Source: Ahniella affigens (lineage in GTDB: Bacteria > Pseudomonadota > Gammaproteobacteria > Xanthomonadales > Ahniellaceae). From it: a DNA stretch of 64,000 nucleotides. Shown piece by piece: positions 1 through 64,000 of the stretch. How positions within the stretch are numbered: position 1 is the stretch's first letter; each line of letters begins with the position of its first letter. The translations under genes and the position numbers were made by a program. The notes under the pieces were generated by a model that was given only the letters and a program-made list of their open reading frames with translations, ran no database searches and was not told where the DNA came from. The DNA is taken from NCBI RefSeq assembly GCF_003015185.1, contig NZ_CP027860.1, positions 1,488,001 through 1,552,000 on the forward strand. The letters run 5' to 3'.

Positions 1-22
1 TGGATCTGATCAAGGGGGCGCG

Positions 23-1834
23 ATGATCGTTCCCGACCATCAAGCCGCAAAGCGTGCGGCCCGCGAGTTGACCAAGAGGCAGCAATTGCAGGGCTTTGAG
101 CCGAGCAACTTGCACATATACCAGAACGAAAAAGGCAATCCCGAGTTCTGGCGCATTCGGATGAAGCATCCCGAGACAGGCGAGAAATTCATTCGGCCGA
201 TGTTCTGGAACGGCCGCACGTTCAAGCTCGGAGAGCCGCCAGCGTCTGGCAAGAAAAAGCCACTGTACCGATTGCCCGAACTGATCAAGGCCCCGAACGA
301 TTCGCCCGTGTTCATCACGGAAGGCGAGCAAAAAGTAGAAGCGTTGGAACGGCTCGGGCTGATCGCCACCACAAGCGGCGGATCAAGCAGCGCGGACGGT
401 GCCGACTGGACCCCGTTGCAGGGTAGAACGTGCATCGTGTGGCCCGATCACGACCCGGCGGGACGTACCTACGCCGATGCCGTTGCCACGATCCTGCTGG
501 CGCTGGGATGCGACGTGTCAGCGATCGATCCCGCACAAATTGGCGTGCGGGAAAAGGGCGACGTGATCGACTGGCTTGCTGATCACAACCAGGCCACGGC
601 GGCCGACGTGCTCGCCTTGCCACGGGTGGAGCAATGGCCGCCAAAGCTGGATGAGGGTTTGCCTAGCGTTGAACTGACTCGCGCGGACAAGATTCAAATT
701 CGACCGATCAACTGGGTTTGGCCCGGCTGGCTCGCACTGGGAAAGATCCATGTGCTTGCAGGTGCACCGGGCACGGGCAAGACCACGATTGCGCTCGCCA
801 TGGCTGCGGTCATCACTCGGGGCGGATGCTGGCCCGACGGGACACGCGCACAAGCTGGGGATGTAGTGATTTGGTCCGGCGAGGATTCGCCAGCCGATAC
901 GCTTGTGCCGCGCCTGAAAGCGGCGGGGGCAGACTTGGAGCGTGTCCTTTTCGTCGACACCATGAACGATCGCGAGCGGAAACGGCCATTTGATCCTGCT
1001 GCGGACATGCCCGCCCTGGAGCGTAAAGTCCGCGAGCACAAGCACGCCCGGTTGCTGATCCTGGATTCCATTGTCTCGGTGGTGCAAGGCGATTCGCACA
1101 AAAACGCCGAAGTTCGGAAGTCCATGCAACCCTTGGCCGATCTTGCCGAAGCAAGGTCGCTTGCCGTGCTCGGCATCTCGCATTTCAGCAAAGGCACTGC
1201 CGGCCGTGATCCGACCGAGCGCGTTACCGGGAGTCTCGCCTTTGCTGCAATGGCGCGCGTGGTCATGGCGACCGGCAAAGACCCGAATGCGTGCAACCAG
1301 GATGGGTGGCGTCTGCTGGTTCGAACCAAGTCGAACATCGGACCGGAAGACGGCGGCTTTCGCTATCGCCTAGACCAAACTCCGTTTGAGACAGCGGGGC
1401 AAGTTCTGAATGCATCGACTGTCCAATGGGGGGAACGGGTCATTGGTTCCGCCCGCGAGCTATTCAACGAAATCGAGGGAACCGATTCTGATCAGCAAGG
1501 CGAAGTGCGCGGCGCCGTCGAATGGCTACGCGATACCCTGAAAGCTGGCCCCACGCAAACGAAACAGCTTCGCGAACTCGCCAAAGAAGCCGGATTCGCT
1601 TGGCGAACGGTGCAGCGAGCGATGCACAAGGCGGGTGCAGAGTCCCGAAAGCCGGGATTCCAACAGCCCGCCGTTTGGCGCCTCAAGTTGGACAGTCGCG
1701 CCACAATCGCGCCATCTGCGCCAAGTTCTGAGAATGGCGCGATTGGCGCGACTGCCGAGGAAGTGGCGCAACTGGTCGACCCATTCGGCGACGATGGCGA
1801 CTCATCCACTGACCGGGAGCGCTTCGAGCTATGA
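23..1834 (+). CDS. Toprim / RepA-like P-loop primase-helicase of a mobile element
   Basis: The 603-residue protein has a Toprim-like region (ITEGEQKVEAL, Glu100; WPDHDPAG, Asp142/Asp144). It is followed by a RecA/RepA-type ATPase with Walker A GAPGTGKT (247-254) and Walker B LLILD (344-348). The last about 90 residues resemble a winged helix (TQTKQLRELAKEAGFAWRTV). This order is typical of phage, satellite and ICE replication proteins that prime DNA and load or act as a helicase. The ATG at 23 follows a strong GGGGG ribosome site. The stop codon overlaps the next start (ATGA), so translation is probably coupled. It most likely acts in replication of element 1. Family assignment is confident; the exact biochemical activity is inferred. 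Confidence 0.85.
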   Translation: MIVPDHQAAKRAARELTKRQQLQGFEPSNLHIYQNEKGNPEFWRIRMKHPETGEKFIRPMFWNGRTFKLGEPPASGKKKPLYRLPELIKAPNDSPVFITEGEQKVEALERLGLIATTSGGSSSADGADWTPLQGRTCIVWPDHDPAGRTYADAVATILLALGCDVSAIDPAQIGVREKGDVIDWLADHNQATAADVLALPRVEQWPPKLDEGLPSVELTRADKIQIRPINWVWPGWLALGKIHVLAGAPGTGKTTIALAMAAVITRGGCWPDGTRAQAGDVVIWSGEDSPADTLVPRLKAAGADLERVLFVDTMNDRERKRPFDPAADMPALERKVREHKHARLLILDSIVSVVQGDSHKNAEVRKSMQPLADLAEARSLAVLGISHFSKGTAGRDPTERVTGSLAFAAMARVVMATGKDPNACNQDGWRLLVRTKSNIGPEDGGFRYRLDQTPFETAGQVLNASTVQWGERVIGSARELFNEIEGTDSDQQGEVRGAVEWLRDTLKAGPTQTKQLRELAKEAGFAWRTVQRAMHKAGAESRKPGFQQPAVWRLKLDSRATIAPSAPSSENGAIGATAEEVAQLVDPFGDDGDSSTDRERFEL

Positions 1835-2166
1835 GCGCAGAAGCATTGCTGAATGAACTGCGGCAGGCCGGCGCGCGTGTTGGTGTGCGGAATGGTCGAC
1901 TGACGATCGACGCCCCGGCCGGGTTGATATCGCCCGAAGTTCGGTGCCGACTCACGGAGAGCAAAGCCGAATTATTGATGCTGCTGGCGCCAAGACTCCC
2001 GACTCTTTGCGCCATGCAATTCAGTTTGCATGGCGACCCGCCCGACACATGGCACACCGCCCTTGGCCAAGATGCAGGCGAACTGATCACTGATCTACGG
2101 GAGCGCTACCAGACCCGCCTTGCTGGCGTTCGGAGCGCCCCACAAACGAAGCGAGAGCAACCATGA
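1831..2166 (+). CDS. Small protein with TubC-N-like docking domain
   Basis: The protein has 111 residues. The first about 50 (LLNELRQAGARVGVRNGRL, then DAPAGLISPEV and SKAELLMLL) match the pattern of TubC N-terminal docking domains. These are short helix-hairpin modules that also occur as free-standing proteins in mobile elements. The rest has no motif I recognise. The start overlaps the primase-helicase stop and its own stop overlaps the next start (ATGA both times), so the three genes form one translationally coupled unit. Its role in the element is unknown; an adaptor or partner for the upstream replication protein is only a guess. Confidence 0.7.
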   Translation: MSAEALLNELRQAGARVGVRNGRLTIDAPAGLISPEVRCRLTESKAELLMLLAPRLPTLCAMQFSLHGDPPDTWHTALGQDAGELITDLRERYQTRLAGVRSAPQTKREQP

Positions 2167-2570
2167 CAAGTAAGACTGATTCGGCATCGATCGATTCAAA
2201 TCACCCCAAATCCGCGTTTTCTGACGCATTGCGCGCGCGCCCGCGCGCGTATGACTTCGGTAGCGGCCTGGAGCGCAGACTTTTCCGCCACATTCCGCCT
2301 ATATCCGAGCAGGTGCCTAAGCGGCCGGCCACTAGACCGAAATGCGGCGCAAAGCGTCATAGAGACGGGCAGCCTTGCCAAGCCATGGCGGAGCCCGGGA
2401 AAAAGCGGTGTCGGTTTCATGGTGGGCGTGCGACCGGACCCAAAACGCAATCTGGCAAGGTTCGGGCGCTGACCAATCTGCGGCAGTTCGCTACGTCAGA
2501 AGACGAGGTTTCTAAATTGCCGATACAGACCTGTGTCGCCAAAACCCGAAACGCCGTTACCCTTGAGTAA
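2163..2570 (+). CDS. HGGxxTGPKT-motif small protein
   Basis: The protein has 135 residues. A Cys/His cluster (CGAKRHRDGQPCQ, then KKRCRFHGG) runs into HGGRATGPKTQSGKVRA. This is the signature of small 'HGGxTGPkT' proteins common in phages and integrated elements, possibly a compact zinc-binding fold. The function is not established as far as I know. The last about 25 residues (nt 2496-2570) overlap tail-to-tail with the convergent nuclease gene, and the DNA there shifts to lower GC. The original 3' end may therefore have been replaced when the nuclease gene was acquired. The start is coupled to the preceding gene (ATGA). Confidence 0.75.
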   Translation: MTSKTDSASIDSNHPKSAFSDALRARPRAYDFGSGLERRLFRHIPPISEQVPKRPATRPKCGAKRHRDGQPCQAMAEPGKKRCRFHGGRATGPKTQSGKVRALTNLRQFATSEDEVSKLPIQTCVAKTRNAVTLE

Positions 2571-3956
2571 TTCATTTCTCTTTGTTGCGAAATCAAGAAG
2601 ATCCGCATCTTCAAGCACCAGTACAAACCCTCGCTGGTCGGTAGCCGCGTCTTTGCAACGCTTGATTAGGAGCTCGCGGTTCTCGATGGATCGCACGACG
2701 AGGAGTCCGACCTGGCCTCGGGAGGGTGAGAACCTGCCCGTAAGCTGGTCAAGCTCCGGGTTTCCGATTTCTTTACCGTAGTTCTTGCATTCAACGAAGA
2801 TGTGCGGCGCTGGATACTTTTGTGCGAGCCAATAGAAAAAACCCTCTTTTGCAGCATTTACGTAAGTGATGTCGATTCGCTTCCTGCCTTCATGAAGCGG
2901 CGACTGCTTGATAGGTGAACACAGCGACGGATACAAGACCGCCGTCAAGAGTTTCTCGATTGCGTCCTCGTAGGCTTGCGCTTGATCCTTGCCGGGTTTC
3001 AGTGCTCTTACATTTTCAACAAGCTTTACAAAATTTGGAACAGGGACGTTTTCGATTTCGGCAAATGCGCTATGGTCGAGAGGACGCGATCGATCTCGTC
3101 GCTTGTCCTGACGGAATTTCGTCAATGCTTCAGGATGCTCGATAGTGGCCTTGGCTGCTGCCAGTTTGTCATTGCCGTACCGGTCAGCTAAGTCCTTCTT
3201 GTATACGCGTCTTCCTCCCTTATTCTTCTTGCTTTTCAACACTCGAACTAAGTCAGAGTTGATGGATAGGTGGTGCTGCTGCAGAGTCGGCAAGAGGTAA
3301 TGTTGATAGAATTGACCGAATCTATAGGATTGTTGCGCACGAACAATTATCTTCGGGAGGAGAATCAAAGGCCCTGCCTTCGTGACAGGCAGTCGGATTA
3401 AGGTTGAGCTCCATTCCTTCTCTTTCGAGTCCCATAGAGGGCCAGAGTTGACTTCGGCTTCAAGTTTGATTCCGTAGTAGTTGCAGGCTTGCTGTGTGTA
3501 AGCAATCAAGGGTCGGCGTATGATATTGCACACAGCATCGGATAATTTGTCCGGGCCAATTCCATCCACAAAAAGCACAGAGTCTTCCAAATCCTCCAAC
3601 AGGGCAGTCTCGGCCGCTTTGCTCCTCACGAGAGACTTCCAAATATCTTCGGCTGAAACCTTTCCGAGCGCCCTCCCTCTGGACTCATGCTTGGAGAAGC
3701 CGATGTGAAATTCGTTTCTCTCGTTAAGACATGCTAGAAGGCCCTTTGCCCGGTCGTGATCGGCGGAACGAATCGCCTTCAGGACTTCTTGGAAGTAGTC
3801 TTGCAGCAAATGAACACAATCCTGACCCCACTCAGTTTCCAAAGACCGTATCGCTACCGGATCTACAAAGACAGGTAAATCGCGATTTACGTTTACATCA
3901 AGAAAATCTAAAGACTCTTGATCTCTATTCAGCCTAAAGTGTCGCGAAACTCTCAT
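2496..3956 (-). CDS. PD-(D/E)xK nuclease-like protein, probable element cargo
   Basis: The protein has 486 residues. The ATG at 3956 was chosen because a strong GGGGGA ribosome site precedes it; the frame is open further upstream. The C-terminal third contains RKRIDITY (Asp about 362) and IFVECKNYGKE (Glu about 389, Lys about 391), followed by LDQLTGRF. This fits the D...ExK core of restriction-endonuclease-like nucleases. The N-terminal 330 residues match nothing I recognise; they contain a basic linker (KSKKNKGGRRVYKK). The gene is AT-richer than its neighbours, stands alone and opposite to the replication genes, and sits next to the element end. This is the usual cargo position. An anti-phage role is inferred, not shown. 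Confidence 0.75.
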   Translation of the reverse strand: MRVSRHFRLNRDQESLDFLDVNVNRDLPVFVDPVAIRSLETEWGQDCVHLLQDYFQEVLKAIRSADHDRAKGLLACLNERNEFHIGFSKHESRGRALGKVSAEDIWKSLVRSKAAETALLEDLEDSVLFVDGIGPDKLSDAVCNIIRRPLIAYTQQACNYYGIKLEAEVNSGPLWDSKEKEWSSTLIRLPVTKAGPLILLPKIIVRAQQSYRFGQFYQHYLLPTLQQHHLSINSDLVRVLKSKKNKGGRRVYKKDLADRYGNDKLAAAKATIEHPEALTKFRQDKRRDRSRPLDHSAFAEIENVPVPNFVKLVENVRALKPGKDQAQAYEDAIEKLLTAVLYPSLCSPIKQSPLHEGRKRIDITYVNAAKEGFFYWLAQKYPAPHIFVECKNYGKEIGNPELDQLTGRFSPSRGQVGLLVVRSIENRELLIKRCKDAATDQRGFVLVLEDADLLDFATKRNELLKGNGVSGFGDTGLYRQFRNLVF

Positions 3957-4048
3957 TTTTCCCCCAATACCGCAATCAAGAAAAAGGCGTCCTCGTGAGT
4001 TTATAGTGAGGACGCAGCTTGTAGGCAACTATCCAAGTGCCACACCGC

Positions 4049-4070
4049 TGGGGGTATATCTGGGGGTATA
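4049..4070. promoter_or_regulatory. Paired TGGGGGTATA direct repeats (putative integrase arm sites)
   Basis: Two copies of TGGGGGTATA start at 4049 and 4061, exactly 12 bp apart, about 50-70 bp inside the element end. The same octamer TGGGGGTA (or TACCCCCA) occurs in 12-bp-spaced pairs at both ends of the element at 22215-28287. Arm-type binding sites of a tyrosine integrase are the simplest reading. Confidence 0.6.
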
Positions 4071-4120
4071 GCTTAGGTCCAGTATGGCGGGTGCTCTTTA
4101 TATTATGAGAGTTTCGGCGT

Positions 4121-4146
4121 TTGTTCGATTCCGGCTCCGGGCACCA
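4121..4146 (+). other. Attachment-site remnant: duplicated tRNA 3' end (tRNA-Phe-like)
   Basis: The sequence has a T-loop TTCGATT, a 5-nt stem half, a 7-nt acceptor half TCCGGGC and ACCA. This is the 3' part of a tRNA without any 5' part. An acceptor starting GCCCGGA would pair with it, as in bacterial tRNA-Phe(GAA). It marks the distal end of element 1. The extent of the duplication cannot be set because the partner copy is outside the window. Confidence 0.6.
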
Positions 4147-4174
4147 CAAGACCGCATTGTTGTCGGTCTTGTCT
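4147..4174 (+). terminator. Hairpin after the tRNA-end remnant
   Basis: CAAGACCG (4147-4154) pairs with CGGTCTTG (4164-4171) over a 9-nt loop, followed by TCTC. It directly follows the duplicated tRNA CCA end, so it is probably the original terminator of the target tRNA gene. Confidence 0.5.
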
Positions 4175-4257
4175 CGCTGCGGTGTTACGCAGCCAGCGAC
4201 CCAATTCTGTGTTGCAGTCGACGGGCAACGGTGTGTGTCTTGCGGCACACTCTGGGC

Positions 4258-4668
4258 ATGACGTCGGTACGTGCTTCTTCTTTCAGTTTCATTTTGCCTG
4301 GGCTGCTCAGCGTGTTGCTGATGCCGGTTGGCGAGACATGGGCGGGCGAATGTCCGGTCGATCACTGCGTTCGCATCGTGGGCAACACCTATGTGCCGCA
4401 GCAGCTCGATATCTACGTCGGGCAAACGGTGCAGTTTGATTACTCTGGGGCGCATCCATTTCGGCAGGTGCGTACCGCTACCGGTACGACGCCGTTTACG
4501 CCCGATCCGCTGCTCTGCGACGACATTTCGGTGACATTGCCGGATTGTCGAAAAACGTTCATCGAGCCGGGCGATTTCTTTTACATCTGCGTGGTGCACG
4601 CGTTCATGGACATGCGGGGCTCGGTGCGTGTGCAAGACCCGGTGATTGTTCGGGATAGCTTCGAGTAA
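4258..4668 (+). CDS. Secreted plastocyanin-like cupredoxin
   Basis: The protein has 136 residues. The ATG at 4258 was chosen because a signal peptide follows it (hydrophobic SFILPGLLSVLLMPV, cleavage near TWAG). The mature part reads as a small cupredoxin. VGQTVQFDYSGAHPF gives a first His ligand, and YICVVHAFMDMRG supplies the Cys-x2-His-x3-Met set of a type 1 copper site. It is probably a periplasmic or surface electron-transfer or copper-binding protein. The partner is unknown; no redox neighbour is visible. The C-terminus VIVRDSFE resembles the (D/N)GFE tail of another secreted protein in this window. It is the first chromosomal gene after element 1. Confidence 0.8.
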   Translation: MTSVRASSFSFILPGLLSVLLMPVGETWAGECPVDHCVRIVGNTYVPQQLDIYVGQTVQFDYSGAHPFRQVRTATGTTPFTPDPLLCDDISVTLPDCRKTFIEPGDFFYICVVHAFMDMRGSVRVQDPVIVRDSFE

Positions 4669-4741
4669 GTGAGCCCAAATCGCGGTGAACCCACACGCGG
4701 CATTTGCCGGCCTGGTTCCGGGCGCACACGATCGGACTGAT

Positions 4742-5044
4742 TCAATCCGAGTCGTCGTCCGAGTTGTTCGGTACGAGCTTGCCAGTAGCCGGGATGCCAC
4801 CGCCCGCGGCAGTCTTTGCCTTATTCGCAGCCGCCCGTTCGCGTATGGCGGCCAGTTCTTTCGGGCTCAGTATCGTCACTACCGGTGGCGCGCTTGAGGC
4901 GATTTTTGCTTGCGCGAAAGCGAACACGCTGATCAGGCCAAACAGGAAGATGCCAAGCAGGCACAGGCCGAGCACCGTCGGGTTGCTGCTGACGAACAGC
5001 ATGACCACACAAAAAACCGTTGCAGCAAGGCTCAAATAGCGCAT
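4742..5044 (-). CDS. Small membrane protein of unknown function
   Basis: The protein has about 100 residues when started at ATG 5044. Two hydrophobic segments (LSLAATVFCVVMLFV and VLGLCLLGIFLFGLISVFAF) form a helical hairpin in the inner membrane. A charged C-terminal tail follows (SPKELAAIRERAAANKAK...NNSDDDSD). The frame is open further upstream, but a start there would run into the GAF gene, which ends at 5106. The gene lies 61 bp downstream of the GAF gene on the same strand, so the two are probably co-transcribed. I do not recognise the family. Confidence 0.6.
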   Translation of the reverse strand: MRYLSLAATVFCVVMLFVSSNPTVLGLCLLGIFLFGLISVFAFAQAKIASSAPPVVTILSPKELAAIRERAAANKAKTAAGGGIPATGKLVPNNSDDDSD

Positions 5045-5105
5045 GGGATTGGAGACTCGTCCGGAAAGGGAATCGGGCTTGGGGCGGCGTAGCGGCAGAT
5101 AACGA

Positions 5106-5630
5106 TCATGATCGTCGCTGCTGTAGTTCGGTGAGGCGATCGGCCAGCAGTGCCGCCATTTGGCGCAACAGGCGCTCATGATGGTCGGTAAAGAAGCGGG
5201 CCAACGTGTGCTCGCTGTCAATCACGCCAAGCACGTCGTCGGTCCGTAAAATCGGCACGGCGAGTTCGGACAGGCGTTGATCGTCGTCGAGGACGTAGCG
5301 GCTATCGAGTCGGGTGTCGTCAACTCGAATCAACAATCGGTTGGCGGCGGCGTTGCCGACAATGCCCTGGGCGAAGCGCAGCGTGATGGCATTCTCGATC
5401 AAACCCGTGGCTTTCAGCTTGGGGCCAAAGGCGGCGACCTGGGTCAGCGTCTGACCATCGGGATTCGTCAGATACACCACGCAATCTTCCAGCCCGAGCG
5501 CGGCAATGGCCTGCGAGGTCAGTGCCCAGGCGGCCTCGCGCGGCGACTGCGACTTTCGCAGCAGCACCAGGAGCTGGGTCAGTGCGGCCTCGGCGGCGGC
5601 GTCAATTTGAATCGGAATGGCAGCGGTCAT
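5106..5630 (-). CDS. GAF-domain protein
   Basis: The protein has 174 residues. After an N-terminal helix (TQLLVLLRKSQSPREAAWAL), the rest follows a GAF domain. Recognisable parts are the ALGLEDCVVYL strand, the FAQGIVGNAAANR helix, RVDDTRLDSRYV, then ELAVPILRTDDVLGVIDSEH and a C-terminal helix. Free-standing GAF proteins bind small ligands or act as redox sensors; no output domain is present. A small membrane protein gene follows in the same direction. Regulation and ligand cannot be read from the sequence. Confidence 0.75.
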   Translation of the reverse strand: MTAAIPIQIDAAAEAALTQLLVLLRKSQSPREAAWALTSQAIAALGLEDCVVYLTNPDGQTLTQVAAFGPKLKATGLIENAITLRFAQGIVGNAAANRLLIRVDDTRLDSRYVLDDDQRLSELAVPILRTDDVLGVIDSEHTLARFFTDHHERLLRQMAALLADRLTELQQRRS

Positions 5631-5946
5631 CAGGGGGTGGCTGGCGGGCGCCGTTGCACTTTATTGCAACCGGATCGGCGCTTCCAGACGGCTTGGTCAC
5701 AGTCCGACAAGCGGCGTTTCGGGAGGATTGTCCGGCGACCGGCCACACCGGATGGCGTTCTGGAGCAACGCCCGAACCAACAATGGGCGTCCGTTCGAAT
5801 CGCCCTGGTGGGCCGGGGCGCTAGAATATGGCGGCCGCCGGTCCGGGCTGGCGCGGACGAGCTTTAGCCCATTGCCAATTGGTGCTGGGTTCTCGCAAGT
5901 TCGGGCGCCGCGCGCCGTGCCCCTTTTCTGCATCAGAGGTTTGTTC
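5631..5946. other. Divergent intergenic region, no gene seen
   Basis: This 316-bp GC-rich region lies between the GAF gene (minus) and the small membrane protein gene (plus). It must hold both promoters, but I see no convincing -35/-10 pair, repeat or RNA. Confidence 0.5.
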
Positions 5947-6354
5947 ATGCTCGCTGCCTTGCCCTTGCTCGCCATTGCCATCCTGATCGCCAATGGGCTC
6001 GCCTTTCTCGGCGATGTCGCCATGACACAAGTGATGTTTGCGCTGCCGCTCCCGTCTGGCACCGCGCTCGCGCTGACGGTGGGCGATGGACTCGTGCTGC
6101 TCGGCTTGGTGCTGCTCTATGTCGAGTTGTTCAAAGCCACCCGGACGAGCACCAGCACCATTCTCGACCATGCGTTGTCGCTGGCGGTGTTCATTGTTGC
6201 GCTCGTCGAGTTCCTGATAGTGCCGCGTTTTGGGCAGGGAACGTTCTTGGCACTGACGGTCATGTGCCTGATCGATGTCATCGCCGGCTTTACCGTGACG
6301 ATTTCGGCGGCCCGCCGGGATTTTGGTCCGATTCGCGAAGAGCGGGCGGGGTGA
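5947..6354 (+). CDS. Four-helix integral membrane protein, unknown function
   Basis: The protein has 135 residues. The ATG at 5947 starts a first membrane helix (LAALPLLAIAILIANGLAFL). Three more follow (TALALTVGDGLVLLGLVLLYV, ALSLAVFIVALVEFLIV, FLALTVMCLIDVIAGFTVTI) and the tail is a short cytoplasmic FGPIREERAG. The compact four-helix layout resembles small uncharacterised inner-membrane proteins, but I do not recognise the family with certainty. The next gene, an outer-surface lipoprotein, starts 3 nt after this stop, so the pair is likely translated from one transcript. Confidence 0.65.
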   Translation: MLAALPLLAIAILIANGLAFLGDVAMTQVMFALPLPSGTALALTVGDGLVLLGLVLLYVELFKATRTSTSTILDHALSLAVFIVALVEFLIVPRFGQGTFLALTVMCLIDVIAGFTVTISAARRDFGPIREERAG

Positions 6355-6356
6355 TC

Positions 6357-9300
6357 ATGATGCGCCGCGCCGATGCTGACCAATGCCCTGTGCCGTCGGG
6401 CCTGACCAAGCTCCGGACCTTGCTGTGGATCGGCGTGTGCGGCCTTTCTGCCTGCGCCCACACCCCCAAGCCGGATGCCGACGGTGCTGGTGCGAATAGC
6501 GCCGTGCGATCCCCTGCGCCGGTAACAGCTACCGCGGATCTGGGTCAGCCGATGTCGGTGCAGACCGAGGCGCTGGCTGTGCAGCAGAGCAATGGCTCGG
6601 CCCAGTACCAACGCCTGTTTCCGGCGCGCACCGATACCCAGCCGCAGTTCCAGGTGCCCCATGCCCGCTGGCCCGTGTTGCCGGGCACGCGCGGGCGCGG
6701 CAATGCTTCGGCACCGGAGCGCGTGCAGGGCGGCGGCGCGGCAGTTGCTGAGGCAACGGCTGGTTCGCCTTCAGATCGTCCAACCGCGGTGGGTGACGCC
6801 GCCAAGATCGTCGGCAGCATCGCGCCAAAATTCGACAGTATTGCGTTTGACGACAACGGCACGTTGAACGATGGCTTTCGCTTTATTCCGGCCGACGCGC
6901 ACGCGGCAGCCGGACCGAACCACGTCGTGGCGGTCAGTAACGTCACGCTGAAGATTCATCGAAAGTCGGACGGTCAGGTGCAATTGCAGACGGGCCTGCA
7001 AGACTTTTTCGCGGGCCTTGGCAGCCAGCGGCCGTCTACCTACACGTTTGATCCACGGGTCCTGTTCGACCCCTTCGAGAATCGTTTTGTCGTGCTGACG
7101 CTCGAAGTGCTGAGTCAGGCCAATGGTGATGCGACCGATAGTTCGTTCTTGTTTGTCGCAGTCAGCGACGACGCCGATCCGAACGGGGTCTGGCGCATGG
7201 CGCGAATCAACACCAAGCTGACGATCTCAAGCACGCCCGGCTGGCTCGACTATCCCGGTTTCGGTATTGATGAGGATGCGTTGTATGTGACCGGAAACTA
7301 CTTCGATTTCACGGTCGGCAATTACCTCGATTCGCGCCTCTGGATTCTCAACAAGGGCGTCAGCGGGGGCCTTTACAGCGGCGGTACGGTGGTCGCTCGG
7401 CAGTTTGATCCAGAGCCAACGTTGGCCGACAGCGCACCGGTCATGCCGGCGCGCATGCTGAGCGCCGGACCCGGAACCGTCGGTACGTGGCTGGCGGCCT
7501 ATTCGGGCTTTGCCACGACGGGCGGCGTCGAGCAGATCAATACGATCCGCATCGACAATCCGCTGAATACGTCGCCAACCTTTACGTCGGCATTGGAAAA
7601 CGTCGCGGACATCGATCAGAGTTTCACGGTCGATTTTCCGAACGCGCCGCAGCCGGGTTCTGTGGCGGGGCTCGATCCGGGAGACCGGAGAATGCTCGAC
7701 GTGGTCTGGCACAACAACCGGCTCAGCATGGTGTTCAATGTGCTGCCGCCGGCATCGCAGTCCAATGCCAACCAAAACACGGCGTACTGGTTGCAACTCG
7801 ACACGAGCGTGCTGAACAACTTGTCGGTGGCGCAGCGCGGCCAGATTGGCGGCGAGGATCTGGGCAGCAGCGTCCACACGTTCTATCCGTCGATTGCGAC
7901 GAACCAGTTCGGCCACTTGGCCATCAGCTTTGCGGCGTCCAGTACCAACTTGAATCCTGGTGCCTACGTGGTCACCCGCCGACCGACCGATAGCAACAAC
8001 ACGGTATCCAGCAGCCAGACGCTGCGGGCCGGCCTGGATACGTATCTGCGCACGTTTGGAGGCAATCGGAACCGCTGGGGCGATTATTCGGCGACGATGG
8101 TGGACCCGACCGATCAATGCTTTTGGTCATTCAACCTTTGGTCGAACACGAACGGTACCGTGATTTCTGGCGAGGATGGGCGCTGGTCGACCACTGCGGG
8201 GCGGCTTTGCACTTGCGAAGGCACCGAGAGTACGGGCGACGGCGACTTCGATGGCTGGTGCAACAGCCTGGACAATTGCGATCTGATCAGCAATCGCGAT
8301 CAACTGGACCCAGACAGCGATACCGTTGGCACGGCGTGCGACAACTGCCCGAACGCAGCCAACACCAATCAGGCCGACGGCGACAATGATCAAGTGGGTA
8401 CGGTCTGCGACAACTGTTCTACCGTTGCCAACACCAATCAGGCCAACGCCGATGCCGATGCGCGCGGCGATGTCTGCGACAACTGCGTCAATGTCGCCAA
8501 TAACGATCAGATCAATAGTGATGCCGATTCAGTTGGCGATGCGTGCGACAACTGCCGCCTGATCAGCAATCAGAATCAGTCCAACCTGGATTTCGATCAG
8601 CTGGGCGACGCCTGCGACAACTGCCCCTTTGCCGCGAACAACGATCAATTGAACAGCGATACGGATGGGCTGGGGAATGCCTGTGACAACTGCCCACTGG
8701 TGACCAATCAGAGCCAGATCAATAGCGACAGCGACCTGCTCGGCGATGCCTGCGACAATTGCATCAGCGTCGCCAACGCGAGCCAGACTAATTCCGACAG
8801 TGATTTGCTGGGCGATGCGTGCGACAACTGCGATTTGATCAGCAATCCCGATCAGGCCGATGGGGACGGTGACCTCGTTGGCACGGCTTGCGACAACTGC
8901 CCGGCGGCAGGCAATACCAATCAGACCAACAGCGATGGCGACCCGCTTGGCGATGTCTGCGACAACTGCGTGACGGTCACCAATCCGGATCAGCTGAATA
9001 CTGATATGGACAGCCTGGGCGATGCGTGCGATGGCGACGACGACAACGACGCGGTGCCCGACGGCACTGACAATTGCCCATTGGTGCCCAATCTCAACCA
9101 AACGAATACCGACGGCGCGAACGACGGCGGCGATGCCTGCGACCCGGATGACGACAATGACACCGTGCTGGATGGCGTCGACAACTGCCCGCTGATCGTC
9201 AATCTGAACCAGGCCAATGCCGATGGCGACGCGCTTGGTGATGTCTGCGACCCGGATGACGACAATGATGGCTTCCAAGACGCCAGCGACAACTGCCCCC

Positions 9301-9569
9301 TGGTGAGCAATGTCGATCAGCTCGACGACGACGGCGACCTGCGCGGCAACGTTTGCGACAACTGTCCTGCCATCAGCAACGCGGACCAAGCCGATCGTGA
9401 CCTCGATCAGCGTGGCAATGTCTGTGACAACTGCCCGTTCGCGGCCAATCCGTCGCAGCAGGACGACGACGGTGATCTGATCGGCAATGTCTGTGACTTC
9501 TGCCCGAACGAATTCAGTAATCAGTGCTACGTGTTCGGCGACGGGTACGAGGATCCACTGACCTTGTAA
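6357..9569 (+). CDS. Lipoprotein with thrombospondin type 3 repeats
   Basis: The protein has about 1070 residues. The N-terminus LLWIGVCGLSAC is a lipoprotein signal with lipobox LSAC. Residues about 130-620 form a large extracellular domain without a recognised fold (FDPRVLFDPFENRFVV and similar). From about 625 on there are some 20 tandem repeats of the form CDNCPxxxNxxQxDxDxDxxGDACDN. These are thrombospondin type 3 calcium-binding repeats whose Asp and Cys residues build an extended Ca-loaded rod. The protein is probably displayed on the cell surface; adhesion or matrix roles are inferred. It ends YVFGDGYEDPLTL, a variant of the DGFE-type tail. Two adjacent ATGs (6357, 6360) are possible starts. 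Confidence 0.85.
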   Translation: MMRRADADQCPVPSGLTKLRTLLWIGVCGLSACAHTPKPDADGAGANSAVRSPAPVTATADLGQPMSVQTEALAVQQSNGSAQYQRLFPARTDTQPQFQVPHARWPVLPGTRGRGNASAPERVQGGGAAVAEATAGSPSDRPTAVGDAAKIVGSIAPKFDSIAFDDNGTLNDGFRFIPADAHAAAGPNHVVAVSNVTLKIHRKSDGQVQLQTGLQDFFAGLGSQRPSTYTFDPRVLFDPFENRFVVLTLEVLSQANGDATDSSFLFVAVSDDADPNGVWRMARINTKLTISSTPGWLDYPGFGIDEDALYVTGNYFDFTVGNYLDSRLWILNKGVSGGLYSGGTVVARQFDPEPTLADSAPVMPARMLSAGPGTVGTWLAAYSGFATTGGVEQINTIRIDNPLNTSPTFTSALENVADIDQSFTVDFPNAPQPGSVAGLDPGDRRMLDVVWHNNRLSMVFNVLPPASQSNANQNTAYWLQLDTSVLNNLSVAQRGQIGGEDLGSSVHTFYPSIATNQFGHLAISFAASSTNLNPGAYVVTRRPTDSNNTVSSSQTLRAGLDTYLRTFGGNRNRWGDYSATMVDPTDQCFWSFNLWSNTNGTVISGEDGRWSTTAGRLCTCEGTESTGDGDFDGWCNSLDNCDLISNRDQLDPDSDTVGTACDNCPNAANTNQADGDNDQVGTVCDNCSTVANTNQANADADARGDVCDNCVNVANNDQINSDADSVGDACDNCRLISNQNQSNLDFDQLGDACDNCPFAANNDQLNSDTDGLGNACDNCPLVTNQSQINSDSDLLGDACDNCISVANASQTNSDSDLLGDACDNCDLISNPDQADGDGDLVGTACDNCPAAGNTNQTNSDGDPLGDVCDNCVTVTNPDQLNTDMDSLGDACDGDDDNDAVPDGTDNCPLVPNLNQTNTDGANDGGDACDPDDDNDTVLDGVDNCPLIVNLNQANADGDALGDVCDPDDDNDGFQDASDNCPLVSNVDQLDDDGDLRGNVCDNCPAISNADQADRDLDQRGNVCDNCPFAANPSQQDDDGDLIGNVCDFCPNEFSNQCYVFGDGYEDPLTL
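8257..9510 (+). repeat. Tandem TSP3 coding repeats
   Basis: The period is roughly 51-78 bp, built around TGCGACAACTGCCC-like cores, and it encodes the CDNC...GDACDN units of the lipoprotein. Identity between units is moderate, so it looks like old protein-level duplication rather than recent slippage. Confidence 0.8.
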
Positions 9570-9580
9570 TGCACTGATAG

Positions 9581-9609
9581 CTGCCTGCCGTGCGGTCGAC
9601 GGCAGGCAG
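9581..9609 (+). terminator. Stem-loop after the TSP3 gene
   Basis: An 11-bp GC-rich stem (9581-9591 with 9599-9609) with a 7-nt loop lies 12 nt after the stop codon. No clear T-tract follows, so Rho-independent termination is only likely. Confidence 0.5.
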
Positions 9610-9739
9610 GGTCTGGGCCAAGTTCCAGCGCGCGGCGACCCGCTTCGTGCCTGCGTCGGCGCTCGCCCCGCCGACCGCCAAAGCCGTGTGATCGGTCACT
9701 TGGTTTGACGCTCCGCGCGAATTGTGCAAACTCGGGTGT

Positions 9740-11896
9740 ATGGACGAAGCCCCGCAAAACTCATTGGATTCCCGAATGCATGATCTGGCGGCATTGGACC
9801 GGCGTCTGGCCGAGTACCTGCCGGCCGAACAGCGCCAGCGTGTCAATCGGGCGTTTGAGGTGGGGGATCATGCCCATCTGGGCCAGACGCGCAAGAGTGG
9901 TGAGCCCTATATCACGCACCCGTTGGCGGTGGCCGAGATTCTGGCCGAGATGCATCTGGACGCCGACGGGATTTGTGCCGCCATTCTGCACGACACGCTT
10001 GAAGACACCAGCCTGACGCACGCCGACATTGTGCGGGAGTTTGGGCAATCGGTGGCCGACATCGTCGATGGGGTGACGAAGCTCGACAAGGTCAATTTTC
10101 AGTCGCGCATGGAGGCGGCTGCCGAGAGCTTTCGAAAGATGGTCCTGGCCATGGCGCAGGACCTTCGAGTGATTCTGATCAAACTGGCCGACCGTCTGCA
10201 CAACATGCGGACTTTGGGGTCGATGGCCGCCGACAGCCGGCGCCGCATCGCCAAGGAAACGCTCGAGATTTACGCGCCGATCGCCCAGCGCCTGGGCATG
10301 AATCGGCTCAAGGGGGAGTTGCAGGATCTGGGCTTTCAGGCCTTGCATCCCTTTCGGCACCGCGTGCTCGAAGCCCATTTGAAGGCCCGCTACGGTGATC
10401 GCCGGGAGGGCATGAACCGCATTCAGCACACGATTGCGGAGAAACTCAAGTACGAGCAGATCCCGTTTCGCCTGATTAGCCGCGTCAAGTCGCCGTACAG
10501 CATCTATCAAAAGATGCGGTCCGAGCACAAAGACCTGTCCGATGTGCTCGATGTGTACGGGGTGCGGGTGCTCGTCAGCGAGCCGTTGCAGTGCTATTTG
10601 ACACTCGGCGTGCTGCACAGCCTGTTCAAACCGGTGGACGGCCGCTTTCGCGACTTCATCGCGATCCCCAAGGCGAACGGCTACCAGAGCCTGCATACCG
10701 TCCTGTTCGGCCCAGGGGGCACGCCGCTGGAGGTGCAGATTCGCACCGAAGACATGGAACTGATGGCGGAGCGGGGCATCGCGGCCCATTGGGCTTACAA
10801 GGCCGATGTCAGCGCGGCCGGGAATACCGCACAGGCTCGCGCCCGGGATTGGGTGGCTGGTTTGGTCGATCAGCATACCCAGACGGCATCGTCGCTCGAT
10901 TTCATCGAATCGGTCCGAGTGGATCTGTATCCGGATGAGGTCTACCTGTTCACTCCGAAGGGCGACATTCTGGCCCTGCCAAAGAACAGCACGGCGCTCG
11001 ATTTTGCGTATGCGGTGCACACCGCCGTCGGCGGTCACGCAGTGGCGGCCCGAGTCGATCAAAAACTGGTGCCGTTGCGTACTCGGCTGTCCAGTGGCCA
11101 GGCGGTTGAGATCATCACGGCCGCCAGTGCGCAACCGCAGATCGGCTGGCTGGAGTTTGTGGTGACGAGCAAGGCGCGGACCGCGATCCGGCATGCGCTG
11201 AAGCAGATCCAGCATGAGGACTCGGTGGAAATCGGCCATCGCCTGCTCGATCGTGCACTGGAACAGCTCGGCACGGCGCTCGAAAACATTTCCACCGCAG
11301 CGCTCGATGCCGTGTTGGCCGAGCATCGCTTCAAGCGCATCGAAGACTTGCTGGCCGATATCGCCCTTGGCAACCGCATGCCGCAGGCGGTCGCGCGGGC
11401 ACTGACGCGCGATGCCAGCGTGTTGGAGCTCGGCCAGGCGCAGCGACCATCCGAGAACATCTTGATTACAGGCACCGAGCGCGGTGTCGTCAGCTTCGGG
11501 AACTGCTGCCACCCGGTACCGGGCGATGACATCGTCGGATTTTTGTCCGCCGGCAAGGGCATCGTCGTGCATCAACGCGAGTGCCCGAACGCGCAGGAGT
11601 TGGCCAAGACACCCGATCGCGCGGTGCAGATTGCGTGGGATCGGGAAGTGCAGGGCGATTTCAAAGTGGGCTTGAAAGTGGTGGTGGACAACAAGCCTGG
11701 CGTGCTCGCGACAGTCGCCGCCGCGATCGCCGAATGCAATGCCAACATTGACACGGTCGAGTACCAGGAGCGCGATCTGCGCACGGCGGCCATGTTGTTT
11801 GTGATCGAAGTTCGCCACCGCAAGCATCTGGCCGATATTTTGCGCCGGCTGCGGCGTGCGCCCGTGGTGCATGCGGTCGGTCGCCTCGTGGGATGA
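9740..11896 (+). CDS. spoT: Bifunctional (p)ppGpp synthetase/hydrolase SpoT
   Basis: The protein has 718 residues from ATG 9740, close to E. coli SpoT (702). The hydrolase HD domain is complete: GEPYITHPLAVAEIL, ILHDTLED and LADRLHNMRTL supply the metal-binding His/Asp set. The synthetase domain follows, with RVKSPYSIYQKM, YGVRVLV and KANGYQSLHT. The RxK-type motif is that of bifunctional enzymes rather than RelA. A TGS domain (DEVYLFTPKGDILALP), a Cys-containing ZFD/RIS region (CCHPVPGDDIVGF) and a C-terminal ACT domain (VVVDNKPGVLATVAAAI) complete the architecture. It makes and degrades the stringent-response alarmone in the cytoplasm. The usual neighbours rpoZ and gmk are not next to it here. 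Confidence 0.97.
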   Translation: MDEAPQNSLDSRMHDLAALDRRLAEYLPAEQRQRVNRAFEVGDHAHLGQTRKSGEPYITHPLAVAEILAEMHLDADGICAAILHDTLEDTSLTHADIVREFGQSVADIVDGVTKLDKVNFQSRMEAAAESFRKMVLAMAQDLRVILIKLADRLHNMRTLGSMAADSRRRIAKETLEIYAPIAQRLGMNRLKGELQDLGFQALHPFRHRVLEAHLKARYGDRREGMNRIQHTIAEKLKYEQIPFRLISRVKSPYSIYQKMRSEHKDLSDVLDVYGVRVLVSEPLQCYLTLGVLHSLFKPVDGRFRDFIAIPKANGYQSLHTVLFGPGGTPLEVQIRTEDMELMAERGIAAHWAYKADVSAAGNTAQARARDWVAGLVDQHTQTASSLDFIESVRVDLYPDEVYLFTPKGDILALPKNSTALDFAYAVHTAVGGHAVAARVDQKLVPLRTRLSSGQAVEIITAASAQPQIGWLEFVVTSKARTAIRHALKQIQHEDSVEIGHRLLDRALEQLGTALENISTAALDAVLAEHRFKRIEDLLADIALGNRMPQAVARALTRDASVLELGQAQRPSENILITGTERGVVSFGNCCHPVPGDDIVGFLSAGKGIVVHQRECPNAQELAKTPDRAVQIAWDREVQGDFKVGLKVVVDNKPGVLATVAAAIAECNANIDTVEYQERDLRTAAMLFVIEVRHRKHLADILRRLRRAPVVHAVGRLVG

Positions 11897-11924
11897 TGCT
11901 GGTGACAGCGGGCGCGCGGCGGTT

Positions 11925-12470
11925 TCAGCCAAAGCCAGCGCAGGCGCCTGCTAGGGCCGCTTCGGCAGGGTCGACCTCGCGATAGTTGCCCGTGTTGCTC
12001 ATCGCGAGGCCACTCGCAAACTCCGCACCACGCCGATCGCAAAACGTAAACGTCACATTGCTGCCGGCATTGCCCGCGTTCGGATGGAACCTCAGCAGTC
12101 GGCGGCCGCGACTCGAGAGTGCATGAGCATGCGGCGTGATTTCGGTTTGGCTGAAAAGACGAGACTCGGTCGCGTCGGGCCGGCCGTTGCCGTTCTGATC
12201 GGCGATCAGCACAAACCCGTGGTGCCACGCTTCGGTGTCGGCACAATGCCAACGATCGGTGCTTGGGCACATAATCACAATGTGCTCTCGCCCCGTCGCC
12301 TCGCTGCGGGCCTTGAGCAGCGCAGCGAGTATTCCCTCGCGAAGGCTGTTGCTCGCGACTTTAGCCTGAGCATCGCGATAGAGGCTGGTTGCCATTAATG
12401 CCAGAATCGCCACGATCAACATCGTGACGACCAGTTCCACTATCGACCATCCGTGTACATGTTGTCGCAT
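11925..12470 (-). CDS. GspH/FimT-type pseudopilin
   Basis: The protein has 181 residues. It begins with a type IV prepilin-like leader: short positive start, cleavage after Gly, then WSIVELVVTMLIVAILALMA with the conserved Glu at +5. The mature domain carries the FimT/GspH pattern: helix SLREGILAALLKARSEA, an ITPHAHALSSRGRRLLRFHPNAG stretch, and a Cys pair near the end. It is probably a minor pseudopilin that helps initiate type IV pilus assembly or bind DNA. It stands alone here, convergent with spoT, without the pil minor-pilin operon. It ends at a tail-to-tail distance of 28 bp from spoT. Confidence 0.85.
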   Translation of the reverse strand: MRQHVHGWSIVELVVTMLIVAILALMATSLYRDAQAKVASNSLREGILAALLKARSEATGREHIVIMCPSTDRWHCADTEAWHHGFVLIADQNGNGRPDATESRLFSQTEITPHAHALSSRGRRLLRFHPNAGNAGSNVTFTFCDRRGAEFASGLAMSNTGNYREVDPAEAALAGACAGFG

Positions 12471-12547
12471 CGCTCAGGCCTCCATGCCATGACCGACAGC
12501 GTGCACGATCTCCAAGCTGCAGTCTTCAGGAGAATTCTGATTTTCGC

Positions 12548-12563
12548 CTCAGAAATTTCTGAG
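12548..12563. repeat. Perfect palindrome CTCAGAAATTTCTGAG (copy 1)
   Basis: This is a 16-bp perfect palindrome lying 78 bp upstream of the pseudopilin start. An identical copy occurs at 34421-34436 upstream of ssb. It could be an operator half-site pair or a dispersed repeat. Confidence 0.6.
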
Positions 12564-12761
12564 CTAGCGTTGGCTCGCAAACGGCGCGCTAAGGCGGATT
12601 CATCACGCGCTTGCGTGGGACCTTCAAACAAGTCCGGACTGGCGAGTCGGGGAAGGGCGAGTCGGGGAAGGCGTCTGATCACCTGACCGCTACGTACTTG
12701 GTCGCACAACTGCAGCACGGCAAAAGCTTGTTGCCCCAAGGACCAGCAATCTACCGCTCGT

Positions 12762-12784
12762 CACCCCGGACTTGATCCGGGGTG
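12762..12784. repeat. CCCCGGA-TTGATC-CGGGG palindromic intergenic repeat
   Basis: This is a single copy of a palindromic repeat family whose other members occur in pairs or triplets at 28798-28932, 41488-41623 and 59981-60292. Confidence 0.8.
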
Positions 12785-12920
12785 AGGTTCAAACTTGCGA
12801 ATGGCAATCCAAGCGAATCGAACGAGACGAATCGAAGGAGACGAATCGAAGGAGACATCTTCCGGCGCACGTATCACATCACCTCGTCCCCCCGCTGCAG
12901 TTCTTGTCGCGCCGAAGACC

Positions 12921-14123
12921 TTACTCCTGCCCGTCGTCAAACCATAGCCAGACGCTGTCCGACAGACGCTTGAAAAAGCCGCCTTCCGGATAATCCTCGA
13001 GCGCCACGAGCGGCTGTTCCAGCAGCAATGCGCCATCGAGTTTGACATTCAGCTTGCCCACTTCCTGGCCCTTGCTCAGCGGTGCCGACAGTGGTTGCAC
13101 GATGTTCATGCTGGCTTCCAGGCGCGAATACGCACCACGCGGAATCGTCAGCATCGCATCGTTGGCCAAGCCAAGCTTGGCCTTTGGCGCTTCGCCGCGC
13201 CATAGATTCGTCTCGGTGATCAATTGGCTCGCGGCATAGACCTTATGCGTCTCGAAGAAGCGAAAGCCGTATTCCAGCAAGGCCTGCGATTCGGCAGCCC
13301 GGACTTTCTCGCTGGCGGTATTCATCACCACCGAAATCAAGCGCGTATCACCGCGCTGTGCCGAAGCAGCCAGGCAGAAACCAGCCTGACTCAAGTGGCC
13401 GGTCTTGATGCCATCGACCGACGGGTCGCGGAACAGCAGCAGATTGCGATTGCCCTGCGTGATGCCGTTGAACGAGAAATTCTTGGTCTTGTAGAGCGCG
13501 TACTCATCCGGAAAATCGCGGATCAGCGCCTGCGACAGCAGGCCAATGTCATGCGCCGTCGAGTAGTGGTTCGGGTCGAACAATCCGGTCGCATTGGTGA
13601 AGTGCGAGTTCTTCAGTCCGATTTTCTGCCCATACTGATTCATCAGCGCGGCAAACGTCGCCTCATTGCCGGCAACATGCTCGGCAAGTGCGATCGACGC
13701 ATCGTTGCCGGACTGCACGATCATGCCGAGTTCGAGGTCGGACAACGCAACCGTCTGGTTCACCGGCAGAAAGCTGGTGGAGCCATCCGTACCGGCGCCG
13801 CCGCCGCTCCAGGCGTTCTCGCTGATCATGACTCGGTCTTCCGGGCGAATCTTGCCAGCCTTTTTCTCGGCGGCCACCACGTACGACGTCATGATCTTTG
13901 TGATCGACGCCGGCACCACTTGCTCGTCACCCTTCTTCTCGGCCAGCACGCGACCGGTCAGATAGTCCATCAGCACATAGTTGCTGGCGGTCAGTTCGGG
14001 CGGCGGAGGTACCGGCGCGTTGCTGGTTTGCGCAGGCGTCGGCAGTGGCAGCGCGTTGGGTGTTTGGGCAGCAAGCAGGGGGCTAAGCACCAGGCTCAGC
14101 GAAACAGCAAGAAACTTGGTCAT
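12921..14123 (-). CDS. dacC: D-alanyl-D-alanine carboxypeptidase (PBP5/6 family)
   Basis: The protein has 400 residues from ATG 14123. A signal peptide (MTKFLAVSLSLVLSPLLAAQ) is followed by a Pro-rich linker. The peptidase S11 domain then carries all three penicillin-binding motifs: SITK (catalytic Ser), SGN and KTG. The C-terminal beta domain and a final amphipathic helix (GGFFKRLSDSVWLWFDD) would dock it on the outer face of the inner membrane. It trims the terminal D-Ala from peptidoglycan pentapeptides. It is the last gene of mltB-rlpA-dacC on the minus strand, 11 nt after rlpA. A TTG start 15 nt upstream is also open. The dac paralogue letter is by analogy only. Confidence 0.93.
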   Translation of the reverse strand: MTKFLAVSLSLVLSPLLAAQTPNALPLPTPAQTSNAPVPPPPELTASNYVLMDYLTGRVLAEKKGDEQVVPASITKIMTSYVVAAEKKAGKIRPEDRVMISENAWSGGGAGTDGSTSFLPVNQTVALSDLELGMIVQSGNDASIALAEHVAGNEATFAALMNQYGQKIGLKNSHFTNATGLFDPNHYSTAHDIGLLSQALIRDFPDEYALYKTKNFSFNGITQGNRNLLLFRDPSVDGIKTGHLSQAGFCLAASAQRGDTRLISVVMNTASEKVRAAESQALLEYGFRFFETHKVYAASQLITETNLWRGEAPKAKLGLANDAMLTIPRGAYSRLEASMNIVQPLSAPLSKGQEVGKLNVKLDGALLLEQPLVALEDYPEGGFFKRLSDSVWLWFDDGQE

Positions 14124-14134
14124 GTCAGGAACTA

Positions 14135-14974
14135 TCAATCAATCGTGGTTCGAATACTGTAAAGGCCGGCCTGAGCCAGGGCGGCGATGATGCGGTCGGC
14201 GTCTTCGACCTGAGTCAGCGGCCCGATGCGGACCCGGTGCAAGAGTTCGCCACCGGTATGCACGCGATCGAGAAACACGTCCTTGAAACCCAGCCCTTCC
14301 AGCCGATCAGCCATCGCCCGGGCATTGTCGCGGCTGCCATAGGCGCCGACCTGAACAAACAGCGTATGGCCTGCAGGCGGCGGCGGTGGCGGCAGATCGG
14401 CGAGGTCGGGATGGTCTGGATCCAGTGCCTCGATTTCGACCATGCCGGTGCCCTTGATATGAATGCCGAGTTTGACCGCGGCGGCATACGACAAGTCGAT
14501 CAGCCGATTCTCATGAAATGGCCCGCGATCATTGATTCGCAACACCACCGTCCGGCCGTTTTCAAGATTCGTTACTCGCGCATAGGTCGGCAGCGGCAGC
14601 GTCTTGTGAGCGGCGGTCATCTTGTACATGTCGTATGACTCGCGATTGGACGTCAGGCGACCATGAAACTTCTCGCCATACCAGGATGCGATGCCACGTT
14701 CCCGATAGCCCTTGCTCGATGGCAGCACCTCGTACTTGCGGCCCAGCACCACATACGGTGTGCGGTTGCCGTAGACGCTCAGTGGTTCTGGTGTGGGCAC
14801 GGCGTCGGGCACCGCGCTCACATCGGGTGGAATCGCGGGGCCGCGATCAACCTGAGCATCGCGCGGCTCGGGTGGTGGCAGTTTGACTTCGTCGCGACGA
14901 CCGCAAGCGGTCAACGAGATGATGACGAGCCCACAGAGCAGCAGGGCGATCCGTCGGCGTTGCGCGAGATTCAT
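14135..14974 (-). CDS. rlpA: RlpA-family septal lytic transglycosylase lipoprotein with SPOR domain
   Basis: The protein has 279 residues from ATG 14974, with a strong GGGGGG ribosome site. Its lipoprotein signal ends in LTAC. A double-psi beta-barrel RlpA domain follows (GIASWYGEKFHGRLTSN, TYARVTNLENGR, VLRINDRGPFHENRLIDLSYAAA) with the conserved Asp and His residues. A Pro-rich linker leads to a C-terminal SPOR domain (HTLFVQVGAYGSRDNARAM) that binds denuded glycan strands at the septum. It is an outer-membrane-anchored enzyme that cleaves naked glycan during daughter-cell separation. The start overlaps the mltB stop (ATGA), so the pair is translationally coupled. Confidence 0.93.
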   Translation of the reverse strand: MNLAQRRRIALLLCGLVIISLTACGRRDEVKLPPPEPRDAQVDRGPAIPPDVSAVPDAVPTPEPLSVYGNRTPYVVLGRKYEVLPSSKGYRERGIASWYGEKFHGRLTSNRESYDMYKMTAAHKTLPLPTYARVTNLENGRTVVLRINDRGPFHENRLIDLSYAAAVKLGIHIKGTGMVEIEALDPDHPDLADLPPPPPPAGHTLFVQVGAYGSRDNARAMADRLEGLGFKDVFLDRVHTGGELLHRVRIGPLTQVEDADRIIAALAQAGLYSIRTTID

Positions 14975-15972
14975 GCCGGACCCCCCGCCCGTTTGGCAAT
15001 TTCCTGACTGAGTTGATGCACGGCCATCGAATACAGCGGCGACCGGTTGTAGCGCGAGATCACATAGAAATTCTGATACGTCAGCCAAGTCTCCAAACCC
15101 TCTGCGCCGTCCAGTTCCAACATGGTGGCCGGGCGGTACAGATCGAGGCCTGGGTTGTTGACGGCATATCCCATCGCCGCCAAGGTGCCGACGGTGTGTA
15201 GCGGCTCGGTGCTGTTCAGTTGCGGGCGCTCGGCATCGCTGGCCACCTCGGCGCGGTCACAGACAGGTTGACCCTTTTCCCAACCATGCGCCACAAAGTA
15301 GTTGGCAATGGAATAGAAAATGTCGGGCTTGCTCGACCACAGATCGATCTTGTCGTCACCATCACCATCCATCGCCCAGTTGTGAAAACTGGTCGGCATG
15401 AACTGGCCCCAGCCCATCGCGCCGGCATAGCTGCCTTTCAGCTCGTCCAGCGGGGCGGGCAAGTGCGGCGACAGTTGCAGGTAGCGCTTCAACTCACCGC
15501 GGAAGAATGGCTCGCGCGGCGGGTAGTAGAAGCTCAACGTGGTCAATGCATCGAGCACGCGATACGTGCCGGTGATCTTGCCGTAGCTGGTTTCGACGCC
15601 AATGATGGCCACGATGATCTCAGCTGGCACGCCGGTTTCGGCGGTGACCTGTTCCAACAGTTCGCGGTTCGCGTTCAGAAACTTCGCGCCCTCGCTGATC
15701 CGAGTTTCGGTCATGAAGATCGGCCGATACTCTTTCCAAGGTTTGGTTTTTTCGGCCGGGCGCGTGATCGCCTTGATCACACTGTCCTGATACTTCGCGT
15801 CGTGCAGGAGGTCGCGCCAGATTTGTTTCTGGTGCCGATCGGCCTTCGCTTCTTTCGCGAGTTCGTTCAGGAACGCCGAAGCACCGGGATGCGGTTCGGA
15901 TTTGGCGCGCCCGTGGGCGGTGGTGGCACTGGCGAGCAGGGCGAGTGCGAGCAGGAAAATTTGGTTCTTCAT
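14971..15972 (-). CDS. mltB: Membrane-bound lytic murein transglycosylase B
   Basis: The protein has 333 residues. The N-terminus is MKNQIFLLALALLASATTAHG; it reads as a signal peptide without a lipobox Cys, so the enzyme may be soluble in the periplasm. The family core is clear: VETSYGKITGTYRVLDAL contains the catalytic Glu, and SYAGAMGWGQFMPTSF with DGDGDDKIDLW follow. The C-terminal region (GLETWLTYQNFYVISRYNRS) is also typical. It cleaves glycan strands to 1,6-anhydro ends. It heads the mltB-rlpA-dacC operon, which places glycan cleavage, septal glycan processing and peptide trimming in one transcription unit. Confidence 0.93.
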   Translation of the reverse strand: MKNQIFLLALALLASATTAHGRAKSEPHPGASAFLNELAKEAKADRHQKQIWRDLLHDAKYQDSVIKAITRPAEKTKPWKEYRPIFMTETRISEGAKFLNANRELLEQVTAETGVPAEIIVAIIGVETSYGKITGTYRVLDALTTLSFYYPPREPFFRGELKRYLQLSPHLPAPLDELKGSYAGAMGWGQFMPTSFHNWAMDGDGDDKIDLWSSKPDIFYSIANYFVAHGWEKGQPVCDRAEVASDAERPQLNSTEPLHTVGTLAAMGYAVNNPGLDLYRPATMLELDGAEGLETWLTYQNFYVISRYNRSPLYSMAVHQLSQEIAKRAGGPA

Positions 15973-16133
15973 TGCGGTCGCGAGCCTAACAGAACCGCGC
16001 CCCGAACTTCAGCCTTGAACACTCCATCGGCATTGTGCCTGGAAACCGCAAGAATTGGGCCCTGGATCGTTTGTGATCGTGCCCGCGAGCGGGCCGGGGC
16101 GCCGAGAAAAGCGCGGCGCGACCGTGCCGCCGG

Positions 16134-17081
16134 TCAGTTCTCTGGCTGACTCAGTGCCGCCCGTCGCTGGGTCAGGCTGCCAGTAGCCGAGCCGACGATC
16201 ACCAAGAGCGCGCCAATCCAGCCAATCAGATTGATGTGTTCGGGCGCGATCAGGCTCGGATTGATTTGATGGGCGATGTGCACAGTGAACACGCACAGCA
16301 ACGGGGTCAGCGCCAGCACCACTCCGACGCGCGATGCCTCCCAATGCGCCAGGGCTTCGGCGAATGCGCCGTAGGCCATGACCGTGTTCAGGCAGCAATA
16401 GACCAGTGCCCAGAAGTGAGTGTTGTCGAGCTCCAGCAGGCGTCCTGGGCTCGCGAGTGGCCAGAGCAACAGCGCCGCCATGGCGTACAGAAAGCACAAC
16501 ACGTGCTGGGAACTGATGGCCAGCAGCAATTGCTTCTGGACGAGTGCGTAAACAGCCCAAACCAGCCCCGCGACGAGAATGATCGCGGCGCCGAGCGGAT
16601 AATTGCTCGCGGGCACCGAACGCGATCCGGCCTGGTCGAACGCGAACAGCGCCAGGCCGACCGCAACGCCCGCCAACCCGAGCCATTGGCCAGCGCTGAA
16701 TGATTCCTTGAACACATAGATGCCGCCCAAAGCCATCAAGATCGGTGCGGCCTGAATCAGCAATTGCGCATTGCCCGGGGTCGTGAACTGGAGGCCAAAC
16801 AGATAGCCCACAAAGTTCAGCGTCAGCATGACGCCGGCAAAGAGCATCATCGTCCAGTGCTTTGGCTGGAGTTGGCGATAGGTGCCCAGCCGGCCCCGCA
16901 CCAGGAGCCAACCGAACAAGGCCAATGCGGCCGTGACAAAGCGAATCCAGGTGATCGTCCACGCATCGACCTGCTCCAAAGATACGCGGAGCGTCAGCGG
17001 CAGGGTCGCCCAGCACAATGCCGTGGCAATAGCCAGGGCGAGGCCGAGTTTCCAGTGTCCAGAAGTTTGATGCAGGCTCAT
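16134..17081 (-). CDS. EamA/DMT-superfamily transporter
   Basis: The protein has 315 residues with ten hydrophobic segments arranged as two five-helix EamA repeats. The first repeat opens with LGLALAIATALCWATLPLTLRV and the second with YPLGAAIILVAGLVWAVYALVQKQ. Motifs such as PLLCVFTVHIAHQINP and the final LIGWIGALLVIVGS fit drug/metabolite transporters. It sits in the inner membrane; the substrate (amino acid, metabolite or drug efflux) cannot be predicted. It lies 161 bp upstream of mltB in the same direction but appears functionally separate. A longer overlapping frame in the same stretch is a shadow. Confidence 0.88.
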   Translation of the reverse strand: MSLHQTSGHWKLGLALAIATALCWATLPLTLRVSLEQVDAWTITWIRFVTAALALFGWLLVRGRLGTYRQLQPKHWTMMLFAGVMLTLNFVGYLFGLQFTTPGNAQLLIQAAPILMALGGIYVFKESFSAGQWLGLAGVAVGLALFAFDQAGSRSVPASNYPLGAAIILVAGLVWAVYALVQKQLLLAISSQHVLCFLYAMAALLLWPLASPGRLLELDNTHFWALVYCCLNTVMAYGAFAEALAHWEASRVGVVLALTPLLCVFTVHIAHQINPSLIAPEHINLIGWIGALLVIVGSATGSLTQRRAALSQPEN

Positions 17082-17480
17082 GATCCATCACCAGTGATGC
17101 GTTCAGGCAGCCGCAGACCATAACACCGCGCCAGTCCCATCGACGCCTGGTTTGCGAATCGTTTGGATTTCCGACTTCAGGCCATCACAGCCATCCAGAT
17201 CGCGCGCCCTGGCGCGCCGTTGGCAGGGTTTTGCACCCACCGCGCGTCGAATTGTTCAGACAAGCTGAATGAGGTGCCAGCAATCCGCCTCAGTTAAGCC
17301 AGAATTCACTCGCTTAGCTCAAGACTGCGATGGTCGAAAGGAATTCGACATCAGGTGCCGAGTACAAAGTCGTTCCAAGTCAGCCGAAAGGGCAGGCAGA
17401 AACGACCCGCCAAGGATGGTGTTACGCGGCGAATATGGTCAGGATCAACGGGCAGAACCAATTTTCAGTCGGGGTCAGTC
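17082..17480. other. Divergent promoter region, no gene seen
   Basis: This 399-bp region lies between the divergently transcribed EamA gene and the Tyr-rich lipoprotein gene. The frame of the latter is open upstream to 17355, but no signal sequence or ribosome site supports a start there. No repeat or RNA was recognised. Confidence 0.5.
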
Positions 17481-19004
17481 ATGAAACGCATTGCATCACT
17501 TCTGTTCACGGCCGCAGTCTCTGCGGTGAGTCTGACTGGCTGCGTCGTCTACGACGGCTACGGGTACTACGAAGACGACTACTACGGCGATGACCACTAC
17601 GACTCGTACGATTCGTATCGGCCGGCACGCAGCTATGGTCCGTCTTACAGCACAACCATCCGCTACTCGAACTACAGCCCTGACTATATCTACTGGTCGG
17701 GCTACTACTCGGCGCTGTGGCCGACCTACCGCTACTACTACGATCCCATTTTCTGTCCGGATTTCTATTACGGCGTCACGTACTTCCCGGTCAGCTATTT
17801 CGGGATTCATTACTCGCGCTATCAGTGGCCGTACTACCACGCGTATTCGCCGTATCGATACAGCTACTACGATAACTACTACGACTGGCGCTGGCGCCGG
17901 TCGGGTCGGGGCTACTACGACAACTACAACAACTATCCGAGCTATGCGCAGCATCGGTTTGGTAGTGCCCGCAACGAGTCCGAGCGCATCGCCGCGTACA
18001 CCGGCATGGACCGCTACCGCGGCCTGGCGTCGCCGGGCGTGCAGGCACAGCCGTACGATCGCTCGCATGTGTTTGGCTGGCGCAACGATGGCGTCCAGGG
18101 CCACTATCCGGACACGTCTTCGGGTCCGCGGCCTTACTTCCAGCAGGCCAATGTCGATCCGATGGACTGGCGCGTCAACCCGCCTGGCGGTCGTGGTTAC
18201 GACGTTCGCGGCCAGGATGTACGTGGCCAGGGCATGCGGGGTCAAGACGTGCGCGGGCAAGACGTGCGCGGCAACGGCTCGGTGGGTCGCTATTCCGGAG
18301 GTGCTTACAACGAGTCGACGCAAATCCAGCGCCAATCCGGTGGCTGGCGCGAACCGGCCAACGAAAATACCGAGCGCCCGGGCTTTAGCGGCGACCGCGG
18401 CAACGTTGGCAACCTGCCACAAGGACAGGGGACGAATCCGCGCAGCAACTGGCGCGAACCACCACAGCGTGAGTCGGGCTGGGTGAGCGAAGCGCCACCA
18501 ATGCGCCAGCCAAGCCAGATTCAGCGCGAGAGCAGCCCGCGTTTCGAGCAGCCAGAGCAACGGTTTGAACGTGGCGGGAATCGCTTCGAGCGCAGCGAGC
18601 CTTCGACTTGGCCGAGTCAGCGTACGGAACAGCCGCAGGTTGAGCGCTATGAAATGCCGCAGCGATCTGAACCGCGATTCGAACGTTCCGAGCCTCGCTA
18701 TGAAGCCCCCCAGCGCTCTGAGCCGCGTTTTGAGATGCCGCAGCGTTCTGAGCCGCGATTCGAGCGTTCGGAGCCGCGGTTCGAAGCGCCGCAACGTTCG
18801 GAGCCGCGCTTCGAAATGCCACAACGGTCAGAACCGCGATTCGAGCGCTCGGAGCCACGCTTTGAGGCCCCACAACGCTCCGAACCGCGCTTTGAAGCGC
18901 CGCAGCGTTCAGAGCCTAGTTTCGAGCGATCGTCGAATGACGATGGCGGCAGCGCCCGGCAGGAATCGATGCGCATGAGCCGCGGTGACGACCGCGAGCA
19001 GTAA
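17481..19004 (+). CDS. Tyr-rich lipoprotein with a C-terminal PQRSEPRFE repeat domain
   Basis: The protein has 507 residues from ATG 17481. The N-terminus MKRIASLLFTAAVSAVSLTGC is a lipoprotein signal with Cys21. Residues about 22-160 are extraordinarily rich in Tyr and Asp (YDGYGYYEDDYYGDDHYDSYDSY and onward, to YYDNYYDWRWRR). A middle part contains VRGQD repeats (residues about 235-262). The last about 110 residues are tandem PQRSEPRFE and RSEPRFE units in a roughly 27-residue higher-order period. The sequence has the look of a disordered, charged surface or envelope protein. I recognise no enzymatic domain. A 442-codon frame on the opposite strand is a codon-bias shadow. Confidence 0.8.
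   Translation: MKRIASLLFTAAVSAVSLTGCVVYDGYGYYEDDYYGDDHYDSYDSYRPARSYGPSYSTTIRYSNYSPDYIYWSGYYSALWPTYRYYYDPIFCPDFYYGVTYFPVSYFGIHYSRYQWPYYHAYSPYRYSYYDNYYDWRWRRSGRGYYDNYNNYPSYAQHRFGSARNESERIAAYTGMDRYRGLASPGVQAQPYDRSHVFGWRNDGVQGHYPDTSSGPRPYFQQANVDPMDWRVNPPGGRGYDVRGQDVRGQGMRGQDVRGQDVRGNGSVGRYSGGAYNESTQIQRQSGGWREPANENTERPGFSGDRGNVGNLPQGQGTNPRSNWREPPQRESGWVSEAPPMRQPSQIQRESSPRFEQPEQRFERGGNRFERSEPSTWPSQRTEQPQVERYEMPQRSEPRFERSEPRYEAPQRSEPRFEMPQRSEPRFERSEPRFEAPQRSEPRFEMPQRSEPRFERSEPRFEAPQRSEPRFEAPQRSEPSFERSSNDDGGSARQESMRMSRGDDREQ
18652..18936 (+). repeat. Coding tandem repeat (PQRSEPRFE units)
   Basis: About ten units of RSEPRF-coding sequence alternate in a higher-order pattern of about 81 bp. Near-identity of units suggests copy-number change by slippage or unequal recombination. 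Confidence 0.8.
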
Positions 19005-19025
19005 GCGGCGGCATCGTGGGTGGTC

Positions 19026-19060
19026 ACACAGCGCGCCTTTCGGGGCGCGTTGTGTTTTGT
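19026..19060 (+). terminator. Rho-independent terminator of the Tyr-rich lipoprotein gene
   Basis: A 12-bp stem (19026-19037 with 19044-19055) with a 6-nt loop is followed by TTTTGT, 21 nt after the stop. Confidence 0.8.
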
Positions 19061-19095
19061 AACTGGAGCAGTTCAGCGCTGTGACGCGTTAGGGA

Positions 19096-19241
19096 GCCTC
19101 TGAACAAGTTCAGAGGCGATGCGGGCCAGGGATGGCCCGCCCAGAATCAAGTACGCAAGTGCTTGATTCTGGAGCCATGAGTCCGGACAAGTGCCGGACT
19201 CATGGCGGGTCTGAAAGTCCAGGATGGACTTATTCAGACCC
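19096..19241. repeat. Five consecutive hairpins (structured intergenic element)
   Basis: Five back-to-back inverted repeats fill 146 bp. They are 19096-19117 (10-bp arms), 19121-19140 (8 bp, loop GGGA), 19141-19172 (11-bp arms extendable to a GCAA tetraloop), 19174-19206 (13 bp) and 19207-19241 (9 + 5 bp with a 2-nt bulge). A shortened, inverted, degenerate relative lies at 20152-20255. An 89-codon frame through it is not considered a gene. Confidence 0.85.
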
Positions 19242-19341
19242 TCCTTAGTGCGGTGCTCCGAAACGTACTCGAATGAACGGCTCGCCTTGCCTTGACTCGA
19301 AGTGCTGCCCAATTTGCGGCAAGCAAATTCGGGACACGCCA

Positions 19342-19875
19342 CTAGTCGGGCGACATCATGGCGAGGTAGTGCAAGTAGGTGCGGCGCATCTCGTCACTGT
19401 AAGCACACAGAGTAATGGCGCCATTGAATCGGTTTTGCCGGAGTGCCAGTAGGCATTCCTCAACCGCAATCGCGCAGGCGGCATCCGACGGAAAGCCAAA
19501 AACGCCGCAGGAAATTGCCGGAAGCGCGAGCGACTTCAGGTCGTGCTGACGTGCCAGCGCAAAGCACGCACGATAGGTTTTGGCCAGCCGCATGTCCTCG
19601 CCGTGATCGCCGCCACGCCAGACAGGCCCGACTGTGTGAATCACGTAACGGGCAGGCAGCGCGAATCCCGGCGTCATTCTGGCTTCGCCTGTGGGGCAGC
19701 GCACACCCGGGCGGATCTCGGGAAACTTGATACAGGCCTCGATGAGCGCATGCCCCGCCGCGGCGTGAATTGCACCATCCACGCCGCCGCCACCGAGCAG
19801 CGATTCATTGGCAGCATTGACGATGGCGTCGACCGCCAATGTCGTGATGTCTGCATGAATGATCGCAATGCTCAC
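19342..19875 (-). CDS. Macrodomain protein (O-acetyl-ADP-ribose deacetylase, YmdB-like)
   Basis: The protein has 177 residues from a GTG at 19875, chosen because AGGAG sits just upstream; the open frame continues but lacks support. The fold is a compact macrodomain: [33 protein letters not shown] holds the catalytic Asn and Asp and the Gly-rich ADP-ribose loop. It is followed by [10 protein letters not shown] and [19 protein letters not shown] for the distal ribose/diphosphate site. It hydrolyses O-acetyl-ADP-ribose or removes ADP-ribose from macromolecules. It is divergent from thiS with about 58 bp between starts and lies between the two hairpin repeats. Confidence 0.92.
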
Positions 19876-19933
19876 CGGTCTGGTCTCCTGGTCGAATCCC
19901 GCAAGGCAGAATCTAGCCGCTACAATGCCAAAC

Positions 19934-20134
19934 ATGAAGATCGAAGTGAATGGGCAAACCCGAGACGTTGCCGAAGCGGTGACCTTGATTGACGTGCTGA
20001 GCGCCGAAGGCCTGGCCGGGCGGCGCGTGGCCGTCGAGGTGAATCGTGAGCTCGTGCCGCGGAGCTTGCACGCGAGCCATATCCTCTGTGCTGGCGATCG
20101 CGTCGAGATCGTGCACGCGATGGGTGGCGGCTGA
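19934..20134 (+). CDS. thiS: Sulfur carrier protein ThiS
   Basis: The protein has 66 residues, the same as E. coli ThiS. It has a ubiquitin-like fold pattern ([20 protein letters not shown]), the conserved [13 protein letters not shown] strand, and a C-terminal diglycine (HAMGGG). The terminal Gly would be adenylated and thiocarboxylated to donate sulfur for the thiazole of thiamine. A second ATG at 19925 is possible. TACAAT at 19921-19926 could be a -10 box very close to the start, which would give a very short leader. No thiG or other thi gene is adjacent, and no TPP riboswitch is visible upstream. It is therefore an orphan within this window. Confidence 0.92.
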
Positions 20135-20151
20135 CCGCGCCGGCTCAGGCG

Positions 20152-20255
20152 GGCCTGCATATGTCCATGCTGGACTTTCAGATGTGCGCTGAGCCCGGCA
20201 CGTGTCCGGACCCATCGCCCGTATTGGCTCTGAACGTGTTCAGAGTCTCCCTAAG
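20152..20255. repeat. Degenerate inverted copy of the multi-hairpin element
   Basis: Read on the minus strand, this aligns with the 19096-19241 element. It retains hairpins 1, 4 and 5 in imperfect form (TCTGAAC..GTTCAGA and a GTCCGG-type stem) and lacks hairpins 2 and 3. It lies directly after thiS and reaches the end of the next, convergent gene. Confidence 0.65.
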
Positions 20256-20880
20256 GCGATTTTGGTTCGAGCTGGCGCTGATGCAGCCAGCCGAGCAGCA
20301 ACTGCGCGAGTAGCGATCCAGAGAGCGCCAGGAACATGTCCCATTGCGTGTCCCAGATGTCGCCCTGGGTGGCGAGGAACGCATCGGCACGACCGCCCAT
20401 GATCACCGCGGCCCACCATTCGAGAAACTCGAAGAACGCGCTGAACGCCAAGCAGCAACTGGCAACCAGATAGACCAGCCAACCCCCAGGCCGCAGCGGC
20501 GTTTTGCGGAGCAGCAGCTCGCGGCCAATGATGGCCGGCACAAACCCTTGCATGAAATGCCCCAGGCGGTCGTAGTGATTTCGGGACAGATCGAACGTGT
20601 GCTGCACCCATTCGCCAATAGGCACTTCCGCATAGGTGTAGTGGCCGCCCACACACAGGACGCTGGCATGAAGCAACAACAGCCAGCACAGCAGCCGCGT
20701 CAGCGGAAAGCGCGACCAGCAGACGATGATCAACGGCAGTCCAACCATCACCCAGACGGTTTCGAGCACCCAGGTCAACCGATCCGTCGGGGCAATCCCC
20801 GACCAGATCAGCACGGCCAAAGTCAGCCCGATCAGTGTCAGGCGCTCGGCTTTAGGGAAGGGGCGGGCAGTCAGAGTCAT
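20251..20880 (-). CDS. YjdF-like (DUF2238) integral membrane protein
   Basis: The protein has 209 residues from ATG 20880. It has about six membrane helices (LTLIGLTLAVLIWSGI, TVWVMVGLPLIIVCW, LLCWLLLLHASVLCVGG, and so on). Conserved polar motifs of the family follow: GGHYTYAEVPIGEW, SRNHYDRLGHFMQGFVPA, ELLLRKTPL, FFEFLEWW and GDIWDTQWDMFLALSG. The function of the family is unknown. Clustered His/Asp/Glu residues in the membrane suggest metal binding or catalysis, but this is inference. It is convergent with thiS. The frame is open upstream into the repeat region, without a better start. Confidence 0.85.
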   Translation of the reverse strand: MTLTARPFPKAERLTLIGLTLAVLIWSGIAPTDRLTWVLETVWVMVGLPLIIVCWSRFPLTRLLCWLLLLHASVLCVGGHYTYAEVPIGEWVQHTFDLSRNHYDRLGHFMQGFVPAIIGRELLLRKTPLRPGGWLVYLVASCCLAFSAFFEFLEWWAAVIMGGRADAFLATQGDIWDTQWDMFLALSGSLLAQLLLGWLHQRQLEPKSP

Positions 20881-21103
20881 CGCAATCACCAACCATCGCC
20901 GCAATCCGGCACGAGCCGAGCATAGCGGCGAATCAGCAGCGATCAACGCCGCGCATCGCGGGCAAATGGGCGAGCCGTGTGCTTGGTTCGGGCAATCGGC
21001 CCTCTCATCAAACACGCCGTAACCCATTAGGTTTTGGGAACCAATAATTTGCGGGCGAGGAAGCGCTCCCTCTCCCACGCGAGTGGGAGAGGGCTGGGGA
21101 GAG

Positions 21104-21303
21104 GGCTACTTGCCACACTGTGCCGTCGTAAAAATCGCGCATTGTCGCTGACAGATTGATGAGCGAATCAGCGCACCAAAGGGGCGGCTGGATTCCCACC
21201 CGAGTGGAAGCGGGCTTTGGAGTGGGCTACTTGCCACACAGTGCCGTCGTAAAAATCGCGCATCGTCGCTGACAGTTTGATGCGCGAATCAGCGCACCAA
21301 TTG
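21104..21303. repeat. Tandem direct repeat, about 123-bp period, two copies
   Basis: The segment 21104-21180 recurs at 21227-21303 with only a few substitutions (GCTACTTGCCACAC, GTGCCGTCGTAAAAATCGCG, GCGAATCAGCGCACCAA). Each copy is preceded by a related GTGGGAGAGGGC or GTGGAAGCGGGC stretch. Confidence 0.85.
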
Positions 21304-21395
21304 GGCGGCTGGACGCCCAAAAAAGAACGGGGCGGCTGGACGCCCACCAAAAGGCACAAGACTTGCCGCAAGCGCGCTTTGATACGAGGATTCTT

Positions 21396-21462
21396 GTGAG
21401 AGCGGCTTCAGCCGCGGACGAATCGCGGCAAGCTCGATTCGGGCCTGTAGGCTCGCCCGCGG
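21396..21462. repeat. Single degenerate GCGGCTTCAGCCGC/GGGCCTGTAGGC repeat
   Basis: This is one copy of the family that forms dense arrays at 36504-36757 and 49085-49868. Confidence 0.65.
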
Positions 21463-21537
21463 CATGTCAACTCATCTATCACCGCAATCCCCTGCCATCC
21501 CATTCAGCCAAAAGCCCAGTGCTGATACGCTTCCGAA

Positions 21538-22182
21538 ATGAGCATCAAACCCGACCTCTCCCGCCTGTTGCCGCGCTTGCAACGTGGCCTCGATCAGCTG
21601 CAACTGAACCTGGATGCCACGGCGCAACAACGTCTGATTCACTACCTAGAACTACTCGCATTCTGGAACCAGGCCTATAACCTGAGTGCCATCCGCGATC
21701 CAGACGAGATGCTCAGCAAGCATCTGCTTGACTCCCTCGCGATGGCACCACATTGGCACTCTGACGCGATCGCCGATATGGGCGCTGGCGCCGGCCTGCC
21801 CGGAATCCCATTGGCAATCGTCTACCCCGAGCGCCGCGTCTTCGTCATTGAATCAAATGGCAAGAAAGCCCGCTTCATGCGCGAATGCCAACGTCAACTC
21901 GGTCTGTCCGGCTTGCAAGTCGAAGAACGCCGCGCCGAGGCATTCCAGCCCATCATCAAGGTGCAAAGCGCCACCGCTCGCGCTTTGGCCGTGCTATCCC
22001 AACTCTGCGATTGGTGTCGTCCTTGGCTTGCTGAAGGGGGCGAACTGTTGGCAATGAAAGGCCCGGCATTCGACGCCGAACTGAAAGCCTTGCCGAAGGA
22101 TTTCCGACACGACCAAACGTGGACTCTCGCGGTGCCCGAGCTGGACGGCGAGCGCTACCTGGTGCGTTTGATCAGAAACTGA
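21538..22182 (+). CDS. rsmG: 16S rRNA (guanine-527-N7)-methyltransferase RsmG
   Basis: The protein has 214 residues and the family length. The N-terminal helix LLAFWNQAYNLSAIRDPDEM and HLLDSLAMAPH are conserved. The SAM-binding motif IADMGAGAGLPGIPLAIVYP lies at about 78-97, and VIESNGKKARFMREC and EERRAEAF complete the Rossmann core. It methylates N7 of G527 in 16S rRNA; loss gives low-level streptomycin resistance. It usually precedes parAB. Here the 6-kb element inserted into tRNA-Thr starts 33 bp downstream and separates it from whatever followed. Confidence 0.95.
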   Translation: MSIKPDLSRLLPRLQRGLDQLQLNLDATAQQRLIHYLELLAFWNQAYNLSAIRDPDEMLSKHLLDSLAMAPHWHSDAIADMGAGAGLPGIPLAIVYPERRVFVIESNGKKARFMRECQRQLGLSGLQVEERRAEAFQPIIKVQSATARALAVLSQLCDWCRPWLAEGGELLAMKGPAFDAELKALPKDFRHDQTWTLAVPELDGERYLVRLIRN

Positions 22183-22190
22183 TCACGTCG

Positions 22191-22206
22191 GCGAGCCAGG
22201 GCTCGC
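22191..22206. terminator. Short GC hairpin between rsmG and the element
   Basis: GCGAGCC pairs with GGCTCGC. On the minus strand it sits just past the distal tRNA-end repeat, so it was probably the original tRNA-Thr terminator; it could also serve rsmG. Confidence 0.45.
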
Positions 22207-22214
22207 AAAGAAGA

Positions 22215-22238
22215 TGGTGCCGAAACCCAGACTCGAAC
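22215..22238. other. Distal attachment repeat of element 2
   Basis: This 24-bp copy of the tRNA-Thr 3' end (from CCA through the T-arm) is identical to 28264-28287 and in the same orientation. The 5' part of the tRNA is absent. Confidence 0.9.
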
Positions 22239-22292
22239 GAATTGGTAATGATCCTATTAGCAATGAATTCGGGCATGATTTATTGACCTACG

Positions 22293-22312
22293 TACCCCCA
22301 AAAATACCCCCA
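22293..22312. promoter_or_regulatory. Paired TACCCCCA arm-type sites, distal end
   Basis: TACCCCCA occurs at 22293 and 22305 (12-bp spacing), each followed by AAAA. It mirrors the pairs near the integrase and in element 1. The rest of 22239-22528 holds no visible gene. Confidence 0.6.
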
Positions 22313-22528
22313 AAAATCGGTCATTGGCTCCACACATTCCCATTCCCTTGGATCGACCGAGATTTCAGACGAACATGCGCGCGATGCAGGCAAGGATGGT
22401 AGAAAGAGGGTAAGGCTAAGTGATCTGATCGCTACAGGTGACCTACGCAGTTGGAGTTGTCAAAGCTAGTCTGATTCGGTCTGGTTGATTTGATTGAGAT
22501 CGCCTGTCAAAGGATGAATGGGGGCAGA

Positions 22529-23266
22529 ATGCAACGTTCGAACAGGGTTTGGTTGTTGCTCACGATACTGGGTGGAGCCGTGTTTGTATTCTTGGTGGGT
22601 TTCTTCACAGGCAAGCTTTTGGAGCCGTTCGAAAATTGGTTGAATGGCCTACGTCCGGTACAAGCAATTTTTGCATTCGCTAATGCTGTCTATTGGCCTC
22701 TTGCCTTTTACGTTGCAAGCGTACTTCTCGCGTATGAACTTGGGGCCAAAGAAAAAGGGTCGAGGCCAACGTTCGAACTTGTCAGTCTAGTCCACTACAA
22801 GAATTCAGATGGAGCATTTTGCAACTTGCTTGTTGCGAACCATGGAGCGCCAGCTAGCAACTTTCGTGTGAAGGTCCTTGGACTTCATCGAGTCCATGAT
22901 GGGTTCCAGCCAAATCTAGCCGGGGCTTTTCCCTTTGCGTTGATGACCCACGCGCGCGGCGGAGTCCAGCCATTGGCGAGTTTTCATCTTGGGAGTGGGG
23001 AGTCAACACAAGTAGCGCTTTGCAGAATCGATTTTGCGCTGAATGCACTTGTCATCGACCCTCAAGTCGGCGTACCAATCACGATCTTCGATTCTTCCGC
23101 TGAAGGCTATGCTGTAACCGTAGGGCTCTTTGGTGACACTTCATCCGAACGTGCAATTGTTCTGGAGATCAAGGGTCGAACAATAGACGCAAGAATCCTT
23201 AGCGAATCTGAATTTGGATCAATGAAAGCTAGATGGTCGCGCATTGCCGACAGCAAGAAGCTATGA
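22529..23266 (+). CDS. Two-helix membrane protein with a C-terminal beta-rich domain, cargo gene
   Basis: The protein has 245 residues from ATG 22529, preceded by GGGGGC; two earlier in-frame starts lack a good site. Two membrane helices (LLLTILGGAVFVFLVGFF and FANAVYWPLAFYVASVLLAY) precede a domain of about 160 residues that looks beta-rich (FELVSLVHYKNSDGAFCNLLVANHGAPASNFRVKVLGL and onward). That pattern reminds me of an immunoglobulin-like sandwich. I do not recognise the family. The next gene, an Mrr-like nuclease, starts 64 bp downstream on the same strand. The low GC and end-of-element position mark both as cargo. A sensor or anchor for the nuclease is speculative. Confidence 0.7.
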   Translation: MQRSNRVWLLLTILGGAVFVFLVGFFTGKLLEPFENWLNGLRPVQAIFAFANAVYWPLAFYVASVLLAYELGAKEKGSRPTFELVSLVHYKNSDGAFCNLLVANHGAPASNFRVKVLGLHRVHDGFQPNLAGAFPFALMTHARGGVQPLASFHLGSGESTQVALCRIDFALNALVIDPQVGVPITIFDSSAEGYAVTVGLFGDTSSERAIVLEIKGRTIDARILSESEFGSMKARWSRIADSKKL

Positions 23267-23330
23267 AGCAAGACTAGGTGTCCCAAATTTGCATCCGCGT
23301 AAGATGCGCCGACTCCGACTTGAGGTAAAG

Positions 23331-23906
23331 ATGAAGGCTCACGACAAGTATGAAGAGTTTGTGACCCAGTTGCTCCGCGAAGTCTATTGCGTCGATGCGG
23401 CGAGAGGACGCACTTTTGTCGGGAAATCCACGGGCCGAAAAATCACAGTGGACGTTTCATTCGAGACAACTACCATTGGTGGCGCGAAGGTCTTGGTGGT
23501 CTTGGAATGCAAGCATTATAGGCGCCGGGTATCTGTCGGGCATGTCGAGTCTTTCAAAACACGCATTGAGGATATCGCCGCTCACAAGGGAATTATGGTG
23601 ACCACTGTCGGATATCAGTCTGGCACCGAGAAGGTTGCAGTGGCTCACGGTATAGGCCTCGCGCTACTTACACGCGATCCAAGGCCCGGGGAACTCCCTC
23701 TCCGCTACATTGTCGCGAGTTCGTCTCCCCATTTCGATCATGAACCCGAACCGACAAATGACCTTCTGCAAGGCAATATCGTAGGATTAGTTTCGAAAAG
23801 CGAAGCCGGGTTCCGATTCGACAGATTCTCGCAGCTCCTCGGGTTACTCATTGTTGACTTGAGCGCTCGCGCCACTAAAGAGTCCGGAAACACAACTGAG
23901 TCCTAG
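23331..23906 (+). CDS. Mrr-like restriction endonuclease-fold protein
   Basis: The protein has 191 residues from ATG 23331, preceded by GAGGTAAAG; the frame is open upstream into the previous gene. The N-terminal HDKYEEFVTQLLREVY helix is followed by an Mrr-type PD-(D/E)xK core: ITVDVSFE (Asp41), VLVVLECKHY (Glu59, Lys61), VGHVESFKTRI and GIMVTTVGYQSG. The conserved Gln of classical Mrr is not obvious. It should cleave DNA, possibly modified DNA, but the specificity is unknown. The C-terminal 75 residues are unassigned. It is paired with the upstream membrane protein gene, so a two-component defence cassette is a reasonable hypothesis. Confidence 0.82.
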   Translation: MKAHDKYEEFVTQLLREVYCVDAARGRTFVGKSTGRKITVDVSFETTTIGGAKVLVVLECKHYRRRVSVGHVESFKTRIEDIAAHKGIMVTTVGYQSGTEKVAVAHGIGLALLTRDPRPGELPLRYIVASSSPHFDHEPEPTNDLLQGNIVGLVSKSEAGFRFDRFSQLLGLLIVDLSARATKESGNTTES

Positions 23907-23927
23907 AGAGTTGGCTAACCGGGGCGG

Positions 23928-24134
23928 TCAATTGATCAGTTCGCAACCGTGAACCTGCGCTGCTCGCTTGAGCCAAAAGCGTGCGATGCAAGTCCCAGCC
24001 CGCTTGCTAACAGTGGACCGAACCCGGTCACCTATGGCTAGTCGGCGGTTGCGCTTCGTCGCCCCGTATCGGGCCGCGATGCGGGAGGACCCGGACCGAT
24101 TGACCAAACGGCTGCTGGCTTGCAGTGTGTTCAT
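23928..24134 (-). CDS. Small basic hypothetical protein
   Basis: The predicted product has 68 residues, very rich in Arg and Lys (RLVNRSGSSRIAARYGATKRNRR), with no family recognised. It is supported mainly by a strong GGGGGAA ribosome site 7 nt before the ATG at 24134 and by its position 74 bp after the primase gene in the same direction. It may be a small DNA-binding protein of the element, but it could be a chance frame. It is convergent with the Mrr-like gene, with only 21 bp between the two stops. Confidence 0.4.
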   Translation of the reverse strand: MNTLQASSRLVNRSGSSRIAARYGATKRNRRLAIGDRVRSTVSKRAGTCIARFWLKRAAQVHGCELIN

Positions 24135-24190
24135 TCGCAATTCCCCCTGCCTATCCTCATAGTGCCTTCTATTGCTATCTATATAGGGTT

Positions 24191-24234
24191 CCACCATTGG
24201 GACTATTCCTAGGCTCTGATAGTCCCGCTGGTGG
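24191..24234. other. Long imperfect stem-loop overlapping the primase 3' end
   Basis: CCACCA-TT-GGGACTAT (24191-24206) pairs with ATAGTCCC-GC-TGGTGG (24219-24234). The stem has 6 + 8 bp around a 2-nt internal loop, with a 12-nt apical loop. A further GGGACTAT lies at 24233-24240. There is no T-tract; replication or regulatory roles are possible. Confidence 0.6.
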
Positions 24235-25345
24235 GACTATGCTCAAAGCGCAATCGGAATCGTGCCGCCTCGGGCCTCCTGCCGGATTGGGGCTTGGAAT
24301 TCGCTTTGGTCTGGATGACTAGCCCGGATTCGATGATTTCTGCTCTGTACCGATAGAATGCCGATTTCGAAAAATGGCTCCGAAAATTCGAGTGTGAGAG
24401 CACAATCTCTGCTGTGCCAGATACCCCCACCATGCGATAACAAAGGTCGACAACATTGCGGGCCTCTGGGCTTATGGACTTGTATTCCTGAGAGTCAAAC
24501 AGAACGTTGGGAATGATGGTGAATCCGGAAGCTGGCCCGGAGTACGCGCTGGAAACAAGAGCGCGAATCTCGGAGTCTGGCAATGGCAGGTCACACTTCG
24601 TGGCGTTTAGTTTTGAAATGCGTGCAAGTGCCTCCTGAGGGTCCAAGCCCTGTCGGCGAAAGCCGCATGCGAGGGCAAACATGGTTGAGTTTCTTGATCC
24701 GATTTTGATTCGGTTTGCCGGGCTCGGCTGCTCAAATCTGATTAGCCCTAGCGCCTTCTGCCAATCGCCGAATTCGTAAGCTGGCAGCGGATTGCATTCG
24801 AGAACACGACTCAGAAACGGTTCGGCCTTAAGGTGCAAGAACCCTGGCAGCCTCATGACTCGCGGCAAGTCGCAAACTGACTCGTCACCGCCAAACCGCT
24901 TTGCTAGGTGCTGCTGTGCGCTTCTGAACGCTCCAAGGGGGCAGCCACTGACGCGCCAGTATGCATGAAAGCGTCCTGGCGATGATTCAATGATTGCTTG
25001 GGGTGGAAGCTCTGCAGTTCGAATCGGCGCCAGCGGAGCGCCATCCAAGTCAACGAACAAACACCGAACAGCTTTCACATTTTGCGCTCTACGTTTGCTA
25101 GACCCATCGCCCTGATTGACCATGAAGCAGATTGCGCTGCCTCGGTCGTTCAAACTTCGAAGCGTGTCCCAATGCGCGCCAATGGTCCCCTTGAGAATTC
25201 GGCTTAGTGTCCGATCCTCGCTGCGGCCTTTGGGTTCCGCGAAGGATTGAAATAGGCAATCGGCGATTCCAAGGCATTCAAGAAATCGCGTCGCTTCCTG
25301 CTGCACCGGGGTTCTTTGCTCGTACACGGCTCGTCTTCGATTCAA
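24209..25345 (-). CDS. AEP-type (RepB-like) DNA primase of element 2
   Basis: The protein has 378 residues. The archaeo-eukaryotic primase core is readable: CLFVDLDG (Asp99, Asp101) as motif I, SSPGRFHAYWRV (His127) as motif II, and DLPRVMRLPGFLHLK (Asp159, Arg162) as motif III. A PriCT-like helical stretch (RNSTMFALACGFRRQGLDP and onward) and a C-terminal winged-helix region (EIVLSHSNFRSHFSKSAFYRYRAEI) follow. It would prime replication of the excised element. The start is TTG at 25345, overlapping the stop of the preceding small gene, so the operon is translationally coupled. A GTG six codons downstream is an alternative start. Its end overlaps a 44-bp stem-loop. Confidence 0.85.
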   Translation of the reverse strand: MNRRRAVYEQRTPVQQEATRFLECLGIADCLFQSFAEPKGRSEDRTLSRILKGTIGAHWDTLRSLNDRGSAICFMVNQGDGSSKRRAQNVKAVRCLFVDLDGAPLAPIRTAELPPQAIIESSPGRFHAYWRVSGCPLGAFRSAQQHLAKRFGGDESVCDLPRVMRLPGFLHLKAEPFLSRVLECNPLPAYEFGDWQKALGLIRFEQPSPANRIKIGSRNSTMFALACGFRRQGLDPQEALARISKLNATKCDLPLPDSEIRALVSSAYSGPASGFTIIPNVLFDSQEYKSISPEARNVVDLCYRMVGVSGTAEIVLSHSNFRSHFSKSAFYRYRAEIIESGLVIQTKANSKPQSGRRPEAARFRLRFEHSPTSGTIRA

Positions 25346-25542
25346 CAGTTGTAGCCGTGTGAGCGCAAGTAAAGTGCCGCACTTTCCTGGCTCCTTTCAA
25401 TCGCATCGGCCATTCGTGTCAGAACATTAGCGAGGAAGGGCCACTGGTGCGCGTCGATGCGAGTTGCGGTGGCGAGTAGGAGGACTGTCACCGCGTTCAA
25501 GATCGCCAGTTGCAGGACGTGGCCCGCACAACGGGGCGTCAC
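25342..25542 (-). CDS. Small hypothetical protein coupled to alpA and the primase
   Basis: The protein has 66 residues from GTG 25542, which overlaps the alpA stop (GTGA); its own stop overlaps the primase TTG. A hydrophobic helix (LQLAILNAVTVLLLATATRI) is followed by WPFLANVLTRMADAIERSQESAALYLRSHGYNC. The tight overlaps on both sides argue for a real gene. I do not know the family; small proteins at this position are common in similar islands. The longer frame reaching 25677 overlaps alpA too far to be likely. Confidence 0.55.
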   Translation of the reverse strand: MTPRCAGHVLQLAILNAVTVLLLATATRIDAHQWPFLANVLTRMADAIERSQESAALYLRSHGYNC

Positions 25543-25889
25543 GCTTTGTCTCCGTCGATTGAACCTGATTCGAGGTCCTGAAGTAGTTGTCGTATTACTG
25601 CTGCGCGCCATGCCGTGCAGCGGGGACCAATCTTGACGCCTTTCGGAAATCGTCCCGAGCGACATCCCTCCCACCATGTCGACGCGCTGACGGGAATCAG
25701 CGCGAGGACTTCAGGTAGTCTCAAGTAGCCGCCAGCGTCGAGGAGTTCACCTGCCCGGACTGCAGCGTTCTTCCATCGCTCGTTAGTGCGTCGGTTGGGC
25801 TCGCCCTTTGCGATTGCCGATTGAATGCTTGATATTGCGCGAACGGACTGCGCAAGTTGGGCCCGGCGCTTCGATGTCTCACGTTCCAT
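25539..25889 (-). CDS. AlpA-family regulator/excisionase
   Basis: The protein has 116 residues from ATG 25889, chosen for GGAGAACGT in front of it; an ATG at 25952 would add 21 residues. The C-terminal half is a MerR/AlpA-type winged helix: YLRLPEVLALIPVSASTWWEGCRSGRFPKGVKIGPRCTAWRAAVI. In P4-like elements such proteins activate the integrase or act as recombination directionality factors. The gene lies upstream of the small gene and primase in one overlapping operon. A 31-bp perfect palindrome lies 65 bp upstream of the start and is a likely operator. Confidence 0.85.
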   Translation of the reverse strand: MERETSKRRAQLAQSVRAISSIQSAIAKGEPNRRTNERWKNAAVRAGELLDAGGYLRLPEVLALIPVSASTWWEGCRSGRFPKGVKIGPRCTAWRAAVIRQLLQDLESGSIDGDKA

Positions 25890-25953
25890 ACGTTCTCCAA
25901 TTTGGCGCGAGGAGTTGCGCCTGGATTGGAAGCGTATGGACAGAGCGTTCATA

Positions 25954-26001
25954 AACGTTGCAATTGCAGTGCAATTGCAACGTTGTTCCTGCTATTGCAA
26001 T
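25954..26001. promoter_or_regulatory. 31-bp perfect palindrome plus ATTGCAAT box upstream of alpA
   Basis: Two 15-bp arms (25954-25968 and 25970-25984), built on AACGTTGCAATTGCA around a single central base, are followed by ATTGCAAT at 25994-26001. The repeated TTGCAATT-like core suggests a multi-site operator for AlpA or another regulator; iterons for replication are an alternative. Confidence 0.65.
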
Positions 26002-26030
26002 GATCGACTAGCCTGCAGGTGTCTGCGGGT

Positions 26031-26696
26031 CTAGCGCTTATTTGTCTTGGCTGGTCGATTCTCTCTGGTCGGCTGTCGCGCCTCGTGCTTGATCATGGCG
26101 TTTGCCTTGGATAACCAATCTGCGATAGTTCGCTTGCTAATGGTCCTTTCGGCGTTCAATGCTGCGTCGATTACGCCACTCAGAACATCTGCAGCTTTGC
26201 CGTTGCTGTGTGGTTTGGATATGTCGAAGCCAGTTTGGATTGACAATGCGGCCACTATTGCCAATAGGGTGTGTTCCGCTCGACTGTCAATCTGATCATG
26301 ACTGCCGTCATCTGCGCGTGCAGCTTCTGAATCAATTCGAATCTGTCGTCCGGTTTGCCTGCACCACTCTTGAAAGTCGGACAGCTTAATCATAGTCAAG
26401 CGGCGATCAATGACCCGTTTGACTGGTTGCCTCCACTCCTGTCTATCAAGCGCGAAAGTGTTCACTTCCCCGCCTGTTACTGTCTCCTTGATGACGGCCA
26501 TGAGCTTAGGCGGCCGCTTTCCGCTAATCGCTTCCTCAAGGGTCCAGCCGCAAGCGGCAAGGCGCTCTCGCGCAATTCGATCTGATTCGCTTGGGCTTCT
26601 GTAGGATCGCTCTGGGTCGAGACCAGCGAGAATCGAAATTGCTTCGTGCAAGGAAATCGGGTCTCTTTGCCACGTTGTGGCGGGTGTCTTGGTCAT
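26031..26696 (-). CDS. Element 2 hypothetical protein
   Basis: The protein has 221 residues from ATG 26696, with GGAGAAGG in front. It contains SLHEAISILAGLDPERSY near the start, two predicted helical parts and a positively charged tail (RQPTRENRPAKTNKR). IVAALSIQTGFDISKPHSNGKAADVLSGVIDA followed by SKRTIADWLSKAN is reminiscent of proteins found beside integrase genes in proteobacterial islands. I cannot name a family. It lies between alpA and the integrase on the same strand; a DNA-binding or replication-accessory role is only a guess. Confidence 0.65.
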   Translation of the reverse strand: MTKTPATTWQRDPISLHEAISILAGLDPERSYRSPSESDRIARERLAACGWTLEEAISGKRPPKLMAVIKETVTGGEVNTFALDRQEWRQPVKRVIDRRLTMIKLSDFQEWCRQTGRQIRIDSEAARADDGSHDQIDSRAEHTLLAIVAALSIQTGFDISKPHSNGKAADVLSGVIDAALNAERTISKRTIADWLSKANAMIKHEARQPTRENRPAKTNKR

Positions 26697-26872
26697 GCGT
26701 GCCTTCTCCACGCCCTTCATGGTTCACCACGGCAGCGAGTGAAGGTTTCCCGTTTTCAGCTGGCCGGCCTAGCCGTGGTGTGGGCCATCTTATCGCGCCT
26801 GCGACTCGGAGCCGTTGCCGTGCTCGCAATGGAGGCCGAGACTAGGCGCTCGGGCTATTCATCTTTGCTGCC

Positions 26873-28096
26873 CTACGATCCTGCACGCTTGGCATGAATC
26901 GGCGTCACCGATGCCGGCAGGTCGAGCCCGTCGAGCCAATCGGCCCACCGTTGCATGGTGCGGACGCGCTCATCGTTGAACGCGGTGCGATCGTAGGCTT
27001 TCTGGATCGCGTCCTTTTTGGCGTGGGCCAATTGCGCTTCCAGAACATCGGCGGGAATGGCGAGCCGTTCGCGGCCGGCGGTGCGGAGCATGCCGCGAAA
27101 GCCATGGGTGGCGTGTTGGCCGCTAAAGCCCATCGATCGCAAGGCTTTGCTGAGTGCATCGCGGTGCAGGTGTGGGGTGGATTGGCGGGCAACGGGCGGG
27201 AACACAAATTCGCGGCTAAACCGTAGTTCGCGCATGCGTTCCAGCAGGGCGAGCGCTTGGGTCGGCAGGGGCACGATATGGGCATTGCGCTTTTTCATGC
27301 GCTCGGGCGGAATGCGCCATTCTGCGGCATCGGGTGCAATCTCAGACCAACGCATGGACGCGACCATGCCCGGGCGCTGCGCGGTGTAGGCACACATGAG
27401 CAAGCCGGCCCGCACAATCTCCCCCGGATAGTCGCGAATGGCGCGCATCAAATCGCCGATTTGGTCGGGCAGGGTAGCGGCCGGAATGTGGCCCTTGTCC
27501 ATCTTGGGCAGAATCCCGTCCAGAACCAGCATGCGGCCTTCTTCACGCAAGCCATCGCGCATAGCATGCCGGACGATGGCGCTCAGGTATTCGCGGGCCT
27601 TGCGGGCCATTTCCGGAGCCTTCTCCGCCATGGCTCGCAGAACCGGCGTGCAATCCTTGCTGGCCAGCGTGGCAATGGGCAGCGGCCCGAGCTTGGGCAG
27701 CAGATAGCTGCGGGTCACCAGATCGGCTTTGCGGAAGCTGTCCGGCGACCAGCCCGGGCGCTTGAACGCCAGCCAGTCGGCACAGACGGCCGCGAAGGTG
27801 CCGCGAACGTCATTCTGGGTGGCTTCCCGTTCGGCCTTGCGTTGTTCGCCCGGGTCGACGCCCGATTGCAACAAGGCGCGGGCGGCGTCGCGTCGGCTTC
27901 GGGCTTCGGCCAGCGAGACTTCCGGATATACCCCCAGCGCCAGCAGTTTTTCCTTCCCGGCGTGGCGGTACTTCATGCGCCAATAGCGGGCGCGGGTCTG
28001 GGTGACTTCCAGGTAGAGCCCCAGCCCATCCCAATGTCGCCCGGGTTGGGGTTTCTTCAAGGCCACAACCGTTAATTTGTCGCGGGATTTGGCCAT
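26873..28096 (-). CDS. int: Tyrosine integrase of element 2
   Basis: The protein has 407 residues and is full length. The N-terminal DUF4102-type arm-binding domain (GLGLYLEVTQTRARYWRMKYR, YPEVSLAEARSRRDAARALL) is followed by a SAM-like core-binding domain. The catalytic domain then carries Arg241 (TAQRPGM), the H-x-x-R box (His331, Arg334 in THGFRGM), His358 (LAHAK) and nucleophile Tyr368 (AYDR). It would insert the circle into the 3' end of the adjacent tRNA-Thr gene and, with the AlpA-like protein, excise it. One TGGGGGTAT site lies 3 bp upstream of the ATG, so the integrase may repress its own synthesis. Confidence 0.95.
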   Translation of the reverse strand: MAKSRDKLTVVALKKPQPGRHWDGLGLYLEVTQTRARYWRMKYRHAGKEKLLALGVYPEVSLAEARSRRDAARALLQSGVDPGEQRKAEREATQNDVRGTFAAVCADWLAFKRPGWSPDSFRKADLVTRSYLLPKLGPLPIATLASKDCTPVLRAMAEKAPEMARKAREYLSAIVRHAMRDGLREEGRMLVLDGILPKMDKGHIPAATLPDQIGDLMRAIRDYPGEIVRAGLLMCAYTAQRPGMVASMRWSEIAPDAAEWRIPPERMKKRNAHIVPLPTQALALLERMRELRFSREFVFPPVARQSTPHLHRDALSKALRSMGFSGQHATHGFRGMLRTAGRERLAIPADVLEAQLAHAKKDAIQKAYDRTAFNDERVRTMQRWADWLDGLDLPASVTPIHAKRAGS

Positions 28097-28098
28097 GT

Positions 28099-28150
28099 TG
28101 GGGGTATCAGTTTTCGCCCTTGCGGGCCCATACCCCCATATATACCCCCA
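28099..28150. promoter_or_regulatory. Arm-type sites at the integrase end
   Basis: TGGGGGTAT at 28099 is followed by inverted TACCCCCA at 28131 and 28143 (again 12 bp apart). They occupy the int leader between the gene and the attachment repeat. Confidence 0.65.
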
Positions 28151-28263
28151 GATGGGACCGGCTGTAAACGGACAAAGCCGGATCGTATCGGCCTAGATTG
28201 GCTGATAAATGCTTGATTTTCAGGGGATTTGTGGACCTTGCTGGACTTGCCCGGATACTGGCT

Positions 28264-28287
28264 TGGTGCCGAAACCCAGACTCGAAC
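28264..28287. other. Proximal attachment repeat (3' end of tRNA-Thr)
   Basis: This is identical over 24 bp to 22215-22238. Insertion keeps the tRNA gene intact because the element side supplies the 3' end. Confidence 0.9.
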
Positions 28288-28339
28288 TGGGGACCTACCG
28301 CTTACAAGGCGGTTGCTCTACCAACTGAGCTATTCCGGC
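28264..28339 (-). tRNA. tRNA-Thr(TGT)
   Basis: The gene has 76 nt with encoded CCA. The acceptor GCCGGAA pairs with TTTCGGC (one G-T pair). The D-arm is AGCTCAGTTGGTAGAGC, and the anticodon stem ACCGC/GCGGT carries loop CTTGTAA with anticodon TGT. The T-arm contains GTTCGAGTC. It reads ACA codons. It is the integration target of element 2. Confidence 0.95.
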
Positions 28340-28367
28340 GCCGGGCTGCCAGGGGCAGCGAACGGGT

Positions 28368-28395
28368 ATTGTAGCGTGTCTGTCTGTTTCGGCAA
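28368..28395 (-). promoter_or_regulatory. Probable sigma-70 promoter of tRNA-Thr
   Basis: On the minus strand a -35 box TTGCCG (28395-28390) and a -10 box TACAAT (28373-28368) are separated by 16 bp. The -10 box ends 28 bp upstream of the tRNA 5' end. Confidence 0.65.
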
Positions 28396-28797
28396 AACCC
28401 TTCTTGCTTGGGCCAGAATCGGTCCATCCTGCTCGTTCGGACCGATCTTGAGTTCACTGGTTGTCTGGACTCAGCGTTTCGCCGACACGTAATCGCCGTC
28501 GTTCACTTGGGTGTGTTATTCGCAGCTTCCGTTGGCTCTGAACTGGTGTAGGCGTTTTGGTCGTACCGAAGGTGCGCTTATTCGCGCATCAAACTGTTGT
28601 CCCGAGCCGGAGGCAGCGCTCGGCCATTCGCCGTCATGCGAGCGAAAGCTGGAAGCCAATTCGACTGTCGCACACTGGTCGTCTTTAGAAATGGATTCCA
28701 GTTTTCCAGAGCGTGTTAAGACACTGAGAGACCGGTTCGAGCAACCTGGCCGGTCGCATTCGCAAGCGATGGGTCAGCTTGCCGCGAGCTTGAACCC

Positions 28798-28932
28798 CGC
28801 CCCGGATCAAGTCCGGGGCGACGAATCGCGAGAATGTCCGTCGCGGCAAAACCGTTGCTTCCGACGCTAAAAAGGTGGGTTTCCCACAGAATTCCAATCC
28901 ACCTCTCGTCACCCCGGACTTGATCCGGGGTG
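28798..28932. repeat. Inverted pair of CCCCGG-family palindromes
   Basis: Copies at 28798-28820 and 28910-28932 lie in opposite orientation (GGATCAAGTCC versus GGACTTGATCC), with about 90 bp between them. Confidence 0.85.
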
Positions 28933-29097
28933 GGTTGAAGTCCTTTCAGTCGAACTGAGGCTATGTGGAAGCGCCAAGTATTGTCCTGCCCCAACGTTTT
29001 CACACAGCCGGTTTCGCTGGAATGACGACAGAAAAACAATGCCTTAGATGATGTTTGATGAGAGCGCCCTGGCACGGGCCTGCTGGTCATGGGTCCA

Positions 29098-30627
29098 TCA
29101 GTCCTCGTTCGGCTTTCTGAAGTACAGCATCAGCGCGTAGATGCAAACAAAGCTCCCGGCCACGGGCACGAGCGCCGCCAGGGTCAATAGAACGCGGATC
29201 ACCATGCTGCGGCCGGGCTGTCCGAGTAAGCGAAATACGCCGAACGCACCGAGCCACGCCAGTGTGTACGCGATGAACCGGAACGGGCTGCCGCTGAGCA
29301 TGGTGGCGAATAGCAGCAGCACAAACACGCTCGATGCCCCAGCAGCCGTAAGTCCGAGCCCAATGAAATCGGGAGTGCTGTTGCTGCGGTCTGGATTGGT
29401 ACCGAAGCTTGATCCGGAGCGCGCGGCTGCGGCAGTGTTGGGAGTCGCCGTACCTTTGCCGACATCATTGGTCCGATGCGCCATCGCATTGCCGCTGATA
29501 CTGCCCGGACCGACTGTAGACACCGGCGTGTAACCGGGGGCCGAGCCATGCCGCTCGGCCATCGTGCTCAACACTTGTCCGGGTGTGGACAGGCGCTTGC
29601 CGAGCTCGGCGTAGCTGCCGGCGCCTGCGATCACGCCTTGGCGGCCCGCTTCGGCCACGCCTTTCGCGTGCGCGATCACCATCAGCGCATTCGATGCCGC
29701 CAAGTCTTTCGTGACTCCTGCGCCATTGCGATACGCCATGCCGAGCATGAACAGCCCCTGGGCGTGACCGCGATCGGCCGCGCGGGCGAACCAGGCAAGT
29801 GCTTTGGTGACGTCTTTAGGAACGCCGTCGCCGTTTTGGTAGCACACGCCCAGGTTGAACATCGCGTTCTCCGAGCCGAGATCAGCGCCCTTCTGAAACG
29901 CCGCTGCCGCCGTCGGAAAGTCGCGTGGCACGCGCTCGCCGATGATGAATTCGCCGCCAATTTCGACCCAAGCCTCCGCATCGCCGGCTTCAGCGCGCCG
30001 CTTCAATGCGGCCAGGTCGAAACCGCTTGCAGCGACACCCGTTGGCGCTGGGGGCGATGGCTGGTCGGTGGCTTCGTGATCCATCGGGACCAAGCTGAGC
30101 TTGCTCGTGCCGGCCGTGGTTGGCGCCGCTGCGGCAGCGGTTGACGCGGGCGCTGGCGGCTTAGGACTCGCGCCGGCGCTGTTCGACCCATGGCGCTGTC
30201 GGACTTCCTGCCATTGCTTGAAGCGCTGATCGAGCACGGCCGCCATGCGATCGAAGTTCGCCCAGGTATCGGGCAGGCTGCATGTATCTGCCACCGGGCA
30301 CCCGGTGTCGGGCAAATCCCGCTGGAAGGCACGCGCGAAATCTTTGCTGAAATACTTTTCGTAATAGGCCTGCGTGAACGCGTTGCCAAGCTCGTTGAAG
30401 TCATCGCTGTACAGCTTGCCGTCACAGTGATCAAACAGAACGGTCTGGCCGGTGGTGGTGCGCTGTTGCAGTTGGTCCTTGACGCCACTTGGTTCGTCGT
30501 ATTCGGCGCTGCCGAGGCCGCGCAGTATGGCCCAAGCCAGATACATCCCGAGGTGCGTGCCGGCCGCTTCGTTGTCGAGGTCCCGTTCGAAGTTCAGAAA
30601 GTAGTATTCGGCGTCGTCGTATTTCAT
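29098..30627 (-). CDS. Membrane-anchored Sel1-repeat protein with an N-terminal DUF7832-like domain
   Basis: The protein has 509 residues from ATG 30627. The first about 140 residues (MKYDDAEYYFLNFERDL, AAGTHLGMYLAWAILRGLG, LFDHCDGKLYSDDFNE, YYEKYFSKDFARAF) match a domain of unknown function I know as DUF7832. After a low-complexity linker come about three Sel1 repeats (AEAWVEIGGEFIIGERV, NAMFNLGVCYQNGDGVPKD, LFMLGMAYRNGAGVTKD). Several membrane helices follow at the C-terminus (GASSVFVLLLFATMLSG, FIAYTLAWLGAFGVF, LLTLAALVPVAGSFVCIYALML). An upstream ATG at 30666 has a better ribosome site (GGGAG). It is divergent from the kinase gene at 30865, so a scaffold for that pathway is possible. Sel1 proteins generally mediate protein contacts. 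Confidence 0.8.
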   Translation of the reverse strand: MKYDDAEYYFLNFERDLDNEAAGTHLGMYLAWAILRGLGSAEYDEPSGVKDQLQQRTTTGQTVLFDHCDGKLYSDDFNELGNAFTQAYYEKYFSKDFARAFQRDLPDTGCPVADTCSLPDTWANFDRMAAVLDQRFKQWQEVRQRHGSNSAGASPKPPAPASTAAAAAPTTAGTSKLSLVPMDHEATDQPSPPAPTGVAASGFDLAALKRRAEAGDAEAWVEIGGEFIIGERVPRDFPTAAAAFQKGADLGSENAMFNLGVCYQNGDGVPKDVTKALAWFARAADRGHAQGLFMLGMAYRNGAGVTKDLAASNALMVIAHAKGVAEAGRQGVIAGAGSYAELGKRLSTPGQVLSTMAERHGSAPGYTPVSTVGPGSISGNAMAHRTNDVGKGTATPNTAAAARSGSSFGTNPDRSNSTPDFIGLGLTAAGASSVFVLLLFATMLSGSPFRFIAYTLAWLGAFGVFRLLGQPGRSMVIRVLLTLAALVPVAGSFVCIYALMLYFRKPNED

Positions 30628-30864
30628 GCAGAATCTGGTGGCAGCGGAACCCGATATGGTGCCCATTCGGCTCCCAAAAAACGAGAAGGCGGCAGCACTT
30701 TGATTCAGAGCCATGGAGCGTTGCCAACACGTTTCATGGCTCTGCTGCTGAATGATATTTGCAATGTCGACCTTGCGCCGCGGGCAGATCATCGTATGCT
30801 CAGAGACCGTGCGACCGGTGTAGCAAGCGCTCGCTGAACCACCCTTTCAATGCAGTCAACGACT

Positions 30865-33261
30865 ATGAGCGATCAGCACACCACCTTCGCAGGTCAGTCG
30901 GTAGCAAACAGCGAACCGGCCATGCCTGCAGAAATCGGTCCTTACCGCATCGTCCGGACGATAGGCCGGGGCGGCATGGGGATCGTTTATCTGGGTGAAA
31001 GCAGTCTGCCCAAGCGGCAGGCGGCCATCAAGCTGATGCTGACTGATCGCTTCGACACTGAAGGTGTGGCCCGCTTCCGTCGCGAGATGGATGTGCTCGC
31101 CCGTCTGGATCACCCAGGTATCGCGCGGTTGTTTGAGGCCGGTAGTTTGAGCGACGAGGGCGGGAACCGGCCTTGGTTTGCGATGGAATACATTGAGGGT
31201 CAGTCGCTCGATGACTACGTGCGCGAACAGAAGCTCAATCATCGGCAAATCTTTGGGCTGGTCGGACAAATCGCCAAAGCGCTGCATTATGCGCATCAGC
31301 GCGGCGTCATTCACCGCGACATCAAACCCGCTAACATTCTGGTAGACCGTCAGGGCCAACCCAAGATTCTCGATTTCGGCATCGCCCGCCTGAGCGAAGG
31401 GGGCGAGGCGGTGGGGATCAAGACGCGCTTCGGCCAGATCATCGGTACGCTCGCGTATATGAGCCCGGAGCAGTTCAGCGGTGCGCATCAAGCCGATGTG
31501 CGGTCTGACGTGTACGCGCTGGGCGTGGTTTTGTACCAGTTGTTGTCAGGGCAGCTGCCAATTTCGATTGGCACCACGAGCTTGCTTGAAGCGATCAAGG
31601 AGGTCACTGAAGGTCGGCGCACGCCGTTGAGCGAGCGACAGCCGCAGTTCAAGGGCGAAGTCGAACTCATCGTCGAGACCGCGTGTCAGCGGGACGTGGA
31701 GCACCGATACGACAGTGCGGCGAGCTTTGCGCAAGACTTGGAAGCCTATTTGCGCAATCGCCCGCTCAGTGCCAGAAAGCCGAGTCTGGCCTATGTGTTT
31801 GGCAAGTTCGTTCGCCGCAATCCGCTCATTGCGGGCGCGCTCGCGCTGGCGGTCGTGTCGCTCGTTGTCGCCACGATCTGGTCTTCGATTGCAGCGGATC
31901 GTGCGCTTCGTGCCGAGCTCGCTGCCACGCAACGCGCGCAGGAAACGGAAGCGGTGATGGGGCTTCTGACTGACGCGATCCGCGAGGCCGCTCCGGATCA
32001 AGCGCGTGGTAAGGATCTCCGACTATCGGAAGTGCTGGAATCATTGAGCCAGAGCCGCATGTCTGATGTGGCGCCGGGTGTGGGCATTCGGCTGCGCGAG
32101 ACGCTCTTCGAATCGCGGTTGGCACTGGCTGACTACGACGCCGCAACCTTGGAACTAGACCAGCTGGACAAACTGTGCGGGTCTGATGCGAGCCATCCCT
32201 CCTGCTGGCTGAACGGCGCCCGCCGCGGCCGCTTCCTCGCGCTGGCCGGCAAGTCCGAGCAGGCGCTCCCGTTCATGCAACAAGCAATCAGTACTGCGAA
32301 GACGCGAACCGACTTAGATCCTGAAATACTCAAGGGCCTTGAGGTCGAATATGCCGATGCGCTGAACCAAACGGGTCAAAGCGAAAAGAGCATTGCGCTC
32401 CTGCGCGAGATTATCGCGCGTCCAGCTGCGCCCGGTACGCTCGATGCGCGGAAGCAATTGCAGCGCGTCAATCTGCTGAGCGATGCATTAGGCGAGTTCG
32501 GCAAGCTCGACGAAGCCGAGCAAGCTCTGGCGCGAGCCATTCCCGATGCGGAGGCAGCGCTCGGCGCCGATCACCCCACGGTGATTCTGGCGCGCAATTC
32601 GCTGATCACGTATCGGTTTGATCGCGACGACTACGCCGGTGCGATCACCGAATTCTCGGAACTGCTGAAGGTGGCAGAGCAGTCACTCGGGCCCGAGCAT
32701 CGAGTCACCATGACGATTCTCGGTAACCTGGCTGCAGCCCGCGGCATGAACCGTGAGTTCGATGCGGCCGTAGCATTATTCATGCGTCGGGACGAAGTAT
32801 TTGCCAAGCGGTATACCCGCGATTGGCGGAGCCGACTGAACAACATCGTCAATTTGGCTTCGATGCAGATTCAGCGCAATGAATTTCAAGAGGGGCTCGA
32901 TCGCGTCGATGGCGCCCTGAAAGCCGTACCGGCCGATGCCAGCCTGAGCCCGGAGTGGGGCAACGCTTTGAACTGGCGCGCAACGTTTCTGCGCCGACTG
33001 GGTCGCTTGGATGAGGCCGAAGCGCAATATCGGGAATTGATTGGCAAGTTCGTCGCGAGTTTCGGCGAAGGTGACATTCAATTGACGCGGTACCGGATGC
33101 GCCTCGCGGGCACATTAGTCGATCAGAAGAACTTTGCCGAGGCGCAAACGTTGCTCGATCAAACGTTGCCAATTCTGATTGAGACCTACGGCGAATCGCA
33201 CAACACGGTGATTGAGGCGCGCGGCTACCTTGATCAGATCAAGGCGGCTGCGGGCAAGTAG
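30865..33261 (+). CDS. Transmembrane Ser/Thr protein kinase with TPR-like extracytoplasmic region
   Basis: The protein has 798 residues from ATG 30865 (an ATG at 30850 is possible). The Hanks-type kinase domain is complete: glycine loop GRGGMGIVYLGE, Lys in AAIKLM, HRDIKPANILVD, DFGIAR and GTLAYMSPEQF. A single membrane helix (LIAGALALAVVSLVVATIW, about residue 325) separates it from about 450 residues of helical TPR-type repeats (LDEAEQALARAIPDAEAALG, YAGAITEFSELLKVAEQSLG). The layout is that of receptor kinases sensing through a periplasmic helical domain. It is divergent from the Sel1 gene. Substrates are unknown. A second kinase of the same design lies at 36793-39204. Confidence 0.92.
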   Translation: MSDQHTTFAGQSVANSEPAMPAEIGPYRIVRTIGRGGMGIVYLGESSLPKRQAAIKLMLTDRFDTEGVARFRREMDVLARLDHPGIARLFEAGSLSDEGGNRPWFAMEYIEGQSLDDYVREQKLNHRQIFGLVGQIAKALHYAHQRGVIHRDIKPANILVDRQGQPKILDFGIARLSEGGEAVGIKTRFGQIIGTLAYMSPEQFSGAHQADVRSDVYALGVVLYQLLSGQLPISIGTTSLLEAIKEVTEGRRTPLSERQPQFKGEVELIVETACQRDVEHRYDSAASFAQDLEAYLRNRPLSARKPSLAYVFGKFVRRNPLIAGALALAVVSLVVATIWSSIAADRALRAELAATQRAQETEAVMGLLTDAIREAAPDQARGKDLRLSEVLESLSQSRMSDVAPGVGIRLRETLFESRLALADYDAATLELDQLDKLCGSDASHPSCWLNGARRGRFLALAGKSEQALPFMQQAISTAKTRTDLDPEILKGLEVEYADALNQTGQSEKSIALLREIIARPAAPGTLDARKQLQRVNLLSDALGEFGKLDEAEQALARAIPDAEAALGADHPTVILARNSLITYRFDRDDYAGAITEFSELLKVAEQSLGPEHRVTMTILGNLAAARGMNREFDAAVALFMRRDEVFAKRYTRDWRSRLNNIVNLASMQIQRNEFQEGLDRVDGALKAVPADASLSPEWGNALNWRATFLRRLGRLDEAEAQYRELIGKFVASFGEGDIQLTRYRMRLAGTLVDQKNFAEAQTLLDQTLPILIETYGESHNTVIEARGYLDQIKAAAGK

Positions 33262-33283
33262 CCCGCAACGATTGCAGTTGCGC

Positions 33284-34294
33284 TCAGAGCTTTCGATCAA
33301 TCGCGTAATCTGCGAGTCCGAGCAATGCCAGCTTGTATGGCGATGCCGGCAACACATCCAGAGCCTGCCGCGCTTCCGTGGCAAGTTGGCGTGCACGTTG
33401 CTGGCTGTAGGCGATCGCCCCAGTTCGATGGATCGCCGCAATGACGTTCTGCAAATCATCGAGGCCGCCGGTTTCGATGACGCGACGTAGCGTTGCCGCT
33501 TCGTCGGCTGGCGCGTGACTCAGCGCGTGAATCAATGGCAGTGTTGGTTTGCCTTCAGCGAGATCGTCGCCGATGTTCTTGCCAAGCGTTTCGGCATCAG
33601 AGACGTAGTCGAGCACGTCGTCGGCGATCTGGAATGCGAGGCCGAGCTTCATGCCGTAGTCGGCAATGGCGTGCTCCACCAAGGCGTCGGCATCGAGCAG
33701 GATCGCTGCGACGCGACAGGCCGCCTCGAACAGTACGGCGGTCTTGCGCTCAATCACGCGGAAGTACGCGGCTTCATCGGTTTCCGCGTTGCCGATGTGC
33801 ATCAACTGCAACACTTCACCTTCGGCGATCCGGTTGGTGGTTTCGGCCATCACATCCATGATCCGCATGCGTTTCAGCTCGACCATCATTTGGAACGCGC
33901 GCGAGTACAGATAGTCACCCACCAGCACGCTGGCGGCGTTGCCGAACACGGCATTGGCGGTGCGGCGGCCGCGACGGAGGTCGGATTCGTCCACGACGTC
34001 GTCGTGCAGCAACGTTGCGGTGTGAATGAACTCGATGATGGCGGCGGCGAGCAGATGGTCCTCACCGTCCGCACCCAGCGCCCGCGCCGCGAGCACACAC
34101 AACATGGGCCGGAGCCGCTTGCCGCCACCAGCGACGATGTGCTCGGCGACTTGGTTGACCAGCACCACGTCGGACGCCAACCGCGAGCGGATCAAGGTAT
34201 TGACCCGGGACATGTCGGCTGCGGCCAAATCCTGAATTCCGGAGAAGGTCAGTGGGGCGAGCGTGGAGGCGGGCGATTCGAGCGTTGCGGACAC
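33284..34294 (-). CDS. ispB: Polyprenyl diphosphate synthase (octaprenyl-type IspB)
   Basis: The protein has 336 residues from GTG 34294. It is a trans-prenyltransferase with GGGKRLRPML, the first Asp-rich motif DDVVDESDLRRGR (98-110) and the second DDVLDYVSDAETLGK. It extends farnesyl diphosphate with IPP to the long isoprenoid tail of ubiquinone in the cytoplasm. Chain length (C40 is usual) cannot be set from the sequence alone. E. coli IspB has 323 residues. It is convergent with the kinase gene (22 bp between the stops). The usual neighbours rplU, rpmA and obg are absent here. Confidence 0.93.
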   Translation of the reverse strand: MSATLESPASTLAPLTFSGIQDLAAADMSRVNTLIRSRLASDVVLVNQVAEHIVAGGGKRLRPMLCVLAARALGADGEDHLLAAAIIEFIHTATLLHDDVVDESDLRRGRRTANAVFGNAASVLVGDYLYSRAFQMMVELKRMRIMDVMAETTNRIAEGEVLQLMHIGNAETDEAAYFRVIERKTAVLFEAACRVAAILLDADALVEHAIADYGMKLGLAFQIADDVLDYVSDAETLGKNIGDDLAEGKPTLPLIHALSHAPADEAATLRRVIETGGLDDLQNVIAAIHRTGAIAYSQQRARQLATEARQALDVLPASPYKLALLGLADYAIDRKL

Positions 34295-34420
34295 AGTCGG
34301 CAGAAATGGGGAGATGAATCAGGACATTATAGCCTCTCGCCGGTCCGGCTGCTGCAATGCCACATTGGTTTGAAGCTGACCGCTGGCGCCGTCGCTCCGG
34401 TCAGACGGAAAGGGGCTGGA

Positions 34421-34436
34421 CTCAGAAATTTCTGAG
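34421..34436. repeat. Perfect palindrome CTCAGAAATTTCTGAG (copy 2)
   Basis: It is identical to 12548-12563 and lies in the 401-bp divergent region between ispB and ssb. That region otherwise shows no gene I can support. It sits about 260 bp upstream of the ssb start and 127 bp upstream of the ispB start. Confidence 0.6.
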
Positions 34437-34695
34437 CGCAATTCCGAATGCTCCGAGGCCCTTTTCAGTCAATGGCTTAGGGCGCCGGGGCTGGCGTCTG
34501 TTAGGCTTCATCTCCCAAGCCGTCCGACAGCAGCAGCGGCTGGTCCGCCAGCTCGGCATGCACCGGATCGAGTCCGATCTATGGTCCGGCGCCGAGGCCG
34601 ACCAGGCCTGTGACCGGGCGGGCAATCGGACCTAGCGCCGCGCAGGCGGGCAGGGCAACATTTCAACTGAGAGCTTTCCGAGGAAGTGAGGATTT

Positions 34696-35271
34696 ATGGC
34701 ACGTGGTATCAACAAGGTGATTCTGGTCGGCAATCTGGGCGCGGATCCTGAAACGCGCTACACCACCAACGGTGGCGCCATCACCACCATCAAGATCGCG
34801 ACCTCGGAGTCGTGGAAAGACAAGCAGACCGGTGAAAACCAGGAACGCACCGAGTGGCATCGCGTGAAGTTTTTCGGCCGCCTGGCCGAGATTGCTGGCG
34901 AGTACCTGAAGAAGGGCCGTCAAGTCTACGTTGAAGGCTCCTTGCGCACAGACAAGTACACCGACAAGGAAGGCGTCGAGCGTTACACCACCGACATCAT
35001 CGCGAACGAAATGCAGATGCTGGGCGGCCCAGGCGGCGGCGGTGGCGAAGGCGGCGGCCGTGAAGGTGGTCGCGAAGGTGGTCGCGAAGGTGGCAGCGGA
35101 CGCGGCGAGCGTAGCGGTGGTGGCGGGTACGAGAGCCGAGGCGGCGGCGGTAACTACGAAAACCGCGGTGGCGGTGGTGGCTACAGCAATCGCAACAACG
35201 ACGCACCCCGCAATGCACCCGCGCCGCAGCCGTCGAGTGCGCCGTTCGAGGACGATGAGATTCCGTTCTGA
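34696..35271 (+). CDS. ssb: Single-stranded DNA-binding protein
   Basis: The protein has 191 residues. The OB fold spans about 1-110 ([64 protein letters not shown]). A long Gly-rich linker with [10 protein letters not shown] and [14 protein letters not shown] stretches is followed by the acidic tip FEDDEIPF that recruits repair and replication partners. AGAGCTTTCCGAGGAAGTGAGGA upstream supplies a good ribosome site. It binds ssDNA as a tetramer. A well-formed terminator follows 26 nt after the stop. No uvrA is adjacent in this window. Confidence 0.97.
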
Positions 35272-35297
35272 TATTCAGAACAGTCTGGAACTCGCTG

Positions 35298-35333
35298 AAA
35301 AGGCTTGCAACCGTGTGTTGCAGGCCTTTTTCT
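35298..35333 (+). terminator. Rho-independent terminator of ssb
   Basis: A 13-bp stem (35298-35310 with 35318-35330) has a 7-nt loop and ends in a run of Ts. The remaining 260 bp before the next gene show nothing further. Confidence 0.9.
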
Positions 35334-35597
35334 TTGGTCGATTGGGTGCCGAGGAGGTGCCGCCGTTCGCGGGTTGGTCGCGCTCAACTTGCGCGTGTCG
35401 ATGCGTCGCGAGGTTCGAGAAGCCATGGCGGCTGGCGCATCATGTCATCGGCGCACAATCGTATGGCTGTCTCGGTTGTGTGTGATTCCTGGTCAACTAG
35501 ACTGCCTGATGACTTCGGGGTACGCATTGCGTCCGCTGAAGCAACGCCGTTGGTTTACTACCGCCGGCGCCATTGGACAATTGCGAGTGTGTTCCTC

Positions 35598-36443
35598 ATG
35601 ATCAAGAAGTCACTTCGATTGGTGTGCTTGGGTTTAGTCTGGTCGATTGCTCCAGTCGCGCTTGCTGATGATGCGAAGGCGCTTCGACCGGCAACGCTGG
35701 CGGTGATTGTGCATGATCCGTCAGGCTTGCAAGTAGACGCACCGCCTATGTACGGCAGCGGCTATGCCGATGCCATTGGTGGCATGGGCGGACAGATCGC
35801 AAAGGAAATTCAGTTGGCGCGAGAGCGCAAGCTGCGCGAGAAGGCGCTTGGTCCTGCTTGGGAAGCGCTGAATCACGAGTTGCTCGATGCGCGGATGGCA
35901 AGAATCGCCGCATGTTTTGTGGACCGGGAGCGTTTGGCACCGGACGGGCAAGTTAAGACCATGAAATCGTTCGGTACGGGTATGGCGATGTTCTTGAAGC
36001 GCTTTACGCCCGGAATCGTGATGGTCTATGACGTGAAGATGGGTTTGACCTCGGAACTCAACGAGCTGTACTTCAAGGTCGAAGAAACGATTTGGGACTA
36101 TCGGTATCGGGCCAAGTCCAAGCGTGAGTTGAAGCGTATTCCGAAAGACGAGGTGGCGTGGCATCGGCCGATCATGTTGTCGACGGTCACGCATCAGTAC
36201 ATCCATTCGACCGTGCCGCGGCCGGAGCCGACGTGGAGCATGCTCCAGGACTATTCCGGGGCACAGCAAGGTTCGACGCAGAATGCAGACAGCACCTTCG
36301 TGCCAAGCTTCGATTACTCTGGTGCGCTGTGGAGCGCCGACGGTGGTGTGTTGTTGCAGCAGAAGATCGAAGAGGGCCTGAGTACGTTGGAGCATCAGGC
36401 CAATGAGTTTGCCGGGACAAATTGCACGGGATCGGTGCATTGA
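35598..36443 (+). CDS. Secreted protein of unknown function
   Basis: The protein has 281 residues. ATG 35598 was chosen because a signal peptide follows (MIKKSLRLVCLGLVWSIAP, cleavage near ALA). The mature protein has two Cys (ACFVDRE and TNCTGS), a charged helical part (EIQLARERKLREKALG) and a central strand pattern (GIVMVYDVKMGLTSEL, then FKVEETIWDYRYRAK). I do not recognise a family. The frame extends upstream to 35313 but passes through the terminator tail of ssb, so a later start is more credible. It is monocistronic and followed by a palindromic repeat cluster. Confidence 0.65.
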   Translation: MIKKSLRLVCLGLVWSIAPVALADDAKALRPATLAVIVHDPSGLQVDAPPMYGSGYADAIGGMGGQIAKEIQLARERKLREKALGPAWEALNHELLDARMARIAACFVDRERLAPDGQVKTMKSFGTGMAMFLKRFTPGIVMVYDVKMGLTSELNELYFKVEETIWDYRYRAKSKRELKRIPKDEVAWHRPIMLSTVTHQYIHSTVPRPEPTWSMLQDYSGAQQGSTQNADSTFVPSFDYSGALWSADGGVLLQQKIEEGLSTLEHQANEFAGTNCTGSVH

Positions 36444-36503
36444 CTAAACAGCCTCGTAGGCGTCATGGGATCTCGTCACTGCGCTGCATGTTCCAAGTTT
36501 ATT

Positions 36504-36757
36504 GTGGGAGCGGCTTCAGCCGCGAACGGTGATGCCGCAAGCTTTGTTCGGGCCTGAAGGCCCTCCCACAAAAGGCGATCAGGTCTTGCGGCGAGCTTGG
36601 TTTGGAGCGGTGGTTTTGTGGGAGCGGCTTCAGCCGCGAACGGTGATGCGACAAGATTAGTTCGGGCCTGAAGGCCCTCCCACAAAAGGCGAACAGGTCT
36701 TGCGGCGAGCTTGGTTTGGAGCGGTGGTTTTTGTGGGAGCGGCTTCAGCCGCGAACC
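36504..36757. repeat. REP-like cluster (GCGGCTTCAGCCGC and GGGCCTGAAGGCCC)
   Basis: Three copies of the GGGAGCGGCTTCAGCCGCGA type alternate with two of the CGGGCCTGAAGGCCCTCCC type at a period of about 113 bp. This fills the gap between the secreted-protein gene and the convergent kinase gene. Frames reading through it are not genes. Confidence 0.9.
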
Positions 36758-36792
36758 AGATCGCTGCAAATCCGACGCGAATCCACGACGAG

Positions 36793-39204
36793 TCAGCAGC
36801 GTTTGCTTCGCCAATGTCCAGCGACTAACTGGAGATGCTGTAACCATGCCGGCAATGTGGCATCAGCAGGCGGCGTTTCTGAATAAAGATCCGATGGAAT
36901 TGAAGCACCAAAGTTCGCACACGCAGGCACGGACAATAGTTCCCCCAGCAGCGCGACTTCGGGCGCTTCTGGTGACGCCGTCTGGACAGAATCACGTGCT
37001 GCAGACAGCGCTGCGCGGGCGACGGTGTCGTTCGGATCGGCAACGAATCTGGCGATTTGGGCATTGAGTTCGAAGCGTTGCCGGAACGGATGATCTGGCG
37101 CCTCGAACAAGTGCCTCGCAATGTCGCGTGACGCATTGAACGCCGTCTGCGTCTGCTGCCAGTTACCCACCAGCGCGGCGCTAATGCCCGCGAGTTCCTG
37201 CCAGAACGCGGTCTCTAGATGATCTCGGCCATAGAACGCGGTGGCCGCATCGCTGGCAGTGGCGATTTCAGTTCGAAGCGCGGCGAACGCTTCGCGTGTG
37301 CGCGCTAACTCCAACTTTGAGCTCAGACTTGCACGCCGAATGCTCCAACTCAAATCCGCATCCGGCGGCTGTAGTGCATTGGCGACAGGTTCGGCGCGAT
37401 CAAAATAGGTCACCGCCGCTTGGTGCTCGAATCGGCTCGCACGGTCACCACCAAGATTCAGGAGCAGCAACGCATACGCGCGCGACGTCGGATGTGACGT
37501 GGCGAGTACCGACAGCGCGCGCTCGAAAAGCTGATCCGCGTCATCCTGCTTGCCCATCGTCGCCAACGCCAGCGCCGCATTCTGCAGCATGCCGGCATAG
37601 CGTTCGGAATGGGTTTCGTGTTCAGACTCCAGCAGGGCGATGGCGGCTTCTGAGCGCGCGAGCGATTCCGGTACGCGGTCGAGTTGATACAGCACCGCCG
37701 CATGAGTACGCAGCGCATCGAGCAGTTCGGCGACAGGCTTTGGCGACTCGCGCTGCATGCGTTCAATCGCAGCCGCAAGCAACGGCTCAGCCTCGGCGAC
37801 CATGCCAAGATCGGTGTAGACGCGGCCGGTGACCATTTGCAGCAAGCCGCGCGTGTCGGCGTTGAGACTTGGATCGGTTTCGAGTCGTCCCGCACTCGCT
37901 TCAAGGAGTTCCCGCGCGGTGATGCTGCCTTCGCGCGAGGCACCGGGATCGGCGTTGCGAAATAGGTCGACAAAGTAGTCGGCGACTGCGCGTGCGCGAT
38001 CACGCTGTCGTGCTGTTTCCGCCAGCTGTGCATCCAGCCGCCACACGTGCCAGGTGATCAGCACCGGTATTAGCATTGCGGCTGCCAATCCGAATCGCCA
38101 GCGCCAAAGCCAACGCTTGGCGAGATAGCCGCGTTCATCGCCACGAGCGAGAACCACATCGCCGGCCAGCCAGCGATTCAAGTCGGCGACCAATTCCTGG
38201 GCCGAGCCGTAACGGTCAGCCGGGGGCTTCCGCAACAATTTGAGCGTGATCGCGTCGAGATCAGCCACATGGAGCGCGCCGTGCGCGAGTTGGCAGCGCC
38301 GCGACGGCGGCTCGGGTTGTACATTGGCAATCGCCAAGCTCAAGGCTGCTGGGTTCTCGGCGCCATCGTAAGGCGAACGCGCTGCGATCAATTCGTACAG
38401 CATCACGCCGATGGCATACAGATCGCAGCCGGGGCCGAGTACACCTTGTTGGACTTGCTCAGGCGCGGCGTAGCGCAGCGTCATCAGGCTGAAGCCAGTG
38501 GTGGTATCGGATCGGTAGGTATCGCTCTGATCCAACAGCTTGGCAATGCCGAAGTCGAGCACACGGACTTCGCGATTGCCATCGACGAGGACGTTTGCGG
38601 GCTTTAAGTCGCGGTGAATGATCAGCTGGGCATGCGCATGGCCAATGGCCTCGGCGAGATCGCGAATCAGACGTACGCGATCGACCAATGACGCTTGTTG
38701 TGCCGCACACCAATGGTCGATTCTGAGTCCGTCGATCCAGGGCGTCAGCAGGTAGGGTCGATCCTCAGAGTCGACGCCCGCATCGATCAGCGGCACGATG
38801 TTTGGATGGCTGAGCCGCGCCAGCACGGCGCGCTCCTGGTCAAAGCGTCGACGCATCTGCGCATCTAGCGGCGCATCAAGATGCGAGCGATGAATCTGCT
38901 TCAATGCGAGGATCTGGTCGGGTTGTGCGTCGCGATGGACTTTCCACACCTGCCCCATGCCGCCTGCACCCGCGGCCGCTATGACGCAGAAGCCGGGAAT
39001 GTCGGGGGTGACTTGATCAACTGTGATCGGCGTTGCTTCGGCAGCGATGTTGGCGCGCATGCGAGCCAACCGCTTTGACATGATTCGAGCCAGATCCGGA
39101 TCGCTCTCGGCGAGCGTTTGCAAGTACGCGTCCTGAGCGTCTGCCGAGCGATCAAGCAAGGCCTCAAACGCCTGCTTCAGCTGCCAATAATCTGGGCGGC
39201 TCAC
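36793..39204 (-). CDS. Transmembrane Ser/Thr protein kinase coupled to an ECF sigma factor
   Basis: The protein has 803 residues from GTG 39204, which lies 4 nt beyond the sigma-factor stop. An N-terminal helical segment is followed by a Hanks kinase domain: AGAGGMGQVWK (79-88), ALKQI (Lys102), HRDLKPANVLVD, DFGIAK, and YAAPEQV in place of the usual SPEQ. A membrane helix (FGLAAAMLIPVLITWHVW, about residue 385) leads into about 400 residues of helical repeats (LARSEAAIALLESEHETHSE and similar). The tight coupling to the ECF-like sigma gene suggests that the kinase or its sensor part acts on, or is expressed with, that regulator. This pairing is known from several phyla. The substrate is unknown. 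Confidence 0.9.
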   Translation of the reverse strand: MSRPDYWQLKQAFEALLDRSADAQDAYLQTLAESDPDLARIMSKRLARMRANIAAEATPITVDQVTPDIPGFCVIAAAGAGGMGQVWKVHRDAQPDQILALKQIHRSHLDAPLDAQMRRRFDQERAVLARLSHPNIVPLIDAGVDSEDRPYLLTPWIDGLRIDHWCAAQQASLVDRVRLIRDLAEAIGHAHAQLIIHRDLKPANVLVDGNREVRVLDFGIAKLLDQSDTYRSDTTTGFSLMTLRYAAPEQVQQGVLGPGCDLYAIGVMLYELIAARSPYDGAENPAALSLAIANVQPEPPSRRCQLAHGALHVADLDAITLKLLRKPPADRYGSAQELVADLNRWLAGDVVLARGDERGYLAKRWLWRWRFGLAAAMLIPVLITWHVWRLDAQLAETARQRDRARAVADYFVDLFRNADPGASREGSITARELLEASAGRLETDPSLNADTRGLLQMVTGRVYTDLGMVAEAEPLLAAAIERMQRESPKPVAELLDALRTHAAVLYQLDRVPESLARSEAAIALLESEHETHSERYAGMLQNAALALATMGKQDDADQLFERALSVLATSHPTSRAYALLLLNLGGDRASRFEHQAAVTYFDRAEPVANALQPPDADLSWSIRRASLSSKLELARTREAFAALRTEIATASDAATAFYGRDHLETAFWQELAGISAALVGNWQQTQTAFNASRDIARHLFEAPDHPFRQRFELNAQIARFVADPNDTVARAALSAARDSVQTASPEAPEVALLGELLSVPACANFGASIPSDLYSETPPADATLPAWLQHLQLVAGHWRSKRC

Positions 39205-39208
39205 CAGC

Positions 39209-39784
39209 TCACGCCTCGATTTGCTCGCGCAGCCATTCAACGGCATGCGCCCAGTCGCGGTTGACGGCTGAAGGGTGCAGGCCCATCGCTTCAGCGGTCT
39301 CGGCAATGGTCATGCCGGCAAATACTCGCAGTGACACCACATCGGCCGCGCGCGGGTCGAGCGTGGACAACTGCTCCAGCAGATCATCGAGTTCGAGCAA
39401 CTGTGTGGGCTCTTGCACATTGAGCTGCAGATCAGCTTCGGTGAGCACGTCCAGCGACAACAACGAGTCGCCCGCATCGCGTTTTTGTGCTGACTTGTGG
39501 CGCGCGCGATCGATCAATATCTGGCGCATGGCGCGTGCGACCACGCTGCAAAAATGGCTGCGGTCGTTGACTTGCGGCGCGCGGCTCCCAACAAACTTCA
39601 GCAACGCTTCGTTGACTAGCGCCGTGGTTTGGAGCGTGTCGTGGCCCGAATGCTGGCGCAGGGCGGCGCGCGCTAGGCGTTTGAGCTCGTGGTAAAGGCG
39701 CGCCAACACGCGGTCGCGCGCAACGGAGTCGCCCGCCTGCCATTCCTGCAGCCAGCCTGTGACCTCGGTATCTGATTCGTGCAT
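39209..39784 (-). CDS. ECF-like RNA polymerase sigma factor
   Basis: The protein has 191 residues from ATG 39784 (another ATG at 39790). Sigma region 2 (LARLYHELKRLARAALR, TTALVNEALLKFVG, FCSVVARAMRQILIDRARHKSAQKRD) and region 4 (LDPRAADVVSLRVFAGMTIAETAEAMGLHPSAVNRDWAHAVEWL) are both clear. The TALVNEA and RAMRQILID signatures fit the ECF-like group often encoded beside Ser/Thr kinases rather than membrane anti-sigma factors. No anti-sigma gene is adjacent; the next gene downstream is a kinase starting 4 nt after the stop. It may direct expression of nearby surface proteins, but no promoter motif could be matched. Confidence 0.92.
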   Translation of the reverse strand: MHESDTEVTGWLQEWQAGDSVARDRVLARLYHELKRLARAALRQHSGHDTLQTTALVNEALLKFVGSRAPQVNDRSHFCSVVARAMRQILIDRARHKSAQKRDAGDSLLSLDVLTEADLQLNVQEPTQLLELDDLLEQLSTLDPRAADVVSLRVFAGMTIAETAEAMGLHPSAVNRDWAHAVEWLREQIEA

Positions 39785-39865
39785 GATCAAAGCATCTGGG
39801 CACGTCGGGCCCGTTCAACGCTTGATTATGGACGAGTTCGTTCGAGGAAATAAGCTGCATACTGC

Positions 39866-41263
39866 TCATTCGAAGCCGTTGCTCAGGACATCTTCAGGCG
39901 CCAGTAAACGGGCTGCGAACGCGTTGCGGGGATTCAACGCGCAGGTCGTTGCATGGATCCCTGCAACAACGGGCCGATTGAGCCAGTTGCTGAAGCGCAC
40001 CGGACGCTGCAACGGCGGCGCCCCATTCGCGCAGGGGGTTGCGGTGCGATAGGCGAATTGGGTCGCCCCATTTTGGCCAAAGCGTGTATCGACGCGGTCA
40101 CCACTCGAATCGGCGCCGAGTTCGATGATGGCGGCGTAAGTCGCAAGTTCGAAGTTGCCGCTCTGATCGCCGATCGGCGCCCCAAACAACACGCGATTGT
40201 CGCTGGTGGGAATCGCGATGGCCCGACCGGGGTAGGGCGACAGAGTCGGCTCGAAATCGCTAACCGGGCTGGGCAACGGTAGTGGCACGACGGAGGCACC
40301 CGTGGTCCGAAACACCACCAATCGTGGTTGGTACGCGCCACCGGGTTGACTCTGTGGGACATACTTGCCAGCCACCACCATGATTCCATTGGGGAGTACG
40401 CGACCGCCGTCGACAATATAGTTGCCGTCGCTGCCGACAAACGTCTGTACGACGTTGCCGGTCGCGACGTCCAATTCGGTTCGGAACCAACTGTTGAACG
40501 GCGTGGACGTTGGATTGCCGCCACCAACCATCCAGATGCGACCATTGGGTCCGATATTCGCTGAGGTGGCGTACACGGGTGTGACGCCGGTCAGTGTGTC
40601 GTACAAGCGGACGAACGCAACGCTGCCATTGCTGTCGACGCGCACCAGCCCAGGCCGGGACGATCCATCCGCCCGATAAACGCGACCGGTCACCAGACTA
40701 CTGCCATCGGCCTCCAGATTCAGGCCCAGCGGAAACTCCAAGTCACCGAGCCCGCTGGCATGCTCATCGAAGTCAACGGTGAGTATGCCGGTCGACGCAA
40801 AGCTGGTATCCAGTGTGCCGTTGGCATTCAGTCGGAGCAATTGCACGTTGGTGTCCGTGCCCGCGCCCGGGACCATGCGGACCACCAACATGCGGCCATC
40901 GCTCATGCAAGAAACCTTGCCTTCGTCATAGCTCGAAGGAGGCACAACGGTGTTGACCAAACCGTTGGTCCCGAAGCTGGTGTCCGACGTGCCATCCGGC
41001 TGCAGCCGAAAAATGGTCAGCAGCTGCTCGCTGCTTGACGTCACGACATTCAGGCGGTTGCCGGACGTGGCACACGCACCAAGCCCCAGATAGCGCGCTT
41101 GGCCGTTGGCGGGATCGCGCAGGCTGGCAATGCCATTTGTGCCGAAAGCACGGTTGATCCCAGCATTCTGGGCGCTGGCAACCGACGCCAGAACCAGCGC
41201 GATCAACAGAATTGTGGCGCGCAAAAAATCGAACTTGGCCGTGCGGAACTGGTCGTGCTTCAT
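39866..41263 (-). CDS. Secreted delta-60-repeat beta-propeller-like protein with a NGFE tail
   Basis: The protein has 465 residues. The signal peptide is ATILLIALVLASVASAQ. It has recurring delta-60 repeats ending in the xxFGxxG type: NRAFGTNGIASL, DTSFGTNGLVNTV, DTSFASTGILTVDF and DTRFGQNGATQF. Such repeats build beta-propeller or beta-sheet-rich extracellular proteins of unknown function. The protein ends LLAPEDVLSNGFE; the last residues match the (D/N)GFE tag that I associate with exported proteins of Xanthomonadales. It lies 81 bp upstream of the ECF sigma gene in the same direction. Regulation is unknown. Confidence 0.85.
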   Translation of the reverse strand: MKHDQFRTAKFDFLRATILLIALVLASVASAQNAGINRAFGTNGIASLRDPANGQARYLGLGACATSGNRLNVVTSSSEQLLTIFRLQPDGTSDTSFGTNGLVNTVVPPSSYDEGKVSCMSDGRMLVVRMVPGAGTDTNVQLLRLNANGTLDTSFASTGILTVDFDEHASGLGDLEFPLGLNLEADGSSLVTGRVYRADGSSRPGLVRVDSNGSVAFVRLYDTLTGVTPVYATSANIGPNGRIWMVGGGNPTSTPFNSWFRTELDVATGNVVQTFVGSDGNYIVDGGRVLPNGIMVVAGKYVPQSQPGGAYQPRLVVFRTTGASVVPLPLPSPVSDFEPTLSPYPGRAIAIPTSDNRVLFGAPIGDQSGNFELATYAAIIELGADSSGDRVDTRFGQNGATQFAYRTATPCANGAPPLQRPVRFSNWLNRPVVAGIHATTCALNPRNAFAARLLAPEDVLSNGFE

Positions 41264-41487
41264 CGTGATCTCCAGGGATTTAACTGGAGATACGATGTTT
41301 CGCCGAGATTTCTCCGCGCGCTCGAACCGGCCAGCGCCAACCTGTGCCCGGGACGCCGCTCAAGGAATATCAATCAAGGCATTTCTGTTGTGGTCGTTCT
41401 AGCGAAGCAGACCGTGCAAAAACTTCGGAGCAAAAGATCTTTCGTGGTTCGAACAAAGTCTTTGTTTATCGGAAAGTACGTCAACCT

Positions 41488-41623
41488 CACCCCGGATCAA
41501 GTCCGGGGTGACGAGAGGTCGCTTGAGACAGTTTGGGAAACCGCTCCTTGCCGCATTCCGAAATGTCAGGTCTTCTAAGACAACGACTCTTGCCTTTCGT
41601 CGCCCCGGACGTGATCCGGGGTG
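41488..41623. repeat. Inverted pair of CCCCGG-family palindromes
   Basis: Copies at 41488-41510 and 41601-41623 lie in opposite orientation. The first is followed by GACGAGAGGTCGCTTGAGAC and a TTGGGAAACCGCTCCTT stretch that recurs after the copies at 60009 and 60231. The rest of 41264-41719 holds no supported gene. Confidence 0.85.
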
Positions 41624-41719
41624 GGGTTCATGCTCGCGACTCAATCAGCACCGAAGGCAGGTCGCCGCAACCGCGAGCCATCACGTTCCGGGGCGCTTGC
41701 ACTCATGCTGATCGCCGGG

Positions 41720-44665
41720 TTACCACCGAAATCCGATGGTCGCCTTGACCGTCCGCGTCGGCAAAATCACGGAGTCGAAGTGATCCCCAAACGTTGCGTT
41801 GGGCGCGCCGGGCGATCCACGCCACGTGTCGTAGCTGTTCCAATTGCGGTGGTTGAAGAGGTTCAGGATATCGATCCGGAAGGTGAGCGCAGTCTGGGCG
41901 TCAAACTGCCAATCCCGGGATGCACTGAGATCAAACTGCTTGCGGCCAAACGTGCCGCTCGGCGTGAACGGATCCACTGTGCAATGCGCGAAATCCACGG
42001 CGTCCAGGCAGTTCGATGCCTCAAACGTACTGGGGCTCTCCAGGCTTGCCTTGGCGGCGTATTGAATCCCGAAGGCACCGTCATACAAACCGCTCAGCAC
42101 CAATCGGTGTCTGGGGATGGCGACTGAGCGGTGCCAGCCTGCTGCATCGGCGTCGACGAAGTCCAGAACGAACCGGTCGTCCACCACGGTCGACGATTGA
42201 TTCTCGCTGGCATCCGAAAACGTATACGCGAGGCTGACACCATAGCCGGACGACTCGGTGTAGGGCTTGTCGAGTGCCAACAGCAACGCGTTCTGCCGGG
42301 TCGACAAGCCGTTGTCGATCAGCAGCAGTAGTCCGTGCCCGGGGACCGATTGACCGAACGGCGGACCGAAGGGGCCAACAAATGACCCGTCGGCGTAGCG
42401 GTTGCCGATTCGGTAGTACAAGCCATCTTTGCTTTGAATGTGCGAGGCCGTCACGGAGCCGGTCCAATCACCAAAGGTTTGGCGAAACCCCAGACTGAAC
42501 TGGTCGCTGTAGGGCATCCGCAAGTCGTTGGTGATCAGGTCCGATTCAGTTGCGGGTCTCGGCAGATTCGCAACCAGGGTCGCGAGTTGGCTGACATCCA
42601 GAAAGCGCGGATCCCAAGTGAGGCAGGTTGGACCACTGCAGGGGCTGCCGGGGTTGTTGAACTGCAAGGCGTAGACGGCCTGCTGCCCTCGGAACTGCTC
42701 GTCGGCGAGAATCTGGAACAGGTTGCGGTCGTAGGCCCGGCCGGCGCCACCAAACAGCACTTGCGTGTCGTCACCACTGAAATCATACGCAAAGCCCAAG
42801 CGCGGCGCGAACGCATCCTTGAATGCGTCTCGATTGTTGCCACTGCTGATGTAGTCGTCGATCTCGTAGTCGGTGTTCTGAAGGTTGCTCCAGCCGCGCA
42901 AAGCCGCCGCCAACGTCGGGTCTGTGACTTGATCGAGATAGCTTGGCGTGACTTCATAATCCCATCGCACGCCAAGATTCAGGGTCAAACGATCGGTAAC
43001 GTCCCAGTCATCTTGCACAAACAGGCCGTATTGCCGATTGTCGGATTCGATGTTCAGGTCCGACACGCCAGAACGTGGCAATGCGATGGCGCCGAAGTTC
43101 GGGATGCTCGTGCTGAAGCGAGCGTCATATTCGAACCGCGCGTTCGCCAGAAAGGCGCGTTCGGCATGGCGTTCGATCGCTTTGAATTGCGTGCCGATTG
43201 TGATGACGTGGGCGCCGTGCCATTCCAAGTCTGACCACGTCAGTTCGTTCTGAATTCCGAAGCCACGCTGACCAAAGTCCTGTTGATCGATCCCGCCACC
43301 CGTTATCAGTGCCAGGCCGCCGTTCTGCTCGACATTGAACAGGACATAGCTCGGTCCCGCTGTCACCGGGGATAACTCCAGGCCGACATTTTCGTATGTC
43401 AGATGGGTTTCGCTAACCACATTGCGGCCGTGAAACTGGTGCAGCACATCGATGCGAGTGTCGTCATAGCGCCGCTCGGTGGCCGCTTGTGCCGAGGTGG
43501 TTCCGCCGAAGCCGACCCAATCCGAATTGCTGCGATGTTTGGCCGAGAGTTCAAAGCGGTGGCTGTCGCCCGGCGCATAGCTGAGTTTGCCAAATAGTAG
43601 ATCCTGATCGAACGGCACGTCGACCGATCCCAGTTGCGCGAGCAAGTCGTTCGGCAGGTTGCTGGCGGGTTGATTGCCGCCAAGGGCAATCTCGCGCTGA
43701 TCGTCGCGTTCCGTGCCTTCGTAAGCCAGATAGAAATGCAGCAAGTCCGGCACGATCGGGCCGCCAAACGTAACGCCGTGCTGGGTGTCGCTCGCCTCCG
43801 AGGGCATGTCGTCGGCACGCTGCTGGGGCGTCATCGCATACCAGTTGTCCGCCACATGATCGACGAAGGCCGTGCCCTCGAACGTATTCGTGCCAGAGTG
43901 CGTGGCAACCGCTACGGCGGGGCCACTTACCTGGGCGTAAGCGGCCCGGTAGTTTTGCGGGATCACTTTGAGTTCGGCGACGGCTGATTGTGGCAACGGC
44001 GCGCCGTATCGTTGTTGCGGCACGACCCCGCCGAACACCACATCATTATTCTGCCGGACGCCGTCTACAAACAGACTGGTTGCGCTGGTGGCCAAACCAT
44101 TGCCGCGCACCTGCGTGGGGCCATCGACTGGAGCGGTGGCGGCAACGCCCGGAACGAGATCGACAAAGTTCAGGACATTGCGATCGGTCTGCGGCAAGCG
44201 CGCGATTTGCTCTGGTGACAGATAATGCGCCACTTCCGACGTCCGCGCTTCCAAAGGCGGCTGCACGGCGGGGGTGCTGTTTTGGGCATCCGGTTCTGGC
44301 CAGCGGTTCAGACGCACGGTTTCGCCCAGGCGCAATCGAACGGTTTGCTGCGACACCTTGCCCTGATGCTCAAGTTCAACTCGGTATTGGCCCGGCGGCA
44401 ACCCGGTCAGCGTGAATCGGCCTTGCGCATTGGCTTCGGTCGTGCGGTTCAGGCCCGTTTCGAGATGGGTCACGCGAATGGTTGTCGGACCGCTATCGGT
44501 ATGAACCAGCGTGCCACGAAGCGTCGCTGTCGCGCTCTGTGCCAAGACTACGGCGGGACCCGCCAGCATCAGACACGCGGCAAGCGCCGCTGCGAGTGGC
44601 GCCAACCGTGGGGTGCGGTGGCGCGCGCGCGTTGGGCCTTGGCCGGCCGATTCCAGTGAAAGCAT
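41720..44665 (-). CDS. TonB-dependent receptor with carboxypeptidase-regulatory-like N-terminal domain (Oar-like)
   Basis: The protein has 981 residues. After a long signal (LAPLAAALAACLMLAGPAVVLAQ), a CarboxypepD_reg-like domain follows at about 45-110 (TATLRGTLVHTDSGPTTIRV, GRFTLTGLPPGQYRVEL). Then comes a plug (LPQTDRNVLNFVDLVPGV, GPTQVRGNGLATSATSLFVDG) and a 22-strand-type barrel rich in alternating aromatic patterns, ending VKATIGFRW. The terminal Trp is a usual outer-membrane barrel end. No clear TonB box is visible. Proteins of this Oar-like type import or bind large substrates such as peptides. The substrate is unknown. It is divergent from the secreted propeller protein at 45193. Confidence 0.92.
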   Translation of the reverse strand: MLSLESAGQGPTRARHRTPRLAPLAAALAACLMLAGPAVVLAQSATATLRGTLVHTDSGPTTIRVTHLETGLNRTTEANAQGRFTLTGLPPGQYRVELEHQGKVSQQTVRLRLGETVRLNRWPEPDAQNSTPAVQPPLEARTSEVAHYLSPEQIARLPQTDRNVLNFVDLVPGVAATAPVDGPTQVRGNGLATSATSLFVDGVRQNNDVVFGGVVPQQRYGAPLPQSAVAELKVIPQNYRAAYAQVSGPAVAVATHSGTNTFEGTAFVDHVADNWYAMTPQQRADDMPSEASDTQHGVTFGGPIVPDLLHFYLAYEGTERDDQREIALGGNQPASNLPNDLLAQLGSVDVPFDQDLLFGKLSYAPGDSHRFELSAKHRSNSDWVGFGGTTSAQAATERRYDDTRIDVLHQFHGRNVVSETHLTYENVGLELSPVTAGPSYVLFNVEQNGGLALITGGGIDQQDFGQRGFGIQNELTWSDLEWHGAHVITIGTQFKAIERHAERAFLANARFEYDARFSTSIPNFGAIALPRSGVSDLNIESDNRQYGLFVQDDWDVTDRLTLNLGVRWDYEVTPSYLDQVTDPTLAAALRGWSNLQNTDYEIDDYISSGNNRDAFKDAFAPRLGFAYDFSGDDTQVLFGGAGRAYDRNLFQILADEQFRGQQAVYALQFNNPGSPCSGPTCLTWDPRFLDVSQLATLVANLPRPATESDLITNDLRMPYSDQFSLGFRQTFGDWTGSVTASHIQSKDGLYYRIGNRYADGSFVGPFGPPFGQSVPGHGLLLLIDNGLSTRQNALLLALDKPYTESSGYGVSLAYTFSDASENQSSTVVDDRFVLDFVDADAAGWHRSVAIPRHRLVLSGLYDGAFGIQYAAKASLESPSTFEASNCLDAVDFAHCTVDPFTPSGTFGRKQFDLSASRDWQFDAQTALTFRIDILNLFNHRNWNSYDTWRGSPGAPNATFGDHFDSVILPTRTVKATIGFRW

Positions 44666-45192
44666 GCGGGGTTCCTTCTTGATGGTGTTGCGGATGACGG
44701 GGCCGGGTACGTGGTGGTCGATCGACGCATCTTGTTCGTCAAGATCACGAATACGAATCGGACTGACCTGTATTGCGATTAAATCATATGTGCCAGTGTC
44801 TACCGAAGGTTTCGGTCGTTCCGGCGCTGAACCGCCAGCGTCTCCAAGCTAGCATTGGGTCGCCGCCGCGCGGACGCCATTGGGTTCGGCGCGCGAGTAG
44901 AGGCGCTTTTGGCAAACCGAAAATTGGAACGAACGCCCGTTCGAGCCGATGTCGCGGGATCATTCTTGCGGCTTATAACGCTATCCGCCGCAGGATGTAT
45001 TGCGGTGCAGCGTGCACTGAATCTCACAGTGCGTTACAAAGCCGCCCGCCGAATCTCGGCTCGGGGTTTCCCCGAAGGGCAGGGAGCCCCACCACGACAG
45101 CATGAAGACCGGGACGATGGTGCAGACAGGGGCGCCAAGATGCCGGTGCGCAATTCGAATACCTACGACAACAAACGATCTGGGGAAATGCG
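44666..45192. other. Divergent intergenic region, no gene seen
   Basis: This 527-bp region lies between the TonB-receptor gene (minus) and the secreted propeller gene (plus). It probably holds both promoters and long leaders. No repeat, RNA or credible small gene was recognised. Confidence 0.5.
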
Positions 45193-48100
45193 ATGAGAAT
45201 TTCGGCGCAAGCCAAATGGCTTGGAGCGGCGCTGCTCGCAGCGCTGGCGGTTCCGGTGAGTTTTGCCAATAAGCGCGAGGATGCAGACGATCCTACGGCG
45301 CGTCGGCAAGCCATGTACGAGTGGTACAACGACATCAAGCCGGGCGACGTCCGCAAGTCTCGGAAGGGCACTGAGCTGTCGCTCTTCAACCCCTCATACG
45401 AGCGCTTCATGCTGAATGCGGCTGAGCGCGAGCGTCAGCGCTGGGGTGCGACCCTGCCGCAAACGGGCACGTCGCAGCCAGTCACGGATTCGGATTTGCC
45501 CAAAGTCGCCTCCGGCACCAACTGGCTGAACATCGGCCCGACCCGCGCAACCTATGCCGAGAATGGTGGCAGCCTGAGCGTCACCGATTCAGGTCGCGTC
45601 AATGACATTGTCACCGACCCGGCCAATGCCAGCATCATCTACGTGGGTTTCTCCGGCGGCGGCGTCTGGAAGACAACTGACGGCGGCTCGACCTGGTCGG
45701 CGAAGACCGAAACCTTGGGCTCGCTGGCAGTTGGTTCGCTGACGATGGATCCCGCAAACTCCAGCACTCTGTACCTGGGACTGGGCGACCCGTTCGATGG
45801 CACGGGTATTGGCGTGTCGAAGTCGACCGACGGCGCGAACACGTGGTCGACGCCCGTATTGCTTGGTGATTCCAGCAAGGTCATCGACATCGAAGTCGTG
45901 GCCAACAATTCGGCCATCATCCTGGCAGCGACCGACAAGGGGCTCTACCGGTCCACCAACTCTGGTGCCAGCTTCAGCAAGGTGACGATCGCAACCGGTC
46001 AGACTGGCGACCCGAAAGTGTGGTCGCTGGCGAGCGGGGGTGGTGCAAACTTCGTGCTGTCTTTGGAGGCGCTGCCAGCGGCGACGACGGGCACGACCGA
46101 TGGTCAAATCTGGCGTTCGGCCGATGGCGGTGCCACTTGGACGAAAGCGACTGGCGTCACGGACACCGCAGGCGTGGGCCGGATCACGGTCGCGTCGGCA
46201 CCGTCGCTGCGCACCACGATGTATGCGATGGCGGCGATCCCAAATGCTGCCAGCACGTCTGATCTGTCGAACCTGTTCAAGTCGACTGACGGCGGCGCGA
46301 CCTGGACGGGCATTGGTAAGTCAGGCTCGACTTACAAGAGCTACTCGAACACCAACAGTGAGTCCAGCAATCTGGCGACGCTGCTCGGTGGTCAGGGTTG
46401 GTACAACCATGCGGTGGTGGTGGATCGCAGCAATGCCAGCATCGCCTACTTCGGTGGTCAGCTGTTGCTCGCGAAGACGACCGACGGTGGTTCAACGTAT
46501 CGCCAGGTTTCCAACTGGCTCGCGCAATTCTCGCTGCCTTACGTACATGCCGATTTCCACGCGGCGCATGTCGCCAGTAATGGCTCGCTGTTTGTCGGCA
46601 CCGACGGCGGCATCTTCCGTTCAACTGATTCCGGCACCACGTTCACGCACACGCTGAACATTGGCATCGCGTCGCACCTCGTTTATCAGGTGGGCTCGTC
46701 GACGGCGAACCGCAACGCAGTAATTGCCGGTCTGCAGGACAACGGTACACGCGTTCGCGAAACCAACACGGCGGTGTTCAATCAGGAAATCGGCGGCGAT
46801 GGCTTCGGTTGCAATGTCAACCGCGCCAATGCCAACCAGATGCTCGGTAGCCTGTATTACAACCGCATCCAGAAGTCGACCGACGCCGGCCTGAACTTTA
46901 CGAGCGCTTGCTCGGGCATTACCGAATGCAATAACTCGTCGACCGGTGTGTTCATCACCCGCATTGTGCCGTGGTTGGGCGATACGACCGGCAATACGGT
47001 GTTCACGTTCTCGAAGAGCAAGGCCTACAAGTCGACGAACTACGCTGGTTCCTGGACCGCGCTGGGTACGACCGGCATGCTGACCTCGGGCGCGCAGATC
47101 CGTCAGATCGGCGTCGCGCCGACGAGCGTCAACACGATCGCCGTCGTTACCAGTGGTGGTGGCGCTTCGATCACGACCAATGGCGGCACGAGTTGGACAG
47201 CCATCGGCACGAACCTCGCCAACAACGGCAGCAGTCTGTCGCATGTGTCGTTTGATCCGACCAATGCGAGCGTCATGTATGTGGCGTCGGTGGCCCCGGA
47301 TGCCACGAAGACCCACTTGTGGAAGTCGACCAACGGTGGCGGCACATTTACGGCGATCGACAGCCTCGCCAGCGGCTTCCCGAATGGCGTGCCGGTGAAC
47401 TCGATCCATCCGGATCCAACCAACGGCAGCTATCTGTATGCCGCAACGCATCTCGGCGTCTATCGCTCGACCGATGGCGGCACCAGCTGGGCGCGCTTCG
47501 GCAACGGCATGCCGCTGGTCAATGTCACCGACCTGTACATTGCGCCCGATGCCTCGCTGGTGCGTGCAGCGACCTTCGGTCGTTCCGTGTGGGAACTGCA
47601 GCCAGCGGCGAACAACAACCCGGTTGCCAACTTCACGTTCTCGACCTCCGGCTTGACGGCCACGTTCACGGATTCGTCGACCGATTCCGATGGCTCGATC
47701 GCGTCGCGTTCCTGGGCGTTCGGTGACAGCACGACGTCAACCGCCACGAATCCGAGCAAGACCTATTCGGCCGGTGGCACCTACAACGTCACGCTGACGG
47801 TCACTGATAACCTGGGCGCAACGAACTCCGTGACGAAGGCCGTTGCAGTGACTGCGCCAAGCAATGTGGCGCCGACTGCGAACTTCAGCTTCGTCACCAG
47901 CGGCCTGACCGCAACGTTCACGAACAGCTCGACCGATTCCGACGGCACGATCGCCTCGTCCAGTTGGAACTTCGGTGATGGCGGCACCTCGACGACGACG
48001 AGCCCAAGCCGTACGTATGCGGCCGGCGGTACGTACAACGTGCAGCTGACCGTGACCGACAATGGTGGTGCGACGAATTCGATCACCAAGGCCGTCACGG

Positions 48101-49026
48101 TCACCGCGCCGGTAACCACGTACTCGATCGCGGGCACGATCACGACGAGCGGCGGTACGGCTATCAGCGGTGTGACCGTTTCGACCGGCTCGGTGTCGGC
48201 CACGACGAATGCCAGCGGTGTGTTCACCATCAGCAATCTCGCGAATGGTACGTACACGATTACGCCGACTTTGTCTGGCTACACGTTCACGCCAGCCAAC
48301 CGCAGTGTCACGATCAGTAGCGCGAACGTCACGGCGCAGAACTTCACGGGCGCCACAACAACCAGCAACGTGCTGACCAACGGCGTGGCGAAGACTGGGC
48401 TGTCGGGCGCGCTGAACTCACAAACGGTCTACACGATGGTGGTGCCGGCGGGTGCGACGGGGCTGAAGTTTGTGACGACAGCCGGCACGGGAGACGCCGA
48501 TCTGTTCGTCAAGTTCGGCTCGGCACCGACGACGACGGTCTACGACTGCAAGTCGGCAGGTTCGACGTCCGCTGAGACGTGCAACATTGCGACCGCACAG
48601 GCCGGTACGTACTACGTAATGATCCTCGGCTACAGCGCCTACTCGGGCGTCTCGCTGACGGGCTCGTACACCATCAGCACGCCGCGCACGACGTACAGCA
48701 ACACGACCGATTACACGGTTGGCGACAACACGACGGTGAATTCGCCGATCACGATCTCGGGTCGCACCGGCAATGCGCCGAGCGACACGTCGGTGACTGT
48801 TGACATCATTCACACGTATCAGGGCGACCTGAAGGTGGATCTGGTGGCGCCAGATGGCACGCTGTACAACATCCACAATCGCACGGGTGGTGCTACGGAC
48901 AACGTGTCGAAGACGGTGATCCTCAATCTGTCGACCGAAACGATCAATGGCACCTGGAACCTGCGCGTGAACGACAACGCGTCGGGCGACACGGGCTATA
49001 TCAATTCGTGGTCGTTTGCGATGTAA
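45193..49026 (+). CDS. Secreted multidomain protein: sialidase-like propeller, two PKD, PPC and P domains
   Basis: The protein has 1277 residues. The signal peptide is WLGAALLAALAVPVSFA. Residues about 110-810 form one or two BNR/VPS10-like beta-propellers with Asp-box motifs (VWKTTDGGSTWSA, IFRSTDSGTTF, VYRSTDGGTSWARFG). Two PKD domains follow (NFTFSTSGLTATFTDSSTDS and NFSFVTSGLTATFTNSSTDS, each with a WxFGD core). A carboxypeptidase-regulatory-like domain comes next (IAGTITTSGGTAISGVTV), then a bacterial pre-peptidase C-terminal domain (DADLFVKFGSAPTTTVYDC). The last is a proprotein-convertase P domain (VDIIHTYQGDLKVDLVAPDG). The C-terminal modules are those of type II-secreted proteases, yet no protease domain is present. 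It may be a glycan-binding or glycosidase-like exoprotein. Confidence 0.88.
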   Translation: MRISAQAKWLGAALLAALAVPVSFANKREDADDPTARRQAMYEWYNDIKPGDVRKSRKGTELSLFNPSYERFMLNAAERERQRWGATLPQTGTSQPVTDSDLPKVASGTNWLNIGPTRATYAENGGSLSVTDSGRVNDIVTDPANASIIYVGFSGGGVWKTTDGGSTWSAKTETLGSLAVGSLTMDPANSSTLYLGLGDPFDGTGIGVSKSTDGANTWSTPVLLGDSSKVIDIEVVANNSAIILAATDKGLYRSTNSGASFSKVTIATGQTGDPKVWSLASGGGANFVLSLEALPAATTGTTDGQIWRSADGGATWTKATGVTDTAGVGRITVASAPSLRTTMYAMAAIPNAASTSDLSNLFKSTDGGATWTGIGKSGSTYKSYSNTNSESSNLATLLGGQGWYNHAVVVDRSNASIAYFGGQLLLAKTTDGGSTYRQVSNWLAQFSLPYVHADFHAAHVASNGSLFVGTDGGIFRSTDSGTTFTHTLNIGIASHLVYQVGSSTANRNAVIAGLQDNGTRVRETNTAVFNQEIGGDGFGCNVNRANANQMLGSLYYNRIQKSTDAGLNFTSACSGITECNNSSTGVFITRIVPWLGDTTGNTVFTFSKSKAYKSTNYAGSWTALGTTGMLTSGAQIRQIGVAPTSVNTIAVVTSGGGASITTNGGTSWTAIGTNLANNGSSLSHVSFDPTNASVMYVASVAPDATKTHLWKSTNGGGTFTAIDSLASGFPNGVPVNSIHPDPTNGSYLYAATHLGVYRSTDGGTSWARFGNGMPLVNVTDLYIAPDASLVRAATFGRSVWELQPAANNNPVANFTFSTSGLTATFTDSSTDSDGSIASRSWAFGDSTTSTATNPSKTYSAGGTYNVTLTVTDNLGATNSVTKAVAVTAPSNVAPTANFSFVTSGLTATFTNSSTDSDGTIASSSWNFGDGGTSTTTSPSRTYAAGGTYNVQLTVTDNGGATNSITKAVTVTAPVTTYSIAGTITTSGGTAISGVTVSTGSVSATTNASGVFTISNLANGTYTITPTLSGYTFTPANRSVTISSANVTAQNFTGATTTSNVLTNGVAKTGLSGALNSQTVYTMVVPAGATGLKFVTTAGTGDADLFVKFGSAPTTTVYDCKSAGSTSAETCNIATAQAGTYYVMILGYSAYSGVSLTGSYTISTPRTTYSNTTDYTVGDNTTVNSPITISGRTGNAPSDTSVTVDIIHTYQGDLKVDLVAPDGTLYNIHNRTGGATDNVSKTVILNLSTETINGTWNLRVNDNASGDTGYINSWSFAM

Positions 49027-49052
49027 CGCCTGTAGATGGTGTTCGATAAGAC

Positions 49053-49083
49053 AAACCCGCGGGTGACCGCGGGTTTGCTTTTT
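49053..49083 (+). terminator. Rho-independent terminator
   Basis: AAACCCGCGG pairs with CCGCGGGTTT around a GTGA tetraloop, followed by GCTTTTT, 26 nt after the stop. Confidence 0.92.
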
Positions 49084-49084
49084 G

Positions 49085-49868
49085 GGGCGGCTTCAGCCGC
49101 GAACAGCGACGCCGCAAGATTGATTCGGGCCTGAAGGCCCTCCCACAAGCAGTAGGTGATCTTGCCGCAAGATTGGTTTAGAGCGGTGGTTTTTGTGGGA
49201 GCGGCTTCAGCCGCGAACGGTGATGCCGCGAGACTGGTTCGGGCCTGAAGGCCCTCGAACAAAAAGGGGAATTGGACTGCCGCGAGATTGGTTCGGGCCT
49301 GAAGGCCCTCCTACAAAAAGGGAACTGGACTGCCGCAAGATTGGTTCAGGCCTGAAGGCCCTCCAACAAAAAGGGGAATTGGACTGTTGCAAGATTGGTT
49401 CGGACCTGAAGGCCCTCCCACAAGCGGTAGCCAAACTTGCCGCAAGATTGGTTTGGAGCGGTGGTTTTTGTGGGAGCGGCTTCAGCCGCGAACGGTGATG
49501 CCGCAAGACTGGTTCGGGCCTGAAGGCCCTCCAACAAAAAGGGGAATTGGACTGCCGCAAGATTGGTTCGGGCCTGAAGGCCCTCCCACAAGCAGTAGGC
49601 AAACTTGCGGCACGATTGATTCGGGCCTGGAGGCCCTCCAACAAGAAGGGGAATTGGACTGCCGCAAGATTGATTCGGGCCTGAAGGCCCTCCCACAAGC
49701 AGTAGGTGATATTGCCGCAAGATTGGTTTGGAGCGGTGGTTTTTGTGGGAGCGGCTTCAGCCGCGAACGGTGATGCCGCAAGACTGGTTCGGGCCTGAAG
49801 TCCCTCCAACAAAAAGGGGAATTGGACTGCCGCAAGATAGGTTCGGGCCTGTAGGCCCACCTACAACA
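49085..49868. repeat. Dense REP-like array, about 780 bp
   Basis: About four GCGGCTTCAGCCGCGAA units and about eleven CGGGCCTGAAGGCCCTC-type units alternate with short AT-richer spacers (ACAAAAAGGGGAATTGGACTG, with variants). Larger blocks of about 280 bp recur within the array. Several frames of 100-200 codons run through it on both strands; they only translate the repeats. Confidence 0.92.
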
Positions 49869-49890
49869 AGGGAATACCATCCTTGCAAAG

Positions 49891-49919
49891 CAAACGGCCG
49901 CCACAAGGGCGGCCGTTTG
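49891..49919 (-). terminator. Hairpin downstream of the amidohydrolase gene
   Basis: A 12-bp stem (49891-49902 with 49908-49919) and 5-nt loop lie 31 nt past the minus-strand stop. Only a short T-rich stretch follows. Confidence 0.6.
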
Positions 49920-49949
49920 GGTTCGGTCTCTAAGACCAAGCCAACACCA

Positions 49950-53234
<3,285 letters not shown>

Positions 53235-53355
53235 GAGCGGCTCCAGAACAAAGGAACCGCCGATGCTAATGCATGCGGTGTGATTTCAGTCTATGCCAAA
53301 CGCTTACACGCGAGATGCTGGATGGGGGTATGGCTCCGCCCGCAGGCGGACGCCA

Positions 53356-53847
53356 TCACGCGGCCTTGGCGGTCGTTTCAGCAACCAGCGCGCCAAGTTT
53401 CCGGCGCACATACACTTGTTTGCGAACGCGCGCGACGACAGTGCCGTCACCCGTCGTAATTGGCAGGTCGAACCAGTGCAAGGTCTTGCCGTCGCGTTCG
53501 GCGGCGCCACGCAATGCATCGATGTCGGCCTGACGGAGCTCGAATCGTGCGAATACGGGTTCCTTCACTGCCTTGACGAACTCGATTTCGGCGGCTTTGT
53601 CCCAAACGATGAAGTCGCGGCCCAGGTTTTCGAGCGCCATGATCATCCAATACGGATCCGTCATGGCGAACAGGCTGCCACCAAAATGCGTGCCCACATA
53701 GTTCTGATTGAACCAGTAGCGCTTGAGGCGCACGACGACCTGGCGGAAATCCGGGCTGACATGCAGGACCCGGATTCCAGAAAACAAGAATGGTGGCCAC
53801 ACATTCATCAGCCAGCGAAATTTGCGCGACTTGCTCATAATGGGCAT
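53356..53847 (-). CDS. DUF4442 hotdog-fold thioesterase-like protein
   Basis: The protein has 163 residues. The pattern RVLHVSPDFRQVVVRLKRYWFNQNYVGTHFGGSLFAMTDPYWMIM fits the hotdog helix and the N/G-rich active-site loop of DUF4442 proteins, relatives of acyl-CoA thioesterases. Strands RDFIVWDKAAEIEFVKAV and VARVRKQVYVRRK complete the fold. The substrate is unknown. The ATG overlaps the ybbN stop (TGATG), so translation is coupled to the upstream chaperone gene. A second ATG lies 9 nt downstream (53838). Confidence 0.85.
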   Translation of the reverse strand: MPIMSKSRKFRWLMNVWPPFLFSGIRVLHVSPDFRQVVVRLKRYWFNQNYVGTHFGGSLFAMTDPYWMIMALENLGRDFIVWDKAAEIEFVKAVKEPVFARFELRQADIDALRGAAERDGKTLHWFDLPITTGDGTVVARVRKQVYVRRKLGALVAETTAKAA

Positions 53848-54701
53848 CAGAAAATCATCGCAGCCATGCGCTTGCGGGTACGGCTGACTAGGTCGGCATC
53901 CTCAATGAGCGCGAAGGCTTTGATCAGGCTCTTGCGGCCCTGGTCGTCACCAAACTTGCGATCGCGACGCATGATTTCGAGAAATCCCTCCAATGCGCCC
54001 TCGGCTTGATTGTCGAGCAGATCGTGCACGGCCAGCAGATAACGGGACTGATGGTCGTTCTCATTGCTGGCAAGCGCCTTGCGCAGCTCGGTGGGCGCAG
54101 GCGCGCCTTGCAAGTCGCGGGCAAATTCCAGCTGCGAGCGCGCGCGCTTGGCCAGGTCGGATTCGGATTGTTTGGGCGGCAGCGCATCCAACAACCGGGA
54201 CGCTTCGTCGCTTTCGCCGATCTTGAGCAATGCGCCGATCAGTTCGAGTTTGAGGTCCGCATTGTCGGGTTCGGCGGCGATTTGGGCACGTAGCGTTGCA
54301 ACGAGGCTGTGTGGGTCCAGTTCCACTTCGACCACTTCGGGTTCGGCCGCTTCGAGCGGCACAATCTGATGGGAGCTCAGGAACTCACGGAGTTGGCCCT
54401 CGGGCAGCGCGCCGGGAAAACCGTCGACCAACTGCCCGTCTTTGACGAGCATGACGGTCGGGACCGAACGGATGCCGAAATAGGCCGCCAGTTGTTGTTC
54501 CTTGTCGACATCGACCTTGGCGAGTTCAAACGCGCCGTTGTAGTCCGCGGCCAATTTTTCGAGGATGGGCTTCAAGGTCTTGCACGGTCCGCACCACGTG
54601 GCCCAGAAATCGACCAGCACCGGGGTTTCCAGCGAGCGCTTCAGGACCTTGTCCTGGAACTCGGCGACGGTGACGTCGAAAGAATGCAGGGCTTCACTCA
54701 T
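53847..54701 (-). CDS. ybbN: Thioredoxin-TPR co-chaperone YbbN/CnoX
   Basis: The protein has 284 residues from ATG 54701. The N-terminal thioredoxin fold has WATWCGPCKTLKP (Cys37, Cys40); E. coli CnoX lacks the first Cys, so this one should be redox-active like the Caulobacter form. VDVDKEQQLAAYFGIRSVPTVML and the Gly-rich end of the fold follow. The C-terminal about 150 residues form four TPR-like helical pairs (LKLELIGALLKIGESDEASRLL, RYLLAVHDLLDNQAEGALEGFL). It holds unfolding substrates under oxidative stress and hands them to GroEL or DnaK. It is divergent from the pspA operon over 198 bp. Confidence 0.92.
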   Translation of the reverse strand: MSEALHSFDVTVAEFQDKVLKRSLETPVLVDFWATWCGPCKTLKPILEKLAADYNGAFELAKVDVDKEQQLAAYFGIRSVPTVMLVKDGQLVDGFPGALPEGQLREFLSSHQIVPLEAAEPEVVEVELDPHSLVATLRAQIAAEPDNADLKLELIGALLKIGESDEASRLLDALPPKQSESDLAKRARSQLEFARDLQGAPAPTELRKALASNENDHQSRYLLAVHDLLDNQAEGALEGFLEIMRRDRKFGDDQGRKSLIKAFALIEDADLVSRTRKRMAAMIF

Positions 54702-54899
54702 GGTAATCCAGTCCAAATCGGGAAAACCGCTACATGGTGACAGATTGCCGGAGTGCAAGGCAGTCTGCTGCCAGCTGGCGCATGGGGCATTGGCAGTTCA
54801 CGCACTCCCGACCGGGCAATTCCGCCGGATTCGATGGCGTCCGGGCCGGGTCTTTGGCAACATCGGGCCTCTGGCAAAAATTTACTTTCGGGAGCGGCC

Positions 54900-55664
54900 A
54901 TGTGGAATCGACTGTTGAATGTCTTCAAGGGCATGTTCGCCATGTTCGTGCGCGATGTGGAGAAGAAAAATCCGGAGGCCTTGCTGGAGCTGGAGCAGGA
55001 AAACCTGAGAAAGCAGATCAGCAGCTACAACAGCGGCCTGGCGACCCATGCGGGCTTGGCCGAGCGGCTGATGAGTCAAGTGCGCAAGCTCGAAACGGAA
55101 GAGAAAGAGCTGCGAGCTAAGACCACGGCTCACCTTCGCGCCGGCAATAAGCAGGCGGCCGGCCAATACGCGCTGCGTCTACAGACGATTACCCGCGAGC
55201 TCGCCGAGAACCGCACCCAGCTCGAACAGGCCGAGGCCACGTATCAGAACCTGGTCAAGGCGCGCGATGTGGCGGTTAACGCCGCGCGGGCCAAGATCGA
55301 GAGCCTGAAGGGTGCGATCAACGACATGCGCATGAAGTCGGCAATGGCCGAGATGAACGAGATGGCCGCCGGCATGATCGGCAACATCGGTGGCTCCGGC
55401 GACACGCTGAACCGGCTGCATGAAATGGTGGAAGAAGAACGCACCAAGGCTGCCGGGCGTGCTCGGGTGGCGCGAGATGCAATCGACATGACCGAGGTCA
55501 ACCTCAAGGAAGCCGAAATGACCGCGTTGGCCGATCAGGCGCTCGCTGATTTTGCCGCCGCCGAGGGCCTGTCGGTTGAGTCCGAAGACGCCGCAGCGGC
55601 ACCAGCTGCGCCGGCGCGCAACATGGGCAAGTCGGCATCCGAATCTGAGTCGTCTGCCAGCTAA
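54900..55664 (+). CDS. pspA: PspA/IM30 (ESCRT-III superfamily) protein
   Basis: The protein has 254 residues from ATG 54900 (GGGAGCGGCC upstream). The N-terminal helix MWNRLLNVFKGMFAMFV should be amphipathic and bind membrane. Long coiled coils follow (ALLELEQENLRKQISSYNSGL, ERLMSQVRKLETEEKELRAK, LAENRTQLEQAEATYQNLVKA). The C-terminal part is Ala/Glu/Ser-rich. This fits the bacterial ESCRT-III members that form rods on damaged inner membrane. The usual PspBC regulators and PspF are absent. Instead a AAA+ ATPase starts 3 nt after the stop, echoing the ESCRT-III/Vps4 pairing. Confidence 0.9.
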   Translation: MWNRLLNVFKGMFAMFVRDVEKKNPEALLELEQENLRKQISSYNSGLATHAGLAERLMSQVRKLETEEKELRAKTTAHLRAGNKQAAGQYALRLQTITRELAENRTQLEQAEATYQNLVKARDVAVNAARAKIESLKGAINDMRMKSAMAEMNEMAAGMIGNIGGSGDTLNRLHEMVEEERTKAAGRARVARDAIDMTEVNLKEAEMTALADQALADFAAAEGLSVESEDAAAAPAAPARNMGKSASESESSAS

Positions 55665-55667
55665 GCC

Positions 55668-57323
55668 ATGCCACTAGACCCGAACGCCCCAGAGTGGGCG
55701 AAGCAACTGGCGCTGGCCTACGAGAGTGGCGCCAGCGGTGTGTTTGCGCTGGCCGGAAATGTGGCTGACCGCTTTCCGCGGCACGGCCGGCTGTTGGGGC
55801 TGGTCGATTACCTCGATGCCGAGTTGCTGTCGGCATTTCCCGAGGTGTTCGTCTACGATCCGGGCAATGGGCTCGCAGCGCAGCGCAGTACGGAGCTGTT
55901 TCAGAAATGGCCGGGCGCCAAGCAACTCGGCAGTGATTCGCGTGAACCGCGCATCGCGATTGATCTGATCTCGCGCTATTTGCGCTATCGCGCCAATCTG
56001 GCCAAGTTGGGCCGAGATGCCGCGAACCCCGTGGCGCTGTTGCTGCGAGGCGCCGATCAAGTGCTGCCGGCCGGCCGTCATGGCGAGTTTGAGCTGGCGA
56101 GCCTGGTCAGTCTGGTGCGCGACTGGGCGTCGGAATCACCGTTCACCGAGCTGCCGTTTGCCTGCTTTTTGCTGGCCGACCAACTCTCTGATCTGCATCC
56201 GATGCTGGCGCAGCATCCGCGCGTCAACAAGGTTCGTGTGCCATTGCCCGATGTGCCGGTGATTGAGCAGGCGCTGGCGCAGTTCCGCGTGGACTTTCCG
56301 GCTGCTTTTGCGGTAGATGCCGAACCCGGCGTGGCCGCCCAGCTGGCCGGCGTAAGCGTGAGCGCACTGCAGGCGCAGGTGAAGATGGCGGCGCACGAAA
56401 AGCGGCCGCTGCAGCGCGCCGACTGGGTGCGCGCGAAGAAGCGCCTGATCGAATCCGATGCCAGTGATTTGGTGGAGTTTGTCGAGTCGGGCAAATCGCT
56501 CGATCAGTATCACGCGCAAGAGGCGCTCAAAACGTGGCTGCGTCAGGATATTCAGCTCTGGCATGCAGGCGATCTGAAGGCCATGCCGATGGGCTACATT
56601 TTCTGTGGCCCGGTCGGCACCGGCAAAACGTTTCTGGTGGAATGCCTGGCCGGCGAGGCGGGCGTGCCGGTGCTCAAGCTGAAGAATTTTCGCGATCGCT
56701 GGGTCGGATCGAGCGAAGGCAATCTGGAAAAGATCTTTCGCCTGATCCGAGCATTGGGCCGATGCATCGTGTTTATTGATGAGGCCGACCAGAGCCTCGG
56801 CAAGCGCGATGCGGGCTCGGGCGACAGCGGCCTGTCGGGTCGACTGTATTCGATGCTCGCGCAGGAAATGAGTCAGACCGCGAACCGGGGCAAAGTGCTC
56901 TGGATTCTGGCGTCGTCGCGGCCGGATCTGATCGAGGTGGATTTGAAGCGACCGGGTCGCATCGACGTGAAGATTCCACTTCTGCCAACGAGCACTGTTG
57001 CCGAGAGCGCCGCTTTGCTCTCCGCATTGCTGAAACGTCTTGAGCTCGGCATCGATCCGGCCGCCATGGTGGGGCTCGATCTGCCCGTGCTGCTCACCCC
57101 GGGCGCTGCCGAAGCGCTTGCGGTGAAAATCTATCGGCGCGTGCGCACCAACAACGAAGCGGTCCTGGACGCGTTGAAAGCCAGCCTGGCCGGGTATCAA
57201 CCGCCGGTGCCCATTGATGTGCTGCATCACCAGATGCGCATCGCGATCCGCGAGGCCACCGATCAGCAGTTTGTGCCCGAGGCGTTTCGCTTCCTGGCCG
57301 AATCCGGAGACCGTGCCCCATGA
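55668..57323 (+). CDS. AAA+ ATPase linked to PspA (Vps4/FtsH-like motor)
   Basis: The protein has 551 residues. The C-terminal module has Walker A GPVGTGKT (314-321), a pore-loop-like segment FRDRWVGSSE (341-350), Walker B CIVFIDEADQS (366-376), sensor-1 region WILASSRPDLIEVDLKRPGRIDVKI and an Arg-finger candidate. The N-terminal 290 residues contain GVFALAGNVADRF, ALLLRGADQVLP and FACFLLADQ. They read as a degenerate AAA-like domain lacking Walker A. It probably acts as a hexameric motor remodelling the PspA polymer; that is inferred from operon context. The gene lies between pspA (3-nt gap) and the membrane coiled-coil gene (ATGA overlap). Confidence 0.9.
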   Translation: MPLDPNAPEWAKQLALAYESGASGVFALAGNVADRFPRHGRLLGLVDYLDAELLSAFPEVFVYDPGNGLAAQRSTELFQKWPGAKQLGSDSREPRIAIDLISRYLRYRANLAKLGRDAANPVALLLRGADQVLPAGRHGEFELASLVSLVRDWASESPFTELPFACFLLADQLSDLHPMLAQHPRVNKVRVPLPDVPVIEQALAQFRVDFPAAFAVDAEPGVAAQLAGVSVSALQAQVKMAAHEKRPLQRADWVRAKKRLIESDASDLVEFVESGKSLDQYHAQEALKTWLRQDIQLWHAGDLKAMPMGYIFCGPVGTGKTFLVECLAGEAGVPVLKLKNFRDRWVGSSEGNLEKIFRLIRALGRCIVFIDEADQSLGKRDAGSGDSGLSGRLYSMLAQEMSQTANRGKVLWILASSRPDLIEVDLKRPGRIDVKIPLLPTSTVAESAALLSALLKRLELGIDPAAMVGLDLPVLLTPGAAEALAVKIYRRVRTNNEAVLDALKASLAGYQPPVPIDVLHHQMRIAIREATDQQFVPEAFRFLAESGDRAP

Positions 57324-58168
57324 AGTATTGGTGGGCGGCGTTCAATGCCCGGCCGTTTGGCATGCCGATTCCGCCGAACTGGTTCGGATTGGCAGCATTC
57401 GGCATGCTCGGCGCGTTCATTCATCCCGGACTTTGGCTGATTGGTGCGGGTTTGGAGCTCGCCTATCTGAAATTCCTGTCGGGCGCCGCGCGATTTCGAA
57501 AAACCGTCGATGCCACGTCCGGCAAGGCCGAGACCGAGGTCGATCCGCAGGACACACGTTACGACAACATGCTCGCGGCCTTGAACTTTCGCGATCGGCA
57601 GAAGCACCAGTCCATCGAGGCTATTGCCCGCGACATTCTGAGCACTCTCGAAAAGACGCCGTTGTTCGAAAGCCAGGGCGACAGCGTCGAGCAGCTCGTC
57701 TGGCTGCACCTGCGTTTGCTGAGCGCGCGGGCAGCACTTATTCGAGTCGGCGACAACGCGCGCGTTGAGCGCGATTCGCTGATTCAACAACACCAGAAGC
57801 TCGACCAGCGCTTGCAAGATGAGAGTTTGAGCCCTGAGCTTCGGCGTAGCCTGGAGCAACAGCAACTGGTGATCGGCCAACGCCAGCAGGCGCATGCCGA
57901 TGCCGCCAGACGCCTGGAGCAGGTTGATGCCGAACTCGTGCGCGTCGATCACCAGATGGCATTGATCCGCGAGCAGACCTTGTTGGCGAGCGACGACGGC
58001 AGCGCCGGCGCGTCGCTCAATGCGCTCAGTGCCTCGTTCAACGATACCCAGCGTTGGCTCAGCAGCCAGCGTGATTTGTTTGATGCATTCGAGTCCGGAC
58101 TGGGCCAGAAGCTGCCAAAGCGCGTGCTGGCCCGCCGTTCCAATCCGCAGTCGGAAGGAGAAACCTGA
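57320..58168 (+). CDS. Membrane-anchored coiled-coil protein of the pspA operon
   Basis: The protein has 282 residues. After a short N-terminus, a hydrophobic hairpin (WFGLAAFGMLGAFIHPGLWLIGAGLELAYLKF, residues about 21-52) inserts in the inner membrane. The remaining 230 residues are largely helical. They include RNMLAAL-type helices and a strong coiled coil (LIQQHQKLDQRLQDESL, then QQLVIGQRQQAHADAARRLEQVDAELVRVDHQ). No family is recognised. Its start overlaps the AAA+ stop (ATGA) and its stop overlaps the next start (TGATG). A role as membrane adaptor joining PspA and the ATPase to the periplasmic partner is inferred. Confidence 0.8.
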   Translation: MKYWWAAFNARPFGMPIPPNWFGLAAFGMLGAFIHPGLWLIGAGLELAYLKFLSGAARFRKTVDATSGKAETEVDPQDTRYDNMLAALNFRDRQKHQSIEAIARDILSTLEKTPLFESQGDSVEQLVWLHLRLLSARAALIRVGDNARVERDSLIQQHQKLDQRLQDESLSPELRRSLEQQQLVIGQRQQAHADAARRLEQVDAELVRVDHQMALIREQTLLASDDGSAGASLNALSASFNDTQRWLSSQRDLFDAFESGLGQKLPKRVLARRSNPQSEGET

Positions 58169-59871
58169 TGCAAGCCATGTTCAATCGATCGCACGTCCGC
58201 GGTGGCAGTTCCGGCACCGCCATCACTCTGATTCTGGTGATTGGTCTCCTGGCGCTGGGGGCTTGGCTGATGATGCGCAAGGACACCAGTGCCGAGCAGG
58301 CCAAACAGGTAGGCGCGCAATTTGGCGCTGAGGTGGTGCAGAAGGCGACCGTACCCGACGGCGACGCGCCGACGCCGATCGAGCCGGTAGAAGGTCTTCC
58401 GCAACTCGAAGCCGCGGCAACCTATCAGCCGCAGGGCAATGTGATCGATGTCGATATCAGCGACTATGCCGGCTACGCGGGCCTGGTTGCTGCGAACGGC
58501 GGACTGGCGCCGAATGCTGATTCATTCTTTGCGAAGAACTACGGCTTTCAAGTGCGGCTGACCTTGAGCGAGAGCGAGAGCTGGTCGAAGCTCAACAATG
58601 GCCGGGTCGCTGCGTCCGTCACGACAACGGACGTGCTCGCTGCGCTGGGTCGGCAGTTCGAGGTCGTCGTGCCCGCCCAGATGGCGTTTTCGCGCGGTGC
58701 GGACATGGTAGTGGTCGACTCGGGCATCAGCAGCATCAATCAACTGCAGGGCAAGATTCTCGCCGCGACGCAGTTCAATGAGAGCGATTTCTTTATCCGT
58801 TATCTGGCGTCCGAGGCGAATGTGCCCGTCAAAGTGCTGCGTGATCTGGATGCCGTGCCGGCCAGCAACGAACTCGGCTTGGTGTTCTACGAGGACAACG
58901 ATGTCGCGTGCGACGCCTACGAACATGAACTCAATGCCGGGCATCGCCTGAACGGCTGTATTGGTTGGTCGCCGCGCACGGACGAAGTCATCGAAGCCTC
59001 AGGCGGCAACGCCAAGATGTTGGTGTCGAACCGCAATCTGCTGATCATTGCCGACCTGTTGGTCGTCAACAAAGGCTTTGCGAAGGCGAAGCCAGAGTGG
59101 ACGCTCGGCTTGGTGCATGGCTTGATGGAAGGCAACCGCCGCGTGCGCGACAACCCGGCGAGCGAAGTGCCGGCGATTGCCAAGGCATTTGGATGGACCG
59201 AAGACGAGACGCGCGATGAGTTGTCGAAAGTGCATCTGTCGAATGTGCCCGAGAACCAAGCGTTCTTCAGCGGCACGATCGACGCCGCCGGTTCGTTCAA
59301 CGGCATCTTCCAGAGCTCGGTGCTGTCGTATGGCAAATTGATCAAGAACCCAGCTGATCCAGCGCGGTTTGTCGATCTCGCTTATCTCGATCAGTTGAAG
59401 AAGAAGCCGGAGTTTGCCAGCCAAAGTATTGCGATTGCGCCGATCAAGACCCGCGATGGCGCGTCGCTCGAAGGTGATGCGCTCCTGAGCAAGGACATTC
59501 GCTTCTTCTTTGAACCGAATTCAGCAACGCTGGATCGTGAAGCGACCGAGAATCAAGGCTATCTGGATTCCATCAAGGGTTTCCTGCAAGTCAGCCCCGG
59601 CTCGATCGTCGTGCTGCGTGGTCATGTGGACAACGCCAAGATGGCCGACTTCGAGCGTGAAGGCGGGCAGGCGCTGGTGCGCTCGATGGCGCTGAAGGCG
59701 ATGGAACTCTCGCGGCAACGCTCACAGTCCGTGAAAGACGCGCTGCTGAAAAAGTACCCGAATCTCAGCGCGGATCGCATCGAAGTGGTTGGACGCGGTT
59801 GGGAAGAGCCTGCCGGCAAAGACAGCGATTTGAATCGCCGCGTTGAGGTGCAGTGGTTTACGTTGGAGTGA
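58168..59871 (+). CDS. Solute-binding-protein/OmpA fusion anchored in the inner membrane
   Basis: The protein has 567 residues. One N-terminal membrane helix (AITLILVIGLLALGAWLMM) anchors the rest in the periplasm. Residues about 85-430 resemble an NMT1/SsuA-type type II periplasmic binding protein: VDISDYAGYAGLVAANGGL, NGRVAASVTTTDVLAALG, VVVDSGISSINQLQGKILAA and WTLGLVHGLMEGNRRVRDNP. Residues about 455-565 form an OmpA-like peptidoglycan-binding domain (IRFFFEPNSATLDREATEN, VVLRGHVDNAKMADF, RIEVVGRGWEEPAG, NRRVEVQW). The fusion suggests ligand sensing plus cell-wall attachment. It is the last gene of the operon; no ABC permease or ATPase is adjacent, so classical transport is unlikely. Confidence 0.88.
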   Translation: MQAMFNRSHVRGGSSGTAITLILVIGLLALGAWLMMRKDTSAEQAKQVGAQFGAEVVQKATVPDGDAPTPIEPVEGLPQLEAAATYQPQGNVIDVDISDYAGYAGLVAANGGLAPNADSFFAKNYGFQVRLTLSESESWSKLNNGRVAASVTTTDVLAALGRQFEVVVPAQMAFSRGADMVVVDSGISSINQLQGKILAATQFNESDFFIRYLASEANVPVKVLRDLDAVPASNELGLVFYEDNDVACDAYEHELNAGHRLNGCIGWSPRTDEVIEASGGNAKMLVSNRNLLIIADLLVVNKGFAKAKPEWTLGLVHGLMEGNRRVRDNPASEVPAIAKAFGWTEDETRDELSKVHLSNVPENQAFFSGTIDAAGSFNGIFQSSVLSYGKLIKNPADPARFVDLAYLDQLKKKPEFASQSIAIAPIKTRDGASLEGDALLSKDIRFFFEPNSATLDREATENQGYLDSIKGFLQVSPGSIVVLRGHVDNAKMADFEREGGQALVRSMALKAMELSRQRSQSVKDALLKKYPNLSADRIEVVGRGWEEPAGKDSDLNRRVEVQWFTLE

Positions 59872-59980
59872 GCGGTTTGGCGCTCATCAACCATCGCCCA
59901 GACCATCGTTTTTGTTGTTCCGGCGAAATAGATCGTGTGAATGCGTCGGGGCAGGACGGTATTCGCTGCTTCCACATAGT

Positions 59981-60292
59981 CTCTGTGTGACTGAACGAAC
60001 ATCAATCTCACCCCGGATCAAGTCCGGGGGGACGAAAGGTGGATTGGGATTCCTTTGGGAAATGGCTCCTTTCCAGCGTCTGGAGAGCCGATTTTGCCTC
60101 GATGGACACGCTCGCGATTCGTCGCCCCGGACTTGATCCGGGGCGAGGTTCGGGCCCGCGGCAGGCTGACCAATCGCGCGCTGACCCCCTTTCGTTCTGT
60201 GTCTCTGTGTGACTGAGCGAACATCAAACTCACCCCGGATCAAGTCCGGGGTGACGAGAGGTAGATTGGGAATCCTTGGGAAACTGCTTCTT
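59981..60292. repeat. Three CCCCGG-family palindromes within two extended direct repeats
   Basis: The palindromes are at 60009-60031, 60123-60145 (inverted) and 60231-60253. About 90 bp around the first and third match (59981-60072 and 60201-60292). These share CTCTGTGTGACTGA, GCGAACATCAA or its variant before the palindrome, and GATTGGGA/TTGGGAAA after it. The rest of 59872-60368 holds no gene. Confidence 0.85.
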
Positions 60293-60334
60293 CCTGGTTT
60301 GACGAGCTTGCAATCTAGTCGCTTATTATTTGGC

Positions 60335-60374
60335 GCTCAGACGCTCAGACGCTCAGACGCTCACGCGCTCATTC
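60335..60374. repeat. Octamer tandem repeat GCTCAGAC
   Basis: Three exact copies (60335-60358) and two variants (GCTCACGC, GCTCATTC) run across the stop codon of the minus-strand gene ending at 60369. Confidence 0.8.
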
Positions 60375-60851
60375 GCGCGAATCTGATGCCGCTGCCTCCG
60401 GCTCACCCCGGCCAATCAACGCATCCGACTTGGCATAGGCGTGCTTCAATTCATCGCTCGCCGTATCCAGCTTGCCCAACTGTTCGTTGAGCTTCACGAG
60501 CGAGCATCGGACTTTGTCGCGGACTTGGCGCAGTTGGCTGATTGATGCGGTATGGATGTGATCGCGAATCCACAGACGGTGTTGCAGGATCAGGCGCAAT
60601 GCCTGCTGGACGCCGGCTTCACTGTTCAGCGTATTGCGAGCGCTTTCGGTGATGTCGGCGGGGAGACGGCCGAGCAGGGCTTCGAGGTCGCGCATGCGGA
60701 CGCGGGTTTCGAGCACGCGCGCTTCGAGGGTATCGGCGTCGTCCAGTAATTGGCGGAGAATCGCCTCCCGACGTACGGCTCGCAATCCCATGAACACCAT
60801 ACCGAGCACCAGGACGGTCAGCACAACGATGATGATTAATTCAGTTTTCAT
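60369..60851 (-). CDS. Membrane-anchored coiled-coil protein of unknown function
   Basis: The protein has 160 residues from ATG 60851. An N-terminal membrane helix (LIIIVVLTVLVLGMVFMGL) is followed by a mostly helical cytoplasmic or periplasmic part (AILRQLLDDADTLEARVLETRVRMRDLEALLG, then LRQVRDKVRCSLVKLNEQLG). The tail is charged (GRGEPEAAASDSRE). I do not recognise a family. An octamer tandem repeat begins at its last codons and continues downstream, so the C-terminus may vary between strains. It is divergent from yceD; the starts are 246 bp apart. Confidence 0.65.
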   Translation of the reverse strand: MKTELIIIVVLTVLVLGMVFMGLRAVRREAILRQLLDDADTLEARVLETRVRMRDLEALLGRLPADITESARNTLNSEAGVQQALRLILQHRLWIRDHIHTASISQLRQVRDKVRCSLVKLNEQLGKLDTASDELKHAYAKSDALIGRGEPEAAASDSRE

Positions 60852-61097
60852 GGTGGTTTGGCCCTGTCTGAATGGTCTCGCGCCGGCCACTCCGGAGCGC
60901 ACGGCAAGCCGCCGGATAGGGGTGCCGTGGGCGCCGGACCGGTTGGGCTCGCCGTGCAATCATAGACCGGGCGGGGTGGATTCGCCTGTCGTCGGTGTCG
61001 CAAATCGGGCGGCGGCGCCCGGGATCAGCTGGATCTGAACAGCAAATCAATGATTTGGTTGACGAATCAGCCATACATCCGTACCATGCGCGCCCTT

Positions 61098-61631
61098 ATG
61101 TCCAACGGTTTTCCTGATTCGGTCGATGTGTGGCGCATGGTTAATGCGTCGCGCAGCTACGAGGGTACCCTGGCTGTGGCGTCCCTGACCCGTCTGAGCA
61201 GCAGCTTGGCCGAGGCTCGGGGCAAGTTGGAAGTAGAGATCGAATTCGGTCGGGATGCCCTGACCGTACCCTTTCTGCATCTAAAGGTCCGCGGCCAAAT
61301 GCCCCTGACTTGCCAGCGCTCGCTGGAAGTGTTTGATTGGCCGTTGGCCATTGACACTCGACTCGGGTTGATTCGGCGGGAAGAAGACGAGGCGGCCTTG
61401 CCGCCCGGGTTCGAACCGCTGCTGGTCCATGGCGATGGCGAGATGATTCTGGCCGACGTCATTGAAGACGAGGTGATCCTGGCGCTGCCATTGGTGCCAA
61501 GAAAGCCGGATCTTGCCGGTACGGACGAGTGGACCTGGTCCAGCGACGCCGAACGCGCGCCGGTGGTTGCCGAGTCGAAGCCAAACCCCTTTGCGGCACT
61601 GGCACAACTAAAGCCAAAGCCGAAGCAATAA
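61098..61631 (+). CDS. yceD: YceD family (DUF177) rRNA accumulation protein
   Basis: The protein has 177 residues from ATG 61098. The conserved core GRDALTVPFLHLKVRGQMPLTCQRSLEVF carries the CQR signature. It is followed by an acidic stretch (GLIRREEDEAALPPGFEP) and the family hallmark DVIEDEVILALPLVPRK. YceD is required for normal 23S rRNA levels. It precedes rpmF by 18 nt, as in most bacteria, so the two are co-transcribed. Confidence 0.93.
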   Translation: MSNGFPDSVDVWRMVNASRSYEGTLAVASLTRLSSSLAEARGKLEVEIEFGRDALTVPFLHLKVRGQMPLTCQRSLEVFDWPLAIDTRLGLIRREEDEAALPPGFEPLLVHGDGEMILADVIEDEVILALPLVPRKPDLAGTDEWTWSSDAERAPVVAESKPNPFAALAQLKPKPKQ

Positions 61632-61649
61632 TCGTTCAGGAGCAACATC

Positions 61650-61838
61650 ATGGCAGTTCAAAAGAGTCGAGTGACCCCTTCCCGTCGCGGCCAGCGTCGT
61701 TCGCACAGCGCCCTCAGCGCGTCGCAGATCGCCACCGACAAGCAGACGGGCGAAGAGCATCGCCGTCACCACGTGACCAAAGACGGTTTCTACCGTGGCA
61801 AGCAGGTCATCGCGAGCAAGAGCAAGTCTGAGGAGTAA
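61650..61838 (+). CDS. rpmF: 50S ribosomal protein L32
   Basis: The protein has 62 residues. The start [19 protein letters not shown] is nearly the E. coli sequence, with [17 protein letters not shown] further on. It lacks the four Cys of zinc-binding L32, as is normal in gammaproteobacteria. The ribosome site is TTCAGGAGCAAC. It is coupled with yceD; a terminator follows about 190 bp later, just before fabH. plsX, which commonly follows rpmF, is not present. Confidence 0.97.
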
Positions 61839-62026
61839 TCCCGTCCCGGCCCGGATTGATCCGGACGGATGGGTCCAAGCCGCCTCTCGCGGTCGCTGCC
61901 AATCGGCATTGAGCCGCTTGCAAGTCAGCGCTCATTGCGCAAGAGTCGGGCGCTTCGGTGCTTGATTTAAGCGGACCAGCCAAGGTCTGCAGCGACTTCG
62001 GACAGGTTTGGAGTCCCCTTTGATTC

Positions 62027-62064
62027 AACGAACCGACGCGCACACGTCGGTTCGTTTTGCTTTT
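62027..62064 (+). terminator. Terminator or attenuator just upstream of fabH
   Basis: A 12-bp stem (62027-62038 with 62045-62056) with a 6-nt loop is followed by TTGCTTTT. It ends only about 14 nt before the fabH ATG, so it would either end the yceD-rpmF transcript or attenuate fabH. 61839-62026 shows no gene. Confidence 0.75.
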
Positions 62065-62077
62065 GTGGAGCGAAGCC

Positions 62078-63049
62078 ATGGCGTTTTCCCGCATTATCGG
62101 TACGGGCAGCTATCTGCCTGACAAGATGCTGACCAACGACGATCTGGCCAAGATTGTCGAGACCAGCGACGAATGGATTCGTGAGCGCACCGGCATTCGC
62201 CAACGCCATATGGCGGTCGAAGGCCAGACCACGGGCGATCTCGCTTACGAGGCGGCCATCCGGGCGCTCGACGCTGCCGGCGTGAAACCGGAAGAACTCG
62301 ACCTGATCGTGCTCGGCACGACGACGCCCGACATCATTTTTCCGAGCACTGCCTGTCTGCTTCAGCATCGCCTCGGCGCGAATGGCTGTGCAGCATTCGA
62401 CGTCAACGCGGCGTGCTCCGGCTTCGTTTATGCCTTGGGCGTGGCCGACAAATTCGTCAAGACCGGCGCCGCCAAAAAGGCGCTCGTGGTCGGGGCCGAA
62501 ACGCTTACGCGCATGCTGGACTGGAATGATCGCGGTACCTGCGTGTTGTTCGGCGATGGCGCGGGCGCCGTCGTGCTCACGGCCGATGACGAGACTGGCA
62601 TTCTGTCGACCCATTTGCACGCAGACGGCGGTTACAAGCATCTGCTGTACAATCCGGTCGGTGTCTCCAGCGGATTCAAGCAGAATGAGCCGAACTGCGG
62701 CGTGCGTGTGCTGATGACTGGCAACGAGGTGTTCAAGGTTGCGGTCAAAACCCTCGATGCCGTCGTGGAAGAAACCCTGTCGGCCAACGGGCTCGACAAG
62801 AGCAGCATTGACTGGCTGATTCCGCACCAGGCCAACCTGCGCATCATTCAGGCTACGGCCAAGCGCTTGGACATGCCGATGGACCGGGTGATCGTGACCG
62901 TCGATCGGCACGGCAACACGTCGTCGGCCTCGGTGCCGCTGGCGTTGGACGAGGCGATCCGTTCGGGTCGCGTCAAGCGCGGCGAACTGCTGTTGCTGGA
63001 AGCCTTCGGTGGCGGCTTCACCTGGGGCTCGGCGCTCCTGCGCTACTGA
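62078..63049 (+). CDS. fabH: Beta-ketoacyl-ACP synthase III
   Basis: The protein has 323 residues from ATG 62078 (GGAG 10 nt upstream). The complete Cys-His-Asn triad of KAS III is visible: Cys113 in NAACSGF, His250 in IPHQANLRI and Asn280 in DRHGNTSS. The N-terminal [15 protein letters not shown] and [13 protein letters not shown] are standard. It condenses acetyl-CoA with malonyl-ACP to start fatty acid synthesis in the cytoplasm. fabD follows 117 bp downstream. Upstream, rpmF is separated by a terminator-like hairpin and not by plsX. Confidence 0.97.
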
Positions 63050-63057
63050 TCAATTGA

Positions 63058-63088
63058 CCCCAGCGGGCGCCTTCGGTGCCTGCTGGGG
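63058..63088 (+). terminator. Strong hairpin between fabH and fabD
   Basis: A 14-bp stem (63058-63071 with 63075-63088, two G-T pairs) has a TTC loop and no T-tract. It may be an mRNA-stabilising or weakly terminating structure inside the fab operon. Confidence 0.5.
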
Positions 63089-63166
63089 GCGCGCCGATTG
63101 ACGCATCGGCGCCAAGCCGGTGCGCTGAGCGCGGCTTACATTGCAAATGACTTTGGGAGACTCGGG

Positions 63167-64000
63167 ATGAGCCAATCTTTCGCCTTTGTATTTCCGGGCC
63201 AAGGCTCGCAGCGTGTCGGCATGCTCGCCGATTTCGCTCTGCAGCACGCACTGATCCGGCAAACGTTTGATGAAGCCTCGGCCGGTTGCGGCCTGGATCT
63301 CTGGACCTTGAGCCAGGACGGCCCAGACACCGAATTGAATCGCACCGAAGTCACGCAGCCCGCGTTGCTGGCGGCGAGCGTGGCGTTATGGCGACTCTGG
63401 ACCACCCGCTCGGGCGCCAAGCCGAGCTTGCTCGCCGGCCACAGCCTGGGCGAGTACAGCGCCTTGGTGGCGGCCGAAGCGTTGTCGTTGGCCGACGCCG
63501 CCAAACTCGTGCGCGATCGTGGTCGCCTGATGCAAGAAGCGGTACCCGCCGGTACGGGCGGTATGGCGGCCGTGCTGATGGCCGATGATGCCTTGATTGC
63601 CGAAGCCTGCCGTGATGCCGCGCAGGGCGACGTGGTGCAGCCGGCCAATTTCAATGCACCGGGCCAAACCGTGATCTCAGGATCCGCCGCCGCAGTCGAG
63701 CGCGCAATGGCCTTGCTGACGGAGCGCGGTGTCAAGAAGATCGTCAAGCTGGCGGTGTCGGTGCCGTCGCACAGTTTGCTCATGAAGCCCGCCGCTGAGG
63801 CGCTCGCGCCGACCCTGCGCGGCCTCAACTGGCAGTTGCCGACGATCCCCGTCGTGCAGAACGCCGACGCTCGGGCCCACAACAGCCTGGATGCGATTCA
63901 GGATGCGTTGATTCGGCAGCTCTACGCGCCGGTCCGCTGGACTGAGTGCGTCCAGCAGATCGCCGGCCAGGGTGTGAGTCGATTTGCCGAGTGCGGTCCG
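63167..64000 (+). CDS. fabD: Malonyl-CoA:ACP transacylase FabD (partial, cut by window end)
   Basis: This is the first 278 codons from ATG 63167, with GGGAGACTCGGG upstream; the gene continues beyond 64000. The start reads MSQSFAFVFPGQGSQRVGML. The active-site Ser93 lies in LAGHSLGEYSALVAA, and VPAGTGGMAAVLM and NFNAPGQTVISG follow. His in VSVPSHSLLMKP is the expected catalytic partner. It transfers malonyl groups from CoA to ACP. The expected downstream genes fabG and acpP are outside the window. Confidence 0.97.
   Translation, partial: MSQSFAFVFPGQGSQRVGMLADFALQHALIRQTFDEASAGCGLDLWTLSQDGPDTELNRTEVTQPALLAASVALWRLWTTRSGAKPSLLAGHSLGEYSALVAAEALSLADAAKLVRDRGRLMQEAVPAGTGGMAAVLMADDALIAEACRDAAQGDVVQPANFNAPGQTVISGSAAAVERAMALLTERGVKKIVKLAVSVPSHSLLMKPAAEALAPTLRGLNWQLPTIPVVQNADARAHNSLDAIQDALIRQLYAPVRWTECVQQIAGQGVSRFAECGP

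Follow-up and report, generated by a model that had tools for sequence, protein, structure and literature searches.

Operons in which pspA is joined to a gene for a double-AAA protein and a PBPB/OmpA gene, with an ABC ATPase and a permease as possible additions, have been published, with OGG56892.1 as an example, and ATP-dependent, ESCRT-like remodelling has been proposed for them in the main text of Ravi et al. 2024 (mSystems, PMC11237479), where some members are said to have a Snf7 homologue with a TM segment. As for the disassembly of PspA/Vipp1 polymers, Vps4 was discussed as an analogy only in a 2024 paper on PspA rods (PMC11746142), where chaperones or PspF were suggested as possible agents. 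The window analysed here, a stretch of 64,000 nucleotides from Ahniella affigens, contains an operon that resembles those outlined by Ravi et al. in that pspA adjoins a gene for a two-AAA protein with an inactive N-terminal copy, and in that a solute-binding domain is fused to a peptidoglycan-binding OmpA domain in gene 4, but it differs from their ABC-bearing operons in having no ABC genes and in possessing a distinct binding domain (type B, below). Since ABC genes are an optional extension in that outline, their absence is no bar to membership, and because the outline is already published, the window operon is a variant of the described type and the idea is not new. Compared with that main text, the new details are the transporter-free version, a tag on PspA that is a candidate docking site for the motor, and a related operon of giant phages; the two-type split of the binding protein, the tag, the splitting of loci and the phage versions were not found there. 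The operon could offer a compact candidate motor and a precise candidate docking motif for such disassembly in culturable bacteria, with Pseudomonas, Pseudoxanthomonas and Arenimonas species among its carriers, and one gene block would join inner-membrane remodelling to a peptidoglycan-bound putative sensor, a direct link between the ESCRT-III-like machinery of the cytoplasm and the cell wall.

Direct reading of positions 54900-59871 reproduced to the base the four open reading frames and the junctions given in the preliminary description, namely a gap of 3 nt between pspA and the AAA+ gene, an ATGA overlap between the AAA+ gene and gene 3, and TGATG, with one base shared, between gene 3 and gene 4 (Table 1). 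Translational coupling joins all four genes.

Table 1. Features of the operon, in positions of the window
Feature	Position	Strand	Description
pspA	54900..55664	+	254 aa; ATG at 54900, TAA ending 55664; PspA/IM30, bacterial ESCRT-III superfamily
AAA+ ATPase gene	55668..57323	+	551 aa; inactive N-terminal AAA module ~3-260, active C-terminal AAA module ~265-551
gene 3	57320..58168	+	282 aa; membrane hairpin, then a long helical hairpin in the cytoplasm; putative membrane anchor or adaptor
gene 4	58168..59871	+	567 aa; inner-membrane anchor, type B binding domain, C-terminal OmpA domain
PspA C-terminal tag ARNMGK, residues 239-244	55614..55631	+	after variable linker; candidate AAA+ docking motif

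Among gammaproteobacterial loci drawn from an 84,980-species collection, the order pspA-AAA-gene 3-gene 4 was identical in 33 of 33 (30 complete, three cut by contig ends), the 4-nt overlap of AAA and gene 3 recurred in 27 of the 30 complete loci, and the neighbouring genes differed from locus to locus. Reshuffled complete versions were found in Verrucomicrobiota, arranged as gene 4-permease-ATPase-gene 3-pspA-AAA (L099, L113, L114), as pspA-gene 4-gene 3-AAA (L173, L175) or as VWA-pspA-gene 4-permease-ATPase-gene 3-AAA (L174, L177, and L176 with one extra small gene); in other Verrucomicrobiota the parts are split over two loci, with gene 4-gene 3 alone and pspA-AAA or AAA elsewhere. Co-occurrence is strong: 241 Verrucomicrobiota genomes included nine with the AAA, 11 with gene 4 and eight with both (Fisher p 6e-12, counts uncorrected for shared ancestry), the two genes being unlinked in three of these eight. 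Each of the six order-mates that have a type A SBP-OmpA (see below) likewise carries the AAA, unlinked. Chance adjacency of unrelated genes, for which no support was found, is refuted by the consistent order, the reshuffled versions in another phylum and the co-occurrence, and has practically no probability left. The comparative genomic evidence thus indicates that the four genes are a real, widely conserved functional unit. The preliminary description had gone further and regarded them as a complete device. However, SBP-OmpA had no match at 1e-20 in 17 of 30 AAA-bearing Verrucomicrobiota/Planctomycetota genomes, many of which are incomplete MAGs, and several have no pspA beside the AAA, so that the full set of four is not universally required; given the many Verrucomicrobiota that have the pspA-AAA pair without detectable SBP-OmpA, the complete device is better seen as one configuration of a modular system. 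The gene ybbN is divergent from pspA as described, but it is no conserved neighbour and lies outside the unit, since no homologue of it occurs near the operon homologues at any of 80 loci. Two further candidates were rejected: carriage by a mobile element, as plasmid records held no close AAA homologue and only Bacillales ATPases of 25-27% identity, and an anti-phage defence system, as PADLOC models over the operon gave only weak AAA-domain cross-matches to IetA.

The N-terminal AAA module of the ATPase is inactive. The C-terminal module matches PF00004 (residues 311-436, 90.7 bits), and Walker A, Walker B, the pore-loop W345 and R428/R431 are invariant in 38 of 38 AAAs, with Ser/Thr at the sensor-1 position of operon AAAs against Asn in classical AAA. 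In these motifs the protein is equipped as an active ring translocase would be, down to a Vps4-like pore-loop Trp. Its fold matches are the D1-D2 arrangement of p97/NSF, and Vps4: structure comparison placed the C-module on Vps4 (3eih; Z 13.9, rmsd 2.5, 151 residues), where p97 and FtsH tie, and the N-module on p97 N-D1 (4kod; Z 13.1, rmsd 3.8, 202 residues). As in the ESCRT-III/Vps4 systems of eukaryotes and archaea (CdvB/CdvC), the gene of an ESCRT-III-superfamily polymer is coupled to that of an AAA whose pore loop bears a Trp, and the polymer subunit, PspA, carries a short C-terminal motif. The MIT domain is the feature of Vps4 that recruits ESCRT-III; unlike Vps4, the window AAA+ showed none in a Pfam scan, residues 3-260 aligning instead with AAA D1 modules, and has the inactive module at its N-terminus, while the operon adds a periplasmic arm that has no ESCRT counterpart. 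The earlier comparison with an ESCRT-III/Vps4 machine thus holds for the active-ring motifs and the conserved PspA tag, but does not extend to an MIT domain.

Polymer formation at the inner membrane, on its inner leaflet, is a property of the PspA family. The window PspA is divergent, reaching 38.6 bits against a cut-off of 33.9 for PF04012 (PspA_IM30) over residues 2-221 in the family scan; it is the sole PspA of its genome above that cut-off, its profile comparison with 11 other PspAs covered 166 columns (E 1.4e-4), and a profile search with it found no PspA in the PDB. Operon-linked PspAs share a conserved C-terminal [RK]-x-M-G tag, in which the Met position is conserved in 55 of 56 system PspAs, and the pattern [RK]x(1,2)M[GTAN] is present in 51 of the 56 (shuffle mean 1.9) and in 0 of 24 other gammaproteobacterial PspAs taken as controls. 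The tag, presumably unlike the MIM motifs of ESCRT-III in sequence, is a candidate docking motif for the AAA+ motor, and could instead bind something other than the AAA.

The two stacked AAA modules, with the second ring active, also recall p97/Cdc48, NSF and Drg1, although the first module is inactive here and there is no p97-type N domain. It is worth considering that the AAA+ might mainly act on membrane proteins rather than on PspA, as an extraction or quality-control unfoldase held at the inner membrane by PspA and gene 3 that protects the SBP-OmpA complex and the type A importer. The D1-D2 layout resembling p97/Drg1, the AAAs without adjacent pspA in many Verrucomicrobiota and the large membrane complex encoded in type A loci would all suit such a role, but pspA tightly adjoins the AAA in every gammaproteobacterial locus and the C-terminal tag is specific to system PspAs, so that we regard this explanation as unlikely, if far from negligible.

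The preliminary description had noted the absence of the classical PspBC-PspF regulators, and for PspC this is borne out, with no match to PF04024 anywhere in the complete genome and no sigma-54 site (TGGCAC-N5-TTGC, up to two mismatches) between ybbN and pspA. The operon shares PspA with the enterobacterial PspF-A-B-C system but differs from it in these respects and in having a classical AAA instead of the PspF activator. A signalling module could be imagined, in which gene 4 would pass ligand or wall stress through gene 3 to release PspA in the manner of enterobacterial PspBC, the AAA acting to reset it; a genome with a single PspA above the cut-off and no PspC, and the membrane-spanning pair formed by gene 3 and gene 4, are in keeping with this, but the conserved block includes no transcription factor and pspA is not preceded by a sigma-54 site, which makes such a module highly improbable.

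Gene 4 consists of an anchor at ~18-36 (hydropathy), an NMT1/SsuA-like type II binding domain at ~90-415 and an OmpA domain at 447-558. The last matches PF00691 (40.7 bits against a cut-off of 27.2), with an invariant Asp/Arg pair, D488 and R518, which we take from known OmpA-peptidoglycan structures to bind peptidoglycan. The binding domain gave a partial match, below cut-off, to the SsuA family (TIGR01728, 6e-7), and distant type A relatives exceed the NMT1/THI5 cut-off. The fusion is genuine and not an annotation artefact. The binding protein falls into two types, type A (NVWAGWAPI) and type B (SEYAGYAGL), the window protein being of type B. Of the 15 bacterial type A loci examined, 12 had adjacent ABC genes, namely a TauC-like permease and a TauB-like ATPase, whereas type B, conserved across three phyla, had them in no case. 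The seven BPD-permease matches in the window genome all lie in molybdate, phosphate, polyamine or sulfate type operons; none of them is TauC/SsuC-like and the operon has no ABC genes, so that no ABC partner of that type was found at another site in the genome either. The earlier statement that the binding protein has no transporter partner thus holds for type B and the window genome, but not for the sister type A versions. Gene 4 is like Tau/Ssu/SsuA-NMT1 importers in its binding domain and, in type A loci, in the permease and ATPase; it is unlike them in being OmpA-fused and membrane-anchored and, for type B, importer-free. Solute uptake, or lipid or solute handling, might be the core function, with gene 4 delivering ligand, PspA and the AAA as accessory stabilisers, and type B having lost or swapped its importer. 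The complete TauBC/SsuBC-like pair beside type A, the strong conservation of binding-lobe residues in both types and the solute-transport link suggested in the main text of Ravi et al. 2024 (PMC11237479) argue in this direction; set against the importer-free type B in three phyla and a genome lacking such a permease, we consider it rather improbable.

Gene 3 adjoins gene 4 across phyla, a conserved arrangement, and is predicted to form membrane helices at 19-33 and 37-55 and, after these, a long helical hairpin at 114-165/172-222 (AF2 model, mean pLDDT 85.6). Family scans matched no known family. Its top Foldseek/VIA matches were long-helix proteins such as BAR domains and the VirB6 stalk, with Z up to 9.9, which is within chance reach of helical models, and Vipp1 was reached only with a Foldseek E of 0.9, so no fold could be assigned from this comparison. 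A hidden ESCRT-III/PspA was rejected, as hhalign against system and canonical PspAs gave only 0.2-0.6% probability. Gene 3 is defined here as a new family; with its TM hairpin and long helical hairpin, but no profile match to PspA, it may or may not correspond to the TM-bearing Snf7 homologue of Ravi et al. 2024.

Our results raise the possibility, to which we give even credence, that the operon is a trans-envelope membrane-maintenance unit whose motor, akin to Vps4, serves to recycle PspA while gene 3 holds it in place and a sensor tethered to the wall controls it. Against it speak the lack of an MIT domain, the Ser/Thr at sensor 1, the divergence of the PspA, the genomes that do not have all four parts, the chance that the tag has another partner, and a gene 3 with neither a detectable relation to PspA nor an assignable fold. 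PspA would polymerise, like its family, on the membrane's inner leaflet, and the AAA+ would form a ring whose inactive N-terminal module binds the PspA tag; subunits would then be threaded through the Trp-lined pore, and the polymer recycled or reshaped as ESCRT-III is by Vps4. Gene 3, with its membrane hairpin and cytoplasmic coiled-coil, could anchor the PspA/AAA assembly and connect it to gene 4, which would sit in the inner membrane with its OmpA domain on peptidoglycan while its binding domain reads a ligand or envelope state. Type B may be a sensor or tether without transport, and in type A this chassis would work together with an ABC importer. A more specific proposal, possible though rather doubtful, is that of a bacterial Vps4-equivalent dedicated to PspA, an AAA+ that has an inactive first ring, docks on the tag and drives PspA turnover, gated across the envelope by the wall-tethered binding protein as a sensor that is exchangeable between importer-coupled and importer-free types, and whose phage counterpart fuses the anchor and a PspA-like coil.

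Large (giant) phages carry a related, parallel operon. The window's type B SBP-OmpA was found in no viral contig, the phages having only their own distant version. The phage relatives encode a protein in which a membrane part resembling gene 3 and a PspA-like coiled-coil are combined (hhalign probability 43-51%), and this fusion lends weak support to the view that gene 3 and PspA may act together.

The four genes are a real, conserved unit, and the open reading frames, read directly, confirmed them and their junctions exactly as the preliminary description had placed them. The AAA family was searched in 84,980 species genomes, giving 154 relatives, with 80 loci kept, and the pspA-AAA-g3-g4 order (g3 and g4, genes 3 and 4), whose conservation across genomes had been a point to check, was consistent in 33/33 gammaproteobacterial loci (30 complete, three cut by contig ends) from Lysobacterales/Xanthomonadales, Pseudomonas, Atopomonas, and other hosts, with a 4-nt AAA/g3 overlap in 27 of the 30 complete loci. 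Flanking genes vary from lineage to lineage, and ybbN is absent near every other homologous locus. Gene 4 occurred in 7 of 10 sampled genomes of the window's own family; across Pseudomonadota at large it is rare and patchy, with a full-length gene 4 in 3/398 sampled genomes, and the AAA N-module was present in 1/274 class-mates. As far as the outline in Ravi et al. 2024 (PMC11237479) extends, the window operon is a new version of the class published there, operons that join PspA, a double-AAA protein, and a PBP/OmpA protein, some with ABC genes. The points of most value beyond that outline are the tag on PspA, the sensor type without an importer, and the operon in phages. No other papers on such operons, and no experiments on the window operon, came up in targeted full-text searches, and no dedicated motor for disassembly is put forward in the PspA rod paper (PMC11746142).

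Features of the window operon, its surroundings, and homologous loci
Feature	Locus	Coordinates	Details
pspA	window	54900-55664	PspA_IM30 (Pfam/NCBIfam)
AAA+	window	55668-57323	3-nt gap after pspA; AAA (Pfam/NCBIfam)
Gene 3	window	57320-58168	ATGA overlap with AAA+; no family (Pfam/NCBIfam)
Gene 4 (SBP-OmpA)	window	58168-59871	TGATG overlap with gene 3; OmpA and partial SsuA-like binding domain (Pfam/NCBIfam)
Palindromic repeat units CACCCCGGATCAAGTCCGGGG	window	59979-60286	three alternating copies
Tandem array of 8-nt units CGCTCAGA	window	60334-60373	short
Orphan protein	window	60369-60959 (-)	no Pfam family
Thymidylate-kinase-like gene	L023	8856-9512	
Thymidylate-kinase-like gene	L026	4818-5492	
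SBP/OmpA-like region	L163	3755-7942	verrucomicrobial genome
VWA-domain protein	L174	1229-1966	Pfam PF00092
VWA-domain protein	L176	14729-15445	
VWA-domain protein	L177	14387-15103	
g4-permease-ATPase-g3-pspA-AAA	L099, L113, L114		
pspA-g4-g3-AAA	L173, L175		L175 with additional 64-aa ORF
VWA-pspA-g4-permease-ATPase-g3-AAA	L174, L177; L176		L176 with one extra small gene
g4-g3 pair; pspA-AAA or AAA at another locus	L155-L157, L162, L164		
g4-permease-ATPase-g3(-pspA)	L158, L159		
Phage operon	L219	11766-17524	735-kb phage LR756501
Phage operon	L220	11311-18673	Lak phage MK250024
Phage operon	L221-L235		

The AF2 model of the AAA+ protein (pLDDT 84.4) contained two AAA modules. Residues 3-260 matched the p97/NSF D1 fold and were without Walker motifs, while residues 265-426 matched Vps4 (Z 13.9, rmsd 2.5, 151 residues), p97 D2 and FtsH being about equal. 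Membership of the Vps4 family was rejected since the MIT domain is missing. Walker A (GPVGTGKT), the FIDEAD-type Walker B, the RPGR arginines, and the Trp of the RWVG pore loop were unchanged in 38/38 AAA sequences across phyla, and sensor 1 was Ser/Thr, not Asn. The protein resembles an active translocating ring bearing a predicted pseudo-AAA receptor module.

The complete window genome (two contigs, 6.12 Mb) has one PspA above the family cut-off, and no PspC was found in it. PspAs linked to the AAA+ of such loci (system PspAs) carry a variable linker and then a conserved motif about 7-18 residues before the C-terminus, reading R[SN]MG in gammaproteobacteria, K.MGP or KEM[TA]P outside them, KELGP in the type-A-linked PspAs of L023/L026, and [RK]QKI[AS]E in the L173-L177 group. 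Of 56 system PspAs, 55 have Met at the conserved position and one has Leu. The pattern [RK]x(1,2)M[GTAN] occurred in 51/56 (shuffle mean 1.9), and the stricter [RK]x(1,2)[ML]G in 43/56 versus 0/24 other gammaproteobacterial PspA/IM30-like ORFs. ESCRT-III proteins have C-terminal MIM motifs, and by this likeness the PspA tag would recruit the AAA+. The proposed mechanism as a whole is plausible, its chances being about evenly balanced.

The binding domain of gene 4 comes in two types. Type A carries N[VI]W.GWAPI and has matches among NMT1 and urea/taurine binding proteins; in 12 of 15 bacterial loci examined it stands next to a TauC-like permease and a TauB-like ATPase. No ABC genes accompanied type B (S[EK]Y.GYAG), the window's type, at any locus examined; the window's copy shares 48-56% identity with those of other phyla and about 22% with type A. 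A binding protein without a transporter partner had been proposed, and it held at genome scale: no TauC/SsuC-type permease could serve gene 4, because all seven BPD-permease matches sit within molybdate, phosphate, polyamine, or sulfate type operons. In the related loci L173-L177, sensor type and ABC presence switch together, as if one chassis had its sensor swapped. The form without an importer is thus old and maintained rather than the product of local gene loss. D488 and R518, the Asp and Arg of the OmpA domain, are kept in both types. At L163, a smaller ORF is flanked by two divergent SBP/OmpA-like ORFs, a possible third sensor family, and in two order-mates (L023, L026) a thymidylate-kinase-like gene lies just past SBP-OmpA (pspA, SBP-OmpA, kinase-like).

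Gene 3, whose steadiest partner is gene 4, was predicted to form two membrane helices and then a long helical hairpin; fold comparison gave no assignment, and a kinship with PspA could not be detected. By tblastn, Lak megaphages and one phage of 735 kb proved to have distant SBP-OmpA proteins, and viral contigs of 54-513 kb gave 16 loci with a homologue (PHROG 25518, function unknown in that database), mostly ordered coiled-coil 1 - TM/coiled-coil 2 - SBP-OmpA - permease - ATPase (the last two ABC). Coiled-coil 1 had no match to PspA. Coiled-coil 2 is weakly PspA-like (51% probability, E 1.5e-4, against system and canonical profiles alike), and its membrane part matched gene 3 (43% probability, E 2.5e-4). 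If right, coiled-coil 2 would be a natural fusion of gene 3 and PspA functions and would indirectly favour a role of gene 3 in anchoring PspA. Very large phages carry this operon in conserved form, a candidate envelope or 'phage shock' module.

Verrucomicrobiota and Phycisphaerae have the same parts in different arrangements. The L173-L177 PspA-like proteins are divergent and undetected by Pfam, and matched the system PspA profile (E 5e-8, 94.8% probability). Of 241 sampled Verrucomicrobiota genomes, 9 have the AAA and 11 have gene 4, with 8 carrying both (Fisher p 6e-12, shared ancestry uncorrected), unlinked in three of the eight; all six order-mates with type A SBP-OmpA also have AAA elsewhere in the genome. 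Against an obligate set, gene 4 had no match at 1e-20 in 17 of 30 AAA-bearing Verrucomicrobiota/Planctomycetota genomes, and several AAA loci lack an adjacent pspA; therefore pspA-AAA looks like the core and g3-g4 an often-added arm. Upstream of pspA in ABC-bearing divergent loci, a VWA-domain protein may be an extra component.

Downstream of the window operon, two of the three CACCCCGGATCAAGTCCGGGG copies lie within an 86-nt direct repeat, and these palindromes could bring the operon transcript to an end. The orphan protein between operon and yceD has a hydrophobic N-terminal stretch and a likely coiled-coil.
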